DNA of 64,000 bases, from assembly GCF_032118995.1 (NCBI RefSeq), contig NC_092663.1, positions 1,426,001 to 1,490,000 on the forward strand, given 5' to 3'. The translations under genes were made by a program, and so were the position numbers. The notes beneath the pieces were generated by a model. The model was given only the letters and a program-made list of their open reading frames with translations. It ran no database searches and was not told the origin of the DNA. Shown piece by piece: positions 1 through 64,000 of the stretch (position 1 is its first letter; each line of letters opens with the position of its first letter). Source of the stretch: Asterias amurensis. Taxonomy: Eukaryota > Echinodermata > Asteroidea > Forcipulatida > Asteriidae.

Positions 1-85
1 TTTGTCCAGTAGATCATTTCTTACCAGAATTAAGAGCCTTATCACACTTTACATGCCTGGTATTTCACGGAGGCAACGAAAGTTC

Positions 86-413
86 ACGGTGGCACGGTTG
101 GCTTGTGCGTAAGGCGCTCGCCTCTCACCAAGGTGACCCTGGTTCGATTCCCGGTCGGGGCCATATGTGAGTTGAGTTGTGCGTTGGTTCTCTGCTGTGC
201 CACGAGGGTTTTCCAGACTATCCGGTTTTCCTCCCTCAGGAAAAAACCAAACACTTTCGATCTTGGCTGTGCTCCGTGGTCATAATGGGTTGATGTGGCT
301 AGCAGCTGAATGCGCCCTTGCATGCCTGCTTCTCAAACACAATGTAGCCGCGTCCTTCGCAATTCAGCTCTTAGCTGCGAGTAAGGTAGATTAGCCCCCC
401 AAATTATTGTTAT
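86..413 (+). repeat. tRNA-derived SINE, copy 1
   Basis: The head has a pol III box A-like stretch (TTGGCTTGTGCG) and a box B (GGTTCGATTCC, 141-151). An unrelated body follows (GTGTGAGTTGAGTTGTGCGT and onward), ending in an AT-rich tail. The same head and body recur at 38884-39137 with scattered differences, which shows an interspersed SINE rather than a tRNA gene. The acceptor ends do not pair convincingly. Confidence 0.8.
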
Positions 414-430
414 TATTGTTTTTTAACTGC

Positions 431-820
431 TTAAAGGAACATGTTGCCTTGGATCGGTCGAGTTGGTCTTTGAAAAGCGTTTGTAACCGTTTTTTATAAA
501 ATGCATATGGGTAGAAAGATGTTGTAAAAGTAGAATACAATGATCCACACAAACATGCCTCGAAATTGCGTGGTTTTCCTTTTACCTCGTCGACTAACAC
601 GTCGGCCATTTATGGGGGTCAAAATTTTGACTCCCATAAATGGCCGACCATGTTAGTTCGCACAGTAGAAGGAAAACCACGCAATTTCGAGGCAAACTTG
701 TGTGGATCATTGTATTCTACTTTTAAAACATCTTTCCAACCATATGCATTTTATAAAAAACGGTTACAAACGCTTTTGTTTTGACCAACTCGTCCGATCC
801 AAGGCAACGTGTTCCTTTAA
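431..820. mobile_element. Palindromic MITE with TTAA ends, family A, copy 1
   Basis: The two halves are inverted copies of each other over about 190 bp, meeting near 620 at CCATTTATGG. The ends read TTAAAGGAAC and GTTCCTTTAA, so TTAA is the likely target duplication, as for piggyBac-type elements; that superfamily is inferred from the TTAA alone. No coding capacity is seen. Confidence 0.85.
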
Positions 821-1744
821 CCCTTCTCCAGAAGAGCAGGAGTGGCTAATCCCAGGGGTTTGCCCATTTTCTTGGGGTAGATCAGGGGTAAAGTGAACCA
901 AGTGTGAAAGGGCTGCCCATTATTCCCCAGGGTTGCCTCTGGGAATAGAGTAGTGTGAAAGGGGCATTTGAACAAATTATTTGAGGGGAATGGCTTTACA
1001 ATGCATTACATTTGCCACGATAATTCCATCCAAAAATAGCAAATCAAGACTTCCTTATGTAGCTGGTAATTTGCATTTACCACACAAATCTCATTTCAAG
1101 ATATATTATACACAAGATGGCAACTTGGACCTTCCATTAAAGTGCTGCATTAATACGCCGCCATTGCTGGGACTCTGGTAGAGCAAGGTTTTGTACACAA
1201 AGACTTTTAAAAAAAATAAGTAATTTACTGAAGCAGCTTGTTTTTATTAAACTGTATTGAACTTATTGAACTGATTACAAATTAAGGAAAAAATACTGTC
1301 ATGTTTTTGGTGATACAGCATTTGTGAGGAAATTTTGTCGCTGATGAAATGCTATTTTTCAGTGATCCAGATAAAATTTAGCAACCCACCTAAACTTGTG
1401 TGCTGTTCACTTTGACATCCGGATCCAAAGGTTGCCAACTGATAACCTACATGTACAAAGTGTACAAATAAATGTACATATATATCTATTCAGTCCTTTC
1501 TGTGTGTGTAGGAGGGGTTTGAACAGGAATACATGTCAAGAACTGTAATTTTTTGATAAAAATTAGTAGATAAATGTTATATTTGTTATTTAGTAGTTAG
1601 AGTGATCGTAGCTTAGTTTATGTAATTACCCAAGGATTCACAATTGTCTTCTCATTTAATGGAAAGGTACACCTTTGATAACAACTCCTAAAATGAATGG
1701 CCATAAATAAGGGAGTAAAAGGCCAGCGACGAGTTCTCTAACGG
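821..1744. other. No gene seen; AT-rich spacer
   Basis: No convincing coding frame, RNA gene or long repeat is visible here. The stretch 840-970 is GC-richer and holds a loose inverted repeat (CCCAGGGGTTTGCCC against CAGGGTTGCCTCTGGG), possibly an old MITE remnant. Confidence 0.5.
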
Positions 1745-2440
1745 CTGTTAGAATAGAATAGAATAGAATAGAATAATGTTTTATTGTCACTTGTAAAAAA
1801 CAAATATTAGTACAGTGAAATTCATTTTGGTTTTGCGTGTCTAAAAATATTATGTTATATACAAATTACACTAAAAATTAACCATTTACAAAAATACATG
1901 GACATATAATAAAAACAACTCTGAAAAGTATTACAATATACGAAAGATAAAAATAGTACGATAGAATTAAAATCAGAAATAGACATTCATAATTAAAACC
2001 TGTCATTTAGATAACGAACAGCTGTGGGATAAAAACTCTGCAAAGTACGGTTGGATCCATATTTAATTGATCGGAAACTATTCTTAGACCGCATGGGCTG
2101 AAAGAGGGAATGTTCTGGGTGAAACTGGTCATCTACTATAGAGAGGGCTCGTTTTTTAACTCGAGAGAGATACATTTCATCAAGTGATGGAAGTTGGCAA
2201 CCTATGATTTTACTAGCGGTGCAAACGATCCGGCTGATACGCTTCCGGTCATCGGCTGTTGCATTGCCCCACCAAACGATCATTGATTGTGTCAAGACAC
2301 TCTCAATCACCGTTTGGTAGAACTTCAACAGAAGTGGCTGACTGACATGGAAGCTTCTCAGCCGTCTCAAGAAGGGGTGTGGTTGTGTGATAAAGGCCGA
2401 AGGCGAAGGCCTTTGTCGATGGCCACGACCCTGCAAGGAG
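1745..2440 (-). mobile_element. 5'-truncated non-LTR LINE fragment (CR1-like)
   Basis: On the minus strand a frame at about 2436-1993 encodes a typical LINE ORF2 C-terminus: LRRLRSFHVSQPLLLKFYQT, then SVLTQSMIVWWGN, KRISRIVCTASKIIG and a terminal FYPTAVRYLN-like block. The element ends with a 3' untranslated region and a pentanucleotide tail, read on the plus strand as (AATAG)n at 1750-1775. Most of the reverse transcriptase is absent, consistent with 5' truncation on insertion. Confidence 0.8.
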
Positions 2441-2613
2441 TTAACAGCCGAGTTAAGAGCGAGTCACTACTCTTTTATTCCCATTCATTAATGCCTTTTT
2501 GGTTAAAATTTCTAACAAATTAAGAAACTCTGTTAAAGTTATCCGTTTTCCGACGTCCTTGAGCTCTGTATGTGTGTTGCATTTTTATGACTGAGACAGT
2601 TTTGGATATGCAT

Positions 2614-2736
2614 TCGTGCGTAGTCTTGGTGCAAGACGTTTCTCGTTTTCTTGTCACACACAGCGCGGCCTACTCACCAACAGCGCCCGCATCGCCCGTA
2701 ATGAGAAACTTTTGCGCCAAGACTAGCGCGTAGTTT
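2614..2736. repeat. Small foldback repeat
   Basis: CGTAGTCTTGGTGCAAGACG with following TTTCTC (from about 2619) is inversely repeated by GAGAAACTTTTGCGCCAAGACT (2702-2723), leaving a spacer of about 55 bp. It is probably a tiny MITE. Confidence 0.55.
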
Positions 2737-3190
2737 TCGAAAACAATCGGTTATAAACAGAGCTCCGACTGGTTGTTATCAATCGTTTAAACACCCCCAC
2801 GTGACGCGCTCTCCACCAATAGGAATAGCGGAACTGTGCATGTGTATTCCTATATTAGGGATTATTCTTCCTGCGTGGACATATATTTGCTCCGGATTTT
2901 AAAGGATATCTCACAAAGGCAACCACTTTTTGAAAATGAATTTTGCACATTTGATTGTTTACGCATACTTTGCCTTACTGGGGGAGGGTATAGAGTAAAG
3001 ACATTGTTTGTTGATTATTATAACAGTTTCAATATGGTAATTTCATTTGAACAGCTTTGTTTGGTTCTTTTTTTGTTTCATTTTATCTTTCACTTCTCAC
3101 TATTTAGTGTGAGATGTTACTTTGGTACATGAAGGACAATATTTTGTGAAACTGCCACGTTTAATTTTGCTAAAATATTTGTCTAAATAG
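2737..3190. other. No gene seen
   Basis: An AT-rich stretch with one open frame of about 98 codons (2836-3132). Its composition is hydrophobic and T-driven and it has no recognisable domain, so it is not called a gene. Confidence 0.5.
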
Positions 3191-3194
3191 TTTA

Positions 3195-3405
3195 AGCAGG
3201 GTGCTGTTTACTTGCCTTGGTCGGATTTTATAAAGCATGTAAGCACACTAATATATTGCTGAGCAGAAATAGCTTACCAGCCAAAATAACATACAGTTTA
3301 CATTGCTACGACTGGTATCCCCACAAAATTCTTGCTTAATTAAGATATTTGCTAAGCAGTATCTATCTGTGTAACAGCTTTATGAAATTGGGGAATTGTG
3401 TCTTG
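3195..3405. repeat. GGGCCC/CTAAGCA interspersed repeat, divergent copy
   Basis: It shares the internal blocks CAGAAATAGCTTACCAGCC, GACTGGTATCCC and AACAGCTTTATGAAATTGGG with copies at 25916-26113, 34890-35065 and 45168-45358. The family is a short element of about 190 bp with partly complementary ends and no coding capacity. Confidence 0.6.
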
Positions 3406-3487
3406 TTGTTGGAATTTTAAAAAATTCAAAGAGTGCAATACATACATGTCTGGCTTCATAATACAATCTCTATAGAATTGGCTTAAA

Positions 3488-3811
3488 ACTCCTTAGATTA
3501 GAAACTTTTCAAGTCATTAGAAAATAAAAAGGCCCTCATCCTCCTATTTTGGGGGCAAAACCTGGTCAGCCAATTTTAGAAGTTAAAATTTTGACTCAAT
3601 AAAATGGCTGATCGTGTTAGTTCGCGACGTAAAAGGAAAACCGTGCAATTTTGAGTGATACTTGTGTGGATCATTATATTCTACTTTTAAAATATCTTTC
3701 TAACCATATAATGCCTTTCATAACGAACGGTTTCAAATGCTTTTCAAGACCAACTTGATCGATCCAAGGCAATGTGTTCCTTGACCGATCAAAGGCAACG
3801 TGTTCCTTTAT
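3488..3811. mobile_element. Half copy of TTAA MITE family A, with a flank duplicated downstream
   Basis: This carries one arm of the family A palindrome, from TTTTGACTCAATAAAATGGC to GTTCCTTTA. The preceding flank (GATTAGAAACTTTTCAAGTC and AAAAAGGCCCTCATCC) recurs at 4217-4280, so an MITE arm plus flank of about 270 bp was duplicated around the full copy at 3813-4212. Confidence 0.7.
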
Positions 3812-3812
3812 C

Positions 3813-4212
3813 TTAAAGGAACACGTTGCCTTGGATTGGTCGAGTTGGTCCTTGAAAAGCGTTCTGTAACCGTTTATTATAAAATGCATATGGGTTAAAA
3901 AGATGTTGTAAAAGTAGAATATAATGATCCACACAAGTATCACTTGAAATTGGGTGGTTTTCTTTTTACCTCGTCGACTAACACGGTCAGCAATTTATGG
4001 AAGTCAAATTTTAGACTCCCATAAATGGCCAAACGTGTTACAACTGTAGTTCGCAAAGCAAAAGGAAAACTGCGCAATTTCGAAGCAAATTTGTGTGGAT
4101 CATTGTATTCTACTTTTAAAACATCTTTCCAATCATATGCATTTTATAACAGATGGTTACAAACCTTTTTTATAGACCAACTCGTCCGATCTAAGGCAAT
4201 GTGTTCCTTTAA
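3813..4212. mobile_element. Palindromic MITE with TTAA ends, family A, copy 2
   Basis: A full palindrome starting TTAAAGGAACACGTTGCC and ending GTGTTCCTTTAA. The arms are homologous to copy 1 and about equally long. Confidence 0.85.
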
Positions 4213-4484
4213 ACTCATTAGATTAGAAACTTTTCAAGTCATTAGAAAATAAAAAGGCCCTCATCCTCCTATTTTGGGGGCAAAACTCGGTCAGCCAATT
4301 TTTTTAGTAAAATTTTGACTCAATAAAATGGCTGACTGTATTAGTTTGGGACGTAAAAGAAAAACCATGCAATTACGAGTGATACTTACACACATGTATG
4401 TGGGTCATTATATTCTACTTTTAAAATATCTTTCTAACCATATAATATAACTTGACCGATCCAAGGCAACGTGTTCCTTTAAGT
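4213..4484. mobile_element. Second half copy of MITE family A with the same flank
   Basis: Near-repeat of 3488-3811, starting with the shared flank GATTAGAAACTTTTCAAGTC and ending GGCAACGTGTTCCTTTAA. It supports local duplication rather than an independent insertion. Confidence 0.7.
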
Positions 4485-4587
4485 TGTTTATGATATTTCA
4501 TACAAACTACTCAGTTAGCTTGATCGCATTTACATACATGTATGATGTTCCTTGTCCAAATTTAAAAAAAATTTTCCCTTCTTTATC

Positions 4588-4958
4588 TTAAAGGAAAACG
4601 TTGCCTTGGATCTGTCGAGATGGTCTTTGAAAAGCGTGTTGTAACCGTTTGTTATAAAATGCGTAAGGTTAAAAAGATGTTGTAAAAGTAGAATATAATG
4701 ATCCACACAAGTATCACTCGAAATTGCGTGGTTTTCTTTTTACCTCGTTGACTAACACGTTCGGCCATTTATGGGAGTCAAATTTTTGACTCTCATAAAT
4801 GGCCGACCGTGTTAGTTCGCGACGTAAAAGGAAAACCGTGCAATTATGAGTGATACTTGTGTGGATCATTATATTCCTACTTTGAAAACATCTTTCTAAC
4901 GTTTTCAAACGCCTTTTATAGACCAACTTGTCCTATCCAAGGCAACGTGTTCCTTTAA
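4588..4958. mobile_element. Palindromic MITE with TTAA ends, family A, copy 3
   Basis: Begins TTAAAGGAAAACGTTGCC and ends GGCAACGTGTTCCTTTAA, with a fold point near 4780-4800. One arm is shorter than the other by internal deletion. Confidence 0.85.
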
Positions 4959-5420
4959 CTCCTTGTTTAATGTTCCATGTGATAAGAAAGAAACATTTAT
5001 TATATTTTGTACAGTTAAGTTTAGTTGTATTACTCAGTCAAGTGTTCCATACATGTGAGGTGCGAGGTTGGTTCTCTCTCAAATTTTAAGTTGTACAAAT
5101 GTCTACAGTCTTGCATGGTTTATTTTTGACTTTAAAACTTCAGCTTCCTTACAATTGATCGCTTTGGTATTAAACAGTAAAGGGCTGTAGGTATGAAACA
5201 TATTTTGCATAGTGCCAAATATTTGTGCTTTAAAATCATTTGATATTATACTATTATATTATTACTGCTTAGTAAATCATAACAGGATATGTACCAGGCA
5301 CAGATGGTACTTGTGGTTGTAATCATATTTTGATTAGCATATTTGTGTTGTGCTTAGGTACTTTGTGTTTTTAAGCAGCTATTATGCCCAGCTTAATACT
5401 TCCAGTGCGGTGCGGCCTAG
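4959..5420. other. No gene seen
   Basis: AT-rich sequence with no convincing frame, RNA gene or strong repeat. Confidence 0.5.
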
Positions 5421-5962
5421 CCAGTCATGTACTAGTCTTGTCACAAGATGATAGTGCTCAATATTGGATAGTGTTCTGCGCTCAGTTGTAACTCGCTATA
5501 GCACACCCTCCTTTGACTGGAGAGCTTGACTGCGAGTATTTGCTCCTCGGACTACGCCAGAGACTAGACTGGGCCCCTGTCTGTATCTGCGCTGCTGCTA
5601 GATCCAGTGATTCCGTTGGATACAATGATATCATTGGATACATGCAGTAACATAGATGCCAAAATACATGTAGTCACTGCTCTCAAGTCCACAATGGAAT
5701 TTGACTGCGTATCTATATGTGAGATGACCGAGGTCACAGGTTAAACTACCCGCCGGTTTTGCAATTTTGAGGCCGGTATTTTTGAGGCGTTATTCTTGAG
5801 CCTCGAAGAATGACATCAGACGTTCAGGCTAGCCAGAGACTAGCTTTGCCAGTCAAGTTCTCCAGCAGTCAAATGAGGGTGCGCTTTTAGCGAGTTACAA
5901 CTGAGGGCAGTATACACTATCCAATATCAAGCGATACAGTCTTGGGCCAAGACTAGTCATGT
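5421..5962. mobile_element. Long foldback element
   Basis: A left arm of about 150 bp (5421-5575, with CATGTACTAGTCTTG and CAGTTGTAACTCGCTA) is inversely repeated by the right arm (5820-5962, with TAGCGAGTTACAACTG and CAAGACTAGTCATGTAC). The middle of about 245 bp is unrelated and non-coding. This is a foldback or MITE-type element with long terminal inverted repeats. Confidence 0.75.
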
Positions 5963-6329
5963 ACTGGTTATACTCCAAGTTTATCAACAACAAAACATCT
6001 TTATAAAATGTTCTGTAGATTTTAGATTTATTATACTTATAATATTTTGCATGCATTATTTAAACTCCACTTTTTAACTTATTGTTACTTGTCAAAATGA
6101 TAGTACATGTATGTATGTATGTACATTGTACTCCACAAAAAATGGTATTTCATGCTTAGAAAAACTATTTACCTTTTTTCTCTAAGATAAATTGTTAGTT
6201 GGTGCAAATTATGTGTTCAAGTCACTTGCCAAATTCCATGTTAATTACAATCTCTGAATCATCAGAGTTTAAAGATCAGTTTTTTTTTTTAATAAATTGT
6301 TTATTTATTTGTTTGTTAGCAACTCGAGG
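5963..6329. other. No gene seen
   Basis: AT-rich, with a short (TATG)n run near 6108-6122. No supported feature. Confidence 0.5.
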
Positions 6330-6720
6330 GCCCAATTTTACAGAGCTGCTTATAATAATAGTAATAATAAATAATATTAATAATAATAATAATAATAGTA
6401 AACATTTATGTTGCCAAATCCATTAAAATGCTCCTAGGCGCTTTACAACAATAACAACTTTTATTTTAAACACAACAGCTAAATAATTGAAAGGTCAAAT
6501 ATAAGGTCCACAAAATATGATCATAAAACAATATATACACGTAAACAAAACTTGCTAAGCACAACAATATTATCCTTACTAGAGAATAAAGTTACCAGCC
6601 AAAATATCACATCACTTGTACATTACATATGACTGGTACCCTGCTCATATTGGCTTAGCAGGAAAATTGCTTAGCAATATTAACTGCTTTTAAAAGCAGC
6701 TCTTTAAAATTGGGCCCATG
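6328..6720. repeat. GGGCCC interspersed repeat interrupted by an (AAT)n-rich insert
   Basis: The outer ends GGGCCCAATTTTACAGAGCT and AGCTCTTTAAAATTGGGCCC are inverse copies. The usual inner blocks (AAGCACAACA, GTTACCAGCC, TGACTGGTACCC) lie at 6555-6690. The left part is broken by an (AAT)n tract (6355-6403) and about 150 bp of foreign sequence. Confidence 0.7.
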
Positions 6721-6949
6721 TTGTTGCATGATTTGTCCCCGCCCCTCCCACCCAAACTTTTTTTTTCAATTTAAGATGAATTCTACCAATGAGGTTACTT
6801 CCCATTATTCTTTTAGAGGGAAATTTTACTTTGTTGTTATTATTTATATTTTTCATAACAGTAATATAGTGTAAGCGGTCTGTAATAAAGTGTTACTTAA
6901 AAATAAAAATAAAAGAATTTATTGAACTTGTGTCACAGGAAATTAATTG

Positions 6950-7285
6950 TGGTTTTTCAATTTGATGCCAAATTTAGATATAACTGCTGAATTGCCCCTT
7001 GAAATGTTTATAATTTTAGGCCCAAATTTGATTCAACTGCTGGATTTACCCCTCGTTATATTCAATTGTAGGCCAAAAATTTGATGAAACTGCTAGATTT
7101 ATCCCTTGTTATTTTTTCAATTTTAGGCCCCAATTTGATTTAACTGAATGCCTAAATTTGATCAAACTGCTGTACTTCCCTTGAAATGTTTTCAATTTCG
7201 GCCCAAATTTGATAAAAACGCTGTATTTTCCCCTCACATTCGGCCCAAATTTGATGAAACTGCCGAACTTGCCCCTTGTGACCAT
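6950..7285. repeat. Degenerate minisatellite, first block
   Basis: Imperfect units of about 50-60 bp recur around the words CCCAAATTTGAT, AAACTGCTG and CCCCTTGT. The same pattern resumes at 9300-10930, so one tandem array appears to have been split by later sequence. Confidence 0.7.
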
Positions 7286-7294
7286 TGAAAGTCC

Positions 7295-7460
7295 ATAGAT
7301 CTATAAATAGAGATCAGAAGAGGCGACGTTCTGACGTCAAGCCATGACGTCATCCCCTGACGTCACGCTGAAGACAGTACACCAGTGCAGCCTGACACGC
7401 TAAAAGACTATTAGGCGTCGGGCACCAGTCATTTCGGTCGCCATTTTACTAGAAGAAAAA
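7295..7460 (+). promoter_or_regulatory. Compact promoter with three CRE palindromes
   Basis: A TATA-like TATAAATAG lies at about 7302. Three perfect TGACGTCA sites (ATF/CREB binding) lie within about 40 bp at 7331-7366. An AT-rich leader and an ATG in good context (AAAAATGG) at 7461 follow. The spacing and the downstream splice donor at 7563 suggest a genuine plus-strand start; transcription is inferred. Confidence 0.55.
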
Positions 7461-10400
7461 ATGGATGACGGCAGTACCTCCTGTTCAAACAATTTCTGTG
7501 CAGACGTTTTTGTACTTTTGGCGGAGAGTTTCGTAGCTATAATTACGGCAAAACTGATCATGGTAAGTTGATTATTATCTTTGTGGGGAAATTGAATTAT
7601 TATTGAAAGTATTTCTTGGTGAATTTGACTTTTTGAGGGCGGGGCGCAACATTCGAAAAGCACGAGGGTGAACATGTGACTGTTGTTCGTACATCATACC
7701 CATATGTACATGTACATTAAAACACATGTATCGATAAACCTGAAAAGAAATTTAGGCTCTAACGCGAGTGGGGATAATTTACAAATTAAAAGACCAAAAA
7801 CAAACTGCCCGGCAGCCGAGAAAAAGGCCTTAGCATAGAACACATACAAGACAGACAAATTACGAGATTTGGGATATAAACCCAAATAAAATGCTCAGTA
7901 GCCGAGAAAAAAACAGCCAAGTTTCAAGGAAAACATTGAGCTGAAATTTCTCATTGGACATGTTAGAGCGCCACCTATCGGCAGGATCAGGAATTAAAGG
8001 CATTTTCAATTATTTTATGGGCACAATCATCATCACAACATTGTTATGATAGTTGGAACAATGGAGGATGTGATATCTTCATTTAAACAAAATACGCGTT
8101 TTTAAAAATATTTTTCTTTAGATTGAATTTTAAATCAAAATTGTTGGGTCAAATTGGCCAAAAATCTGAAACAGGATCTTTAAATTCCCATAGCATCAAT
8201 ATGCAATCCCAACTTCTACTTAGCAACTCCAAATTCCACTTCAATTCACTTAGCATCAATATGCCTTTCCAACTTCGCTAAATCTCTTGGCCAACTATGA
8301 GGCTCTCCAAATATTGTTCTCTAGGCATAAAAGCCAGTCTTCCCTTTCTCCAACAAATACCTCCTCGATGCAACTTCCATGCTACATCAGTCCAGCCCTA
8401 CCTCGACTTCCCTGTTCGGCCCAACGTTTCGTCTTCTGATGGACGCACTTCAAATGGGGCAACCTTGCTCATTCCCTGGCCATCTTGGCGAAGACTCTGT
8501 GCCCTTTGCGCATACTCTTGACCATACTCTTGGCCATCTAAACAATAGAGTTTGTAATAATAAATATCAAATAATAATGTGATTGACTATGGTCCTTCTG
8601 AACAAACTTTTAACTAAAAAAGATTTTTGGATAACAGCGCTTTTCTGTCACAACTTTCTCAAATGTCTCAAGCAAATAAAATGGTGTTTCTTGTAAGATT
8701 ACTCAATTCTAAATTAATATTGACTTATCAACACAGTTTTTGTCTCTTCACACAAAATGCACTGAAAATATAGACTACGTTTTGGTTGAACTTCTTCTCA
8801 CAAAATGCACTGAAAATATAGCAGTTATAAACAATAAATAAATAGTTGGTATAATTTACAGTCAATCTTGGGTGTTTCCGCCTGCCAAATATCTGGATTC
8901 AGTGTAAATTTCACCCCGCTATAGATGCTTTACTTTTTGAAGCTCACGATTTGAGCCAAGTATAGAGTGCCGACACACTCTATCTACGATGTTGCTGGCT
9001 CATCACAATGTCAGGTAAAAGAGCAGAATCGCCATCTTTAAATTAGATCCGGTTATTTTTATGAATGAACCGAGTGACACTGTCTAAAACTAATATCAAT
9101 CCGCCCATAACATCTCATTCACAAACGAACAGCGCCCTCTAGAGGCAAAAAAACCACAATTTTAATATATATTTTTTTTTAAATAGCGCCCTCTAGCGGC
9201 GCAAAAAACTATTCGAATATCCGGTTAATTTCGGATAGTTTGCCAGCGGTATCCGAATACCAAAATTTCACTTTTCGCCCAGCACTATTTGTGACACTAC
9301 CCCTTGTTATTTTTGTTTTTATTTTAGATCTAATTTTGATCAAACGGACTTGCCCCTTGTGATTTGTCAATGTTTTATTAAAGTTTGATCAAACTGCTGG
9401 ACTTACCCCCTTGTGATTATTTTATTTGATGTATTGCAGGGTTGTACTGGTGAGCTGAGATTTAATTGTAGAGAATCACTGCATGTACAAGGGATCGCTG
9501 ACTTGACCAGGGAGTAAGTGTTAACACAAACTAAATGCTCACATACACATGGGATATGTTGTTATAACAAAAACATGTGTCTGTGAATATAATAATAATA
9601 ATAAAAGTCTGCTGGACTTCCCTCTTTTTTATCAATTTTTAACCCAGATTTGATCAAAATGCTAGACCTTACATGTACCTCTTGTGAATTTGTTCAGTTT
9701 AAACCAAAATTTTATCGAACTGCTGAACTTGCCCCACCCCCTTGTGATTTTTTCAATTTCTTTTTACAAAATTTGATCAAACTGCTGAACTTACTTACCC
9801 CTTGTTTTTTTTAACAAAAAAATGATCAAACTGCCCAATTTTGGACCCAAATGATAAAACTTACTCTTTCCATTTTTAACGAAAACTTGATAAAATTGCT
9901 GGACACTATTGGTTATTACTCAAAACAATTATCAGCATAAAATATCACTTGTTAACGAGTAATGGGGAGAGGTTGATAGCATAAAACATTGTTAGAAAGG
10001 GCTTCCGCTAAAGTGACGTAGATTTCTAGAAAGAAAAAGAAGTAATTTTCCACGAATTTGACTTTAAGACCTCAAGTTTGGAATTTGAGGTCCCGAAGTC
10101 AAGGATCTGAAAGCACACAACTTCGTGTGACAAGGGTGTTTTGTTCTTTCAACTCCGATGACCATCCGAGCTCAAATTTGCACAGGTTTGTTATTTTATG
10201 CATATGTTGAGATACACCAAGTGAGAAGACTGGTCTTTGACAATTACCAATAGTGTCCAGTGTCTTTAACCCTGTGACTTTTCTCAATTTAGATTTAAAA
10301 AAGTTATCGAACTGCTGGGTTTACCCCTTGTGATTTTTTCATCTGATGTATTGCAGGGTTGTACTGTTGAGATGACATGGCAGAGAATCGCCACATGAAG

Positions 10401-12671
10401 AAGGGATCACTGTCTTGAGACTAGACTTGAGTAAGTGTAAACACAAACTAGTCCTCATGACACCTGGGATGCTGTTATTGTAACAACACATCTCTCTGTG
10501 AATATACCAATAATAATAGTCTGCCTTGTGATATTTTCAGTTTTACCCAAATGTTATCAAATTGCTGTACTTGCCCCGCCCCTTGTGATTTAAAAAATAT
10601 ATATATATAACAAAAATGTAATCAAACTGCTGGACTTAGATCCCTACCCCTTGTGATTTTTTAAATTTTAAGCAAAAATAAAAAAAAAGAAACTGTTAGA
10701 CTTACCCCTTGGGATTTTTTCAATTTAAGGCCCAAATTTGATAAAACTGCTAGACTTTGCCCCTTGGGATTTTTTTCAATTTGGCCCAAATTTGATAAAA
10801 CTGCTGGACTTACCCCTTGTGAGTTTTTCAATTTAGGCGCAAGTTTGATAAAACTGCTATTAATTTTAGGCAAGGTCCAAACTGGCTTAAACTGCTAGAC
10901 ACCCCTTTGTGTTTTTTTTCCATTTTTAGATGCAAACTTATTTTGTCTTTTAAAATGTTTTTCTTTGTAGTGTTTGTCAGCCATCATCATGACGATGTCA
11001 GAGGTCACCAGTAACAAAGCTCAAAACGGTCTGAATGTGATGTAGGCCTATAACTAAAAAGGTAAACACATAATTCTTAACAATTGTTTGAAGGATGAGT
11101 ATGCAAATCAAATGGAACTAGCGCCCAGATTAAACTCATTTAGCTAAAGGCCAATCACCACCAACGCCATGCAATTGAAGCTTAAAATAACTACAATTGT
11201 TTTTTATTTCACATATTATAAAGTTTCTATCAACTATGACCAGAGACAATTTGGTACACCTTACTAAGTCAAAACTGAGTTAGTTTGAAGGTGACACAGA
11301 GTGTTGTACCAGCACACAATGTGTCATAAAAGTCAGGACTGATTAACAAACAATACACCATCCGAAAATCGGTCTGATATACAATAGTGGCTGCATTTCT
11401 GATAAAATTTTGACTTGGGGTGGGGGGGGGGTGTCTGTATCATCCCCCCCCCCCAATTATAACCTCTTTAGGTCAGTATTCCACCCAGGTTATCTTGCAC
11501 ATTTGAGGGATTGCCTTCAATATAATTGACCAATAAAACCTTGACTTGAGAAAATGAAAGACAGCAAAACATTCTTACACTTGGATTTGTTGTTGTCTTG
11601 TGAGAAATATGAGTAAGGCACCGACCATGAATCGCAGAACCCCCGCCGTTAGCCACAGCAGATAAATAATCTGCCAGGGAATAGTGTAGAAATCCCAGAC
11701 AGTGCTTTAATTTCCATTTAGCCAAATACCCAAATACAATGATAAACTATGGTGCAGCCTGCCTTGTCTGCCACGTTTGTATAATAATCGGACAATTAAA
11801 GTTAAGGCAAAAGGGGGATAAGGGGTGCATTATTTCTGCTATTAACTTTCCCTCATTTAATGGGTGAAAAGTGTATCACCACAGGGGCCTGCCACCACAC
11901 AGGTGGTTATTCACGTCACCATTAGCTTCTCTCCGCACCCAGTGGTAAATGAGTACCTGTGCGGGCAGAGTTGGTTCTTGTGATTGATTAACTTACATTA
12001 TTTGGCGACACAGACTAAACTTCTCAGGGAGCTGAGATGGTTTAAGGAATGATTTAAGGCCCTGTGAGCAGGGAGAATAATGTTGAATCGCCATGAGCGT
12101 CACTGCGTTACAGACCTGAGCGCTACAAGAAGCCACCATTATTGTTATTATTATATAAAGAGGTGGTCTAGATTACCTATGCAAGAAAAAAAATATTGGC
12201 TTATAACTACATAATTCTTACAAAATTTACCCAGTCAGTTTCCCTTGTGGTTTATATTGATATCTGAAACAAAAAGTTGCATCCCCTTAAGGTGATCCCC
12301 TAGCTGCCGCTTCCCAGGTTGTATCATAATTTGGGTGTGATCCCTGGCTACACGGCAGTTAACGGTTGTATGGCTTCTGACTGGCACCCCGAACAAAGAT
12401 ATTGACAGAATAGGGACACCGTCAATATAGGGCTAGATAGCTCAGTTGGTAGAGCGCCGGCACGTTAATCCGGAGGTCGTTGGTTCGAATCCCACTCTAG
12501 TCAATTCTTTGTTCAACCCCCAAAATAACTACAAATTTTTATCTGTTAACTTGTCCTTTCAGGGCCAGTAGTTCAAAGTACGAATGGAGTATCCCCTACC
12601 GACACCTTGAAGGCTGCATAAAAAGGAGATCAACTGCCTTGGAAAACATCAGTTTCATCAAGACATCCTAG
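7461..12671 (+). CDS. Candidate small multi-exon gene, unknown product (about 94 aa)
   Basis: I do not recognise this protein. Exon 1 (7461-7562) starts at an ATG in good context directly after the CRE promoter, encodes 34 residues beginning MDDGSTSCSNNFCADVF, and ends at ATG before GTAAGTTG. Exon 2 (9440-9513) follows TATTGCAG, stays in frame (GCTGELRFNCRESLHV) and ends before GTAAGTG in phase 2. A third exon after CTTTCAG (12563) continues in frame (EASSSKYEWSIPYRHLEG) to TAG at 12669-12671. The phases agree and each junction has consensus GT-AG. Against it: the product is short, has no known domain, and the exon candidates at 10357-10430, 10971-11061 and 13635 allow other joinings. It could be a non-coding transcript or an alternative 5' end of the DNAAF1 transcript. 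Confidence 0.3.
7690..9299. other. Intronic or intergenic sequence, no gene
   Basis: Non-coding on inspection. It holds a short direct repeat around CTTAGCATCAATATGC (8180-8265), a repeated CAAAATGCACTGAAAATATA (8753 and 8798), and CTCF-like words at 7967-7983, 9131-9146 and 9183-9199. Confidence 0.45.
9899..10269. mobile_element. TTAA-flanked MITE, family B (GGACACTATTGG), copy 1
   Basis: The ends GGACACTATTGGTTATTACT and ACCAATAGTGTCCAGTGTCT plus TTAA are inverse copies. Inner blocks (GTAATTTTCCACGAATTTGA, CATATGTTGAGATACACCAA) match copies at 44694-45001 and 57339-57587. Non-coding. Confidence 0.8.
10357..10430 (+). pseudogene. Decayed duplicate of candidate exon 2
   Basis: Same 74-bp length as 9440-9513, same TATTGCAG acceptor and GTAAGTG donor, and similar start (GGTTGTACTG). 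An in-frame TGA interrupts it in the frame used by the first copy, so it could be skipped or dead. Confidence 0.4.
10971..11061 (+). other. Exon-like segment with consensus splice sites
   Basis: A pyrimidine-rich acceptor (TTTTTCTTTGTAG) precedes TGTTTGTCAGCC, and AAAAAG/GTAAAC follows. Joined directly to exon 1 (7461-7562) it stays open for about 24 codons to a TAG; joined to exon 2 it stops after seven. It may be an alternative or untranslated exon. Confidence 0.25.
11062..12215. other. No gene seen
   Basis: Spacer sequence. The one oddity is a G-run followed by a C-run (11417-11452), which can pair into a hairpin or form a quadruplex. No coding frame is supported. Confidence 0.5.
12216..12520 (+). 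repeat. tRNA-derived SINE with an Asn-like tRNA part
   Basis: At 12433-12505 a near-complete tRNA cloverleaf can be drawn: GGCTAGA pairs with TCTAGTC, the D stem is GCTC/GAGC, the anticodon is GTT, and the T loop is TTCGAAT. Base 33 is not T and two stem pairs fail, so it is unlikely to be a working tRNA. The flanking body (TTTCCCTTGTGGTTTA, GAACAAAGATA) recurs at 40540-40745 and 41120-41235, marking a SINE. Confidence 0.7.
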
Positions 12672-12725
12672 CAGCTCATCTGTGGATCATGAATGAACAA
12701 AAGTAAGAGATTCTATTTAGATGAG

Positions 12726-12904
12726 TAAAGCCTTATTCATACTTCCTGCGAATACGAATGCAAAGCGAATGTTGACGTCACAAATTATCAACGAATAACA
12801 ATAGCAGTTCAAATCTAATTAACTCACTTATGAATATTGTTGCGAAAAGAGGGTTAAAGCCTCAAATTCGCATTGCATTCGTAGGAAGTATAAACCGGGC
12901 TTTA
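12726..12904. mobile_element. MITE, family C (TAAAGCC ends), copy 1
   Basis: TAAAGCCTTATTCATACTTC and its inverse GAAGTATAAACCGGGCTTTA frame a non-coding core; the arms also hold GCGAATACGAATGC against GCATTGCATTCG. A second copy lies at 17774-17965. Confidence 0.8.
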
Positions 12905-13049
12905 CATGTGTTGATATTTGATGCTTTACATGCAGTGGGTTGTTTTGGTGCTGATATTTGATGCTTTACATGTAGCGAGTTGTTTTGATAGCTCACTATA
13001 CAGTTTGCATCTTGTAAATAAGTACACCATTGCAAGCAAGCAAGCATAA

Positions 13050-13470
13050 ACGCGTTTTTCTTTTGGCGCTAACTTGGTGGTGCGTGCGGATCGAAATGGT
13101 ACAGCACGGACGATTTCGAATAAGACTAAAGGGACCTGGACACGTGCACGTGGCATGTGGGGTCCTACTTCCGGCTCGGGCCACTGGGTGGTTGATCTTA
13201 AAGGTGCATTCGGGCTCCTCATCTGCTAGGATGGTGCCGGTGTTATCACAAATGGTTGACCAACGGAAGTAGTCCCTAAGTTCTTTCCAACTAGGGACCG
13301 CGATAGTACAGTAGGGGACTGTCCCTCCTTCTGGGACGGCGGACCTGACCCATCCGACAGGATGGTGCAAAGGCCCTGATGACTCTGGAAACCGTGTGGG
13401 GCAGGTATCCTGGGACCTTCACGTGGTAGCCCTGTTTTTGACGAACCTTACCAGGATGAATAGGCCAAAT
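13050..13470 (-). other. GC-rich segment with open minus-strand frames, unrecognised
   Basis: Unlike its AT-rich surroundings, this stretch is GC-rich and open on the minus strand for 124 codons (13370-12996), with words such as WKELRDYFRWSTICDNTG. I recognise no family. It may be a decayed coding remnant or an unknown repeat; the neighbouring open frames on both strands are likely a by-product of base composition. Confidence 0.2.
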
Positions 13471-13772
13471 TTGAAACTGAAACATATTGCTTGTATGGGT
13501 GTACTTAGCTACAAGATTGCCCTACAATTGTATTTTGTTCAACCAGATTATTAAAACAAGACTAATGCAAGAATAAATGCTTTGTTTTACATGTGAACCA
13601 ACTGCGAGGTGGCATAACAACTGCATCTCCTCAGGACTGATTGTCATCCATGAAACAGCACCAAAGTCCAGTTGTAAGCGAGGGCTTAATGAACGAAGCC
13701 AGGGAGATTCATGCTCAACAGAATGGAGGGCTGTATGACACCTCTTGCAGCCTCAGGACTATTTTGTGTATT

Positions 13773-14897
13773 TATCCAATTTCGCTCAAATTTTGTCCAA
13801 AAATTCCACAAGAGCCTTGCATATTTATCCAATTTTGCTCTAATTTTGCCCAAAAATTCCACAAGACTGTAGCCTTGCGTTTTTATCCAGATTTTGCTCA
13901 AATTCCACAAGACTGTAGCCTTACGTTTTTATCCAAATTTTCCCCACAAATTCCACAAGACTATAGCCCTGCGTTTTTATCTAATTCTGCCCAAAAATTC
14001 CACAAGACTATAGCCTTGCGTTTTTATCCAAATTTTCCCCAAAAATTCTACAAGACTATAGCCTTGCGTTTTTATCTTATTCTGCCCGAAAATTCCACAA
14101 GACTACAGCCTTACATTTTTACAAATTTTGCTCAAATTTTTTCGAAAAATTCCACAAGACTATAGCCTTGCGTTTTTATCTAATTCTGCCCAATAATTCC
14201 ACAAGACTACAGCATTGCATTTTTGTCCAAATTTTTCCACAACTTTTACAAGACTATAGCCTTGCGTTTTTATCTAATTTTTCGCAAAAATTCCACAAGA
14301 CTACAGCCTTGCATTTTTATCCAAATTTGTCCACAAATTTCACAAGACTATAGCCTTGCGTTTTTATCTGATTTTGTGCAAACATTCCACAAGACTACAG
14401 CCTTGCATTTATATCAAATTTCCCCCAAAAATTCCACAAGACTACAGCCTTGCATTTTTATCAAATTTTCCCCACAAATTCCACAAGACTATAGCCTTGC
14501 ATTTTTATCCAAATTTTTCCACAAATTTCACAAGACTATAGCCTTGCGTTTTTATCTAATTCTGCCCAAAAATTCCACAAGACTATAGCCTTGCGTTTTT
14601 ATCCAAATTTCCCCCAAAAATTTCACAAGACTATAGCCTTGCGTTTTTATCTAATTTTGCGCAAAAATTCCACAATACTACAGCCTTGCATGATATCAAA
14701 TTTTCCCCAAAATTTCACAAGACTATAGCCTTGCGTTTTTATCTAATTCTGCCCAAAAATTCCACAAGACTATAGCCTTGCGTTTTTATCCAAATTTCCC
14801 CCAAAAATTCCACAAGACTATAGCCTTGCGTTTTTATCTAATTCTGCCCAAAATATCCACAAGACTATAGCCTTGCGTTTTTATTAAATTTTGCTCA
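13773..14897. repeat. 47-bp minisatellite, about 24 units
   Basis: Unit words are TTCCACAAGACTATAGCCTT followed by GCGTTTTTATC and a variable (C/A)-rich spacer. The period is 47 bp for most neighbours (for example 14162 to 14209). The array stays open for up to 174 codons in the plus direction because few units carry stops; the resulting repeat peptide is not evidence of a gene. Confidence 0.9.
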
Positions 14898-15004
14898 ATA
14901 TGATTGTTCAAGAATAAATGCTGATGCTATTTATGGACAAGTCAACTATTAGTTGATTCGTCTGAACTCGTAACTGTTGTCTCATTATTTGTCTCACTGT
15001 CTAC

Positions 15005-15170
15005 TTGGCCGCCATGTTTTCCCACATTGCATTAAATTGGGTGTGTATTAATTTAATGGGAGTTTCCTTGCGCAAAATGACTTGCTAAAAGCGACTGATA
15101 TACACACCCAATTGTACTGTGGGCAAAAATGACAGCCTGAGGGCCCACCGGGATAAGGTGGGCCCTCAAT
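15005..15170. repeat. Inverted repeat followed by a perfect GC hairpin
   Basis: CCCACATTGCATTAAATTGG with GTGTGTATT (15020-15050) is inversely matched by ATACACACCCAATTGTACTG (about 15100-15120). Just after it, TGAGGGCCCACC, a 7-base loop and GGTGGGCCCTCA (15136-15167) form a perfect 12-bp stem. Confidence 0.6.
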
Positions 15171-15721
15171 ATTTAAGTGGGGGGGGGGTTAAGGCAAATA
15201 AAACACAAGTTACAAGGAGAGTCATGTCCAATTTTTTATTGAAAAATTTGGCCAAAAAAAAAGCAGAGTCGTGCAAACACCTGTGCCTGTTGGTGGACCC
15301 CCTCGGCCACCTGGAACTTGTGATGATCTTAAGGCCCAAGTGCAATGGTCGATATGTTTTCTGTTCAGAGAAGTTCAATTAGATGTACTCCTAGTATCTA
15401 CTTCAATGTTGTAATGTCTCACAAAATATAGACGAGCTAGACGCAATTTGCTGAAACTGCAACTTCTAAGGGCCTTGTCACATGAGGCATTTTTTACAGG
15501 CAACTTAATAAAGGCAACCATCTGCGGTGCTTGCTACCGAACCACTTTGGTAGCACACAAGTAATTTTAATAACATTGTTGTACGATCCCTAAGATTATG
15601 TGAACTGTCAAATGTGAATAGATTCTGTTTTTGGAGATTGTCATGAACTGGTTGATTGTACATTGCCTTGTGTGACATGACCCTTAGCTTGGTAATCTGT
15701 TTGTAACTTCTTAACATAATC
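15171..15721. other. No gene seen
   Basis: A G-run at 15179-15188 and otherwise mixed sequence. Open frames here are short and unrecognised. Confidence 0.45.
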
Positions 15722-15885
15722 CCAGTCGTGACACTTGTGTCCTTAAAAGCTAGACACTTAACCACGATGCCTCGACCTTTGGATGGGATGTAAAGCCATT
15801 GGTCCCGTGTATTGTGTAACGCTCATAATAGAGCCCAGTACACTTATCGAAAAGAGAAGGGGTTCGCCCCGGTGTTCCTGGTTTG
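15722..15885 (+). repeat. SINE body fragment (head missing)
   Basis: GTGACACTTGTGTCCTTAAA, TTTGGATGGGATGTAAAGCC and AAGAGAAGGGGTTCGCCCCG match the body of the full SINE at 19862-20690. The tRNA-like head is absent. Confidence 0.75.
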
Positions 15886-15912
15886 ATTGGCACATATTGT
15901 GTCATGGTGCTA

Positions 15913-16052
15913 TGTAAAGGCCGAGTTATAGTCGGTCGCGCGATGGTCGGGCGTCGGAAATTGTGACACGCGATCATAAAAAGACACGATTTTTAGGCCT
16001 CAGTCTTAGGATTGCACGCAAGATTTCCGTCGCGCGAACCGGCCTTTAAAGG
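15913..16052. mobile_element. MITE-like GC-rich inverted repeat
   Basis: TAAAGGCCGAGTTATAGTCG and GTCGCGCG near the left end are imperfectly answered by CGTCGCGCGAACCGGCCTTTA at the right end. Short and non-coding. Confidence 0.5.
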
Positions 16053-16217
16053 AGTAGGTTTCATAATACAAAAATTGAGTTCCACAATTGAGTTCCTTGC
16101 TGCAGGAAAATACTGAATGTTGAGGAACGTCACTGACTGAATGGATATGCTTGCTGTTTAAGGAGCCACTATTATTGTTATAAAGGTGAATTAATTGTCT
16201 GTGTTCATTTCTTTCAG

Positions 16218-17281
16218 CTTGTCTTCCTAAGTTGAACACCCTCCAGATTTCCCACAATCGACTGTCGACCGCTTCAGATATTCAGGAGTTGGAGCGATGC
16301 GACAACCTCAGCGTTGTGGATATGTCTCATAACAGACTGGAAGACCCGGAAATTGTTAATGTTCTCGCTAACATGAAGATATGTGTAAGTTAGAGCACTT
16401 TACCACCATATCTCTCAGAAGGACTCCAACCCCACATTTCCAACCGCCAGTCTATGCGATCTTATTACAAACATCTTTTAAGGAAACTCTTGCCAAAACA
16501 TCATGGGGTGAAAGATCATTTACTTCTGTTGCCCCTTTATTATGGAACGACTTGCCGGATCAATAGCTTTGTTCAAAACTTCCCTCAAGACTCGCCTAAT
16601 CAGGACTTCATAACTTTCCCGTTTATTATGTCACTGCGTCATGAGCATCTTTAGATGGTTCCAGCGCATTATAAATGCCCATTATTATTATTATTATTAT
16701 ATTATACCTTTGGTTTTTAGAAGTTCAGTTAGGTTGTTAAGCAGTTTACAACAGCTTCTTATAGTTTTCAATCTGCATTTTTTGTTAGGTGAGGTTTGCG
16801 GTAGCACCATGTGTAAATACCTATGAGTTGATAGTGTTGGTAATAAAAAGAAACAACGGTTTCAGAACCAAAATTCCTCTAAAAAGATTTATACGTGGTG
16901 CTACTGCAAACCTAACCTTATTATACTCACACCACGCAAAGTTTCAAACCCTACTAAAGATGTATTTTCTCAAATGCATCCACGGTCTAGCTCCTCCCTA
17001 CCTATCTGAACTTATAACGATCACGCAACCATCCCGCTACTCCCTTCGCTCCTCTCAAGGCATCATGCTGAACCACCCATCTCCAAAGATGCTACCCACA
17101 CTTGGTGATAGAGCCTTCACTACTGCCGCTCCCAAACTGTGGAATAAACTCCCAATATCTCCCCGTAATCAACAATCTGTCAATATGTTCAAAACACTGC
17201 TCAAAACTCACCTGTTCTGTTAAACATTTATCTATGTCAAGCGCATTTGAACATGTATATGGAAAATGCGCTATATAAGTA

Positions 17282-17317
<36 letters not shown>

Positions 17318-20300
17318 TACCAACAAAACAAACATTCTTCTAAAGAGATTTGCGCATGGTGCTACTGCAAACGTTACCTAATTATACTACCACCATGCAA
17401 AGTTTCAAACCCTACTTAAGGTGTATTTTCTTGTATTTCAGAGAGTGTTGAACCTGATGGGAAATACAGTCGTTAAGAAGATTAAGAATTACAGGAAGAC
17501 TCTCATTCTCAGATTGGTAAGAACTCTTAATATCCAATATTTAATGGTGCAAGTAGTATGTCACTCTCAGTGAAATCTGAGCCGAAGTGATTAGCTTTCA
17601 GGCTTCTCAGATGCAACCTGGGTGGAGAGGAGCAATTATGATCAGTGTTGCGACTCACCAGGCCAGGATTCGAACCCACATTCTGTAAATTACAGAACTT
17701 GAGTCCACTGCCCTAGACACTCTGCCAGATACCCCTTGATCAAAGATATGGACAAAATAGGGAGACCGACATCATAAAGCCTGGTTCATACTTCATGCGA
17801 ATGCGTTGCGAATTGGACCTGAATTTGACGTCACAGCTCTGTTTTCGCAGCGATATATGCAAGAAAGTTATACACAACTCAACCCCTGCGAACTATTTGT
17901 AACGACTACGTGACACCATTATTCGTATCACATTCGCATTTGTAGGTAGTATGAACTGGGCTTTCGGGTTAGACGGCTCAGTAGAGCACCAGGGATGGAT
18001 TTCACAAAGAGTTATTAGGACTAGTCCTAATTTAGGGCTAGTCCTAAGAGATATCAAAAACGTATGGCTAGTCCTAAGTTAGGACTAGTAACTCGTCCTA
18101 ACTGGAGATAAGACTAGTCCTAACTCTTTGTGAAATCCACCCCAGCTTTCTCCATTAGGACGTCCACCGTCCCGTGGTGGTCCGAGAAACGAACTCCCTC
18201 CAAGCCTCCCTGTCCAGCTGTTGATTTCACCAAATTCTTTCTAATCTAGGATTATTCTTAGGACTAAAGGCGAGTTACGTTCCATATCCGAAGACGTTGG
18301 GCGCATTGAACCCATCCCAAGTTAGGACGGGTTACTCGCCCTAACTCAAGATAGGATTAATCCTAGCGTTTCATGAAATCAGCTGTTGAGCTGTGGCATT
18401 AGCTAATGTATGCTACTTTAAGTGCTCGAATTTTGTCAGTCCCTCTAGCTTTCGCCTTCCTCTTCCAGTCGGCCAGAAACACATCGATGCTCTAATTTCC
18501 CTCATGGTTTTAACATTTATTTTAGAGGAAACTGTTTTTAGCTTTAATTACCGATGAGCATTTGGAACTTATTTTTTTTATTGTGTTTTTTTTTCCCCAG
18601 AGAAATCTGACATATTTGGACGACCGCCCAGTTTTTCCACGGGAGCGAGCTTGTACTGAAGCTTGGTAAGTACAATTTTAAAAAGTATAAAGTAGTTTCC
18701 ATTTTTTACAATCCAGTTTGTTGTTTTCAGTTTGTAGTTTGTTAGCAGAAATATTGTGCTAAGCGACAGGGCTCAAGTTCACAAGAGACAGTAAACTGTT
18801 TGAAATGTTAAAACCAAACTGGCTCTTTTCAGAGCCAACACTTCCTCAAAACAGAATTATTACATGGTTGTGCTCGCAAGTTTACAATTATGTATAGTTA
18901 ATTCTTATCCATCACAACATGCAAAGCTTAAAACATCACTTATCGAGTTATGTTGTCTGTTTGTATCCAGGCTTCAAGGAGGCAGGGAAGCTGAGAAAGA
19001 AGAACGACAACGTTGGATTAACAACGAAAGAGCAAAGATACAGGCCAGCGTTGATGGTAAGGGTTGCCTTAGACATGTCCGTCTTATTAATAATGAAAGA
19101 GCAAAGATACAGGCCAGCGTTGATGGTAAGGGTTGCCTTAGACATGTCCGTCGCATTGTTTTAAAGGTTTGCTGTACTTCTTGGGCTAGTTTCATAAAAT
19201 TCTGTGTCACATCTCAAACCGCCATTAACAGAGGGCAGTAGTCATGGCTGATCCAATAGTTGAACTTAGAAGTCGTCTCAGTCTCAATCCTTTAAGGCCA
19301 TTATGCTAACAGTCTGTAAGCAGAATTATTGTGCTAAGCAACATGGCCCAATTGTTCCAAAAGCCTGTAAGCACAAAAACTTGCTTAACACAGAAAAGCT
19401 GTACCACACTTTTCAGATTAGAATTTTGGTGTATAAAAACTTACCTACTTTTACACAACCACATTTGTTCGAATAGAAGTCTTTCTCAAAATGACTATTG
19501 TCAAAGCTGCAGTAGGCTTCTAACCAAAAGTTTTTCTTTCTTTAAGTTTAAGATTGATTACTAAACTTATTCTTCCCTTTAACAGCTTTATTGGAGATAC
19601 GCAATCGAGCCCAAGCTGCTCGAAAACAAAAAGAAGAAGAAGAAGAAAAGAACTCCGCTCCAGAGACGAGTCTCTCTCCGGCTGAAGATGAACACCTGTT
19701 TACATTTGACGTCAGTAAAGCGCCCTCTAGTGCTGAGAAGAAGACAGGGATGATGATTGAGGAGGTGACATCACAAGGTAATAATTGTCTCTTTGTGTTT
19801 TATTTGATTTCTGAAAATAAAGTAAAATCAAAGATCTTACTTGTATGCTTACAAATGAAGGTGTCGTGGCCGAAATGTTAAGAGCACTGCCAAATCAAGC
19901 TCTGAACTGTTCAAGGGAGTGTGGGTTCAGGAGTTGTGACACGTGTGTCTTTAAGCAAGAAACTTAACCATTGCTTTGCCTTCGGATGGGACAAGAAGCT
20001 GTATGTCCTGTGTGTTGTTATAACAAGTGTGTTGGTATTCAAGCCTCACGAAGTCTCAACTTGGATGCCTTGAAAAGTTGCAGCGCAAGGCTCTTCGTAT
20101 TATCTTGTCCTACGATTACTGTGAAAGTAAGTCTTTTGCTGAAATTTATTCCCAGCTTGGCCTCCCTGCCATGGATGTTAAACTTGAGCAGCTCTTCGTT
20201 AATTTTTGTAAATCCCTCCTCACTTCTGACAGATATAAACAATGACTTCCCCCACCTAGAAACAACAACCTGAGAAATTCCAATAAACTTTGTACAATTA

Positions 20301-23300
20301 AATGTAGGACTAACCGTTTCAAAAACAGTTGCATCCCCTCCCTAGTTGAGCTGCTCAATCACCAATAATTGTTCTGGCCTGTAGATAACTTGTTTTCATT
20401 GTGTAAATATTTGTATTGTACATGTACATACTTCAGTTTTTAAATTTTATATTCACATCTACTCTATTTTTATAATCTCGTAATAATTGTATATTTGCTG
20501 GTTTTTGATGTTTGAATGTATTTTTATATTGTAAACCTAAACACAATTCAGCCTTTTGGCTGCTACGTTTGTTTTTTAATAAACCAATAATAATAATAAT
20601 AATAAAAATAACAACTATCAACACAGGTAAACGACCCCTGTACACACTTATCGCAAGGAGAAGGGGTTCACCCCGGTGTGTCTGGCAGTTCGACTAGTGT
20701 TTCTGGTTCATGTGCTAAGCATTCTTGTTTACAGTTTTCCTAGGCTTCTGAGCTACAGTGATTAAGAGTAACTATAAATATGAATAGTAAACTTGCGGGT
20801 ACAACCATGTGTAAAAACTCTTTTGAGGGAGTGTTGGCTCTGAAAAGAACCGGTTTGGTCCCAACGTTTGGAACAGTATACTCTGCTTGTCGTCAGGAGA
20901 AACGTTGGTACCAAACCGGCTCTATCAGTGCCAACACTCCCTCAAAATAGTTTTTACACATGGTTGTACCCGTAAGTTTACTTGTCATATTTATAGTTAC
21001 TCTTATTCCCCACACCATGCAAAGCTTCAAACACCATTTACTTTAGTTCACTTTGCGGCCTCCTTGGTTTTATTACCAGAAATATATTATATTCATAAAG
21101 AACACTTAAATCTAATGTTCCTTTTAAATGTTTTTAGGAGACACCAAGGACCAGAAGAAGGTCTTCACAACGGAAGTATATGAAGAGGATGACATTGAGA
21201 CCATCGACCTCAGAGAAGAGAAGATTAATATTGATGTAAGTTAGATTTCAAGATGTGTGGATGTTGTCTTGAGACTTGTCACCACTCACCACCCCGCCAA
21301 ACTATCACCCCGAGACAAAATATCACCCGACAAGTTATCGCCCGCCGAGATACCGGCCACTAAAATATCACCCCAATACCCATGTCATTTCATTCAAACT
21401 CCTTCAACTGACATACATATCCCTCAACCAGCACCCCCCCCCCCCCCCCCTCCAAGAACTCCTTTTATACCAACCTCGTTATACCCTCCGTTCCACAGCT
21501 CTTTCATGATACCTGCCACAGACCTGGTCCCAATCTCATGGCTCTGCTTACCGCCGAATTCTGCGCTTTCAATCACCATTCTCTACTTACTGTAAAAGTG
21601 GTGAAGTTCTGTGCTAGCTTTGTTAGGTAAGCATGCAAAAATTCCCTGCTAAAATACGCTTGACAGAAGTGCGGAATTCCCAACTTCAGAAAAATGCTAA
21701 TCGAAGAAGTGACATTAGTCGAGCAACCAAGAGGAAAAATAATCATTGAAGAAATCAATCAATCCCTGAGCTCCACTAAGATTACCGACCAATCAAATTC
21801 ATCCTTACTGATGGATGATGAAGACCCCGACGACCAATCACATCCTTTGATTCAAGAAACCAACCCATCAAAGTCAGACTTAATGGACCAATCAGAAGAT
21901 GTGGAATCAATGACATCATCATCAGGAGCATCCAATAAGATTCCTTTGATTCAAGAAATATTTGAATCTAACAAGACGAAAGCCGAAGCACCGAGTCTCA
22001 TCGATGAGCTCAAGAAATTTGGAACCAGAATTCCAAACAGCTGGGAGGTCCTCGAGAACGAGAAGAAAAGAAAAGAGCAGGAAGAATCCGACAAAAGCAA
22101 AGGTACGATAAGTTTCATTTTTTTGTAGATTTTTTGTCTACTTGTTTCTTAAAGGCACTGCAGTTGATTTCACGAAACGCTTGGATTAATCCTATCTCGA
22201 GTTAGGACGTGTAACACGAAACGCTTGGATTAATCCTATCTCGAGTTAGGACGAGTAACACGAAACGCTTGGATTAATCCTATCTCGAGTTAGGACGAGT
22301 AACACGAAACGCTTGGATTAATCCTATCTCGAGTTAGGACGAGTAACATGAAACGCTTGGATTAATCCTATCTCGAGTTAGGACGAGTAACATGAAACGC
22401 TTGGATTAATCCTATCTCGAGTTAGGACGAGTAACACGAAACGCTTGGATTAATCCTATCTCGAGTTAGGACGAGTAACATGAAACGCTTGGATTAATCC
22501 TATCTCAAGTTAGGACGAGTAACATGAAACGCTTGGATTAATCCTATCTCGAGTTAGGACGAGTAACACGAAACGCTTGGATTAATCCTATCTCGAGTTA
22601 GGACGAGTAACATGAAACGCTTGGATTAATCCTATCTCAAGTTAGGACGAGTAACACGAAACGCTTGGATTAATCCTATCTCGAGTTAGGACGAGTAACA
22701 CGAAACGCTTGGATTAATCCTATCTCGAGTTAGGACGAGTAACATGAAACGCTTGGATTAATCCTATCTCAAGTTAGGACGAGTAACACGAAACGCTTGG
22801 ATTAATCCTATCTCGAGTTAGGACGAGTAACATGAAACGCTTGGATTAATCCTATCTCGAGTTAGGACGAGTAACACGAAACGCTTGGATTAATCCTATC
22901 TCAAGTTAGGACGAGTAACATGAAACGCTTGGATTAATCCTATCTCAAGTTAGGACGAGTAACATGAAACGCTTGGATTAATCCTATCTCGAGTTAGGAC
23001 GAGTAACACGAAACGCTTGGATTAATCCTATCTCGAGTTAGGACGAGTAACACGAAACGCTTGGATTAATCCTATCTCGAGTTAGGACGAGTAACACGAA
23101 ACGCTTGGATTAATCCTATCTCGAGTTAGGACGAGTAACACGAAACGCTTGGATTAATCCTATCTCGAGTTAGGACGAGTAACATGAAACGCTTGGATTA
23201 ATCCTATCTCGAGTTAGGACGAGTAACATGAAACGCTTGGATTAATCCTATCTCGAGTTAGGATGAGTAACACGAAACGCTTGGATTAATCCTATCTCGA

Positions 23301-24629
23301 GTTAGGACGAGTAACACGAAACGCTTGGATTAATCCTATCTCGAGTTAGGACGAGTAACACGAAACGCTTGGATTAATCCTATCTCGAGTTAGGACGAGT
23401 AACACGAAACGCTTGGATTAATCCTATCTCGAGTTAGGACGAGTAACATGAAACGCTTGGATTAATCCTATCTCAAGTTAGGACGAGTAACATGAAACGC
23501 TTGGATTAATCCTATCTCGAGTTAGGACGAGTAACATGAAACGCTTGGATTAATCCTATCTCAAGTTAGGACGAGTAACTCAGGAGTAACTTGTCCTAAC
23601 TTTGGATAGGTTCACTGCGTCCTATCGTCTATTGATGTGGAATGTAACTTGTCCTAAGTCCTAAGATTAATCCATAGTTAGGAAGAGTTTGGTGAAATCG
23701 GCGGCTGGCCACGTTCTGTAATTACTCAAAATATTGTAAGCATAGAAAGTTACCGAGCAATAGAGCTGTTGGCAGTATAAAACATTGTGAGAAAATACTC
23801 CCTCTGCAAGAAACATAATTTTTGAGAAAGAGGTTATTTCTCACTAAAATATTTGAATCTGAGAAAGGCTTTAGGCCTGATGCCTTTCTCAGTCACAGGA
23901 AAGCACATTTAAGTGGTCTTAGAAATAAAGATAAATGATAATGACATGATTTGAGTTGTCTTAAGGGAAGGTATATATTTGGTAGTTACTCTTAAAATTG
24001 ATGGCAATACAAACTTTTGGTTAGAAGCCTACGGCAGCTTTTGATAGTACAAAACATTTTGAGAAACACTTCAATAATGCGGTCATGTAAAAACAGTTTT
24101 TATGCCACAAAATGCGAACCATTACAGCAGTAACCCTTTTCAGACTGTGCATTCTTGTAAGATCATTTCCTCTTTCCGTGGACATATTCGCCCAGGTTTT
24201 TTGGAAATATCTCAAAAACGCTACCACCATTTGAAATTAAGTTTTCATAGGTTATTTTATTGAGTATACCGAAAAACAAAATACTTGCCCTTCAACACTA
24301 GCTTGTACAGGGGTCGATTTCACAAAGAGTTAGGACTAGTCCTAACTTAGGACTAGTCCTAGAAGATATACAAATTGCATGGATAGTCCTAAGTTAGGAA
24401 GAGTAACTGGTCCTAACTCGAGATAAGACTAGTCCTAACTCTTTGTGAAATCCACCCCAGGAGTGTCAAACGATAATACATTATATTGTGAACTCGCTTG
24501 ATTTACTTGTGTTCCTTAAATTTTAATTTTTATTCTTGTTTTCCAGCAGAGAAGACCACCGAGGAGAAGATATGGGAGCTAGCGGCAAACGCTGGATCAA
24601 CCTTAGATCGACCTGATCCTCCACAGTGA
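16218..24629 (+). CDS. DNAAF1: Dynein axonemal assembly factor 1 (LRRC50), 3' eight exons
   Basis: DNAAF1 is a cytoplasmic leucine-rich-repeat protein needed to preassemble axonemal dynein arms in motile cilia. Exons with consensus junctions and matching phases: 16218-16384, 17442-17516, 18601-18665, 18971-19056, 19586-19777, 21138-21235, 21667-22102 and 24547-24629 (TGA at 24627). In order they encode the last repeats ([30 protein letters not shown]), the cap (RVLNLMGN), the diagnostic [20 protein letters not shown], a charged coiled-coil-like stretch ([22 protein letters not shown]) and an acidic low-complexity tail ending [18 protein letters not shown]. The first repeats and the start codon are not visible upstream, so the gene is partial here or its 5' exons lie beyond position 1. 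The fourth exon's end and donor are duplicated in frame (19017-19154), and the last acceptor is a NAGNAG pair (CAGCAG at 24544-24549). Confidence 0.9.
16390..16705 (+). mobile_element. LINE 3' tail fragment in DNAAF1 intron
   Basis: Encodes a decayed LINE ORF2 C-terminus ([17 protein letters not shown]) and ends with an (ATT)n tail near 16680-16700. It begins only a few bases after the splice donor at 16385. Confidence 0.75.
16868..17430 (+). mobile_element. LINE 3' fragment flanked by duplicated intron sequence
   Basis: From about 16970 to 17222 a frame encodes a LINE C-terminus ([42 protein letters not shown]), then a short 3' region and an (ATT)n tail (17284-17316). Segments of about 105 bp on either side (16868-16972 and 17325-17430, both with GGTGCTACTGCAAAC and GCAAAGTTTCAAACCCTAC) are near-copies, far longer than a normal target duplication. 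A related segment lies at 39220-39370. Confidence 0.75.
17560..17748 (-). repeat. SINE with Leu(CAA)-like tRNA head
   Basis: Read on the minus strand: a box A-like start near 17740, anticodon-loop word ACTCAAG, a class II variable arm (TCTGTAATTTACAGA) and box B GGGTTCGAATCC. The acceptor ends do not pair, and a SINE-like body continues to about 17560. Confidence 0.6.
17774..17965. mobile_element. MITE, family C (TAAAGCC ends), copy 2
   Basis: TAAAGCCTGGTTCATACTTC at the left and GTAGTATGAACTGGGCTTT at the right are inverse copies. Same family as 12726-12904. Confidence 0.8.
17992..18143. mobile_element. Palindromic MITE, family D (ACTAGTCCTAA), copy 1
   Basis: GATTTCACAAAGAGTTA and TAACTCTTTGTGAAATCCAC are inverse ends; inside, GGACTAGTCCTAA words repeat in both orientations. 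A second copy lies at 24310-24459. Confidence 0.8.
18215..18386. mobile_element. Palindromic MITE related to family D
   Basis: CAGCTGTTGATTTCAC and GTTTCATGAAATCAGCTG are inverse ends. The inside holds TAGGATTATTCTTAGGACT against AAGATAGGATTAATCCTAG. Its right half resembles the unit of the array at 22171-23580. Confidence 0.65.
19017..19154 (+). repeat. 69-bp tandem duplication of an exon end plus splice donor in DNAAF1
   Basis: The segment starting ATTAACAACGAAAGAGC at 19017, covering the last 40 bp of the fourth visible exon, its GTAAGG donor and following intron, is repeated at 19086 with four or so changes. Both donors (19057 and 19126) are intact and the 69-bp offset is a multiple of three with no stop between. 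Use of the second donor would add 23 residues. Confidence 0.85.
19862..20690 (+). repeat. tRNA-derived SINE split by a LINE insertion
   Basis: The head (GTGGCCGAAATGTTAAGAGC with box B-like GTGGGTTCAGG) and body (GTGACACGTGTGTC, CTTCGGATGGGAC) run to about 20025. The rest of the body (ACACTTATCGCAAGGAGAAG, GGGTTCACCCCGGTGTG) resumes at about 20628. The gap is filled by the LINE fragment at 20027-20610. Confidence 0.75.
20027..20610 (+). mobile_element. LINE 3' fragment, same family as 49733-52188
   Basis: Encodes [20 protein letters not shown], then [20 protein letters not shown] and RNNNLRNS, the same C-terminal blocks as the larger element. It ends with AATAAACC and an (AAT)n tail (20588-20604). 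It is 5' truncated and lies inside a SINE. Confidence 0.8.
20757..21025. mobile_element. Foldback element with about 115-bp arms
   Basis: The left arm (GTAAACTTGCGGGTACAACC, TTTTGAGGGAGTGTTGGCTC) is inversely repeated by the right arm (GTGCCAACACTCCCTC, GGTTGTACCCGTAAGTTTAC). A half copy lies at 18815-18920. Confidence 0.75.
22161..23702. repeat. 44-bp minisatellite (about 32 units) inside a family D-like MITE
   Basis: The array at about 22171-23580 has an exact 44-bp period; unit words are CGAAACGCTTGGATTAATCC, TATCTCGAGTTAGGACGAG and TAACA. The outer ends, TTGATTTCACGAAACG at the left and TTTGGTGAAATCG at the right, are inverse copies, and the right flank (GTCCTAAGTCCTAAGATTAATCC) is the opposite arm. 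One arm of an MITE was thus amplified. Nearly all differences between units are CG to TG or CG to CA. It sits in the last DNAAF1 intron. Confidence 0.9.
23715..24245. repeat. Remnants of TTAA MITE family B
   Basis: TAATTACTCAAAATATTGTA, AGTATAAAACATTGTGAGAA and a second weaker set (23985-24090) match inner blocks of family B. The ends are decayed. Confidence 0.5.
24310..24459. mobile_element. Palindromic MITE, family D, copy 2
   Basis: GATTTCACAAAGAGTTAGGA and TCCTAACTCTTTGTGAAATC are inverse ends. Closely similar to 17992-18143, about 80 bp before the last DNAAF1 exon. Confidence 0.85.
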
Positions 24630-24879
24630 TGCGTTATCATGGTAACAGGTACCTACTTAATAGCATCTTCATCGGATAGTTGGTGTCCGGTTGTGAATGG
24701 TGCGGCCAGAGATGTGGTTGGTACCCGCTGTCACCTTGCTAAACATGGATGGATTTAATATTCGTGTGAAAAAACTGTGACAGTTTGTTGCTGTTTTCTC
24801 CGCAAGTAGACACTGTATTAAGCTGAGACTTTCACTGGTGACTTCTATTGTATCTTACTTGATAATTGACTTTATGCGC

Positions 24880-25033
24880 ATGACGTCATTTCAGTAGGGC
24901 GCCCTCACCTAGAGGTTAAAAGGAGGTTGCTTATTGGCCACTACTGTGCGCCACGCAAACAAATCTGTGTGTTTTGATTGTTTTGTCACCGTTTTACATC
25001 TAAGATGGCGGCTGCATGGCATCAATGCATAAG
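24880..25033 (+). promoter_or_regulatory. Candidate promoter and first exon downstream of DNAAF1
   Basis: Within the DNAAF1 3' region lie TGACGTCA (24880-24887), an inverted CCAAT box in TTATTGGCCA (24930-24939) and AAGATGGCGGC (25003-25013). The ATG at 25006 reads MAAAWHQCI and is followed by AAG/GTATTT, a possible donor at 25034. No second exon was found, so it may simply be 3' UTR. Confidence 0.25.
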
Positions 25034-25107
25034 GTATTTTGTGCTTGTAAGTCAGCATGACACTGACGACTGACTAAAACCAAATCAACCCAACATTTAA
25101 GAAATCA

Positions 25108-25113
25108 AATAAA
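25108..25113 (+). terminator. Candidate polyadenylation signal for DNAAF1
   Basis: AATAAA lies about 480 bp after the DNAAF1 stop. The cleavage site cannot be told from sequence. Confidence 0.4.
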
Positions 25114-25190
25114 CGGCCGAATGACAGAGGTAATCTATACTGTTCTTTTTCAATGAGTTGAAATTGGCAAATACTGGCCCGATGATGTAC

Positions 25191-25439
25191 TAGGGAGGTT
25201 TCGCACGTGAATGGAGACGCATACGCATACGTTTAGCTATCTGTAACCTAATGTGTAGCAAGCAGGATATCAGTGTCCACTGCACGTATCTGTATCTGTT
25301 CGGTCCTGCACACAAACTCCACTATCGGGATATCAATGGTGCAGGCGTGTAGAGCAGATAGTGAGTAGCGTATGGCGTCATAATGATGCGATTCCGTCGC
25401 ACAAACCGTATCTGTTCCCATGCATGTAAAACCTCCCTA
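25191..25439. mobile_element. MITE with TAGGGAGGTTT ends
   Basis: TAGGGAGGTTTCGCACGTG at the left and CATGTAAAACCTCCCTA at the right are inverse ends; the inner part holds GATATCAGTGTCCACTGCAC against CGGGATATCAATGGTGCAG. Non-coding. Confidence 0.75.
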
Positions 25440-25915
25440 ATGTCGATTTATTTGATCTGTTACAGTCCCAAAAATTAAAATCTATTTACCTTTTTGATAA
25501 TTTTGGTATCCTGTATTGAACTTCCAGTATCATTCCGTCCACTTTTGTATATATTGTAATTAAAAAGCATTGATAGAAACAGTAACAAAACTCTAATTAA
25601 CTGAGTTCATGTTTGGGGTTTTGAAATATTTAAAATGTATAAGATAATATGTTTTTAAGACTTAATGGTGCTGTGTTTTTAAAAACCGGTTTGTAAAAAC
25701 TAAAGTTTTGTCAAAGTTATGAACTTGAAGCCACGGTAACATTATGAGATCAAGTTTAATGTCTTCTCTGACCCCCAAATATACCTTTGTATTATATCGT
25801 GTAAAATTTATAATCCAATCATTTTTGATAGGGTTCGTTGTTTTTTGCGCGATTATCTTTAAGATTTTCTGTATATTTGTTGATTCTGATCGATACAACT
25901 TGAGACAACGACCTG
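25440..25915. other. No gene seen
   Basis: AT-rich; the open frames on both strands are short and unrecognised. Confidence 0.45.
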
Positions 25916-26113
25916 GGCCCAATTTCAAAGAGCTGCTTAAAGCTTGCACAAAAAGTAGCTAAGCACAACAAAGTCATACTTACCAGAACAGGGTTACCAG
26001 CCAAACTACCGTGTCAATTGTACAATTTGTGACTGGTATCCTGCTGATTTATGCTAAGCAGAAGTTTTTTTAGCAATATTTTCTGCTTAAACAGCTTTAT
26101 GAAATTGGGTCCT
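25916..26113. repeat. GGGCCC interspersed repeat, near-complete copy
   Basis: Starts GGGCCCAATTTCAAAGAGCT, holds AGCTAAGCACAACA, GGGTTACCAGCC, GACTGGTATCCTGCTGA and ends AACAGCTTTATGAAATTGGG. About 198 bp with imperfectly complementary ends; the best reference copy in this window. Confidence 0.8.
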
Positions 26114-26129
26114 GGTCCACCCTTGTGTC

Positions 26130-26612
26130 TAGTGGTTAGACTGCATTCAGGACTTGCTTTCCACAAGGTTATGGGTTCGAATCCTACTAAGCTAACTGTA
26201 GTTCAGTGGTAGGACTGCAGGACTTGCAATCACAAGGTTGTAGGTTTGAATCCTACCAAGCTAACCTTGGTCCAGTGGTTAGACTGCAGGACTTGCAATC
26301 ACAAGGATGTGGGTTCCAATCCTACCAAGCTAACCATGGCCCAGTGGTTGGAATGCAGGACTTGCAATCACAAGGTTGTAGGTTCGAATCCTACCAAGCT
26401 AACCGTGGCCCAGTGGTTGGAATGCAGGACTTGCAATCACAAGGTTGTAGGTTCGAATCCTACCAAGCTAACTGTGGTTCAGTGGTTAGACTGCAGGACT
26501 TGCAATCACAAGGTTGTAGGTTCAAATCCTACCAAGCTAACTGTTGTTCACTGGTAATACTGGAGGAGTTGCAATCACATGGTTCTGGGTTCGAATCCTA
26601 CCAAGCTAAATG
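26130..26612 (+). repeat. Tandem array of seven tRNA-like units (about 64 bp each)
   Basis: Each unit carries a box A-like TGGCCCAGTGGTTGGAATGC, the word GGACTTGCAATCACAAGG and a T-arm with box B (GTAGGTTCGAATCCTACC), then AAGCTAAC joining the next unit. The T-arm pairs perfectly, but the anticodon arm is short and there is no acceptor stem. A related fragment lies at 39640-39700. Confidence 0.85.
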
Positions 26613-26777
26613 CTGATTTCACAATGATTTATAAGTACTGTATTGTCGATCTTCTACACGGTCAACAAAAATCCTCCAACCAATGTTTACAGTTTTAACA
26701 GTGTACGTAGTTACTGAATCACAAACACATGAGATTTCTGTTTTTAATTTTAAAAGAGGTCTTTTACATCTTATACT

Positions 26778-27012
26778 GGGTGCGTTCGATTAGCTTCCCT
26801 GGGTTGACCCCGGTCTGGCCTTGTTACGTTCGAATATTGGTGTCATTCCAGGGGCTCACCCGGGTCAGCCCCCAGTGCCCTGCTTGTGGGACTGGCCCGA
26901 GGTGCATGACGTCACCACGAGAGGGCGATTGTGAACATTCGATTAGCTCTTGTCAGGGGCTCACCCTAATGAGCACTGCAGGGTCGACCCGGGAAACTAA
27001 TCGAATACATCC
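26778..27012. mobile_element. MITE with GGGTGCGTTCGATTAGC ends
   Basis: GGGTGCGTTCGATTAGCTTC and GTTGACCC at the left are inversely matched by GGTCGACCCGGGAAACTAAT and CGAATACATCC at the right. Ends of this type are common for hAT-like MITEs, but no clear 8-bp target duplication was seen. Confidence 0.65.
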
Positions 27013-27410
27013 ATTCTAGCAACTTGTGCCCACTCATTGACCAATATTATTTAGCTGCTTCATGGGCAATTAATTGAGCTTGTGTGCTTTCCATTATATA
27101 ACTGGAATAAGCATGCTAACCTTCTTGCACTAAGCTGGCTGCCTAATTGTATCGGTGAAATATGTTTACCCTTAAAAGCACGGGACACATTTGGAGTAAA
27201 TTTCTCAAAATAATTGTTAGCATAAAAATGTATTTGGTAGCAAGCAATGGAAAGCTGTTGCTAGTATGAAAATGAGTAAAATAATTTGAGAGGGGGGGGT
27301 GGAACATTATGGGAGAAGTGACCAATAGAGTTAAACATTTGAGGTGTGCATGAAACAACAAAGTTTTAAAGTGTTCAGGTTTTATCAATGGAACTGCTGT
27401 AGCGACTGCC
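27013..27410. other. No gene seen; weak family B words
   Basis: Mixed sequence with a short G-run (27290-27300). Words such as CTCAAAATAATTGTTAGCAT at 27205 suggest a decayed family B MITE. Confidence 0.4.
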
Positions 27411-27575
27411 CATGCTCAAGTACACTAAGTAGCTAAGCATCTTGAAAAAAAAATCACAGAACACAGTTGCTAGCAAAAATACCATCTGTGACTGGTGTCA
27501 TGTTCATTTGTGCTTAATAGCTGGAAATTGTTAAGCAATGTTCTCTGCTTAAAACAGCTCTGAAATGCGGCACAA
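27411..27575. repeat. GGGCCC interspersed repeat, decayed copy
   Basis: Contains GTGACTGGTGTCATGTTCAT, GTGCTTAATAGC, TCTGCTTAAAACAGCTCTG. The ends are lost. Confidence 0.5.
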
Positions 27576-27763
27576 TTATCGGGACTGAGAGTGCAACCTT
27601 TGGTCTAGGCCTGACAAAAATATTGATATTACTTTCCATTGTTTTGTAAAGGCAGCCCAGCCTACAAACTTTGCTTTAATTGGCCATACCTCCATACAAA
27701 TTTCAGTCTTGTAAAATCATATAGTTTGTATTTGTATATTGTGTTTGTATGGAAATAAATGTT

Positions 27764-27764
27764 G

Positions 27765-27798
<34 letters not shown>
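27764..27798. repeat. (TTGA)n microsatellite
   Basis: About eight TTGA repeats. Confidence 0.9.
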
Positions 27799-27922
27799 CC
27801 CAAGCAGTATGTAAAGGGCGAATAAAAAGAAACTCCAGTTTTGCCGTCTTTAAATGAACTTTAAATTGTCTTATTTTTGTCTTCTGAAAGCGAGGTTGGG
27901 GGACGTTTTTATTTCTTTGTCT

Positions 27923-28067
27923 ATTTATATTAAGGCAAAACTGCAAGGCTTAATCTTGATAGATTTTGAGTAAAAACAAAAATCAAGGTTCATCCTTGTG
28001 TTCAAAGCCTTGCAGGTTTTGACCGAAATTCAAATTAATGGTAAGTCTTGCAATTTCTACGAAAACA
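27923..28067 (+). repeat. Left arm of a distant inverted repeat
   Basis: AGATTTTGAGTAAAAA, CCTTGTGTTCAAAGCCTTGC and TTTTGACCGAAATTCAAAT are found in reverse complement at 34395-34555, 6.3 kb away. Confidence 0.65.
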
Positions 28068-28074
28068 AAGTTAG

Positions 28075-28860
28075 CCTGGAATAAATCAAATTTTGGAACA
28101 ATAGGATGGGTCTTATTCATTTTAATCCTGATTTTAAACGTCGTTATAGCCATCGGAGACGACTAAAACCAAGATTTTCTTGCTCCTCGTCCTAATAAGA
28201 TGGGTCTCAAATATTAATTTGAGTCCTGATTTTAAACCGTCGTACTATCCGAATTAAGTCATTATCTCAAAAAGTAGCCATCAGAGACGACTAAAACCAA
28301 GATTTTCTTGCTCCTCGCCCTCTATTACACCTAGGTATGAAATTTCAGGCGATTTGGAAAACAAAAATATCGGCCGATTTTTGAAAAAACGACAAGGGGG
28401 TAGGGTAAGCTTGACGTTTTTTCACCCTCGGAAATCTTTTCTCTCCGATTTGCTTCAAAATTTAACCGAAGGAAGTTCTTCATGTGTAAAAGACAGTCTG
28501 CAAGTTACAGGTTGCTGGAACACTAGGATGGGTCTCAAATATTCATTTTAATCTGGATTTTAAACCGTCGTACTATCCGAATTAAGGCATTATCTCAAAA
28601 AGTAGCCATCGTAGACGACTAAAACCAAGATTTCCTTGCTCCTCGCCCTCTATTACACCTATATGTGTAATTTCAGGCGATTTGGAAAACAAAAATTTCG
28701 GCCGATTTTTGAAAAAACGACAAGGGGGTAAGCTTGACGTTTTTTCAACCTCGGAAACCTTTTCGCTTCGATTTGCTTCAAAATTTAACCAAAGGAAGTT
28801 CTTCATGTGTAAAAGACAGTCTCCAAGTTGCAGGTTGCTGGAACAATAGGATGGGTCTAA
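28075..28860. repeat. Tandem repeat of about 325 bp (two full units plus a part)
   Basis: Units start near GGATGGGTCTCAAAT (28197 and 28528) and share TTTTAAACCGTCGTACTATC, GACGACTAAAACCAAGAT, AGGCGATTTGGAAAACAAAA and AACCAAAGGAAGTTCTTCAT. Related fragments occur at 33090-33300 and 34555-34700, so this is also an interspersed family. Confidence 0.8.
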
Positions 28861-29939
28861 GTTATTAATTTTAATCTCTCTTTTGAGACACTCCTTTATC
28901 TATCAAGAGGTAACCAAGATATTGGGACAAGAAAACGGATAGTCGGGTACCCTATAGTTGGTCTTATACCAATGCTTCGTACCCAGCAATATGCCGCGTA
29001 CACGTGTTTTCGAAATGGTCTCCAAGCATGCAGTTGACACTGGCTGTCTCCGTGGACGATATTTAGAGCATTTCGACGTGATTTTAATCTACAGGGAACT
29101 GTTCAGGCAAGACTAATGTATACTTGTTTATTCTGATTCAATAATAAGTCTTCAAATCCTCTAAGAATACTGGAATTAGCAATGTCGATGATTTATGTTT
29201 CTATTAGCTATCATCACTACGTTTATACTAGAATTTTGTTTTCCAAATCGCCTGAAATTTCACATAAATTATAATGGTATGCTTTGTATGGTCGTCGTTA
29301 TATCCGAACTAACACGTTGGGCGATGGTGCGTTAATATCGCTCCCTATAATTCTGTCATTTAGTAAAGGTTGTTGTTTTCTCGTTGGTTATTCAGGGATT
29401 TCTCTTATTTTATTTAACTAATCACTGCAGACGTGTACATGTATATAGCCTATTTTACATCCATGTTTCGGTAATATTGTTAACGTTTGTATTATTTACA
29501 CAATCACACAATTATATACACTCGACGTTTTAACTATTGTAATGATTTAAATAAAATTGTGTACCCGCTGTTATCGCTGCTTAAATTTGTACGAGTCAAT
29601 TTGTCTGTTTTATTTGTCTGTAGAAACTCGAGTATTAAACACTAAATAACAAAATACATAAAGAAGAATCCGTGCAGTGCCTTACAGTCAATTACTTAGA
29701 TTATCAAGAAAATTCTGAATTTGTTACATAATTAAAATAAAGTATTGTTTTGTTGACCACATAACGCCCTCAGCTTGGATATGCCCCCGCTCGATTTTCA
29801 CCACTTTTAGATACTTTTTTTCAATCGCTGATATTTTTATCAGTTAAATATTCTCGTTTAAGTCCCGTGCATTTTATTTATCCCAAACACAGTCGAATTA
29901 ATGTGCATGCTTCAACTCTGTTGTACCCAGTCCAAATCT
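28861..29939. other. No gene seen
   Basis: AT-rich spacer. AGTCGGGTACCC (28937) recurs as AGTCGGGTACC at 34020. No coding frame is supported. Confidence 0.45.
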
Positions 29940-31460
29940 TTACATTACCTGGGGTACTATGGCATCGGGAAATCCTTGTAAAACACGCGAGTGGAAGGCA
30001 CTAGCTATAATACGTTTGGATTTAAAGTTTTCCACTCTACGGTTTATATTTAAACTCGAACCCATTGTTCGTAAGAAGAGCGGTGGCCCAGTGGTAGAGC
30101 TCCGGATTCTGAACGCAAAGGTACTGGGTTCGAGCCCCGGTGTGTGCCTTTTTCTACGCGTAAAGAACATTGGTTTAAGCGGAACCCTATGGCATAGGGA
30201 AATCCTTGCTTTATACCTAATAAATAACATGCGAGTGGAAGGCATAAGCTACAATACTTTTTGATCTAAAGTTGTTCACTCTAAGGTTTATAATTAAACT
30301 CGAACCCATTTTAATCAAGAAGTACTGTGGCCCAGTGGTAGGGCTCTGGATTCTGAAGGTAACGGTGCTGCGTTCGAACCCTGGAGTGTGTTCTTTTTCT
30401 GCTTTTAAGAACATTGGTTTGCGCGGTTCCCTATGGCATAGGGAAATCCTTGCTTTACACTTGGTAAATAATTTGCGAGTGGGAGGCATAAGCTAAAATA
30501 AGTTTTGATTTAAAGTTGTTCATTCTAAGGTATAGCATTAAACTCGAACGCAACCGAAGTAAGAGTAGTAGTGGCCCAATGGAAGGGCTCCGGACTCTAC
30601 ATCCAATGGTACGGGGTTCGAATCCCGATCTGTGTTCTTTTTCTACGCTTGGGAACATTTGTTTGCGCGGTTCCCTATGGCATAGGGAAATCCTTGCTTT
30701 ACACTTAGTAAATAATTTGCGAGTTGGAGGCATAAGCTATAATACGTTTTGATTTAAAGTTGTTCATTCTAAGGTATAGCATTAAACTCGAACGCAAATT
30801 AAGTAAGAGGAGACGTGGCTCAATGGAAGGGCTCCCGACTCTACACCCAATGGTACGGAGTTCGATTCCCGGGTGTTCTTTTTACTACGTTTTGATTTAA
30901 AGTTGTTCATTCTTAGGTATAACATTAAACTTGAACGCAAATGAAGTAAGAGGAGACGTGGCCCAATGGAAGGGCTCCGGACTCTACACCCAATGGTACG
31001 GAGTTCGAATCCCGGGTGTTCTTTTTACTACGTTTTGATTTAAAGTTGTTCATTCTTAGGTATAACATTAAACTCAAACGCAAATTGAGTAAGAGGAGAC
31101 GTGGCCCAATGGAAGGGCTCCGGACTCTACACCCAAAGGTACGGAGTTCGACACCCGAGAGTTCTTTTACTACGTTTTAATTAAAAGTTTGTCATACGAA
31201 GGTTTAAAATTAAACTCGAACGCACTTTAGTAAGAAGGACCAGTGGCCCAGTGGAAGGGCTCCGGACTCTACACCCAAAGGTACGGGGTTCGAATCCAGG
31301 GTGTTCTTTTACAAAGTTTTGATTTAAAATTGTCCATACGAAGGTTTAAAATTAAACTCGAACGCATTTAGGTAAGAAGGACCAGTGGCCCAGTGGAAGG
31401 GCTCTGGTCTGAGGACCGAAAGGTCTCGGGATCGAATCCCGCTACAGAAAAGTTCTAGAC
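29940..31460 (+). repeat. Tandem array of eight tRNA-like pol III units
   Basis: tRNA-like parts begin at about 30082, 30325, 30569, 30813, 30955, 31098, 31239 and 31383: period about 244 bp for the first units, then about 142 bp. Each has box A (GTGGCCCAGTGGTAGAGC or close), an anticodon-arm region resembling tRNA-Gln (CCGGATTCTGAA, later CCGGACTCTACA) and box B (GGGTTCGAGCCCC type). Seven are followed within about 15 bp by a T4-T5 run (30149, 30394, 30638, 30879, 31022, 31165, 31307), the usual pol III stop. A conserved upstream block (TTAAAGTTGTTCATTCTAAG, ATTAAACTCGAACGCAA) precedes each. Acceptor stems do not pair, so these are not ordinary tRNA genes. The last unit lacks the T-run. Confidence 0.85.
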
Positions 31461-31544
31461 GTTTTAAAAATATTTTTTAAATGAAAAAAATGAAATCTAT
31501 ATAAAAAAGGGCATAGGTTCGTTTTAAGTTTTAAGTTTAAAGTT

Positions 31545-31700
31545 TCTTTCCTCAGCGAGTGCTAGCGGTGAGTGCCACTGCGCGGTGGGTGCCACTGTCT
31601 GGTGGGTCGAGACTTCTCGGTCGGCAACCGCGCTGCCACCACCGGGGTTCGAACCGGTGACCCTTCGCTTCGGAGGCCGACACCCACCTACGACACCCAC
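31545..31700 (-). repeat. tRNA-derived SINE-like unit, minus strand
   Basis: On the minus strand: box A-like AGGTGGGTGTCGGCC, anticodon region CTCCGAAG and box B GGTTCGAACCCCGG, followed by a GC-rich body. It is unlike the units of the neighbouring array and probably an independent insertion. Confidence 0.6.
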
Positions 31701-31764
31701 TTGGGTCCCCCCCAGGATACCTTCGCATTTTTGACCTGATAAACCTTCGGTTCATACTTTACAT

Positions 31765-32600
31765 AGAAAGCTATGGCATGGGATTTCAGTGCTTTACACT
31801 TACTATATAATTTGTGAGTTGAATACTTTTGATAGGATACTATGGCATGGGATTTCAGTGCTTTACACTTAGTATATAATTTGTGAGTTGAATACTTTTC
31901 ATAGGATACTATGGCATGGGATTTCAGTGCTTTATACTTAGTATATAATTTGTGAGTTGAATACTTTTCATAGGATACTATGGTATGGGAATATCAATGC
32001 TTTTTACTTGGTATATAATTTATACTTAGTAAGTATATAATTTGCCAGTGGAAAACCTTACACACGATGCTATGGCATAGTAAAATCAGTACTTTATACT
32101 TCGTAATTTACGAGTGGCCTACGCTGTTGGCATGGTTGTAGGAAACATAGGCATATGGAGGACTCATTGGTTCGGACTTAGAAAATATTTGAGTTGAAGG
32201 AACACGCTGTAGGTATGGACCATTTACTTATAAAACATAGTCATATGGGGAACTCTTTGGTTCGGACTTAGAAAATATTTTAGTTGAGGGAACACGCTGT
32301 AGGCATAAGTATAGACAATTTAGTTTAATTGGGAAGCCCGGGTTCGCATGGTACTATGGCATAAGGAAATCCTTGCTTTATACTTAGTAAATAATCTGCG
32401 AGTCAAAGCAAAGGCATATGCATTACTTAGGAGTAGGTATATGGGTAGACAGGGGGACTTAAAAATATAATGTGATCGGAAGGCATACATTGTAAGTATA
32501 GGCACACAATAATTACCAGGAAACATAGGCATACAGTGGACTCTACTGTTCGAACTTAGAAAGTATTAGAGTTGAATACACACGCCGTGGGTTTGGAAAA
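31765..32600 (+). repeat. Tandem and dispersed copies of the non-tRNA part of the array
   Basis: About four units of 64 bp (31770-32030) carry CTATGGCATGGGATTTCAGT, GCTTTACACTTAGTATATAA and TTTGTGAGTTGAATAC. The same words (CTATGGCATAGGGAAATCCT) separate the tRNA-like units upstream. Further decayed copies and a duplicated GGAACACGCTGTAGG block (32200, 32287) follow. Confidence 0.75.
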
Positions 32601-32844
32601 TTAGTTCACGGGGGAAACGGTATTGTTGTGAATTATCGGTTTGACATTATGGGAATTGGGGATTGTCGCTGGGGGAGGGTGGCGGGGTTTTGGGGGAGGG
32701 TGACGGGGTTTAGGGTTGGGTGTAGGCTAGCTGGGATCAACATGACGGCGGGAATAAAAGCGTTGATTTCCACCAGTGTTTTGGTGAGTACTCGCCGCTG
32801 TGCCGTAGTATTTGTTTTACAGTGTGTACAACTTGAGACACCGT

Positions 32845-33085
32845 TATAAATAAATAATAGTAAATAAAACCAGCTCTTTTATAACGCAATTCCAAAACAA
32901 AATTCAACGCACTTTTATACACACAAAAACAATAGCAAATATAATACACTAGAATAAATAAGTTTTGAGGTTGCGTTTGAAAGCTAAAACTGTTGGAGAG
33001 GATATTTTGGTAGTGTGGTAATTTGTTCCAGAGAGTAGGCCCGAAAACACTGAACGATCGAAAACCATGCAATATCTCAAACATT
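32845..33085 (-). mobile_element. LINE 3' fragment, minus strand
   Basis: The minus-strand frame reads FRSFSVFGPTLWNKLP then a short 3' region ending in an AT-rich tail, the usual C-terminal signature of CR1/L2-like ORF2. Confidence 0.65.
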
Positions 33086-33089
33086 TCTA

Positions 33090-33300
33090 AAAGAGGGACC
33101 ACGATTTGTCTGTTCCTTGCACTCCATTACACATCTGTGTGAAATTTCAGGCGATTTTGAAAAAATGTTCTTTTCTCCGGCTGATTTTGTGAAAAAACGA
33201 CGTTTTTTAACACTCAAAGACCCTTTCTCTCCAATTTGCCTCAAAGTTTAACCAAAGGAAGTTCTGTATGTGTAAAAGACGGTCTCCAAGTGGTGGCGCC
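33090..33300. repeat. Fragment of the 28.1-kb repeat family
   Basis: Shares AATTTCAGGCGATTTTGAAA, CCGGCTGATTTTG and AACCAAAGGAAGTTC with 28195-28850. Confidence 0.65.
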
Positions 33301-33443
33301 ATACGGAAAGTTTGAATGGATAACTTTCCGTATGGCGCCACCACTTTTTCACTCATTTTTACAAAAAGGGATATATCAATCAGGTAAATAAGTTCCTATA
33401 TTATTTCATATCGAATGAAAAAGTGGTGGCGCCATACGGAAAC
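33288..33443. repeat. GGTGGCGCCATACGGAAA hairpin with a third copy
   Basis: AGTGGTGGCGCCATACGGAA (33287-33306) and TTCCGTATGGCGCCACCACT (33326-33345) form a near-perfect 23-bp stem with an 8-base loop. A third copy follows at 33421-33441 in the first orientation. Confidence 0.8.
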
Positions 33444-34394
33444 TTTTCCAAAATTCATTCTAATTTTTATTTTGCAGCATCGTTATCAAAAACTAGACCA
33501 AAAAATTCTCAAAAAGTTGCCAAGGTAGACATTTTTAGAACCATGTAGGCTGCTGGCCGACACATTTCTCTAAGATACAACTATCCACGAATTGAAGTAG
33601 AAATATAATCTGAAAACTAAGCTACACAGAAAAGTCTATTGTTTCATTTGACTGACGGCAAGTTGCCATTGACGATGCAATGACCTATATGCTCCAACGT
33701 TACAGCTACTTCCGGATTGCCGTTGTTTATTTTGAGCATGAAAGTGGAATAAAAATGCGACAAGAATTGCCCGTTTTATGACAAACTAGGTGTTTACACG
33801 TCTTCCACGAGGCATATTCCTATTCTACATTACGAACTTAAACAAACTACATGGTAAAGCTTACCCATACAGACATTAAATCACATCAAATCATCGTAAG
33901 TATATCCACGGTATTGACAACTTAGCAAGCATGGCTGGTGGCCATTTTGAATCTCGCGTCACGGCATCAAGCCGCTGAGTACCCAGACCTCTACTGTATG
34001 TGTATCCGCTGTTAAGCGGTAGTCGGGTACCTGTCGGTTGCTTTGGCTGGTTCCAATCACCGGTGCATGTCCAAGATCACAGGGGGTACGTAACTGGCTC
34101 CCGCAAGATCTCGCGGAAATAAACAGAACTGCGAGAATCGAAGGCTTGAATCGTATTTAGCGCAACGATTAAATAACTAAAGGTATATGGTGTCTGTTTT
34201 GTGTTCATTTATCAACTTATTAGTTTTAGGAGTAAATAACTTGTATATTATTCAAAATGTGACATTATTTTTCTGTTGAAATTTTCTCAGCCAAATTTGT
34301 GTCACGAAATAATCGAACTGTTAAAGAATTCGGTACACTTCACAAGCCCCCTTCCAAAAAAAACCAAAAAAACAATGTGGTCAGTATGTTGCCC
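33444..34394. other. No gene seen; moderately GC-rich around 33.9-34.15 kb
   Basis: Two TCTCGCG words (33952 and 34110) and ACTTCCGG (33707) could mark a CpG-type promoter, but no exon is convincing nearby. Confidence 0.35.
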
Positions 34395-34555
34395 TTTATT
34401 GTGTTAGAAAAATGCAAGGCTTACTTTTTTTAGTAGAAAATGTAAGGCTTACCATTTGAATTTTGGTCAAAAACTGCAAGGCTTTGAACACAAGGGTAGG
34501 CATAAACATTGCAATTTCTTTTTTACTCAAAATCTAAAGAAATAAGCCTTGGAGG
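34395..34555 (-). repeat. Right arm of the distant inverted repeat
   Basis: Reverse complement of the arm at 27923-28067, with GCAAGGCTTTGAACACAAGG and ACTCAAAATCTAAAG. Confidence 0.65.
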
Positions 34556-34885
34556 TAGACGATTAAAACCAAGATTCTTTTCTGCTCCTCGCCCTCCATT
34601 ACACCTATTATAAAAATTTCAAGCGATATTGAAGAAAACAAAATCGGCTGATTTTTGAAAAAACAAAAAGGGGTAAGACTTGACTTTTTTCAACAAACAG
34701 TGAAGAACTCAGACCAAGACTCGTTGAATTAAAGGTTTTTTCTATTTGAACGCATGAATCATATTTAGGTTTACATTACATGTAATAAGGTGTAAGGTTT
34801 CTATAGTATTGAATCTGTGCCCAGTTTCATGTCTCTGCTTACCGTGAAATACTTGTGCTTATAACATTCGTCATTATCTATGGCC

Positions 34886-35065
34886 AATTTAATAAACCCT
34901 GTATGTACACAACAACTTGCTAAGCACAGAAAATTGTTGCTTAACAGAAATAGGTTACCAGTCAAAATTACACATTGGTGTGACTGTGGTGTCCCACTCA
35001 ATTTTTGCTTAGCAGAGATTGCTGAGCAGTATTTCCTGCTTAACAGCTGTATGAAATTGGGCCAT
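34886..35065. repeat. GGGCCC interspersed repeat copy
   Basis: Contains TTGCTAAGCACAGAAAATTG, GGTTACCAGTCAAAATTACA, AACAGCTGTATGAAATTGGGCC. A shorter related end lies at 35200-35245. Confidence 0.7.
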
Positions 35066-35245
35066 GCTTACAAGTTTAGTTTATGCTTACTACATGTAAG
35101 TGAATAAGACCAAAGTTACTCCTACACATAAGCATATCTCATGTAAAGTGAAACTCACTTACAATAAATATTGATTTCTAAGCTAATTTAGGTGTTTAGT
35201 TTAGGGCTTACCGTTAGCAGAGACATGAAATTGGGCCCATACTTT

Positions 35246-35756
35246 AATTGGGCCCAGTCTTTAATAGTTGGTCCCAACAAAAAAGCAAATGATTACAGCT
35301 GTAGATAATTATTGCAAAAGTTTGCAAATTTAAACAAGACAATTTTACAATTAAAAAGTTTCAATTATTACATTTGGCTCAGTTGTGAACTTTCTGGTTA
35401 CTCTTAGTGAGTGCAACGTTACATGAAGATGTGGTCAAATTGTGTAAGATTTTGTTTATGTCTACACAAAAACAATTTGGGAAAGAATGCTCAAACATAC
35501 TGCGATTGTGATAATTATTTTGCCCAAACTCTAAATCAAAACAAAACACCTGAAAATAATCCGGAATAATGTCTGAATGATAAACTTACAAGAAATTTGT
35601 ATAAAGGTTAACATCATAAATGTATTGATGGAAAACATAATAGTTCAAAAGATTGTACCAGCATTTTTCTGACAACTTGGTCAAACCTTTTTATCAAAGA
35701 TTTTTTGTTCATACACCATTCACAGTTTTATCTGTCACCTAAAATATAATTTAATT
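35246..35756. other. No gene seen
   Basis: AT-rich spacer without supported features. Confidence 0.5.
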
Positions 35757-36606
35757 TTACAAACATAGGGTGGCAGAACATAGGGGGTTTAGACATAGGG
35801 GTGGCAGAACACAAGGGTATCGGAACATTGGGTTGTTGTAACATTGGAACATATGGGTGTTGGAACATGGGTGATGGAACATAGGGGTGTTGGAACATGT
35901 GTGATGGAACATAGGGGTGTTGGAACATGGGTGGTGGAACATTGGGGTGTTGGAACATATGGGTGTTGGAACATTGGAATATATGGGTGTTGGAACATTG
36001 GAATATATGGGTGTTGGAACATTGGAATATATGGGTGGTGGAACATAGGGGTGTTGGAACATGGGTGGTGGAACATATGGGTGTTGGAACATATGGGTGT
36101 TGGAACATATGGGTGTTGGAACATTGGAACATATGGGTGTTGGAACATTGGAATATATGGGTGGTGGAACATAGGGGTGTTGGAACATGGGTGGTGGAAC
36201 TTAGGGTGTTGGAACATGGGTGGTGGAACATAGGGGTGGTGGAACACATGGGTGTTGGGACATTGGAACACATGGGTGTTGGAACATTGGAACATTTGGG
36301 TGGTGGAACATAGTGGTGTTGGAACATGGGTGGTGGAACATGGGTGGTGGAACATAGGGGTGGTGGAACTTAGGGTGTTGGAACATGGGTGGTGGAACAT
36401 AGGGGTGGTGGAACACATGGGTGTTGGAACATTGGAACATTTGGGTGGTGGAACATAGTGGTGTTGGAACATGGGTGGTGGAACATGGGTGGTGGAACAT
36501 AGGGGTGGTGGAACATAGGGGTGTTGGAACATAGGGGGTGGCAGAACATAAGGGTGTTGGAACAAAGGGGTGGCAGAACATAAGAGTGTTTGAACATTTG
36601 GGTGTA
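35757..36606. repeat. GC-skewed minisatellite (GGTGTTGGAACAT type)
   Basis: About 850 bp of short related units built from GGTGTTGGAACAT, GGTGGTGGAACAT and ATTGGAACATATGG, with a basic step of about 15-17 bp and longer higher-order units. It is G/T-rich on the plus strand and open in several frames on both strands (up to 258 codons), as expected of stop-free repeats. Not a gene. Confidence 0.92.
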
Positions 36607-37289
36607 ACCAATTGATTGTATAATGTACTGAAAATACATTCCCACTTGAAGTAAAATATTAATTTTTATGACAGCAAATATAATATTCTTTCGTGCTATT
36701 TACATCTTTCAGAAATATACAGATAACGTCATGAATAAACACTTAAATTATTAAAAACTCTACTTCTCAGAAAATATCATTGAGCACTGTTTCTTGAACA
36801 GTATTTGGAGCAGCTCTATTTTCCTGTATCATCAATTATTTCAATCGATAACATAATTATTTTTTAGGATTCCACATCTTGGCATTATGATTGCACATGT
36901 TATTCATTAATCATTAAATAAACACTTTTTCTTTCTTATACATATTTTCGTACGATTGGCAAATTCAAGAAATTGTTGTCCGATTATGGACTTAGTCGCA
37001 ATATTTCAAGCACTGATTTTATGTCTTAGCTACGCTTCACACTTCCCGATATATTTTGAACAATTGTTTACAAATTTACTCTTTCATTTCAGCCAAACAT
37101 TTCCTCGCTATTAATTCAGTAGTTATCATAATTCTTTTGTGGCTATCGCCAGCTCAGTGCTAAACTTAGGTCCTTAGTTACAATTTCATACCCGCAACGA
37201 TCAAAAGGACATAACATGAAGACGAAAAAAATAAAAATTTGAAGAAAAAGTATCTACAAATGTTTTTCTTTTACAAAAGACAATTTTCT
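36607..37289. other. No gene seen
   Basis: AT-rich, no supported feature. Confidence 0.5.
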
Positions 37290-37735
37290 TTGCGCAAGAA
37301 TTAACTTGGAGACCGCTTTTGACCAATAAACTCCATTAACCAGGAGCTCCAGAAATGCAAAACCAAGTTCATGAACTCTATAGACGATGTGACCTGTGAC
37401 ATCACGTTTACAAAAGAGCCACCAAGCAGGCACAATTTGTGCACAGCTCAATGGAAGAAAACATAAAATTTTATATTTTATGGAGATTGCACTGTCCATA
37501 TTAAACTTTTGATATGATGAGAGGGGGCACATCTCAAAACTTTCACAACTCTTGGGTTTATGTGGAAATTATGACACAAAATTTCATCTTTCCCATATGA
37601 CCAGTGCAGTATCTTGCCTGCCAGAACAGCCAACGCATGTTCAAGGTCACGCTCATTGTAAACAGATGTCACATGGTCTATACAAACTGCACTAATGACC
37701 TTAATAGTCCTGAGCAGACAAAGGGATGTACACAC
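37290..37735 (-). repeat. Interspersed repeat, copy in inverse orientation to 43390-43620
   Basis: The minus strand shares CATATCAAAAGTTTAATATG-like, CATAATTTCCACATAAACCC and CAAGATACTGCACTGGTC words with the plus strand at 43390-43620. No transposon hallmark is evident. Confidence 0.65.
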
Positions 37736-38219
37736 CTATTCACAAAGCTGATTGATCATTACGTGACTAAACTAGTTAAAATTCTCTACTTTTTCAAGAA
37801 GCTCAAATTAACCTACTCTCAGGTAATCTTCTACACTAAGATAAATATTCCAAAAAGTTTCAAAAAATATTCCCACACCCCAAAGGCTTACAGCTACATA
37901 ATTTTCAGCTAAATAATTTCCCTATACTCCCATTTCACAAAGCTCCCTAGAAAAATATTTATAAACAAAAATGGAAGCGATAAAATAGTTTTTTGGAAGC
38001 ACACTTTACTTGGAAGCGGTTGTAGTCTTGTGCGGTATAATACAAAAACATAAAATCCAACTTCCCCCTTCTAAATTTTTGTTAAAGTCAATGTGTGGAT
38101 AAAATTCGGAGTATTTGAATTGAAAAAAGTCAACTGGGTATAAATTAAATATCAACTTTCAAAAACTATAAGCTATCTCAAAAGTAGAGTCTATTAACTG
38201 ATTGTCAGTCTGGCAAGTA
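37736..38219. other. No gene seen
   Basis: AT-rich spacer. Confidence 0.45.
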
Positions 38220-38396
38220 TAGACCTTTATCACGGTGCAGCCATCTTGAATTTCTCCCATTGATATCAATGTTACCAAACTGAGGCTGGAAGAAAAAAAT
38301 AGTCTGGTTCCTAATTGCAAGATGATTATTCGCATGCATTATTGTTAGACGATACAAGGAACATGACCAGGATGGAGGCAGCATGATAAAGGTCTA
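38220..38396. mobile_element. MITE with TAGACCTTTATCA ends
   Basis: TAGACCTTTATCACGGTGCA at the left and TGATAAAGGTCTA at the right are inverse over about 28 bp with few mismatches. A TA target site is possible (Tc1/mariner-like, inferred). Confidence 0.7.
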
Positions 38397-38669
38397 TTAC
38401 TAAATATTGCAAATTACTATTGGGAACACTATGAAAAGTACTTACTTGTAAATTTCTGACAAAAAAAGTTTTTAAATTGTCTTGGCATGACAATGAATTA
38501 TGTTGCAAAAAAATATATATAATGAAAACAAGTGAAATATTTTGATATCATATGTTATTCATGACGAAACACCTCCCAACCCTGAACGTTGAAATTATGA
38601 AATCCCTCAGAGCTAACAATGTTCCACTTTATCAACCAGACCCTGTTTTCACTACCTCTGTTACCATGG

Positions 38670-40194
38670 TTACTTGCCGCAGCATCCTTTATTGACATCC
38701 TCGTCAGTCAGATTGAGAGCTTTCTCCATATCTTCGTCTTCTCGCTGTTGGAGGATTGTCGCCATCCGATGGAACGCTTCAGCGATATTCTGACCACTCT
38801 TTGCGCTGGCCTCGTAGAAGATACAATCGTAGGACTGAAAAGATAAAATAAGTAAAGTTTTTAAGGCGCTGTTACACCAAGGGGGCATGGTTGGCTTGTG
38901 CGTAAAGCACTCACCTCTCACCAAGGTGACCCTGGTTCGAAACCCGGCCAGGGCCATGTGTGAGTTGAGTTGTGCGTTGGTTCTCTGCTGTGCCACAAGG
39001 GTTTTCCTCCCTCGGGAAAAATCAAACACTTTTGATCTTTGGCTGTGCCTCGTGGTCATATGCCTGCTTCTCGAGCGTGTTGTAGCTGCGTCCTTCGCAA
39101 CTCAGCTCTAAGGATAATTTGCCTCCCAAATTAATGCAAGATCATAAGCACATAATAAAAACTTAACATTTCTCCTGAAGACGATTGGAGCATGGTGATC
39201 GAAACATTGAGTTGTCAACCACAGTTCTTTTCAGAACCACCCCAACATGGTGTTAACGCAAACCTTTCCATATCGTATTTCCACCAAGCAAAGTTTCAAA
39301 TCCTACTATTCAAAAGAGACCTTCTTTTGGTGCTACCGCAAACCTCACCTAATTAAAGTTTGATAGTTTGATTTCTCACCTCCGCCATACTGGCTCCGAC
39401 TTCTTCCTTGATTTGTCTTGATTCTGGGTTATCTTCAGCTAAATCAGTTTTATTTCCAATCATCATCCGTACAACTCCATCACTCGTTGATTCCTATAGA
39501 AAAGAAAACAATGAAGATAGAATGATAAACACTTCATACAGTGCTCATTGCCCAAAGACCTCTGAGCATATTACATAAAAAAAGAACCATTTAGATAAAC
39601 CACAATTCATTTGCAAAAACACTATAAGACAGTCAGTCTGAAAAGGTTGTGGGTTCGAATCCTACCAAGCTAACCGCTGATTTCACAATGACGAGAATGA
39701 ATATTGTCCTCTAATTACTGAATCACAATTTCTTGATTTGTGCAATTCATAATCATAGACGTTAAACCAATAGTTGTATGAGAGAGAAATTGGCTATTGC
39801 CAACTTGGTGTTTATATCCCCGTGTGGGAGTTTGCCAAGTTGGGACTAGACTCAAAATTGTCGGACATTTCTGTACAAGAAAAATTACATTTAATTCAAG
39901 TAAACACTAAGAAATGAGGTGTTGAACAACGCTGTAAATTCAAGTAAATTTAAACTAGCGAGATGAGATTTTGAAATAAAGTTGAGACTAGACTTACAAC
40001 GACGCTGTTCATCCAATTCCTAACGTTAATGAATGAAGCTTCTGAGTTGATGTCATACATGATGATAATCCCGTCAGCTTTCCTGAAGTAGTGACGAGTG
40101 ATGCTTCGGAATCTTTCCTGGCCGGCCGTATCCCAGAGTTGAAGAGCGATCAAGGCGTTGTTGATGATCATAGTCTTGACTTGGAAATCCACAC
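38670..40194 (-). CDS. Rab GTPase of the RASEF/CRACR2A/RAB44 type, last three exons
   Basis: Exons run 40194-39998, 39493-39380 and 38834-38670 (stop 38672-38670), all phase-compatible with GT-AG junctions. Visible GTPase parts: GVDFQVKT (switch I), WDTAGQERFRSI (G3), YFRKADGIIIMYD, NKTD (G4), SAKSG (G5) and a C-terminal GCCGK, a likely geranylgeranylation site. YFRKADG after the G3 motif and GVDFQ.KT resemble the Rab domain of the large EF-hand Rabs (RASEF, CRACR2A, RAB44), which act in vesicle traffic and calcium signalling; that subfamily call is moderate. The exon with the P-loop (GxxxxGKS/T) was not found upstream to 46.8 kb, so at least one exon is missing from this call. A SINE, a LINE tail and satellite sequence fill the introns and upstream region. 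Confidence 0.85.
38884..39137 (+). repeat. tRNA-derived SINE, copy 2
   Basis: Same head (GGCATGGTTGGCTTGTGCG, box B GGTTCGAAACCC) and body as 86-413. It lies in the last intron of the Rab gene, opposite to the gene's direction. Confidence 0.8.
39220..39370. repeat. Interspersed repeat related to 16868-17430 flanks
   Basis: Shares CAAGCAAAGTTTCAAATCCTAC, TTTGGTGCTACCGCAAACCT and CCTAATTA with the DNAAF1 intron copies. Confidence 0.6.
39640..39735 (+). repeat. Fragment of the 26.1-kb tRNA-like repeat
   Basis: GGTTGTGGGTTCGAATCCTA and AAGCTAACCGCTGATTTCAC match the end of the tandem array at 26584-26620 and its right flank. Confidence 0.65.
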
Positions 40195-40261
40195 CTAGGA
40201 GTTAGCGACAAAAGGAATTCATTAAGTTATGTAACAACAATAATAATAATATCAAGTAACA

Positions 40262-40525
40262 ATCTCGTTATCCCTAAAGTTACCACCAAAGCATATAGTC
40301 AACGTAGTTTTCAGTTTGCTGCACCTCACTTATGGAACAATCTCCCTCTACACATCAAACAAGCCACCACGATCTCAAGTTTCAAGACTCTTCTCAAGAC
40401 ACATCTACTCAAATTATCTTATGCTTAATTATTCTTTTGGTTCCTCTGAGCGCTTAGAGACTTTCTTTTGGAGGTGTTAGGCGCTATAGAAATGCGGTTG
40501 TTATTTTTATTATTATTATTAACAA
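40262..40525 (+). mobile_element. LINE 3' tail fragment
   Basis: Encodes SFQFAAPHLWNNLPLHI and [15 protein letters not shown], then GGCGCTATAGAAATGCGG and an (ATT)n tail. 5' truncated. Confidence 0.75.
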
Positions 40526-40539
40526 ACCAAAGGCGACTG

Positions 40540-41235
40540 ACCAGAAACAGTCAATTTCCCATGTGGTTTATTACCTGATACTGAAACAAAAAGTTGCATT
40601 CCCTTAAACTGATCCCCCGGGTACTGCGCGGCTTCCCACACTGTATCTTAAACTTGGGTGTGATTCATGGACACAGGGCATCCAATGGTTATACGGCTTC
40701 TGACTTGCACCCTGAACAAAGATAATAACTCATAGAGAGACTGCCAATATTGACCCCTTACATGCACGTCACACGCTGTGACTGTGCCACGCTCACCATG
40801 TTGGTGGGCAATAGGTTTTTGGTAAATGCCCCGTCGCCTAAAATGCGCACTTCACTGAATAATGCCCACCAGTATGGCAGTCCCAAGATTATTCTGATGA
40901 TGACGTCAGGTGAATTGGGTCAATAGGGCTGGATATAGACGAGATGACCCATGTTTACATTCAAACTGCCCTCTGTTAACAAAACACTGTGTACGTCATG
41001 TTTCGCCGGGCAAAAAGACACGTAGTCATGGTAAGATTGCATACACTTTCTAGCTGGCTGCCAAAACACAAAGGCTTTGCCCGGCGGTATGCGCGCGAAT
41101 CATGTTACATCACATCGTCTATAGCTCGTTTGGTAGAGTGCCGGTAAGTAATCTGGAGGTCATTGGTTCAAATCCTGGTCTAGTCAACTTCTTTTTGTGC
41201 AAACCCAAAACCATTTACCTGGTCAGTTTCCCTTG
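40540..41235 (+). repeat. Asn-like tRNA SINE, interrupted copy
   Basis: The body part (GTGGTTTATTACCTGA, GAACAAAGATAATA) is at 40540-40745 and the tRNA-like part (TATAGCTCGTTTGGTAGAG, GGTTCAAATCC) at 41120-41195, followed by another start of the body (TTTCCCTTGTGGTTTA). About 370 bp of unrelated sequence separates them. Confidence 0.65.
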
Positions 41236-41405
41236 TGGTTTACTATTTGATTTATTAACATCCACATAATGACCAATGAGAGACCAGTGAAAGCCCTATT
41301 TTACAGTGAGCTTGAGGAGGGTACCAGGCGTGCAGGACGTCACTTTCTGCGTTACAAGGATGCTTTCAGAAGGACACTTACGAGGACGTCCTCCCTTACC
41401 ACCTG

Positions 41406-41600
41406 GGCCCAATTTCATAGAGCTGCTAAGCACAAAAATTTGCTTAGCATGAAATTTCTTCCTTAATAAAAAACAGGATTACCAACCAAATGTCCATTTT
41501 GTTGCATTTTGCTTATACTGGGATTCAGCTGTTGCTCTCTCATCCAGAAAATCACATGGAAATTTGGTTGGTAATCTTGTTTTTAACCAAGGAAGAAATG
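41406..41600. repeat. GGGCCC interspersed repeat copy
   Basis: Starts GGGCCCAATTTCATAGAGCT, then GCTAAGCACAAAAATTTGCT and CAGGATTACCAACCAAAT. The right part is an inverse copy (GGTTGGTAATCTTG, 41564). Confidence 0.7.
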
Positions 41601-41624
41601 TCATGCTTCTAGCTAGAAGTCTTT

Positions 41625-41790
41625 AATTCCTTTCTTACAACAAGGGTGTTTTTTCTTTCTTCATTTTCTCGCAACTTCGATGACCAATTGAGCTCAAACT
41701 TTCACATGTTTGTTACTTTCTGCATATGTTGAGATACACCAAGTTAGACCACTGGTCTTTGACAAAATTACCAATAGTGAACCTTCCCTT
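41625..41790. repeat. Right half of TTAA MITE family B
   Basis: ACAAGGGTGTTTTTTCTTTC, GCATATGTTGAGATACACCA and GGTCTTTGACAAAATTACCA match the right half of 9899-10269. Confidence 0.7.
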
Positions 41791-41879
41791 TAAAGAAAGT
41801 GCAGTGTTATATTAATCGCCACTACACGCAACCATGAAAAAAAATGGTGTGTTGACAAACAAAAGTTTCCCACTAAAAT

Positions 41880-43175
41880 TAACCTGAATCTTCAGACAAC
41901 ATTTCTTTTGAGTTTGTTGTAGGAACCCAAAACAAAAGGTTTCTGGGGAACCCCAAGAACAATCTACAAACCAAGTTTGAAGTTGATATGCCAAGTTTTT
42001 CTTTAGTTATCGCTCGAACGAAATTTCTTTTGTTTTAGCCATAATGACCTTTGAATTTGTTGAGGGTTCTAAAAAAAATAGACCTCTTGAGGAGTCGGTA
42101 TGCCAAGCTCTTGAGTTTTGCTCAGACCACTTTTTTTTTTTTTTTTTAGCCTTGACGACCTTTGAACTGAATTGTTGTAGGGGTTCAAAAACAATAGGCT
42201 TCTGGGGATCCCTAGACTAATCCATGAACCAAGTTTGGAGGTGATATGCCAAGTTTTACTTGAGTTATTGCTCAGACAACATTTCTTTTGTTTTAGTCAT
42301 AAAGACCTTTGAACTGCATTGTTGTAGGGGTTCAAAAACAATAGGCTTCTGGGGATCCCTAGACTAATCCATGAACCAAATTTGGAGTTGATATGCCTAG
42401 TTTTACTTGAGTTATTGCTCAGACAACATTTCTTTTGTTTTAGTCATGACGACCTTTGGACGGAATTGTTGTAAGTGTCCAAAAACAATATGCTTCTGGG
42501 GATCCCTAGACCAATACATGAACCAAGTTTGGAGTTGATATGCCAAGTTTTACTTGAGTTATTGCTCAGACAACATTTCTTTTGTTTTAGTCATGACGAC
42601 CTTTGTACGGAATTGTTGTAGGGGTTCAAAAACAATAGGCTTCTGGGGATCCCTAGACCAATCCATGAACCAAGTTTGGAGGTGATATGCCAAGTTTTAC
42701 TTGAGTTATTGCTCAGACAACATTTCTTTTGTTTTAGTCATAAAGACCTTTGAACTGAATTGTTGTAGGGGTTCAAAAACAATAGGCTTCTGGGGATCCC
42801 TAGACTAATCCATGAACCAAGTTTAGAGGTGATATGCCAAGTTTTACTGGAGTTATTGCTCAGACAACATTTCTTTTGTTTTAGTCATGACGACCTTTGG
42901 ACGGAATTGTTGTAGGCATCCTAAAAAATAGGCTTCTGGGGATCCCTAGACTAATCCATGAACCAAGTTTGGAGGTGATATGCCAAGTTTTACTTGAGTT
43001 ATTGCTCAGACAACATTTCTTTTGTTTTAGTCATAAAGACCTTTGAACTGAATTGTTGTAGGGGTTCAAAAACAATAGGCTTCTGGGGATCCCTAGACTA
43101 ATCCGTGAACCAAGTTTGGAGGTGATATGCCAAGTCCTTTTTGAGCTATCACTCGGACAACGAATCTGCACTTGC
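41880..43175. repeat. 148-bp satellite, about nine units
   Basis: Units share CAAGTTTGGAGGTGATATGC, CAGACAACATTTCTTTTGTT, TGTTGTAGGGGTTCAAAAAC and GGCTTCTGGGGATCCCTAGA, at spacings of 146-148 bp (for example 42179, 42327, 42475, 42623, 42769). The first two units are the most diverged. Short minus-strand frames are by-products. Confidence 0.9.
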
Positions 43176-43389
43176 ACAACCGCAAACAGTAGGATAAGGC
43201 AAATTCTATTATATGCCACTTTTGCTTGCTTCGCCGGCGGGGCATAAAAACATACCTGTGAAGTTTATTGACTGCACAAGGCAAAGGTACTCCCACTGAT
43301 GATCGGACACTTTCGCCTGTCTAGATTAGTTGATCTAGTAAATGAAAGAAGGTTTGACAAAAGTTGAACATACCAACAATATGTACAGA

Positions 43390-43620
43390 TATAAAAGAGC
43401 AAATTCATTTCAATCTAAAGACCATGTGAACCTTGTTTACAATAAGTGTGACCTTGTACATTCTCTGAGTATTCAGGCAGGCAAGATACTACACTGGTCT
43501 TTTGGGAAAGTTGACATTTTGTGTCATAATTTCCACATAAAACCAAGAGTTATGAAAGTAAAAGCTGGGAAAGTTTTTAGGTGTGCCCCCTTTCATCATA
43601 TCAAAAGTTGATAAGAATTA
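43390..43620 (+). repeat. Interspersed repeat, inverse copy of 37490-37735
   Basis: Shares CATAATTTCCACATAAAACC, AGGCAAGATACTACACTGGT and CATCATATCAAAAGTTGATA with the copy at 37490-37735 read on the minus strand. Confidence 0.65.
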
Positions 43621-43964
43621 GACAGTGCAATCTCACTGTTTGTGCTATGAAACTGGCTGTTGATAACTAGCGATGCGACCATGCTCTGTAGGTTGATTCC
43701 AACTAGTCAATATCATAGACCAACTATCGTTGACTAGACAGAGTTTAGACAAACTAAATCAAACTACGGTCAACAATAGTGCTTGCGCGAACTTGGCTCA
43801 CGACAATGTTATTTTTAAATACTAACTCTGGAACCTCCAAAGGTTCTCAAAATCAATACTGCATTAAAGAGGCACAAGAAATTGTTTTGATTACCTGCCT
43901 AAAGTAGTATTAAAAAGTCCACATTAATAAAAAGTTACCTGCTTGACGAAGTGAAGAAACGTCC
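43621..43964. other. No gene seen
   Basis: Spacer with an imperfect inverted pair around TTGACTAGACAGAG; nothing coding. Confidence 0.4.
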
Positions 43965-44150
43965 AGGCCTTATGCTTCACAGAGGCAACACAGACGATTG
44001 CTTCCATGCCCCATGGTCATTGCCTTGGTGCCATTAAAAAGCTCCAGCAGATATTAACAACATTCTGAGAGGGTGGCCTTTATCAAGGAGAAAATGCCTT
44101 GGTGCCCTCTTCTCTCAAAAATGAAGCATACAGGACTGCTCAGGTTTGAC
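43965..44150 (-). repeat. GGGCACCAAGGCA repeat, minus copy
   Basis: Read on the minus strand it shares AGGGCACCAAGGCATTTTCT, GGCACCAAGGCAATGACC and CTCTGTGAAGCATAAGGCCT with the two plus-strand units at 47205-47625. Confidence 0.7.
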
Positions 44151-44323
44151 GCCAGACAGCATGATGATTTTGAGTTTCAGAAATCTACAAGTTGATGTTT
44201 AGATTTCCTTTAAGACTATTGGCTGTAGATGCAAACAAAACAAAACAAAACAAAAGTGTAAGTTATTGTTACCATAAAAAAAGTTGTACTTTCCAGTAAA
44301 AACATAAACGATCATTTGTTCAC

Positions 44324-44697
44324 TTAAAGCCATTGGACCCTTTCGGTAAACAGTGTTGTCTAAGGCCCACACTTTGTGTACCACAACTTCTATGTCAAAT
44401 AACAATCCTGTGAAAATTTAGGCTCAATTGGTCATCGGAGTCGGGAGAAAACAACGGAAAACCCCACCCTTGTTTCCGCGCGTTTCGCCGTGTCATGACA
44501 TGTGTTTAAAATAAATCCGTAATTCTCGTTAACGTGAATTTATATTGTTTTGCTGTTTTCTCAAAAAGTAAAGCATTTCATGGAATAATATTTCAAGAGA
44601 AGTCTTTCACCATTGCCTTCTGTAAACCCTGTAAGTTATTTGTAAATCTGTGAACTTTTTTTTTTTTTTCTGAACCGAAAGTGTCCAATGGCTTTAA
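44324..44697. mobile_element. TTAA-flanked MITE, family E (GCCATTGGAC)
   Basis: Left TTAAAGCCATTGGACCCTTT and right AAAGTGTCCAATGGCTTTAA are inverse ends carrying TTAA. The core of about 330 bp is non-coding and includes a T-run. Confidence 0.8.
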
Positions 44698-45001
44698 AGG
44701 CGGCGGACACTATTAGTAATTACTCAATAATTATTAGCATAAAACCCGGTAACAAATAATGTGGAGCTGTTGATAGTATAAAAAAACTGTGAGAAACGGC
44801 TCTTTCTGAAGTAACATTGTTTTCGAGAAAGAAGTAATTTTCCACGCATGACAAGGGTGTTTTTTATTTCATTATTATCTTGTGACTTCAAAGACCAATG
44901 GAGCTCAAATTTTCGCAGGTTTGTTATGATGCGTGTGTTGATACCACACCAAGTGAGAAGACTGGTCTTTGACAATTACCAATAGTGTCCAATGTCTTTA
45001 A
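44694..45001. mobile_element. TTAA-flanked MITE, family B, copy 2
   Basis: Abuts family E directly, sharing its TTAA. Ends AAAGGCGGCGGACACTATTA and CCAATAGTGTCCAATGTCTTTA, inner GTAATTTTCCACGCATGACA. Confidence 0.85.
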
Positions 45002-45167
45002 AACAACCCCCTACATGTACATGCCTTCCCTCCCCCAATGAACAGCTGTCCAGAAATGAAGATCCAAAAGGTTGTTGGCTTTTGCACAGGGCTCAAAATC
45101 TTTCAAACACTGCATGTAACACTTTTATCTGAGTTGAACCCATGTACAACTGCTGAAGCAACCAGGG

Positions 45168-45358
45168 CCCAACTTCATTAAACCTGTAAGCACCAAATCT
45201 TGCTAAGCACAAAATATCTTTCGCTAAGCAGGAACAGCTTACCAGCCAAACTTACATTGAGCTTGCATAGTTAATGCTGGTGCCCCACTCAAATTTGGCT
45301 CAGTAAAGAATTTGTCACGCAGTGATTTCTGTTTAATAGCTTAATGAACTTGGGCCCA
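45168..45358. repeat. GGGCCC interspersed repeat, near-complete copy
   Basis: AGGGCCCAACTTCATTAAAC to TTAATGAACTTGGGCCC; the ends are inverse copies and the inner blocks (GCTTACCAGCCAAACTTACA) are preserved. Confidence 0.8.
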
Positions 45359-45359
45359 G

Positions 45360-45550
45360 AATGATGTGTGTTTGCACTGTACACTCAGTACTCCCCCCCC
45401 CCCCCCCCCCCCCCCCCCCGAGTCCTGTGACAATAATCACATGCCGGTCACTTTGGAGTACACACTGCGTATTACTCAGGTTTGAACGACACCTGTGATG
45501 TTTCACACCCTTGACCTTTGCAATTCTAGAGCAGTGTCTTACCAACTATA
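45360..45550 (-). repeat. tRNA-derived SINE, minus copy, with a poly(C) tract
   Basis: The minus strand starts with TATAGTTGGTAAGACACTGC and TCTAGAATTGCAAAGGTC (tRNA-like) and continues into TCACAGGACTCG and ACTGAGTGTACAGTGC. On the plus strand a run of about 28 C (45392-45419) interrupts the body. Confidence 0.7.
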
Positions 45551-45555
45551 GGATT

Positions 45556-45715
45556 TGAACTGCCTCTATAGCTACCGCGCAATCTAGGTTGCAAGGTTGT
45601 GGGTTCGGATCACACCCGAGTAATATAAATATGCCTGTGATTTTTTTCACAGAACTTGGGAAAGTACTGAGTATACAGTGCTTACACACATCGGTGTAAG
45701 GGTAAAACCAAAAGT
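45556..45715 (+). repeat. tRNA-derived SINE, plus copy, head-to-head with the previous one
   Basis: GGTTGCAAGGTTGTGGGTTC, CACACCCGAGTAATA, TGCCTGTGATTTTTTTCACA, GGGAAAGTACTGAGTATACA. Same family as 45360-45550, opposite orientation. Confidence 0.7.
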
Positions 45716-45830
45716 TAATACACTTTTACAGTTAACTCCTTTCAAATTTGGGACAAAACCTTGATGATGCAAACCTCTTCAAATTGCTTTAAGGGTATGA
45801 ACAATGATGAACGGTTTGAAAGAAATTTAC

Positions 45831-45895
45831 CTTTTACTGGAGAGTAAAGCTCTTCTATTTTAGTCCCCAGTCCTGGATGACGGTAATATGCCTCC
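45831..45895 (-). CDS. Candidate 65-bp exon, unknown gene
   Basis: Bounded by TTATTTGCAG and GTAAATTTC on the minus strand. One frame is open (EAYYRHPGLGTKIEELYSPVK), entering in phase 2 and leaving in phase 1. The exit phase suits the Rab exon at 40194, but the P-loop exon would still have to lie between, so membership of the Rab gene is unproven. Confidence 0.3.
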
Positions 45896-46434
45896 CTGCA
45901 AATAAACATAATTTACATTTCATTGCAATCAGACGATTTATATAAAAGGAAGTTTTGTACACTCTTAAACTAAAACAATCCAGCTTCAAAGGTTAAAAAG
46001 CTCACACTACAATGTACTCTATCAGTGTTGTCTGCTGTTGTGCGTATGCCGTTAAATAAATTTGCATGCAAGAGCCAAGACATAAATGTATGTAATTCTT
46101 GGTCACCGTATCTTGAATGCACAGCATTAACATGCAAACGCAATGCAAGATATGCGCGTCAAGCTTCTTGCATACGCAGGAAGACTGTGAAAATATGTTC
46201 AAAAACAGGAGTTTTTTAATTTGGAAGCTGCATTATTTCACAAAATGACGGAGTGTTGAGGAACATATGACGACCAAAACCCACCGCAGACAAATGTATA
46301 CTGCCAAGAAATGTGAATCTGTTGAAATAATTTATGAAGCTTTTAAATGTTTCTGCCCCAGAAATGACCCCTTATATCCAGGATGCACTGTAGTTCAAAA
46401 CAAAATTGTAAGGCCGCGGCCAGGGCTAGTCTTC

Positions 46435-46620
46435 GGCTCTGCTAAGCACAAATGTCTGCTAAGCACAAATGTCTGCTAAGCACAAACGAGCAGGGAACAA
46501 GTCACCAACTGTGCACAAAGTATGGTATTTTGGCTGATGGTAACCTCTTTCCACTACAAAGCAAGATTGTTTTGAGCTTAGCTGATTTTTGTGTTTGAGC
46601 CTTAATGCAGCTCTATCAAT
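46435..46620. repeat. GGGCCC interspersed repeat with a tripled block
   Basis: The word CTGCTAAGCACAAA occurs three times in a row (46438-46489), followed by the decayed remainder of the element (TTTGGCTGATGGTAACCTCT). Confidence 0.6.
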
Positions 46621-46675
46621 ATAGTGGCCTCCGATCTCCGTTTTAAAAAAGCAAGTTCTCTATAAATAACCTTAC

Positions 46676-46754
46676 CTGCGGTTAGTGAAGGCATGTTTTG
46701 TAAGGTAGACTGCTTGATGAGATTTGGGTCACAGGAATCTACTTCTTGCATGAC
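46676..46754 (-). CDS. Candidate 79-bp exon, unknown gene
   Basis: Bounded by TTTACCCATCCAG and GTAAGG on the minus strand, open in one frame (VMQEVDSCDPNLIKQSTL...), phase 0 in and phase 1 out. It does not join the 45831-45895 exon in frame directly. The left edge of the segmental duplication falls inside it. Confidence 0.3.
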
Positions 46755-47204
46755 CTGGATGGGTAAACAGAAACAAACCCTGTCGCGTTATTGTAAGACA
46801 CTTAGTTAAGCCGAGTGAGTTTAATACTTCCTCAAACATGGCAATACTGTTATGAAACTTGCATTTTAATTTCATACGGGAAGCTAATAGACCCTTCCCA
46901 TGAAATATGTAAATTGCACATAGCGCGTGCGCCCTAACGTTTTGGTTGGCAAAATGAGGGAACATCGCGCTGTTTTGTACACTGGTAATGGCTGTGTGAC
47001 GCAGACGCCTTTGCGCGTCTGCTTAGTGCACAACTCTATGGCTTTTGCCAACCAACAGGGTCTGTACGCATGCGTGAATGTAATTAGCATCTTTCATGGG
47101 AAGGGTCCATTGGATACTATATGGTCCCTTGAAAGGTAAACAAAAAATGACTTGTATTTTTGGTTTGCGGTGTAATCTTGCAGGGTATATCAATATGTCC
47201 AGAC

Positions 47205-47625
47205 CTGTGTGCTTCGTTTTGAAAGGGCATTTTCCCCTGCACAAAAGGCACCCTTCATGCATGAGGAAATTGTACAATTCTACTGCCAGTATTTCAAGGG
47301 CACCAAGGCAATGATCAGGGCAGGGGAAAGGGAGGCAATTGCCTTCATTGCCCCTGTGAAATATCTTGCCTGTCGATGTATGTCGGTTGTTGTTACGATG
47401 CGTGCTTTTTTTTTTTAAACAAATGCTACACAGGCTTTAATTTAAGTATGCTTCGTTTTTGAAAGGGCAAGGGCACCAAGGCATTTTCTTTTTGGTAAAG
47501 GGCACCCTATGATGAAATTGCAAATTTCTACTGTAGCATTTCAAGGGCACCAAGGCAATGGCCAGGGGACACGGAGGCAATCGGCTTTCATTGCCTCCGT
47601 GAAGTATCAGGCCTGAGTTATTGAA
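47205..47625 (+). repeat. GGGCACCAAGGCA repeat, two tandem units
   Basis: Units at 47205-47370 and 47450-47625 share GCTTCGTTTTTGAAAGGGCA, TTTCAAGGGCACCAAGGCAA and GGAGGCAAT. Both also occur in copy B at 59440-59605 and 59828-60000. Confidence 0.75.
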
Positions 47626-49208
47626 ATTGATCAAGGAACTTAACTAACCCCCAAAAGCAAATAATTTAGGCTTATTTCCATTTAGGTCCCTACAAAAAAA
47701 AACCGGCAAGAAACATCAACAAGAAATGGAAATAACAAAAACAGACAAACCTAGCATTTTTTTAGCAAGCAAGGCCAGAAGAAGAGCAAAAGGGAAGCAA
47801 GAAGAGCAAGAAAACACAAACAAAAATAACAAAGTATCCAACATAAATTACCTACATGGATTTTTCGTCAAATTGCGTAGTTTTTGGAAGAGATAATCTT
47901 TAATAATGTAAGAATCCAATACCAAGTCCTCCCTCTCGTCACAGTTTAACCGCACATGGAGATACAGTACAATGTTATGACGTGCTTTTCCTACCCCTGC
48001 CGATAGGTGGCGCTCGACCCAATTTCAACTGAACAGACATGCGTTTTTAAAAGTGCCGCCGGGTGCCAAAACATCGCAAATTTCTTCAAACATTGTTGAT
48101 GAAAATCATTTTCAGCACAATAATTCCTAGGACAAGAACATTTTCAACTTACCACAACCACCACACTTTTGGGGGCTTTCATCCTCGGAACTGCGGTAAA
48201 TACCTGACTTTGTTTCAGGAAAATTTATGGAGACTTTTATCCGGCGTCCATTTTTCTTCGTAAAAAAGCATGGTTGGCTGTTTTCAACAGCGCACGCGCG
48301 GGGGAGCTCGCCCCTGGATATCAAGGGTAGTTCAGATTGCATGAAAAAACAAGTTCCGGGGCTGTCTAAGCAAAACTAGTTGGTAAGCATAAAAATTAAG
48401 TGTTGTCTCTAGAAAGGAGCTGATTAATTTTATGCGACCAAGATCAAAGAAAACAGTACAATAGCTAGCAAGATACAATATTGTGTAGCCTACAGTTTTT
48501 TTATAGCACTGGTGGTGACATGCTACTCGTTTTTTCATACCAGAAAATAGGCTGGGCACTCCTCGTATTGGACAGAGCAGAGATACCATTAGTTTGAGGG
48601 GGTGAGCAGAGCTTCCCACACCAGCGACAGATAACACTGCTCTTTATTAAAGACAATAATAATACCCCTTTCTAGAGAATGGAAGATCGGACGAATGGGG
48701 AGGGGGGGGGGGGTCTCGTTGAATTTGCACAATCTTACCTATATAACACGAAAGGGTAATATAAAATAAAGTTTACAATTAGCTCAGTTTTTAGCCGTTT
48801 CTAGTGAGTGAAACCCCCATCCACCCTCCAGGTTTGTTTATTGTTTGTGCCCTGAAGGAAAACAACATCGTGCCCACTGCATTGTCTACTAAAAAAACCT
48901 AGAGGGCGCTTTTATTTTTAGATAATAATCAAGGATGATCAGTACCTGTATCGGAAAGAGTAGGTCCTTGTTCTACAAACTGAAGCAAAGGGTACTATTA
49001 AAAGTACCGGAAAGTTTACTCCAAACATTGAATAACAGTTTGAAAAACGATAATAAACAATGTCTGTTTGTTTCTGTTTTCTTTTTTAGAGCAATAGGTT
49101 TTTATTTTAGTGGGGGAAAAAAAACTTGCCTAGAAGTGAGGGCGAAAAAAAAAAATCCTACAATACCAGGGGAAAATGTTTCTCTAAAAATAGAAAATTC
49201 TGTTCAAG
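47626..49208. other. Non-coding part of duplicated segment A
   Basis: No gene is visible. It holds a CTCF-like CCGATAGGTGGCGC (47999-48012), an ACCTAGAGGGCGC word near 48900, and G-run and A-run tracts that differ in length from copy B. Confidence 0.5.
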
Positions 49209-49330
49209 GACTTCGCCCAATTTCATAGAGCTGCTAAGCATTTTGCTTGGTATAAAATTTCTTCCTTGATCAGAACAGGATTACCAACCCAATTTCCATG
49301 TGTTTCCTATTGCTTGTTAGGGTCCCTTGT
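49209..49330. repeat. GGGCCC interspersed repeat fragment (copy A)
   Basis: GCCCAATTTCATAGAGCTGC, AAATTTCTTCCTTGATCAGA and AGGATTACCAACCCAATTTC resemble 41406-41500. The same fragment is at 61601 onward in copy B. Confidence 0.65.
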
Positions 49331-50103
49331 TATTGTAGCCTGATTGTACAATTTATAAAATAAAATGTACCTTGCGTGAAAGGACAACAATATTGTTCCT
49401 ACTGTACAAGTTCTCTTGCAAAATCTTGTTAAACATTGCTACATTTTACAACCATGCAAAAATTAAGCAAGGGACCCCAGTTAAACTGCTGTCGTGTGAA
49501 TAGCACTTCAGTACACGATATTATTGACTGACTACAGATACTTTTTTTTACGGAAATCAAAACGCCTCGATGTACAGGTTGCAATTTTCTCTGTCCGTGG
49601 TCCATGGTAAGCGAACATTACGCTGTGGACGGGGTAAGGCATACATTAACTTTAATAAACCAACCCACATCAGCCACAATGACCACAACAGAAACAGCCG
49701 CAATGTGATTTGTGTTTAAAGCCACAGTATAATTTTTTCCCGACCAAGGTTATCTCTTCGCACCGAAATGACAAACCTTGGATAACTCCAGAACTGAAAT
49801 CCCTCATCATTAGAAGACAAAAGGCTTTCTCCAGCGGTAAACTGTTGTTATGGCGCATGATCCGTAACAAAACCATTCGACTTATTAAACATGCTAAACG
49901 AGTGTTCTACAATTCCAGTGTTGGTAAACTAAAAAAACTTAACCCGCGTCAATGGCATCAACATATCAAGAAACTGCAAGAGAAGCTTTACTCTACCTGG
50001 ACCTTCAACAGAGTCTACTGCAAATAGTATCAATCATCAATTCATATCAGCAGCTCATGATATCCCAAAACTTGATCTCAGCTGCCTACCTGCCTACCTT
50101 CCA

Positions 50104-51558
50104 ATGACATCATCACCACCATCTGTTTCTCCACATGACGTTTTCAAGAAACTCAAAAAATTAAACATCAACAAGAGTGGCGGACCGGACCTTTTCCCGC
50201 CACGTGTGATTAAAGAATTCTCATATGAACTAAGCTTTCCTCTCTGCCAAATAATCAACTGTTCGCTCCAGGAGGGCATTGTACCGGACATTTGGAAAAG
50301 GGCATTTGTTGTACCCGTCCCTAAGTGCAATCCCCCTACTATTGACAATCTGCGTCCTATTTCACTCACATGTTTGTTTTCTAAAGTTTTTGAGGATTTT
50401 GTTGTAAATTGGATCATAGATGATATCAAAAATTCCATTGATTCTTATCAATTTGGGTCCCTCAAAGGACTTTCTACAACTCATTGTTTGGTCAAATTGT
50501 TAGATAATATTTTTAAGGGAACTGATAGACCCCAACATTCTGCTGTTTTAGTAGCTACTGATTTTTCAAAAGCTTTTGACAGGGTAAGTCATCAGATTGT
50601 TGTTGAAAAGTTTCTTAACCTTGGCGTTCGTACTTCAATTATTCCATGGGTATGTAGTTTTTTAACAAACAGAAGTCAAGCTGTTCGATATGATGGTAGT
50701 ATTTCCAGCTGGGAACCAACCAATGCTGGGGTCCCCCAGGGTACTAAACTAGGGCCGGTGGCTTTTTTAGCAATAATAAATGACTTTGTTTCTGGCACTC
50801 CTGAGGTTTCCCACTACAAATACGTAGATGATATGTCGTTGGCTCAAACATATCGTAATAATGACCAAACAAGTCTAATGCAACAGCAGCTCGACTGTTT
50901 GCATTCCTGGTCATTAAAAAATCACATGCGACTCAACCCCAAAAAATGTCAAGTCATGATTTCTTGCTTCCAAAGACACCAACCTGCTAAGCCCATTTTT
51001 CAAATTGGTAATAACGTCATCAATCAAACGAACTGTGTTAAGCTTCTGGGCATTCATATACAAGAAAACCCTAAATGGGATACTCAGGTTGATTACATGT
51101 GTAAAGCCTTCAACAAAAAACTTTACTTCTTACGTCAACTTAAACGATGTAACATTCCTGTTAATGACTTGAGAACAGTGTATTTGCAATATGTTCGACC
51201 AACTCTTGAATACGCCTCACCTGCCTGGTTTTGTGGTCTTACCAAAGTCCAAAGAGAGTGCCTCGAGAAAATGCAACGAAAGGCATTCCGTATCATACTT
51301 ACTTGGGATTTTTGTAAATTTAAATCTTATGCTGATATTTGTGTGGTGCTTAACATTCCGCCCCTCACTGAAAGACTTGAACAGCTCTCTTTGAACTTTG
51401 GTAATTCGCTCCTGTCCTCAAGCAAGCATAGAGAGTGGCTGCCTCCTGCAAGGAATAATAACCTTAGGAATTCCGACTCTTTGTCTAGTATTAGGTGCAG
51501 AACCAACCGATACAGGTCTAGCCCCATTCCCTACCTCACCAGTATTTTGAACATGTAA
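50104..51558 (+). CDS. LINE ORF2 reverse transcriptase, open, 484 codons
   Basis: A non-LTR retrotransposon reverse transcriptase lacking its N-terminal endonuclease. Visible blocks: NKSGGPDLFPPRVIKEF, LRPISLTCLFSKVFEDF (RT block 2), VLVATDFSKAFDRV (catalytic aspartate block), GVPQGTKLGP, YVDD at residues 240-243 (the YxDD/FADD active site), the thumb-like region (LNPKKCQVM, KLLGIHI) and the C-terminal LEYASPAWFCGLTKVQRECL. The frame has no stop across the domain, suggesting a young insertion. It depends on upstream sequence that is truncated, so the element should not be mobile by itself. The same family left the fragment at 20027-20610. Confidence 0.9.
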   Translation: MTSSPPSVSPHDVFKKLKKLNINKSGGPDLFPPRVIKEFSYELSFPLCQIINCSLQEGIVPDIWKRAFVVPVPKCNPPTIDNLRPISLTCLFSKVFEDFVVNWIIDDIKNSIDSYQFGSLKGLSTTHCLVKLLDNIFKGTDRPQHSAVLVATDFSKAFDRVSHQIVVEKFLNLGVRTSIIPWVCSFLTNRSQAVRYDGSISSWEPTNAGVPQGTKLGPVAFLAIINDFVSGTPEVSHYKYVDDMSLAQTYRNNDQTSLMQQQLDCLHSWSLKNHMRLNPKKCQVMISCFQRHQPAKPIFQIGNNVINQTNCVKLLGIHIQENPKWDTQVDYMCKAFNKKLYFLRQLKRCNIPVNDLRTVYLQYVRPTLEYASPAWFCGLTKVQRECLEKMQRKAFRIILTWDFCKFKSYADICVVLNIPPLTERLEQLSLNFGNSLLSSSKHREWLPPARNNNLRNSDSLSSIRCRTNRYRSSPIPYLTSILNM

Positions 51559-51687
51559 CACACTTTGGCAGGCCTCATATTTTTACCATCGATTTTATTC
51601 CCAGTTTTTTTCCTTTTTGCGTGTGTGTGTTTGGTTTTTTGTTAGTGTGTTTTTTATGTGTTTGTTTGTCTGGTTGAGTGTTTGCTT

Positions 51688-51744
51688 GTTTGTGTTTGTT
51701 TGTTTGTTTGTTTGTTTGTTTGTTTGTTTGTTTGTCTGTCTGTT

Positions 51745-51815
<71 letters not shown>

Positions 51816-51935
51816 TTTGTTTGTTTGTTTGTTTGTTTGTTTGTTTGTTTGTTTGTTTGTTTGTTTGTTTGTTTGTTTGCTTGCTTGCTTGCTTGCTTGT
51901 TTGTTTGTTTGTTTGTTTGTTGGGGGGGGGGGTTG
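51688..51935. repeat. (TTTG)n/(TCTG)n tetranucleotide microsatellite
   Basis: About 60 tetranucleotide repeats in blocks TTTG, TCTG, TTTG, TTGC, TTTG, followed by a G-run. It lies in the 3' region of the LINE. All three plus-strand frames are open over it, giving false cysteine-rich open frames. Confidence 0.95.
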
Positions 51936-52682
51936 GTCTCAGTTGGGTTGTTAGTTTAGTGTGCTTGTTAAATATTTATTGCTTTTGTTTTATCTAATTT
52001 TAGTTCTCATAACGTCTCTTTTGACTATGCTCTTAATTTTTAAATTTTTCTTGTGTATAAATTTTCTCCTCTGTTTTTAAAAATTTTATATAAAAATGTA
52101 AATCTGTATTTTAATTCAGTCTCTGGACTGCGACAAGCAGATGTTTTTTACAATAAACCAGTTATAATAATATAATAATAATAATAATAGATTTTGGTTA
52201 AACCGTTCGATTGTTAAGCTAGAGCGCATTACAATAATTGAGTCCCCAGCACCACACACCTGCAACCTATACATCCAAAATTGGGAGATTGCTTGCAGGT
52301 AGGCCTGTTGATGATCAAGTTTAGGTAGGCCTAAATAGAGTAATGTACAATTAAGGACGTAAAACTGTAGTTAATAAATAAATTGTAAGTTGATTTGTTT
52401 CGACTGTAACAATTCTATTACTTGGATGGCGGAGAATTATTTTGCATGATTACAGAGCTAACACTATTCGCATTAAACTTGTCTTAGTGTCATCACCTAC
52501 TCGCTATTTTTTTTATTTTTATATAAAAGTCTTTGAACAATAGAAAATCAGAATTGAAGTGTCGTGTATAACTCATTCCAACTGTTGAACCCTGTGTAAA
52601 ACCACAATGAACTAAATCCATTAATATATAAACGACAATGACCATGGTTATCTGTTTGTCTTATTTTTTTTAGATTTTCAAG

Positions 52683-54273
52683 ATGATCACCGCAAGGCAC
52701 CGTGCGTTCATCGCAGCCTGCGCCGTCGTTTTGTTCTCAATTACGGCTTTGTTTCTGCTTCTTCATCGCAACCACCGTTACCTCACTGAGTTCGTTCGCC
52801 CGTTTCGTTACCGTCAAATCTTAGCAGAACAACAAGAGGTAAGCCTATGTACAATAGGAAATAAATTCTCAAACATTATTTTGTTGTTTTCACTTTGCAA
52901 TTATCCCAATCCTCTATAGGGTTGTCTTTGTATGTTTGTTGAAAACTATAACAAGATGCTTCTAATGTATGCTTGTTAAATTTGCATCGGGGATAAATAA
53001 TATTAGCTTTTGGATTTACTCACACATCGATGTATGTTATCACTGTATACTCAGAACTTTCCCGAGTCCTGTGAAAAAATATCACAGGCATACTCGGTGG
53101 GAATTACTTCTTTTTCGAGAAATATGTTACTTCAGAGGGAGCTGTTTCTCACAATGATTTATACTATCAACCTCTCCCCATTACTGGTTACCAAGAAAGG
53201 TTTTATGATAGTAATTATTTTGAGTAATTACCAATATTGTCCACTGCCTTTAAATGCAAGGCTCCGGTCCGGGAATCGAACCGGGTCCACAGAAGTGCAG
53301 GCCTGGACAAAAAACACTGAGAGCCAAATGCCAATTCAAACTATTGTTTTCTAAAACACAGATACCAACGCCACCAGTCATCAACACTGATGAAGCAACT
53401 TTTACACTGACTCCTACTACCGTGGGACTTGAAGATAGCATGTCCAAGGAACAAGAACGCCGACAGCGAAGGCTGGCGGCAGAATGTCGGCATCTTAACG
53501 TGTCAGAACCAACAAACAACGACCTCACACACTTAATCGTCAACGATGATCATAAAATCATCTTCAACTTCATTCCTAAGGTGTCCTGCACGACGTGGAA
53601 GAAAATCTGGGGTACACTTCACAAACGTAACAATACTGGGAAATCGTCACTGCAATATTACAATAGAGAAGAGCAGAACGACCGGTTGGAAAACTATCGC
53701 AAAGTGTTGTTTGTACGAGAACCGATGAGTAGGTTGCTCTCAGCGTACATGAGTAAATTTCGCGGTGGGGTGTTGTATGAGCACGGGCCCCTCCAACGGA
53801 TATGGGAGAGGTCTTTCGGTAGGGACATTGTCAAGCGTTACCGAGGTGTTGAAGTCATTGAAGATGGGAAATGGTTAAATATTACACTAACTGAATTTAT
53901 CCAATACATTACTGATCTTGGAAGTGGCATCAGACTCACTGCATTAAACGACCATTGGATGCCACAGTATAAAGTTTCACGGCCTTGTCACATTAAATAC
54001 GATTTCATCGGCCATTTTGAAAATCTTGAAGTTGAAGGTCCATTCGTACTGCGATGGTTAGGGGTTGACCACATCGTCCAGTTCCCAGAATATAAAAGCC
54101 CAAACGCAATAACACATTTTGTGGATTATTACAAATTGATATCTTTGGATTTGATGCGGAAACTGACAGAGTATTACCGTGAGGATTATAAGTTATTTGG
54201 ATATTCGCCCGATGACGTCATGAGTCGCGTTTTAAGGGGTGTATTTGCCGAGGACAACGCTCCTATCCAATGA
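52683..54273 (+). CDS. Golgi carbohydrate sulfotransferase, copy A (CHST8-14-like)
   Basis: Transfers sulfate from PAPS to a glycan in the Golgi lumen (family knowledge: Sulfotransfer_2, chondroitin/dermatan 4-O- and HNK-1 sulfotransferases). Two exons: 52683-52838 (52 codons, donor GTAAGC) and 53362-54273 (acceptor AACACAG, stop TGA), joined in phase 0 for 355 residues, usual for the family. Residues about 8-28 (AFIAACAVVLFSITALFLLL) form an uncleaved signal anchor. The 5' PAPS-binding loop is IPKVSCTTWKK (about 123-133) and the 3' loop VREPMSRLLSAY (170-181); a further family block is CHIKYDFIGHFENLE from 261. Potential N-glycosylation sites include NVS (98) and NIT (225). The acceptor substrate cannot be told. 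An untranslated exon probably lies upstream, since TTTTTTTAG precedes the start codon by 9 bp. Confidence 0.9.
53022..53253 (-). repeat. SINE tail and family B MITE inside the sulfotransferase intron
   Basis: 53022-53098 matches, in reverse, the body of the SINE at 45556-45715 (CACATCGATG, TATACTCAGAACTTTCCCG). 53100-53253 is the inverse of the left half of MITE family B, ending CCACTGCCTTTAA. Confidence 0.7.
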
Positions 54274-56125
54274 ATCTTGGAGCGCAACTTTGACGTGTCA
54301 ACCCCCCCCCCCTCCCCACACCACCACCAAAAAAAAGGGGGGGTAGTTCTTTGAGGCATGACATGAGCTAGTCTATTTCCTATCAACAACTATTTGTGTG
54401 CTCTTACTCACCGAGTGAGGGATAAACAATGGTTGCATAGCAATCTCACAGTATTCCAGATTGCAAACTATACAGAGTAACTACAGTAGGCCTATAACCA
54501 ACTACCAGCTAAATAGATACATTCAGTTCAACTAATTTAGCATCATGGTATTATATTATAAAAATTGTAGTTTTAGGTTTTTAGTTCTGAAATTGATTTA
54601 TTAGTAGTGGAATAATTATTGAAGAGAGCAAACAATATCTGGCGCGATCTCAGATATCACTGGTTTTTAAGACTGGGTTGCTGTAAAAATCAAAGATATT
54701 TTTGAAATGTTGGCAGACTTCAAAAAATGGATGTTGGCAAAACTCCATGTACGAGTAGGTATGGGTACACAAAACACAAAAATCTAAAAAAAAAGTTATA
54801 TCAGACATTGGTTGCCATGGTTACGGCCAAAATAAGATTTTCAGCAAATTTTCCAAGTTTTTACCCTTTTTAAGTGTTGAAATATAGGTAAATTGAAAGC
54901 ACTGGTACGTCTAAAGGGGAAAACGTTGAAGTTTTTCTTTCACACATTGCACAACCATGTTTACTCTTTCAGAAAATGTTTTTAAAAATTAAGTGTGCGA
55001 TCAACTTTGGATCGAACCACTATTTCAAATAGGGGTGTTTTTTTCATATTTTCTAATAGCGAAAAATAGGGGTGTTGAATTGGGCCATAAGTCCGAAAGT
55101 GGCACTTTTTGGATTATGACACTTTTATAGTTTTTTTTTTGAAATCACCACATAGCCCGTTGCCATGGTAACAGCTCATTTTGTGTTTTGACAATTTTTT
55201 GCAGATTTTTTGTCTGAAAAACTGTATTTTAGCATAAAAAATATTGCAGCTCCACCCAGCCAATGCGCATTTTATTTTTAAATTTTTATAAAACCTTTCA
55301 CATCAATACAACGAGTCGTCCTTTGAGACGAGTCGTCCTTGAGACAAACAATAATTGCTTTTAACTTTTACCCTTATGCTATTTTTAGAACAGCATTAGC
55401 GCATGTCTTTAGAAAATTGCAAAATCAGCATTTTTACCCTATTTTTGGCCCTCTAAATGACAATTTGCCAGGGATCTCAAAATGTGGTCCTTTCGGTTGT
55501 ATTTTGGGCCAACATTGGTCCTTCCATTTTGAGAAAAATTTTTGAGAAATACAATTGTATCCTGTTGTAACAGTACAGCCTACAAAATAAATGCATTTTG
55601 AAGTTTTTTTCTTCAGATGGAAATAATAACATTAATAAAATAATACTTTTATTTTTTAAGTTTTCCATCAATCCGGTACCTTTCATTAGCACCCTGTAGC
55701 CTTGTGGACTACCCAACATTGACCAAGAATATTTTGAATGACCTAAGTTTTGGATTTTATTAACCTAAAACTACAAACAGTCTGTTAAACGGCCGTGTAC
55801 TTCTTGAGATATGGTGCTGCAAAGATTTCCCAATTAAATATGCAAATATGTGTCACGTGGTTAATTAATTACGAATTTTAACATTTGTTTGGTCGGTGGT
55901 TTGATGTTAGATGTTGTACAAGTTTATTTCACAGAACTCTTAACCACCAAACTCTGCGCTTATGATCACCGTTTTTGGCTTACTGTGTTTTTAAACATCT
56001 TCATGTCATGCATGCACACAGGTTATGGCTTACAATTGAGAAAAAGAAAAGGCAACACTATCGATATAAAGATAAGAATCAAACTTAAATATTACAAAAA
56101 GAAATATATGTTTAGTTTTGGGGGA
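54274..56125. other. 3' flank of copy A; no further gene seen
   Basis: A C-run and G-run pair (54301-54347) follows the stop, then AT-rich sequence. CGAGTCGTCCTTTGAGA is imperfectly doubled at 55312-55345. No coding frame is supported. Confidence 0.5.
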
Positions 56126-56138
56126 TAAAAAAAAATAC

Positions 56139-56215
56139 GGACGGAGATTCGAACTCGCAATTCTCAAATGTGTAGTCGCGACTGATGACCACTAGGCTAG
56201 AAGGGCACGTTGCAA
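56139..56215 (-). repeat. tRNA-like sequence, minus strand
   Basis: Read on the minus strand: box A-like TAGCCTAGTGGTCATCAG and box B GAGTTCGAATCTC at normal tRNA spacing. The acceptor stem does not pair and the anticodon arm is unclear, so it is a tRNA pseudogene or SINE head rather than a tRNA gene. Confidence 0.5.
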
Positions 56216-56690
56216 TGGTGCGTTTTTACATGTGTGCGTCAACAGAAGGGATTATGATCCGTCGAAATAATTCTCGTTTCATGATTTTGCGACCATTGTC
56301 ACTAAATATGAACTGCTAACGCCTATAACTATTATTAAGTAGGGTTGAAATGTAGTATTAGACGCCTTTAGTTTTTTTTTTACGACGACGGATAGGAAAC
56401 AAAATAGTATAGACTCCTCTCAAGAAGTCAACAACTCATAGAGGTACATACTGTGTTGTATTACCAAAGAGAATATTTCACAATAGCATGAAAGTGACTG
56501 CATCAAGTTTACAAATTAAAAATTCAAATGAAGACCACGTGGTTATTAATTAAGAATGTTAACACTTTTTTGTTAGAGTAAAGCTTATGTTCTAAGCTTC
56601 AATTTGATATGTGATTTAACTCTTTTATCCTTGTACTTTAGGAGACGGAGCCTGAACAAAAATGCTGTACAAACGCAATGGGGTTTTAGG
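56216..56690. other. No gene seen
   Basis: AT-rich spacer. Confidence 0.45.
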
Positions 56691-56699
56691 CGGAAACAA

Positions 56700-57255
56700 A
56701 GAATAATAATAATAATACAAATAATAAAAATCTCGACGAAAACAATACCTGTTCCGACGGTAGGTCGGAACAGCTAGTAATAAAAATAACAAAAATCTCG
56801 ACGAAAACAATACCTGTTCCGACGGTAGGTCGGAACAGCTAGTAATAAAAATAACAAAAATCTCGACGAAAACAATACCTGTTCCGACGGTAGGTCGGAA
56901 CAGCTAGTAATAAAAATAACAAAAATCTCGACGAAAACAACACCTGTTCCGACGGTAGGTCGGAACAGCTAAAAATAATAAAAAATCTCGACGAAAACAA
57001 CACCTGTTCCGACGATAGGTCGGAACAGCTAAAAATAATAAAAAATCTCAACGAAAACAACGCCTGTTCCGACGGTAGGTCGGAACAGCTAATTATAAAA
57101 TACTAAAAATATCGACGAAAACAACACCTGTTCCGACGGGTGGTCGGAACAGCTAAAAATAATAAAAAATCAGCTTAAGAACAGCTAAAAATAATAAAAA
57201 TCTCGACGAAAACAACACCTGCTCCGACGGTAGGTCGGAACAGCTAATAAAAATA
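56700..57255. repeat. Tandem array of eight short perfect hairpins (60-66 bp period)
   Basis: Each unit holds CTGTTCCGAC, a 5-base loop (usually GGTAG) and GTCGGAACAG, a 10-bp perfect stem, separated by A-rich spacers with ATCTCGACGAAAACAA. Hairpins start at about 56749, 56814, 56879, 56944, 57004, 57064, 57128 and 57219. Between the seventh and eighth a unit is rearranged. Loop changes are tolerated; the eighth has one stem change. Confidence 0.9.
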
Positions 57256-57338
57256 TAACTGTCAATTGTAAACAGTGTATAGTTCGAAGACTCTCCACAG
57301 CTAATTCGGCTGGTATAGTGTTATCCGGCTTTGTTCCA

Positions 57339-57587
57339 TTAAAGGCAGTGGACACTATTGGTAATTACTCAAAATAATGATTGCACTAAACCTTACTTGG
57401 TAACGATTAATGGGGAGAGGTTAAAGGTATAAAACATTGTGAGAAACGGCTCCCTCATTGTGTTTGAGAAAGAAGTAATTTTCCACGAATTTGATATTAT
57501 GCATATGTTGAGATACACCAAGTGAGAAGACTTGTCTTTGACAGTTACCAATAGTTGACAGTTACCAATAGTGTCTAGTGTCTTTAA
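57339..57587. mobile_element. TTAA-flanked MITE, family B, copy 3
   Basis: TTAAAGGCAGTGGACACTAT at the left, ACCAATAGTGTCTAGTGTCT plus TTAA at the right. The word GACAGTTACCAATAGT is doubled near the right end. Confidence 0.85.
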
Positions 57588-58044
57588 GGAAATTAATTGA
57601 TTTTCGTAACCATTAATTGTACAGTCACTGATTATGTGATGCCTGTGCGCCGCGTTAAGGACGTGTAAGACATTTTTGATAGTTTAAACGAAGAGCTGTG
57701 AACGTCCATTTGTCAAGAAAATTGAAAATTTGATGATTGTAGCTGCTAAAACCAAACGTAAATGACCACAAACATACAACATAATGTCTTTGTGATGCAT
57801 GTTTATACAATTGAAAGTTATATTTATATACTTGTAAGTTGCTTTGCTATATTGTGTGCCTGTGTTTTCAATCAACATCATTGTTCAGCATGTAAAAAGT
57901 AATTAAAGAGCATTATTTTTTCATATGATTATGAAATTTGCAAAATACACTTTTTTTTCAAAAAAGCACGAAGTTTCTGGCAACACTGCTCCACAGTTAA
58001 AAAAATATCGGAAATCTACTTGTTGATGGATAGACTCTATGACT
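57588..58044. other. No gene seen; end of duplication unit A
   Basis: AT-rich spacer ending at the junction with copy B (58045). Confidence 0.45.
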
Positions 58045-58126
58045 TCATGCATGACCTGGATGGGTAAACAGAAACAAACCCTGTCACGTTATTGTAAGAC
58101 ACTTAGTTAAGCCGAGTGAGTTTAAT

Positions 58127-59071
58127 ACGCAGATGACATTCAGTTATACGTTTCTTTTCCCCCAAGTCAAAGTCAGGCACTTTGTTCCATTCACAATCTT
58201 GAATCTTGTGTGGAGGATATTTGTAGCTGGTTGAGTGTGTACTCTCTTAAATTGAACTGTGCTAAGTCTGAGTTTCTATTATTTGGTTCTAAGGTTCAAT
58301 TAGATAAGATCGATGTTACTTCTTTCAAGATTGCTGATTCTGTGATTCCTCTCTCTCATTCTTGCAGAAATCTTGGTATAACTTTCGATTGTACAATGTC
58401 TATGTCAGGTCATATATCTAATGTGTGTAAATTGTTCGTTACCAGTTGAGAAATGTTGGCTTGATCCGCAAATACCTGACCCGTCCAGCCACTGAGAAAA
58501 TAGTCCATGCTCTCATTTCGTCTCGGCTGGATTTCGGTAATGGTCTTCTTTTTCACTTACCCCAAACTCAACTTTCTAAACTACAAAAATTACAAAACGC
58601 AGCTGCTCGCATTGTCACTCTTACCAGGAAACACACTCACATTACACCGGTTCTGAAGTCACTTCACTGGCTACCAGTCGAATCTCGTATTACTTTCAAA
58701 CTTCTGTTGCTTATCTTTCATTGCATTAATGGTTCTGCTCCTATATATAACATTTCCTTGGTTAAAGCTTATACTCCTGTGCGATCTCGCCGATCTTCCA
58801 ATACATGCATGCTACAGGTTACTAAGAGTAGCAAGTCATGGGGCGATAGGTCTTTTTCCCATGCTGGACCCACACTCTGGAATGACTTGCCTCTACAAAT
58901 CCGCAATATTTCTAACATCAATACTTTCAAGGTTAAGTTGAAAACCACTTTGTTTAATCTCGCCTATGTGTAACTGGTATATTTATCTTATTTTCCTTGC
59001 TGTGTGTGGTTCCCCCTCCTGTGCGCCTTGAGCACCTCATTTTGGTGGATTTTGGCGCCCTATAAATTTTC

Positions 59072-59101
<30 letters not shown>
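58127..59101 (+). mobile_element. 5'-truncated LINE fragment (CR1/L2/Crack-like) in copy B
   Basis: It starts inside the RT at the active-site block (ADDIQLYVSFPPSQSQ) and continues through KLNCAKSEFLLFGSK, SSRLDFGNGLLFHLP, LQNAAARIVT and LHWLPVESRITFKLLLLIFH to WNDLPLQIRNISNINTFKVK. One frame break lies near 58445. It ends CCCTATAAATTTTC and (ATT)n (59078-59101). Copy A lacks it and has about 40 bp (46833-46872) in its place. Confidence 0.9.
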
Positions 59102-59103
<2 letters not shown>

Positions 59104-59439
59104 AACGGGAAACTAATAGACCCTTCACATGAAATATGTAAATTGCACATGGCGCGTGCGCCCTAACGTTTTGGTTGGCAAAATGAGGGAACATCGCGCT
59201 GTTTTGTACACTGGTAATGGGTGTGTGACGCAGACGCCTTTGCGCGTCTGCTTAGTGCACAACTCTATGGCTTTTGCCAACCAACAGGGTCTGTACGCAT
59301 GCGTGAATGTAATTAGCATCTTTCATGGGAAGGGTCCATTGGATACTATATGGTCCCTTGAAAGGTTAACAAAAAATGACTTGTATTTTTGGTTTGCGGT
59401 GTAATCTTGCAGGGTATATCAATATGTCCAGACCTGTGT

Positions 59440-60000
59440 GCTTCGTTTTGAAAGGGCATTTTCCCCTGCACAAAAGGCACCCTTCATGCATGAGGAAATT
59501 GTACAATTCTACTGCCAGAGTATTTCAAGGGCACCAAGGCAATGACCAGGGCAGGGGGAAGGGAGGCAATTGCCTTCATTGCCCCTGTGAAATATCTTGC
59601 CTGTCGATGTATGTCGGTTGTTGTTACGATGCGTGCTTTTTTTTTTTAAACAAATGCTACACAGGCTTTAATTATCTGGTAACTGCGGAGACCAATTGAG
59701 TTCAAATTCAACTACGGCTACGGGATTGTAATTGTGTGTTTGATTTCCATGAGACCAGGTGTATGCATGACAAACTTAGACTAAGAGGTACAGAGTAACT
59801 ATCAAAATCTGAATAGTTATCAGGGCTGTATGCTTCGTTTTTGAAAGGGCAAGGGCACCAAGGCATTTTCTTTTTGGTAAAGGGCACCCTATGATGAAAT
59901 TGCAAATTTCTACTGTAGCATTTCAAGGGCACCAAGGCAATGGCCAGGGGACACGGAGGCAATCGGCTTTCATTGCCTCCGTGAAGTATCAGGCCTGAGT
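59440..60000 (+). repeat. GGGCACCAAGGCA repeat, two units in copy B
   Basis: As 47205-47625, but the units are separated by about 160 bp (59668-59826) not present in copy A, beginning ATCTGGTAACTGCGGAGACC. Confidence 0.75.
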
Positions 60001-62612
60001 TATTGAAATTGATCAAGGAACTTAACTAACCCCCAAAAGCCAATAATTTAGGCTTATTTCCATTGGGGTCCCTACAAAAAAAACCGGCAAGAAACATCAA
60101 CAAGAAATGGAAATAACAAACAACAGACAAACCTAGCATTTTTTTAGCAAGCAAGGCCAGAAGAAGAGCAAAAGGGAAGCAAGAAGAGCAAGAAAACACA
60201 AACAAAAATAACAAAGTATCCAACATAAATTACCTACATGGATTTTTCGTCAAATTGCGTAATTTTTGGAAGAGATAATCTTTAATAATGTAAGAATCCA
60301 ATACCAAGTCCTCCCTCTCGTCACAGTTTAACCGCACATGGAGATACATTACAATGTTATGACGTGTTTTTCCTACCCCTGCCGATAGGTGGCGCTCGAC
60401 CTAATTTCAACTGAACAGACATGCGTTTTTAAAAGTGCCGCCGGGTGCCAAAACATCGCAAATTTCTTCAAACATTGTTGATGAAAATCATTTTCAGCAC
60501 AATAATTCCTAGGACAAGAACATTTTCAACTTACCACCACACTTTTGGGGGGTTTCATCCTCGGAACTGCGGTAAATACCTGACTTTGTTTCAGGAAAAT
60601 TTTAGAGACTTTTGTCCGGCGTCCATTTTTCTCCGTAAAAAAGCATGGTTGGCTGTTTTCAACAGCGCTTGCACGGGGGAGCTCGCCCCTGGATATCAAG
60701 GGTAGTTCAGATTGCATAAAAAAACCACTACATTTTAAACCTGTGACCCCAAGTTCCGGGGCTGTCTTAGCAAAACTAGTTGGTAAGCATAAAAATTGAG
60801 TGTTGTCCCAAGAAAGGAGCTGATTAATTTTATGCGACCAAGATCAAAGAAAACAGTACAATAGCAAGATACCATAATGTGTAGCCTACAGTTTTTTATG
60901 GCACACTCGTTTTTGCATAGCAGACAATAGGTTGGGCACCCCTCGTATTGGACAGAGCAGAGAGACCATTAGTTTGAGGGGGTGAGCAGAGCTTCCCACA
61001 CCAGCGACAGATAACACTGCTCTTTATTAAAGACAATAATAATACCCCTTTCTAGAGAATGGAAGATCGGACGAATGGGGAGGGGGGTCTCGTTGAATTT
61101 GCACAATCTTACCTATATAACACGAAAGGGTAATATAAAATAAAGTTTACAATTAGCTCAGTTTTTAGCCGTTTCTAGTGAGTGAAACCCCCATCCACCC
61201 TCCAGGTTTGTTTATTGTTTGTGCCCTGAAGGAAAACAACATCGTGCCCACTGCATTGTCTACTAAAAAAACCTAGAGGGCGCTTTTATTTTTAGAATAA
61301 TAATCAAGTATAGATGATCAGTACCTGTATCTGAAAGAGTAGGTCTTTGTTCTACAAACTGAAGCAAAGGGCACTATTAAAAGTACCGGAAAGTTTACTC
61401 CAAACTTTGAAAGACAGTTTGAAAAACGATAATAAACAATGTCTGTTTGTTTGTTTCTGTTTTTTTTTTTTTTAGAGCAATAGGTTTTTATTTCAGTGGG
61501 GGAAAAAAACAATTACCTAAAAACTGAGGGCGAAAAAAAATCCTACAATACCAGGGAAAAATGTTTCTCTAAAACTAGAAAATTTTGTTCAAGGACTTCG
61601 CCCAATTTCATAGAGCTGCTAAGCATTTTGCTTGGTATGAAATTTCTTCCTTGATCAGAACAGGATTACCAACCCAATTTCCATGTGTTGCCTATTGCTT
61701 GTTAGGGTCCCTTGTTGTTGTAGCATGATTGTACAATTTATAAAATAAAATGTACCTTGCGTGAAAGGACAACAATATTATTCCTACTGTACAAGTTCTC
61801 TTGCAAAATCTTGTTAAACATTGCTACATTTTACAACCATGCTAAAATTAAGCAAGGGACCCCAGTTAAACTGCTGTCGTGTGAAAAGCACTTCAGTACA
61901 CGATATTATTGACTGACTACAGATACTTTTTTTTACGGAAATCAGAACGCCTCGATGTAACAGGTTGCAATTTTCTCTGTCCATGGTCCATGGTAAGCAA
62001 ACATTACGCTGTGGACGGGGTGAGGCATACATTAACTTTAATAAACCAACCCACATCCGCCACGATGGCCACAACAGAAACAGCCGCAATGTGATTTGTG
62101 TTTAAAGCCACGGTACAGATTTTGGTTAAACCGTTCGATTGTTAAGCTAGAGCGCATTATAATAATTGAGTCCCCAGCACCACACACCTGCAACCTATAC
62201 ATCCAAAATTGGGAGATTGCTTGCAGGTAGGCCTGTTGATGATCAAGTTTAGGTAGGCCTAATGAGGGTAATGTACAATTAAGGACGTAAAACTGTAGTT
62301 AATAAATAAATTGTAAGTTGATTTGTTTCGACTGTAACAATTCTATTACTTGGATGGCGGAGAATTATTTTGCATGATTACAGAGCTAACACTATTCGCA
62401 TTAAACTTGTCTTAGTGTCATCACCTACTCGCTATTTTTTTTATTTTTATATAAAAGTCTTTGAACAATAGAAAACCAGAATTGAAGTGTCGTGTATAAC
62501 TCATTCCAACTGTTGAACCCTGTGTAAAACCACAATGAACTAAATCCATTAATATATAAACGACAATGATCATGGTTATCTGTTTGTCTTATTTTTTTTT
62601 TAGATTTTCACG
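60001..62612. other. Non-coding part of duplicated segment B
   Basis: Matches 47626-49732 and 52189-52682 of copy A. No gene. The LINE site of copy A is empty here at about 62115. Confidence 0.6.
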
Positions 62613-64000
62613 ATGATCACCGCAAGGCACCGTGGGTTCATCGCAGCCTGCGCCGTCGTTTTGTTCTCAATTACGGCGTTGTTTATGCTTCTTCATCGCA
62701 ACCACCGTTACCTCACTGAGTTCGTTCGCCCGTTTCGTTACCGTCAAATCTTAGCAGAACAACAAGAGGTAAGCCTATGTACAATAGAAAATAAATTCTC
62801 AACCATTATTTTGTTGTTTTCAATTCACTTTGCAATAATCCCAATCCTCTATAGGGCTGTCTTTGTATGTTTGTTGAAAACTATAACAAGATGCTTCTAA
62901 TGTATGCTTGTTAAATTTGCATCGGGGATAAATAATTATTAGCTTTTGGATTTACTCACACATCGATGTATGTTATCACTGTGTACTCAGAACTTTCTCG
63001 AGTCCTGTGAAAAAATATCACAGGCATACTCGGGTGGGAATTACTTCTTTTTCGAGAAATATGTTACTTCAGAGGGAGCTGTTTCTCACAATGATTTATA
63101 CTATCAACCTCTCCCCATTACTGGTTACCAAGAAAGGTTTTATGATAGTAATTATTTTGAGTAATCACCAATATTGTCCACTGCCTTTAAATGCAAGGCT
63201 CCGGTCCGGGAATCGAACCGGGTCCACAGAAGTGCAGGCCTGGACAAAAAACACCGAGAGCCAAATGCCAATTCAAACTACTGTTTTCTAAAACACAGAT
63301 ACCAACGCCACCAGTCATCAACACTGATGAAGCAACTTTGACACTGACTCCTACTACCGTGGGACTTGAAGATAGCATGTCCAAGGAACAAGAACGCCGA
63401 CAGCGAAGGCTGGCGGCAGAATGTCGGCATCTTAACGTGTCAGAACCAACAAACAACGACCTCACACACTTAATCGTCAACGATGATCATAAAATCATCT
63501 TCAACTTCATTCCTAAGGTGTCCTGCAAGACGTGGAAGAAAATCTGGGGTACACTTCACCAACGTAACAATACTGGGAAGTTGTCACTGCAATATTACAA
63601 TAGAGAAGAGCAGAACGACCGGTTGGAAAACTATCGCAAAGTGTTGTTTGTACGAGAACCGATGAGTAGGTTGCTCTCAGCGTACATGAGTAAATTTCGC
63701 GGTGGGGTGTTGTATGAGCACGGGCCCCTCCAACGGATATGGGAGAGGTCTTTCGGTAGGGACATTGTCAAGCGTTACCGAGGTGTTGAAGTAATTGAAG
63801 ATGGGAAATGGTTAAATATTACACTAACTGAATTTATCCAATACATTACTGATCTTGGAAGTGGCATCAGACTCACTGCATTTAACGACCATTGGATGCC
63901 ACAGTATAAAGTTTCACGGCCTTGTCACATTAAATACGATTTCATCGGCCATTTTGAAAATCTTGAAGTTGAAGGTCCATTCGTACTGCGATGGTTAGGG
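62613..64000 (+). CDS. Golgi carbohydrate sulfotransferase, copy B (partial at window end)
   Basis: Paralogue of 52683-54273. Exon 1 is 62613-62768, and exon 2 runs from 63299 to the window end (234 codons seen) with no indel or stop. It keeps the signal anchor, the 3' PAPS loop VREPMSRLLSAY and CHIKYDFIGHF. By eye it differs from copy A at about ten coding positions, seven of them changing the residue: A8G, L25M, F to L in EATFTL, T129K, K to Q in LHKRN, S to L in TGKSS, and L to F in LTALNDHW. T129K changes the 5' PAPS loop from IPKVSCTTWKK to IPKVSCKTWKK, where the family normally has C-T-x-W. It may therefore have reduced or altered activity. Confidence 0.88.
62958..63190 (-). repeat. SINE tail and family B MITE in the copy B intron
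   Basis: Duplicate of 53022-53253, so both insertions predate the segmental duplication. Confidence 0.75.

Follow-up and report, generated by a model that had tools for sequence, protein, structure and literature searches.

The tandem array of tRNA-like units at positions 29940-31460 of the analysed Asterias amurensis DNA constitutes a genuine and well-formed tandem family of the pol III type; its kind, that of PolIII/TAN, is already known. The analysed stretch, in the following referred to as the window, is 64 kb long and corresponds to C16:1426001-1490000; the genome searched comprises 491.5 Mb on 23 contigs. Judged from its sequence, this family is probably tRNA-derived, has kept its promoter and not its RNA fold, and has spread together with a module of about 6 kb.

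A first-pass annotation of the window had proposed eight tandem units within this range, seven of them provided with box A, box B and a T4-T5 run, along with a conserved upstream block and a period falling along the array, all of which is borne out. Eight units are present on the forward strand, both boxes occur in 8/8 of them, an own T-run in 7/8, and the upstream block (TTAAACTCGAAC or near variants) in 8/8. With box A defined as TRGYNNARY and box B, 44 nt apart from it, as GWTCRANNC, a pattern search for TRGYNNARY-N35-GWTCRANNC yields exactly eight matches in the 64-kb window, every one of them in the array, compared to 0.04 expected from 100 dinucleotide shuffles, none of which reached eight. 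Units 1 to 3 extend over 30008-30162 (boxes 30084-30136, T5 at 30149-30153), 30252-30406 (boxes 30328-30380) and 30496-30650 (boxes 30572-30624), units 4 and 5 over 30740-30882 (boxes 30816-30868) and 30883-31025 (boxes 30959-31011), units 6 and 7 over 31026-31168 (boxes 31102-31154) and 31168-31310 (boxes 31244-31296). Box B is followed by T5 in units 1-5 and by T4 in units 6-7, while unit 8 (31310-31452, boxes 31386-31438), a distinct “last” unit, has no T4 within 20 nt of its box B. Successive units are spaced by 244, 244, 244, 143, 143, 142 and 142 bp, so that the period drops from 244 to about 142 bp along the array.

The further statement that the body sits mostly upstream of the tRNA-like part needs correction. 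This body is a second repeat and not a SINE body, since the 244-bp form consists of a 143-bp unit (B) plus a segment of about 101 bp (A) which contains a relative of a 69-bp tandem repeat. Segment A is found on the forward strand at 30163-30251 as well as at about 30407-30495 and 30651-30739, and tandem-repeat analysis reveals an array of this segment type alone downstream at 31754-32021. The order in the window is accordingly (AB)n, then (B)m whose final B is special, then a convergent tRNA-like stretch, and finally (A)k.

Conservation was assessed on 20 fetched stretches and the window, which provided 211 matches, reduced to 200 units by dropping 11 with a coverage of 85% or less. Box A is present in 192 of these units, box B in 194 and both in 186. 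In 181 of the 186 two-box units the boxes are spaced by 44 nt, in 160 a T4 follows within 20 nt, and in none of them does a T4 lie between the boxes. With up to 35 nt allowed from the box B core, a T4 is found in 199/200 units, some of these runs belonging to the next unit. Random placement of an equal number of changes leaves both boxes intact in 34 ± 5 of 200 units (45 in the highest of 200 runs) versus 185 of the same aligned rows, a comparison which does not amount to a formal test because the null ignores shared descent. Within box B, the invariant letters G, T, C, A and C are conserved to 98-100%, W is T in 165 and A in 35 units, and the two N positions vary; the R column of box A holds G in 103, A in 96 and T in one unit. 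Read against what we take to be the TFIIIC consensus, the changes within the boxes fall mostly on columns which this consensus leaves degenerate. Constraint is not limited to the boxes (92 and 87% conserved), as columns 1-30 and 42-57 are about equally conserved (89 and 93%).

The description of the units as built like small pol III genes thus fits, with the upstream block, the boxes at fixed spacing and the T-run kept in most of the 200 units. From their sequence, the units appear to have the layout of type 2 pol III genes, with boxes at tRNA-like spacing and at least four T residues after box B. Each unit of about 143 bp comprises an A/T-rich upstream block, which presumably sits at about the position of TFIIIB, followed by box A, by box B 44 nt further on and usually by a T-run 10-13 nt later. 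Given this order, TFIIIC and TFIIIB would be expected to place pol III on each unit, leading to an RNA of about 75-80 nt. We infer from these signals that the units may be transcribed by pol III and may have a function.

A function as tRNA genes is rejected as no unit clears the cut-off of Rfam or ARAGORN. ARAGORN (bacterial setting) calls a tRNA gene in 0/8 units; in the Rfam tRNA search, unit 8 scores 21.2 bits and unit 3 18.7 bits, both below the cut-off of 29, and the other six units give no match up to an E value of 5. Pairing across the 200 units amounts to 94% for the D stem, 69% for the T stem, 57% for the acceptor stem and 40% for the anticodon stem, the D stem being the only one of the four to beat slid controls. 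RNAalifold, applied to 60 of 152 distinct unit RNAs, yields a z-score of -0.2 versus column shuffles. With only the D stem well kept and this z-score, there is no visible conservation of the fold of the unit RNA. The feature that has been kept would be the pol III promoter rather than the RNA fold.

The first-pass annotation had alternatively considered an amplified SINE head and had suggested a genome-wide check of the upstream block. This check points away from a dispersed element. The genome contains 151 occurrences of the pattern TTAAACTCGAACSCA and two of the reversed pattern, and of the 100 copies listed (on C2, C4 and C10) 99 lie within array coordinates, the remaining one, C10:5215342, about 3 kb from an array. 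Inspection by eye found the upstream block in none of 23 tRNA-family copies, several of which are probably repeats and not tRNA genes. The box-A word has 144 exact places in the genome (100/100 of those listed are in arrays), and the tRNA-like part alone, used as a query, gave 40/40 reported matches in arrays (40 of 240 candidates scored), so that the SINE head is not supported as part of a living SINE. Among the genome matches listed or scored there is neither a dispersed copy with a SINE body and tail, diverged copies escaping such lists, nor a parent SINE, and an extinct SINE is perhaps the ancestor of the unit. The publication of the A. amurensis assembly gives 14,926 tRNA predictions and has no instance of the word SINE in its main text (PMC10625585).

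The array belongs to a module of about 6 kb, copies of which are present at no fewer than 27 loci on five contigs (C10 13, C2 6, C16 5, C4 2, C14 1; each a lower bound), with arrays within about 10 kb of each other counted as one locus. The total is a lower bound because the genome searches scored 33 of 76, 40 of 61 and 40 of 52 candidates. In the window the module extends approximately from 28150 to 34490, its right edge being soft (34157-34490). Its upstream side harbours a tandem repeat of about 323 bp (28194-28877) whose genome matches lie at array loci, apart from those at C2:27.36 and 28.81 Mb, for which the searches reported no array, and part of a conserved downstream block (33567-34157) is found in 21/21 stretches. 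Beyond about 28.15-34.5 kb the other stretches (5-10 kb each) are mostly unlike the window, with a depth of about 1/20, and scattered other repeats outside the module edges reach a match depth of up to 4.7. Across the window and the 20 stretches fetched, long spacings (about 230-250 bp) mostly lead and short ones (about 142 bp) trail, but L013, L014, L023, L025 and L028 show a mixed order and L026 has short spacings only. Six of the 27 loci are outward-facing inverted pairs (C10 at 2.78 and 3.94, C16 at 0.60 and 1.89, C2 at 20.17 and 20.47 Mb). The closest copy, at C10:744-763 kb, shares its flanks with the window over at least 18 kb, long pieces of window positions 21.7-39.8 kb being 88-98% identical. 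The array would have spread as part of the module, in at least one case via duplication of a chromosome segment, and we infer that segmental duplication may be the general route of this spread.

Several candidate components of the module were discarded. A 140-bp inverted repeat at the module edges (27941-28077 and 34417-34554) is absent from most copies. A reverse transcriptase as part of the element was rejected with Pfam RVT_1 found in just 3/21 stretches. These fragments (L010 5662-6186, L011 689-1294, L012 4766-5428), which we take from their motifs to be Penelope-like, border on the module, in each of the three stretches at an identical point. The window also carries tandem sulfotransferase genes (Pfam Sulfotransfer_2) at 53254-54273 and 63191-64000, with three close copies on C16; as a co-duplicated neighbour they were dismissed, their close copies (98-100%) being confined to that contig. 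Three ORFs within the module of the window have no Pfam match, nor does a frame of L027 which covers the conserved block and contains a kinase-like string. Besides frames inside the arrays and the reverse transcriptase fragment, ORFs of at least 130 amino acids are few in the fetched stretches. L018 contains, in the interval from the 323-bp repeats to the array, a match to the histone 3' stem-loop (2187-2233) which scores 34.3 compared to the Rfam cut-off of 34. The window further harbours tandem arrays at 22171-23579 (44 bp x 32) and 42110-43135 (147 bp x 7).

Behind the array, the reverse strand carries a convergent tRNA-like stretch (31503-31735) whose box B lies at 31655-31646 and which has a T6 run, visible as A6 at 31503-31508 on the forward strand. 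An opposite-strand match beyond the array is present in 21/21 stretches (20 fetched ones and the window), and all 21 aligned copies end in T5-T6. The box B pattern is matched in 19/21, the distance between box B and the T-run being 122-158 nt where both are present; box A is poor as judged by eye. The 60 bp beside the T6 run are 95% conserved, the spacer before it 83%, while the fold (z-score -1.1) is not conserved. A pol II reading of TATATAAAAAAG with a TATA box and splice-like sites was abandoned as the TATA letters vary between copies. Since the A-run of 5-6 A is kept in 21/21 while these letters vary, we judge it to be the T6 of a reverse-strand unit. The stretch possibly represents a further pol III gene with a predicted RNA of about 230 nt, so that a second pol III-like unit, convergent to the array and ending in T6, would lie behind it. 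Distant relatives (76-80%) of its tRNA-like part are found at C9:2.14 and 2.88 Mb and at C10:16.70, 17.08 and 17.35 Mb; they do not cover its conserved 3' part.

The units of 22 arrays were assigned to position classes (88 first, second, next-to-last or last units and 110 middle ones), where one array split by a locus border counts twice, rendering two class labels artificial. First units are nearest to the same-position unit of another array in 17/22 cases, second and last units in 15/22 each, whereas 41/110 middle units have their nearest unit within the array they belong to. Among the 88 units, box A and box B are each present in 87. Both boxes plus a T4 within 20 nt are found in 21/22 first, 21/22 second, 96/110 middle, 20/22 next-to-last and 2/22 last units. 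The last units possess both boxes in 22/22 cases and the best-conserved boxes at all (97 and 98%), while a near T-run is missing in 20/22, a combination as compatible with the binding of factors as with transcription. The end units would have been positionally fixed, with unequal exchange as the probable cause of turnover among the middle units.

On C2 and C6 the 143-bp unit is also the monomer of a satellite, as it forms long homogenised arrays there. The one at C2:21.68-21.75 Mb is about 64-72 kb long (start between 21,678,301 and 21,681,501, end between 21,745,300 and 21,750,000) and changes strand at least twice; further large arrays lie at C2 21.86, 22.06, 22.20, 22.45 and 22.61 Mb and C6 19.56 Mb (35 of 137 candidates scored). 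As a guess, these arrays at C2:21.68-22.61 Mb and C6:19.56 Mb are possibly pericentromeric. A variant box-A word has 444 exact places, the 100 listed all being on C2. In 63 large-array units from three stretches, box A is present in 60, strict box B in 27, both in 25 and a T4 soon after in 58, with columns conserved to 93-98% by segment. Here the unit would have grown into homogenised satellite arrays with decaying box B. The long homogenised arrays that define satellite DNA are found on C2 and C6, whereas the module arrays are short.

The best reading, in our view, is that in this tandem family of PolIII/TAN type the pol III promoters are, or long were, under selection, as their sequence suggests. 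It is conceivable, though rather doubtful, that the arrays are an inert satellite instead, i.e. a tRNA-derived fragment, perhaps from an extinct SINE, which was multiplied by unequal exchange and whose boxes survive simply because the copies are young and homogenised. The large arrays on C2 and C6 and the middle units resembling their own neighbours speak in favour of this, as do the SINE-derived satellites known in reptiles (PMC10702118). Yet units in first, second and last position mostly resemble those in the same position of other arrays and not their neighbours, and nevertheless keep their boxes, the changes within the boxes obey the TFIIIC consensus, and it is precisely the true satellite form which loses box B. 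Unlikely, too, is that the arrays are landing sites of TFIIIC with a role in chromatin (boundary, loop anchor or condensin loading) and merely incidental transcription, in the manner of the clustered B-boxes in the IR elements of fission yeast. The kept promoter without a kept fold, the conserved boxes of the last unit lacking a near T-run and the outward-facing inverted pairs would suit such sites, and in a reporter the yeast IR-L element is a weaker boundary once its five B-boxes are deleted (PMC4502379). In addition, the loci are spaced more regularly than chance would give, with distances of 0.22-0.70 Mb between the 13 loci on C10 (CV 0.38, P=0.0003 versus uniform), 0.26-0.34 Mb between five on C2 (P=0.0013) and 0.39-0.69 Mb between five on C16 (P=0.022). 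This test, however, is post hoc, the clusters having been chosen after being seen and C2:28.13 Mb, C4 and C14 being left out, and box A and, in most units, the T-run are kept as well, neither of which is needed for TFIIIC binding alone.

A bolder version of this idea, to which we assign quite a small probability, is that the modules act as evenly spaced TFIIIC/pol III stations on parts of chromosomes 10, 16, 2 and 4, some as outward-facing pairs and most numerous beside the candidate sex-determining region, which would organise the chromosomes there, the promoter and not the RNA being selected. The candidate sex-determining region spans 7-12 Mb of chromosome 10 (PMC11757944). The C10 array loci lie at 0.75-6.3 Mb and hence outside it, provided that C10 is the published chromosome 10, as we assume from the numbering and the same 491.53-Mb reference; their closeness to this region may be chance. 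Finally, the array could be part of a mobile element, either as a fold-back element whose inverted arms are long or through linkage to a retroelement. Outward-facing pairs with 323-bp repeats between the arms and the RVT_1 fragment beyond the module in three stretches are reminiscent of such an origin. We nonetheless consider it very improbable, as reverse transcriptase occurs in only 3/21 stretches searched, the right ends of the 21 stretches share no common terminus, the inverted repeat at the module edge of the window is absent from most copies and the homology of the closest pair extends over at least 18 kb.

Several known systems are close to the array. Like PolIII/TAN (Hirt, from the newt Cynops), OAX (Xenopus), Rana/polIII (green frogs) and Hy/polIII (Hydromantes), it is a tandem repeat with a tRNA-like or pol III segment (PMC10702118), and the head-to-tail arrangement with a tRNA-like promoter which characterises PolIII/TAN-type repeats is found here. 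For PolIII/TAN, transcription in vitro has been reported, and for several of the amphibian families no matching SINE is known, according to the same source, which also records little sign of what keeps these repeats (PMC10702118). The amphibian units measure about 200, 250 or 360 nt or more (PMC10702118) in contrast to 143 bp in the sea star, whose units differ, moreover, in mostly having their own T-run, in forming short arrays within a conserved multi-copy module and in that their conservation was measured box by box. The squamate sSats resemble the sea-star arrays in their short units, in the separate treatment of first and last monomers and in a unit similarity that increases with array length; they have, however, a parent SINE in the same genome (PMC10702118), while none is among the sea-star matches listed or scored. 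The fission-yeast IR boundary elements likewise comprise B-box clusters in inverted repeats (PMC4502379), whereas the sea-star units, characterised at sequence level, also keep box A and mostly T-runs. With tRNA-derived SINEs the units share a tRNA-like part with boxes A and B (PMC10702118), but dispersed copies with body and tail are missing among the sea-star matches listed.

Unusual features are the conserved module, the outward-facing pairs, the convergent second pol III-like unit and the even spacing of 0.2-0.7 Mb. No earlier report of such arrays in a sea star was found in the titles and abstract openings of the open-licence literature searched. About 200 units in a chromosome-level genome render the conservation of boxes A and B measurable column by column, the large arrays with their decaying copies of the same 143-bp unit provide a built-in contrast, and the modules offer a concrete animal site for asking if pol III promoter arrays have a part in shaping chromosomes.

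Other tRNA-like sequences are present in the window. At 26148-26609 lies a second tRNA-like tandem array with a 69-bp period, 6.7 copies and no spacer, one stretch of which passes the Rfam tRNA search with 31.1 bits; similar sequence is found in L010 and, by translation, in L018. At 12431-12503 there is a tRNA-Asn match of 56.4 bits whose upstream region of about 40-60 bp is common to many of the tRNA-family matches sampled on other contigs (L042-L055), for which reason it is probably a dispersed repeat that includes sequence upstream of the tRNA part.
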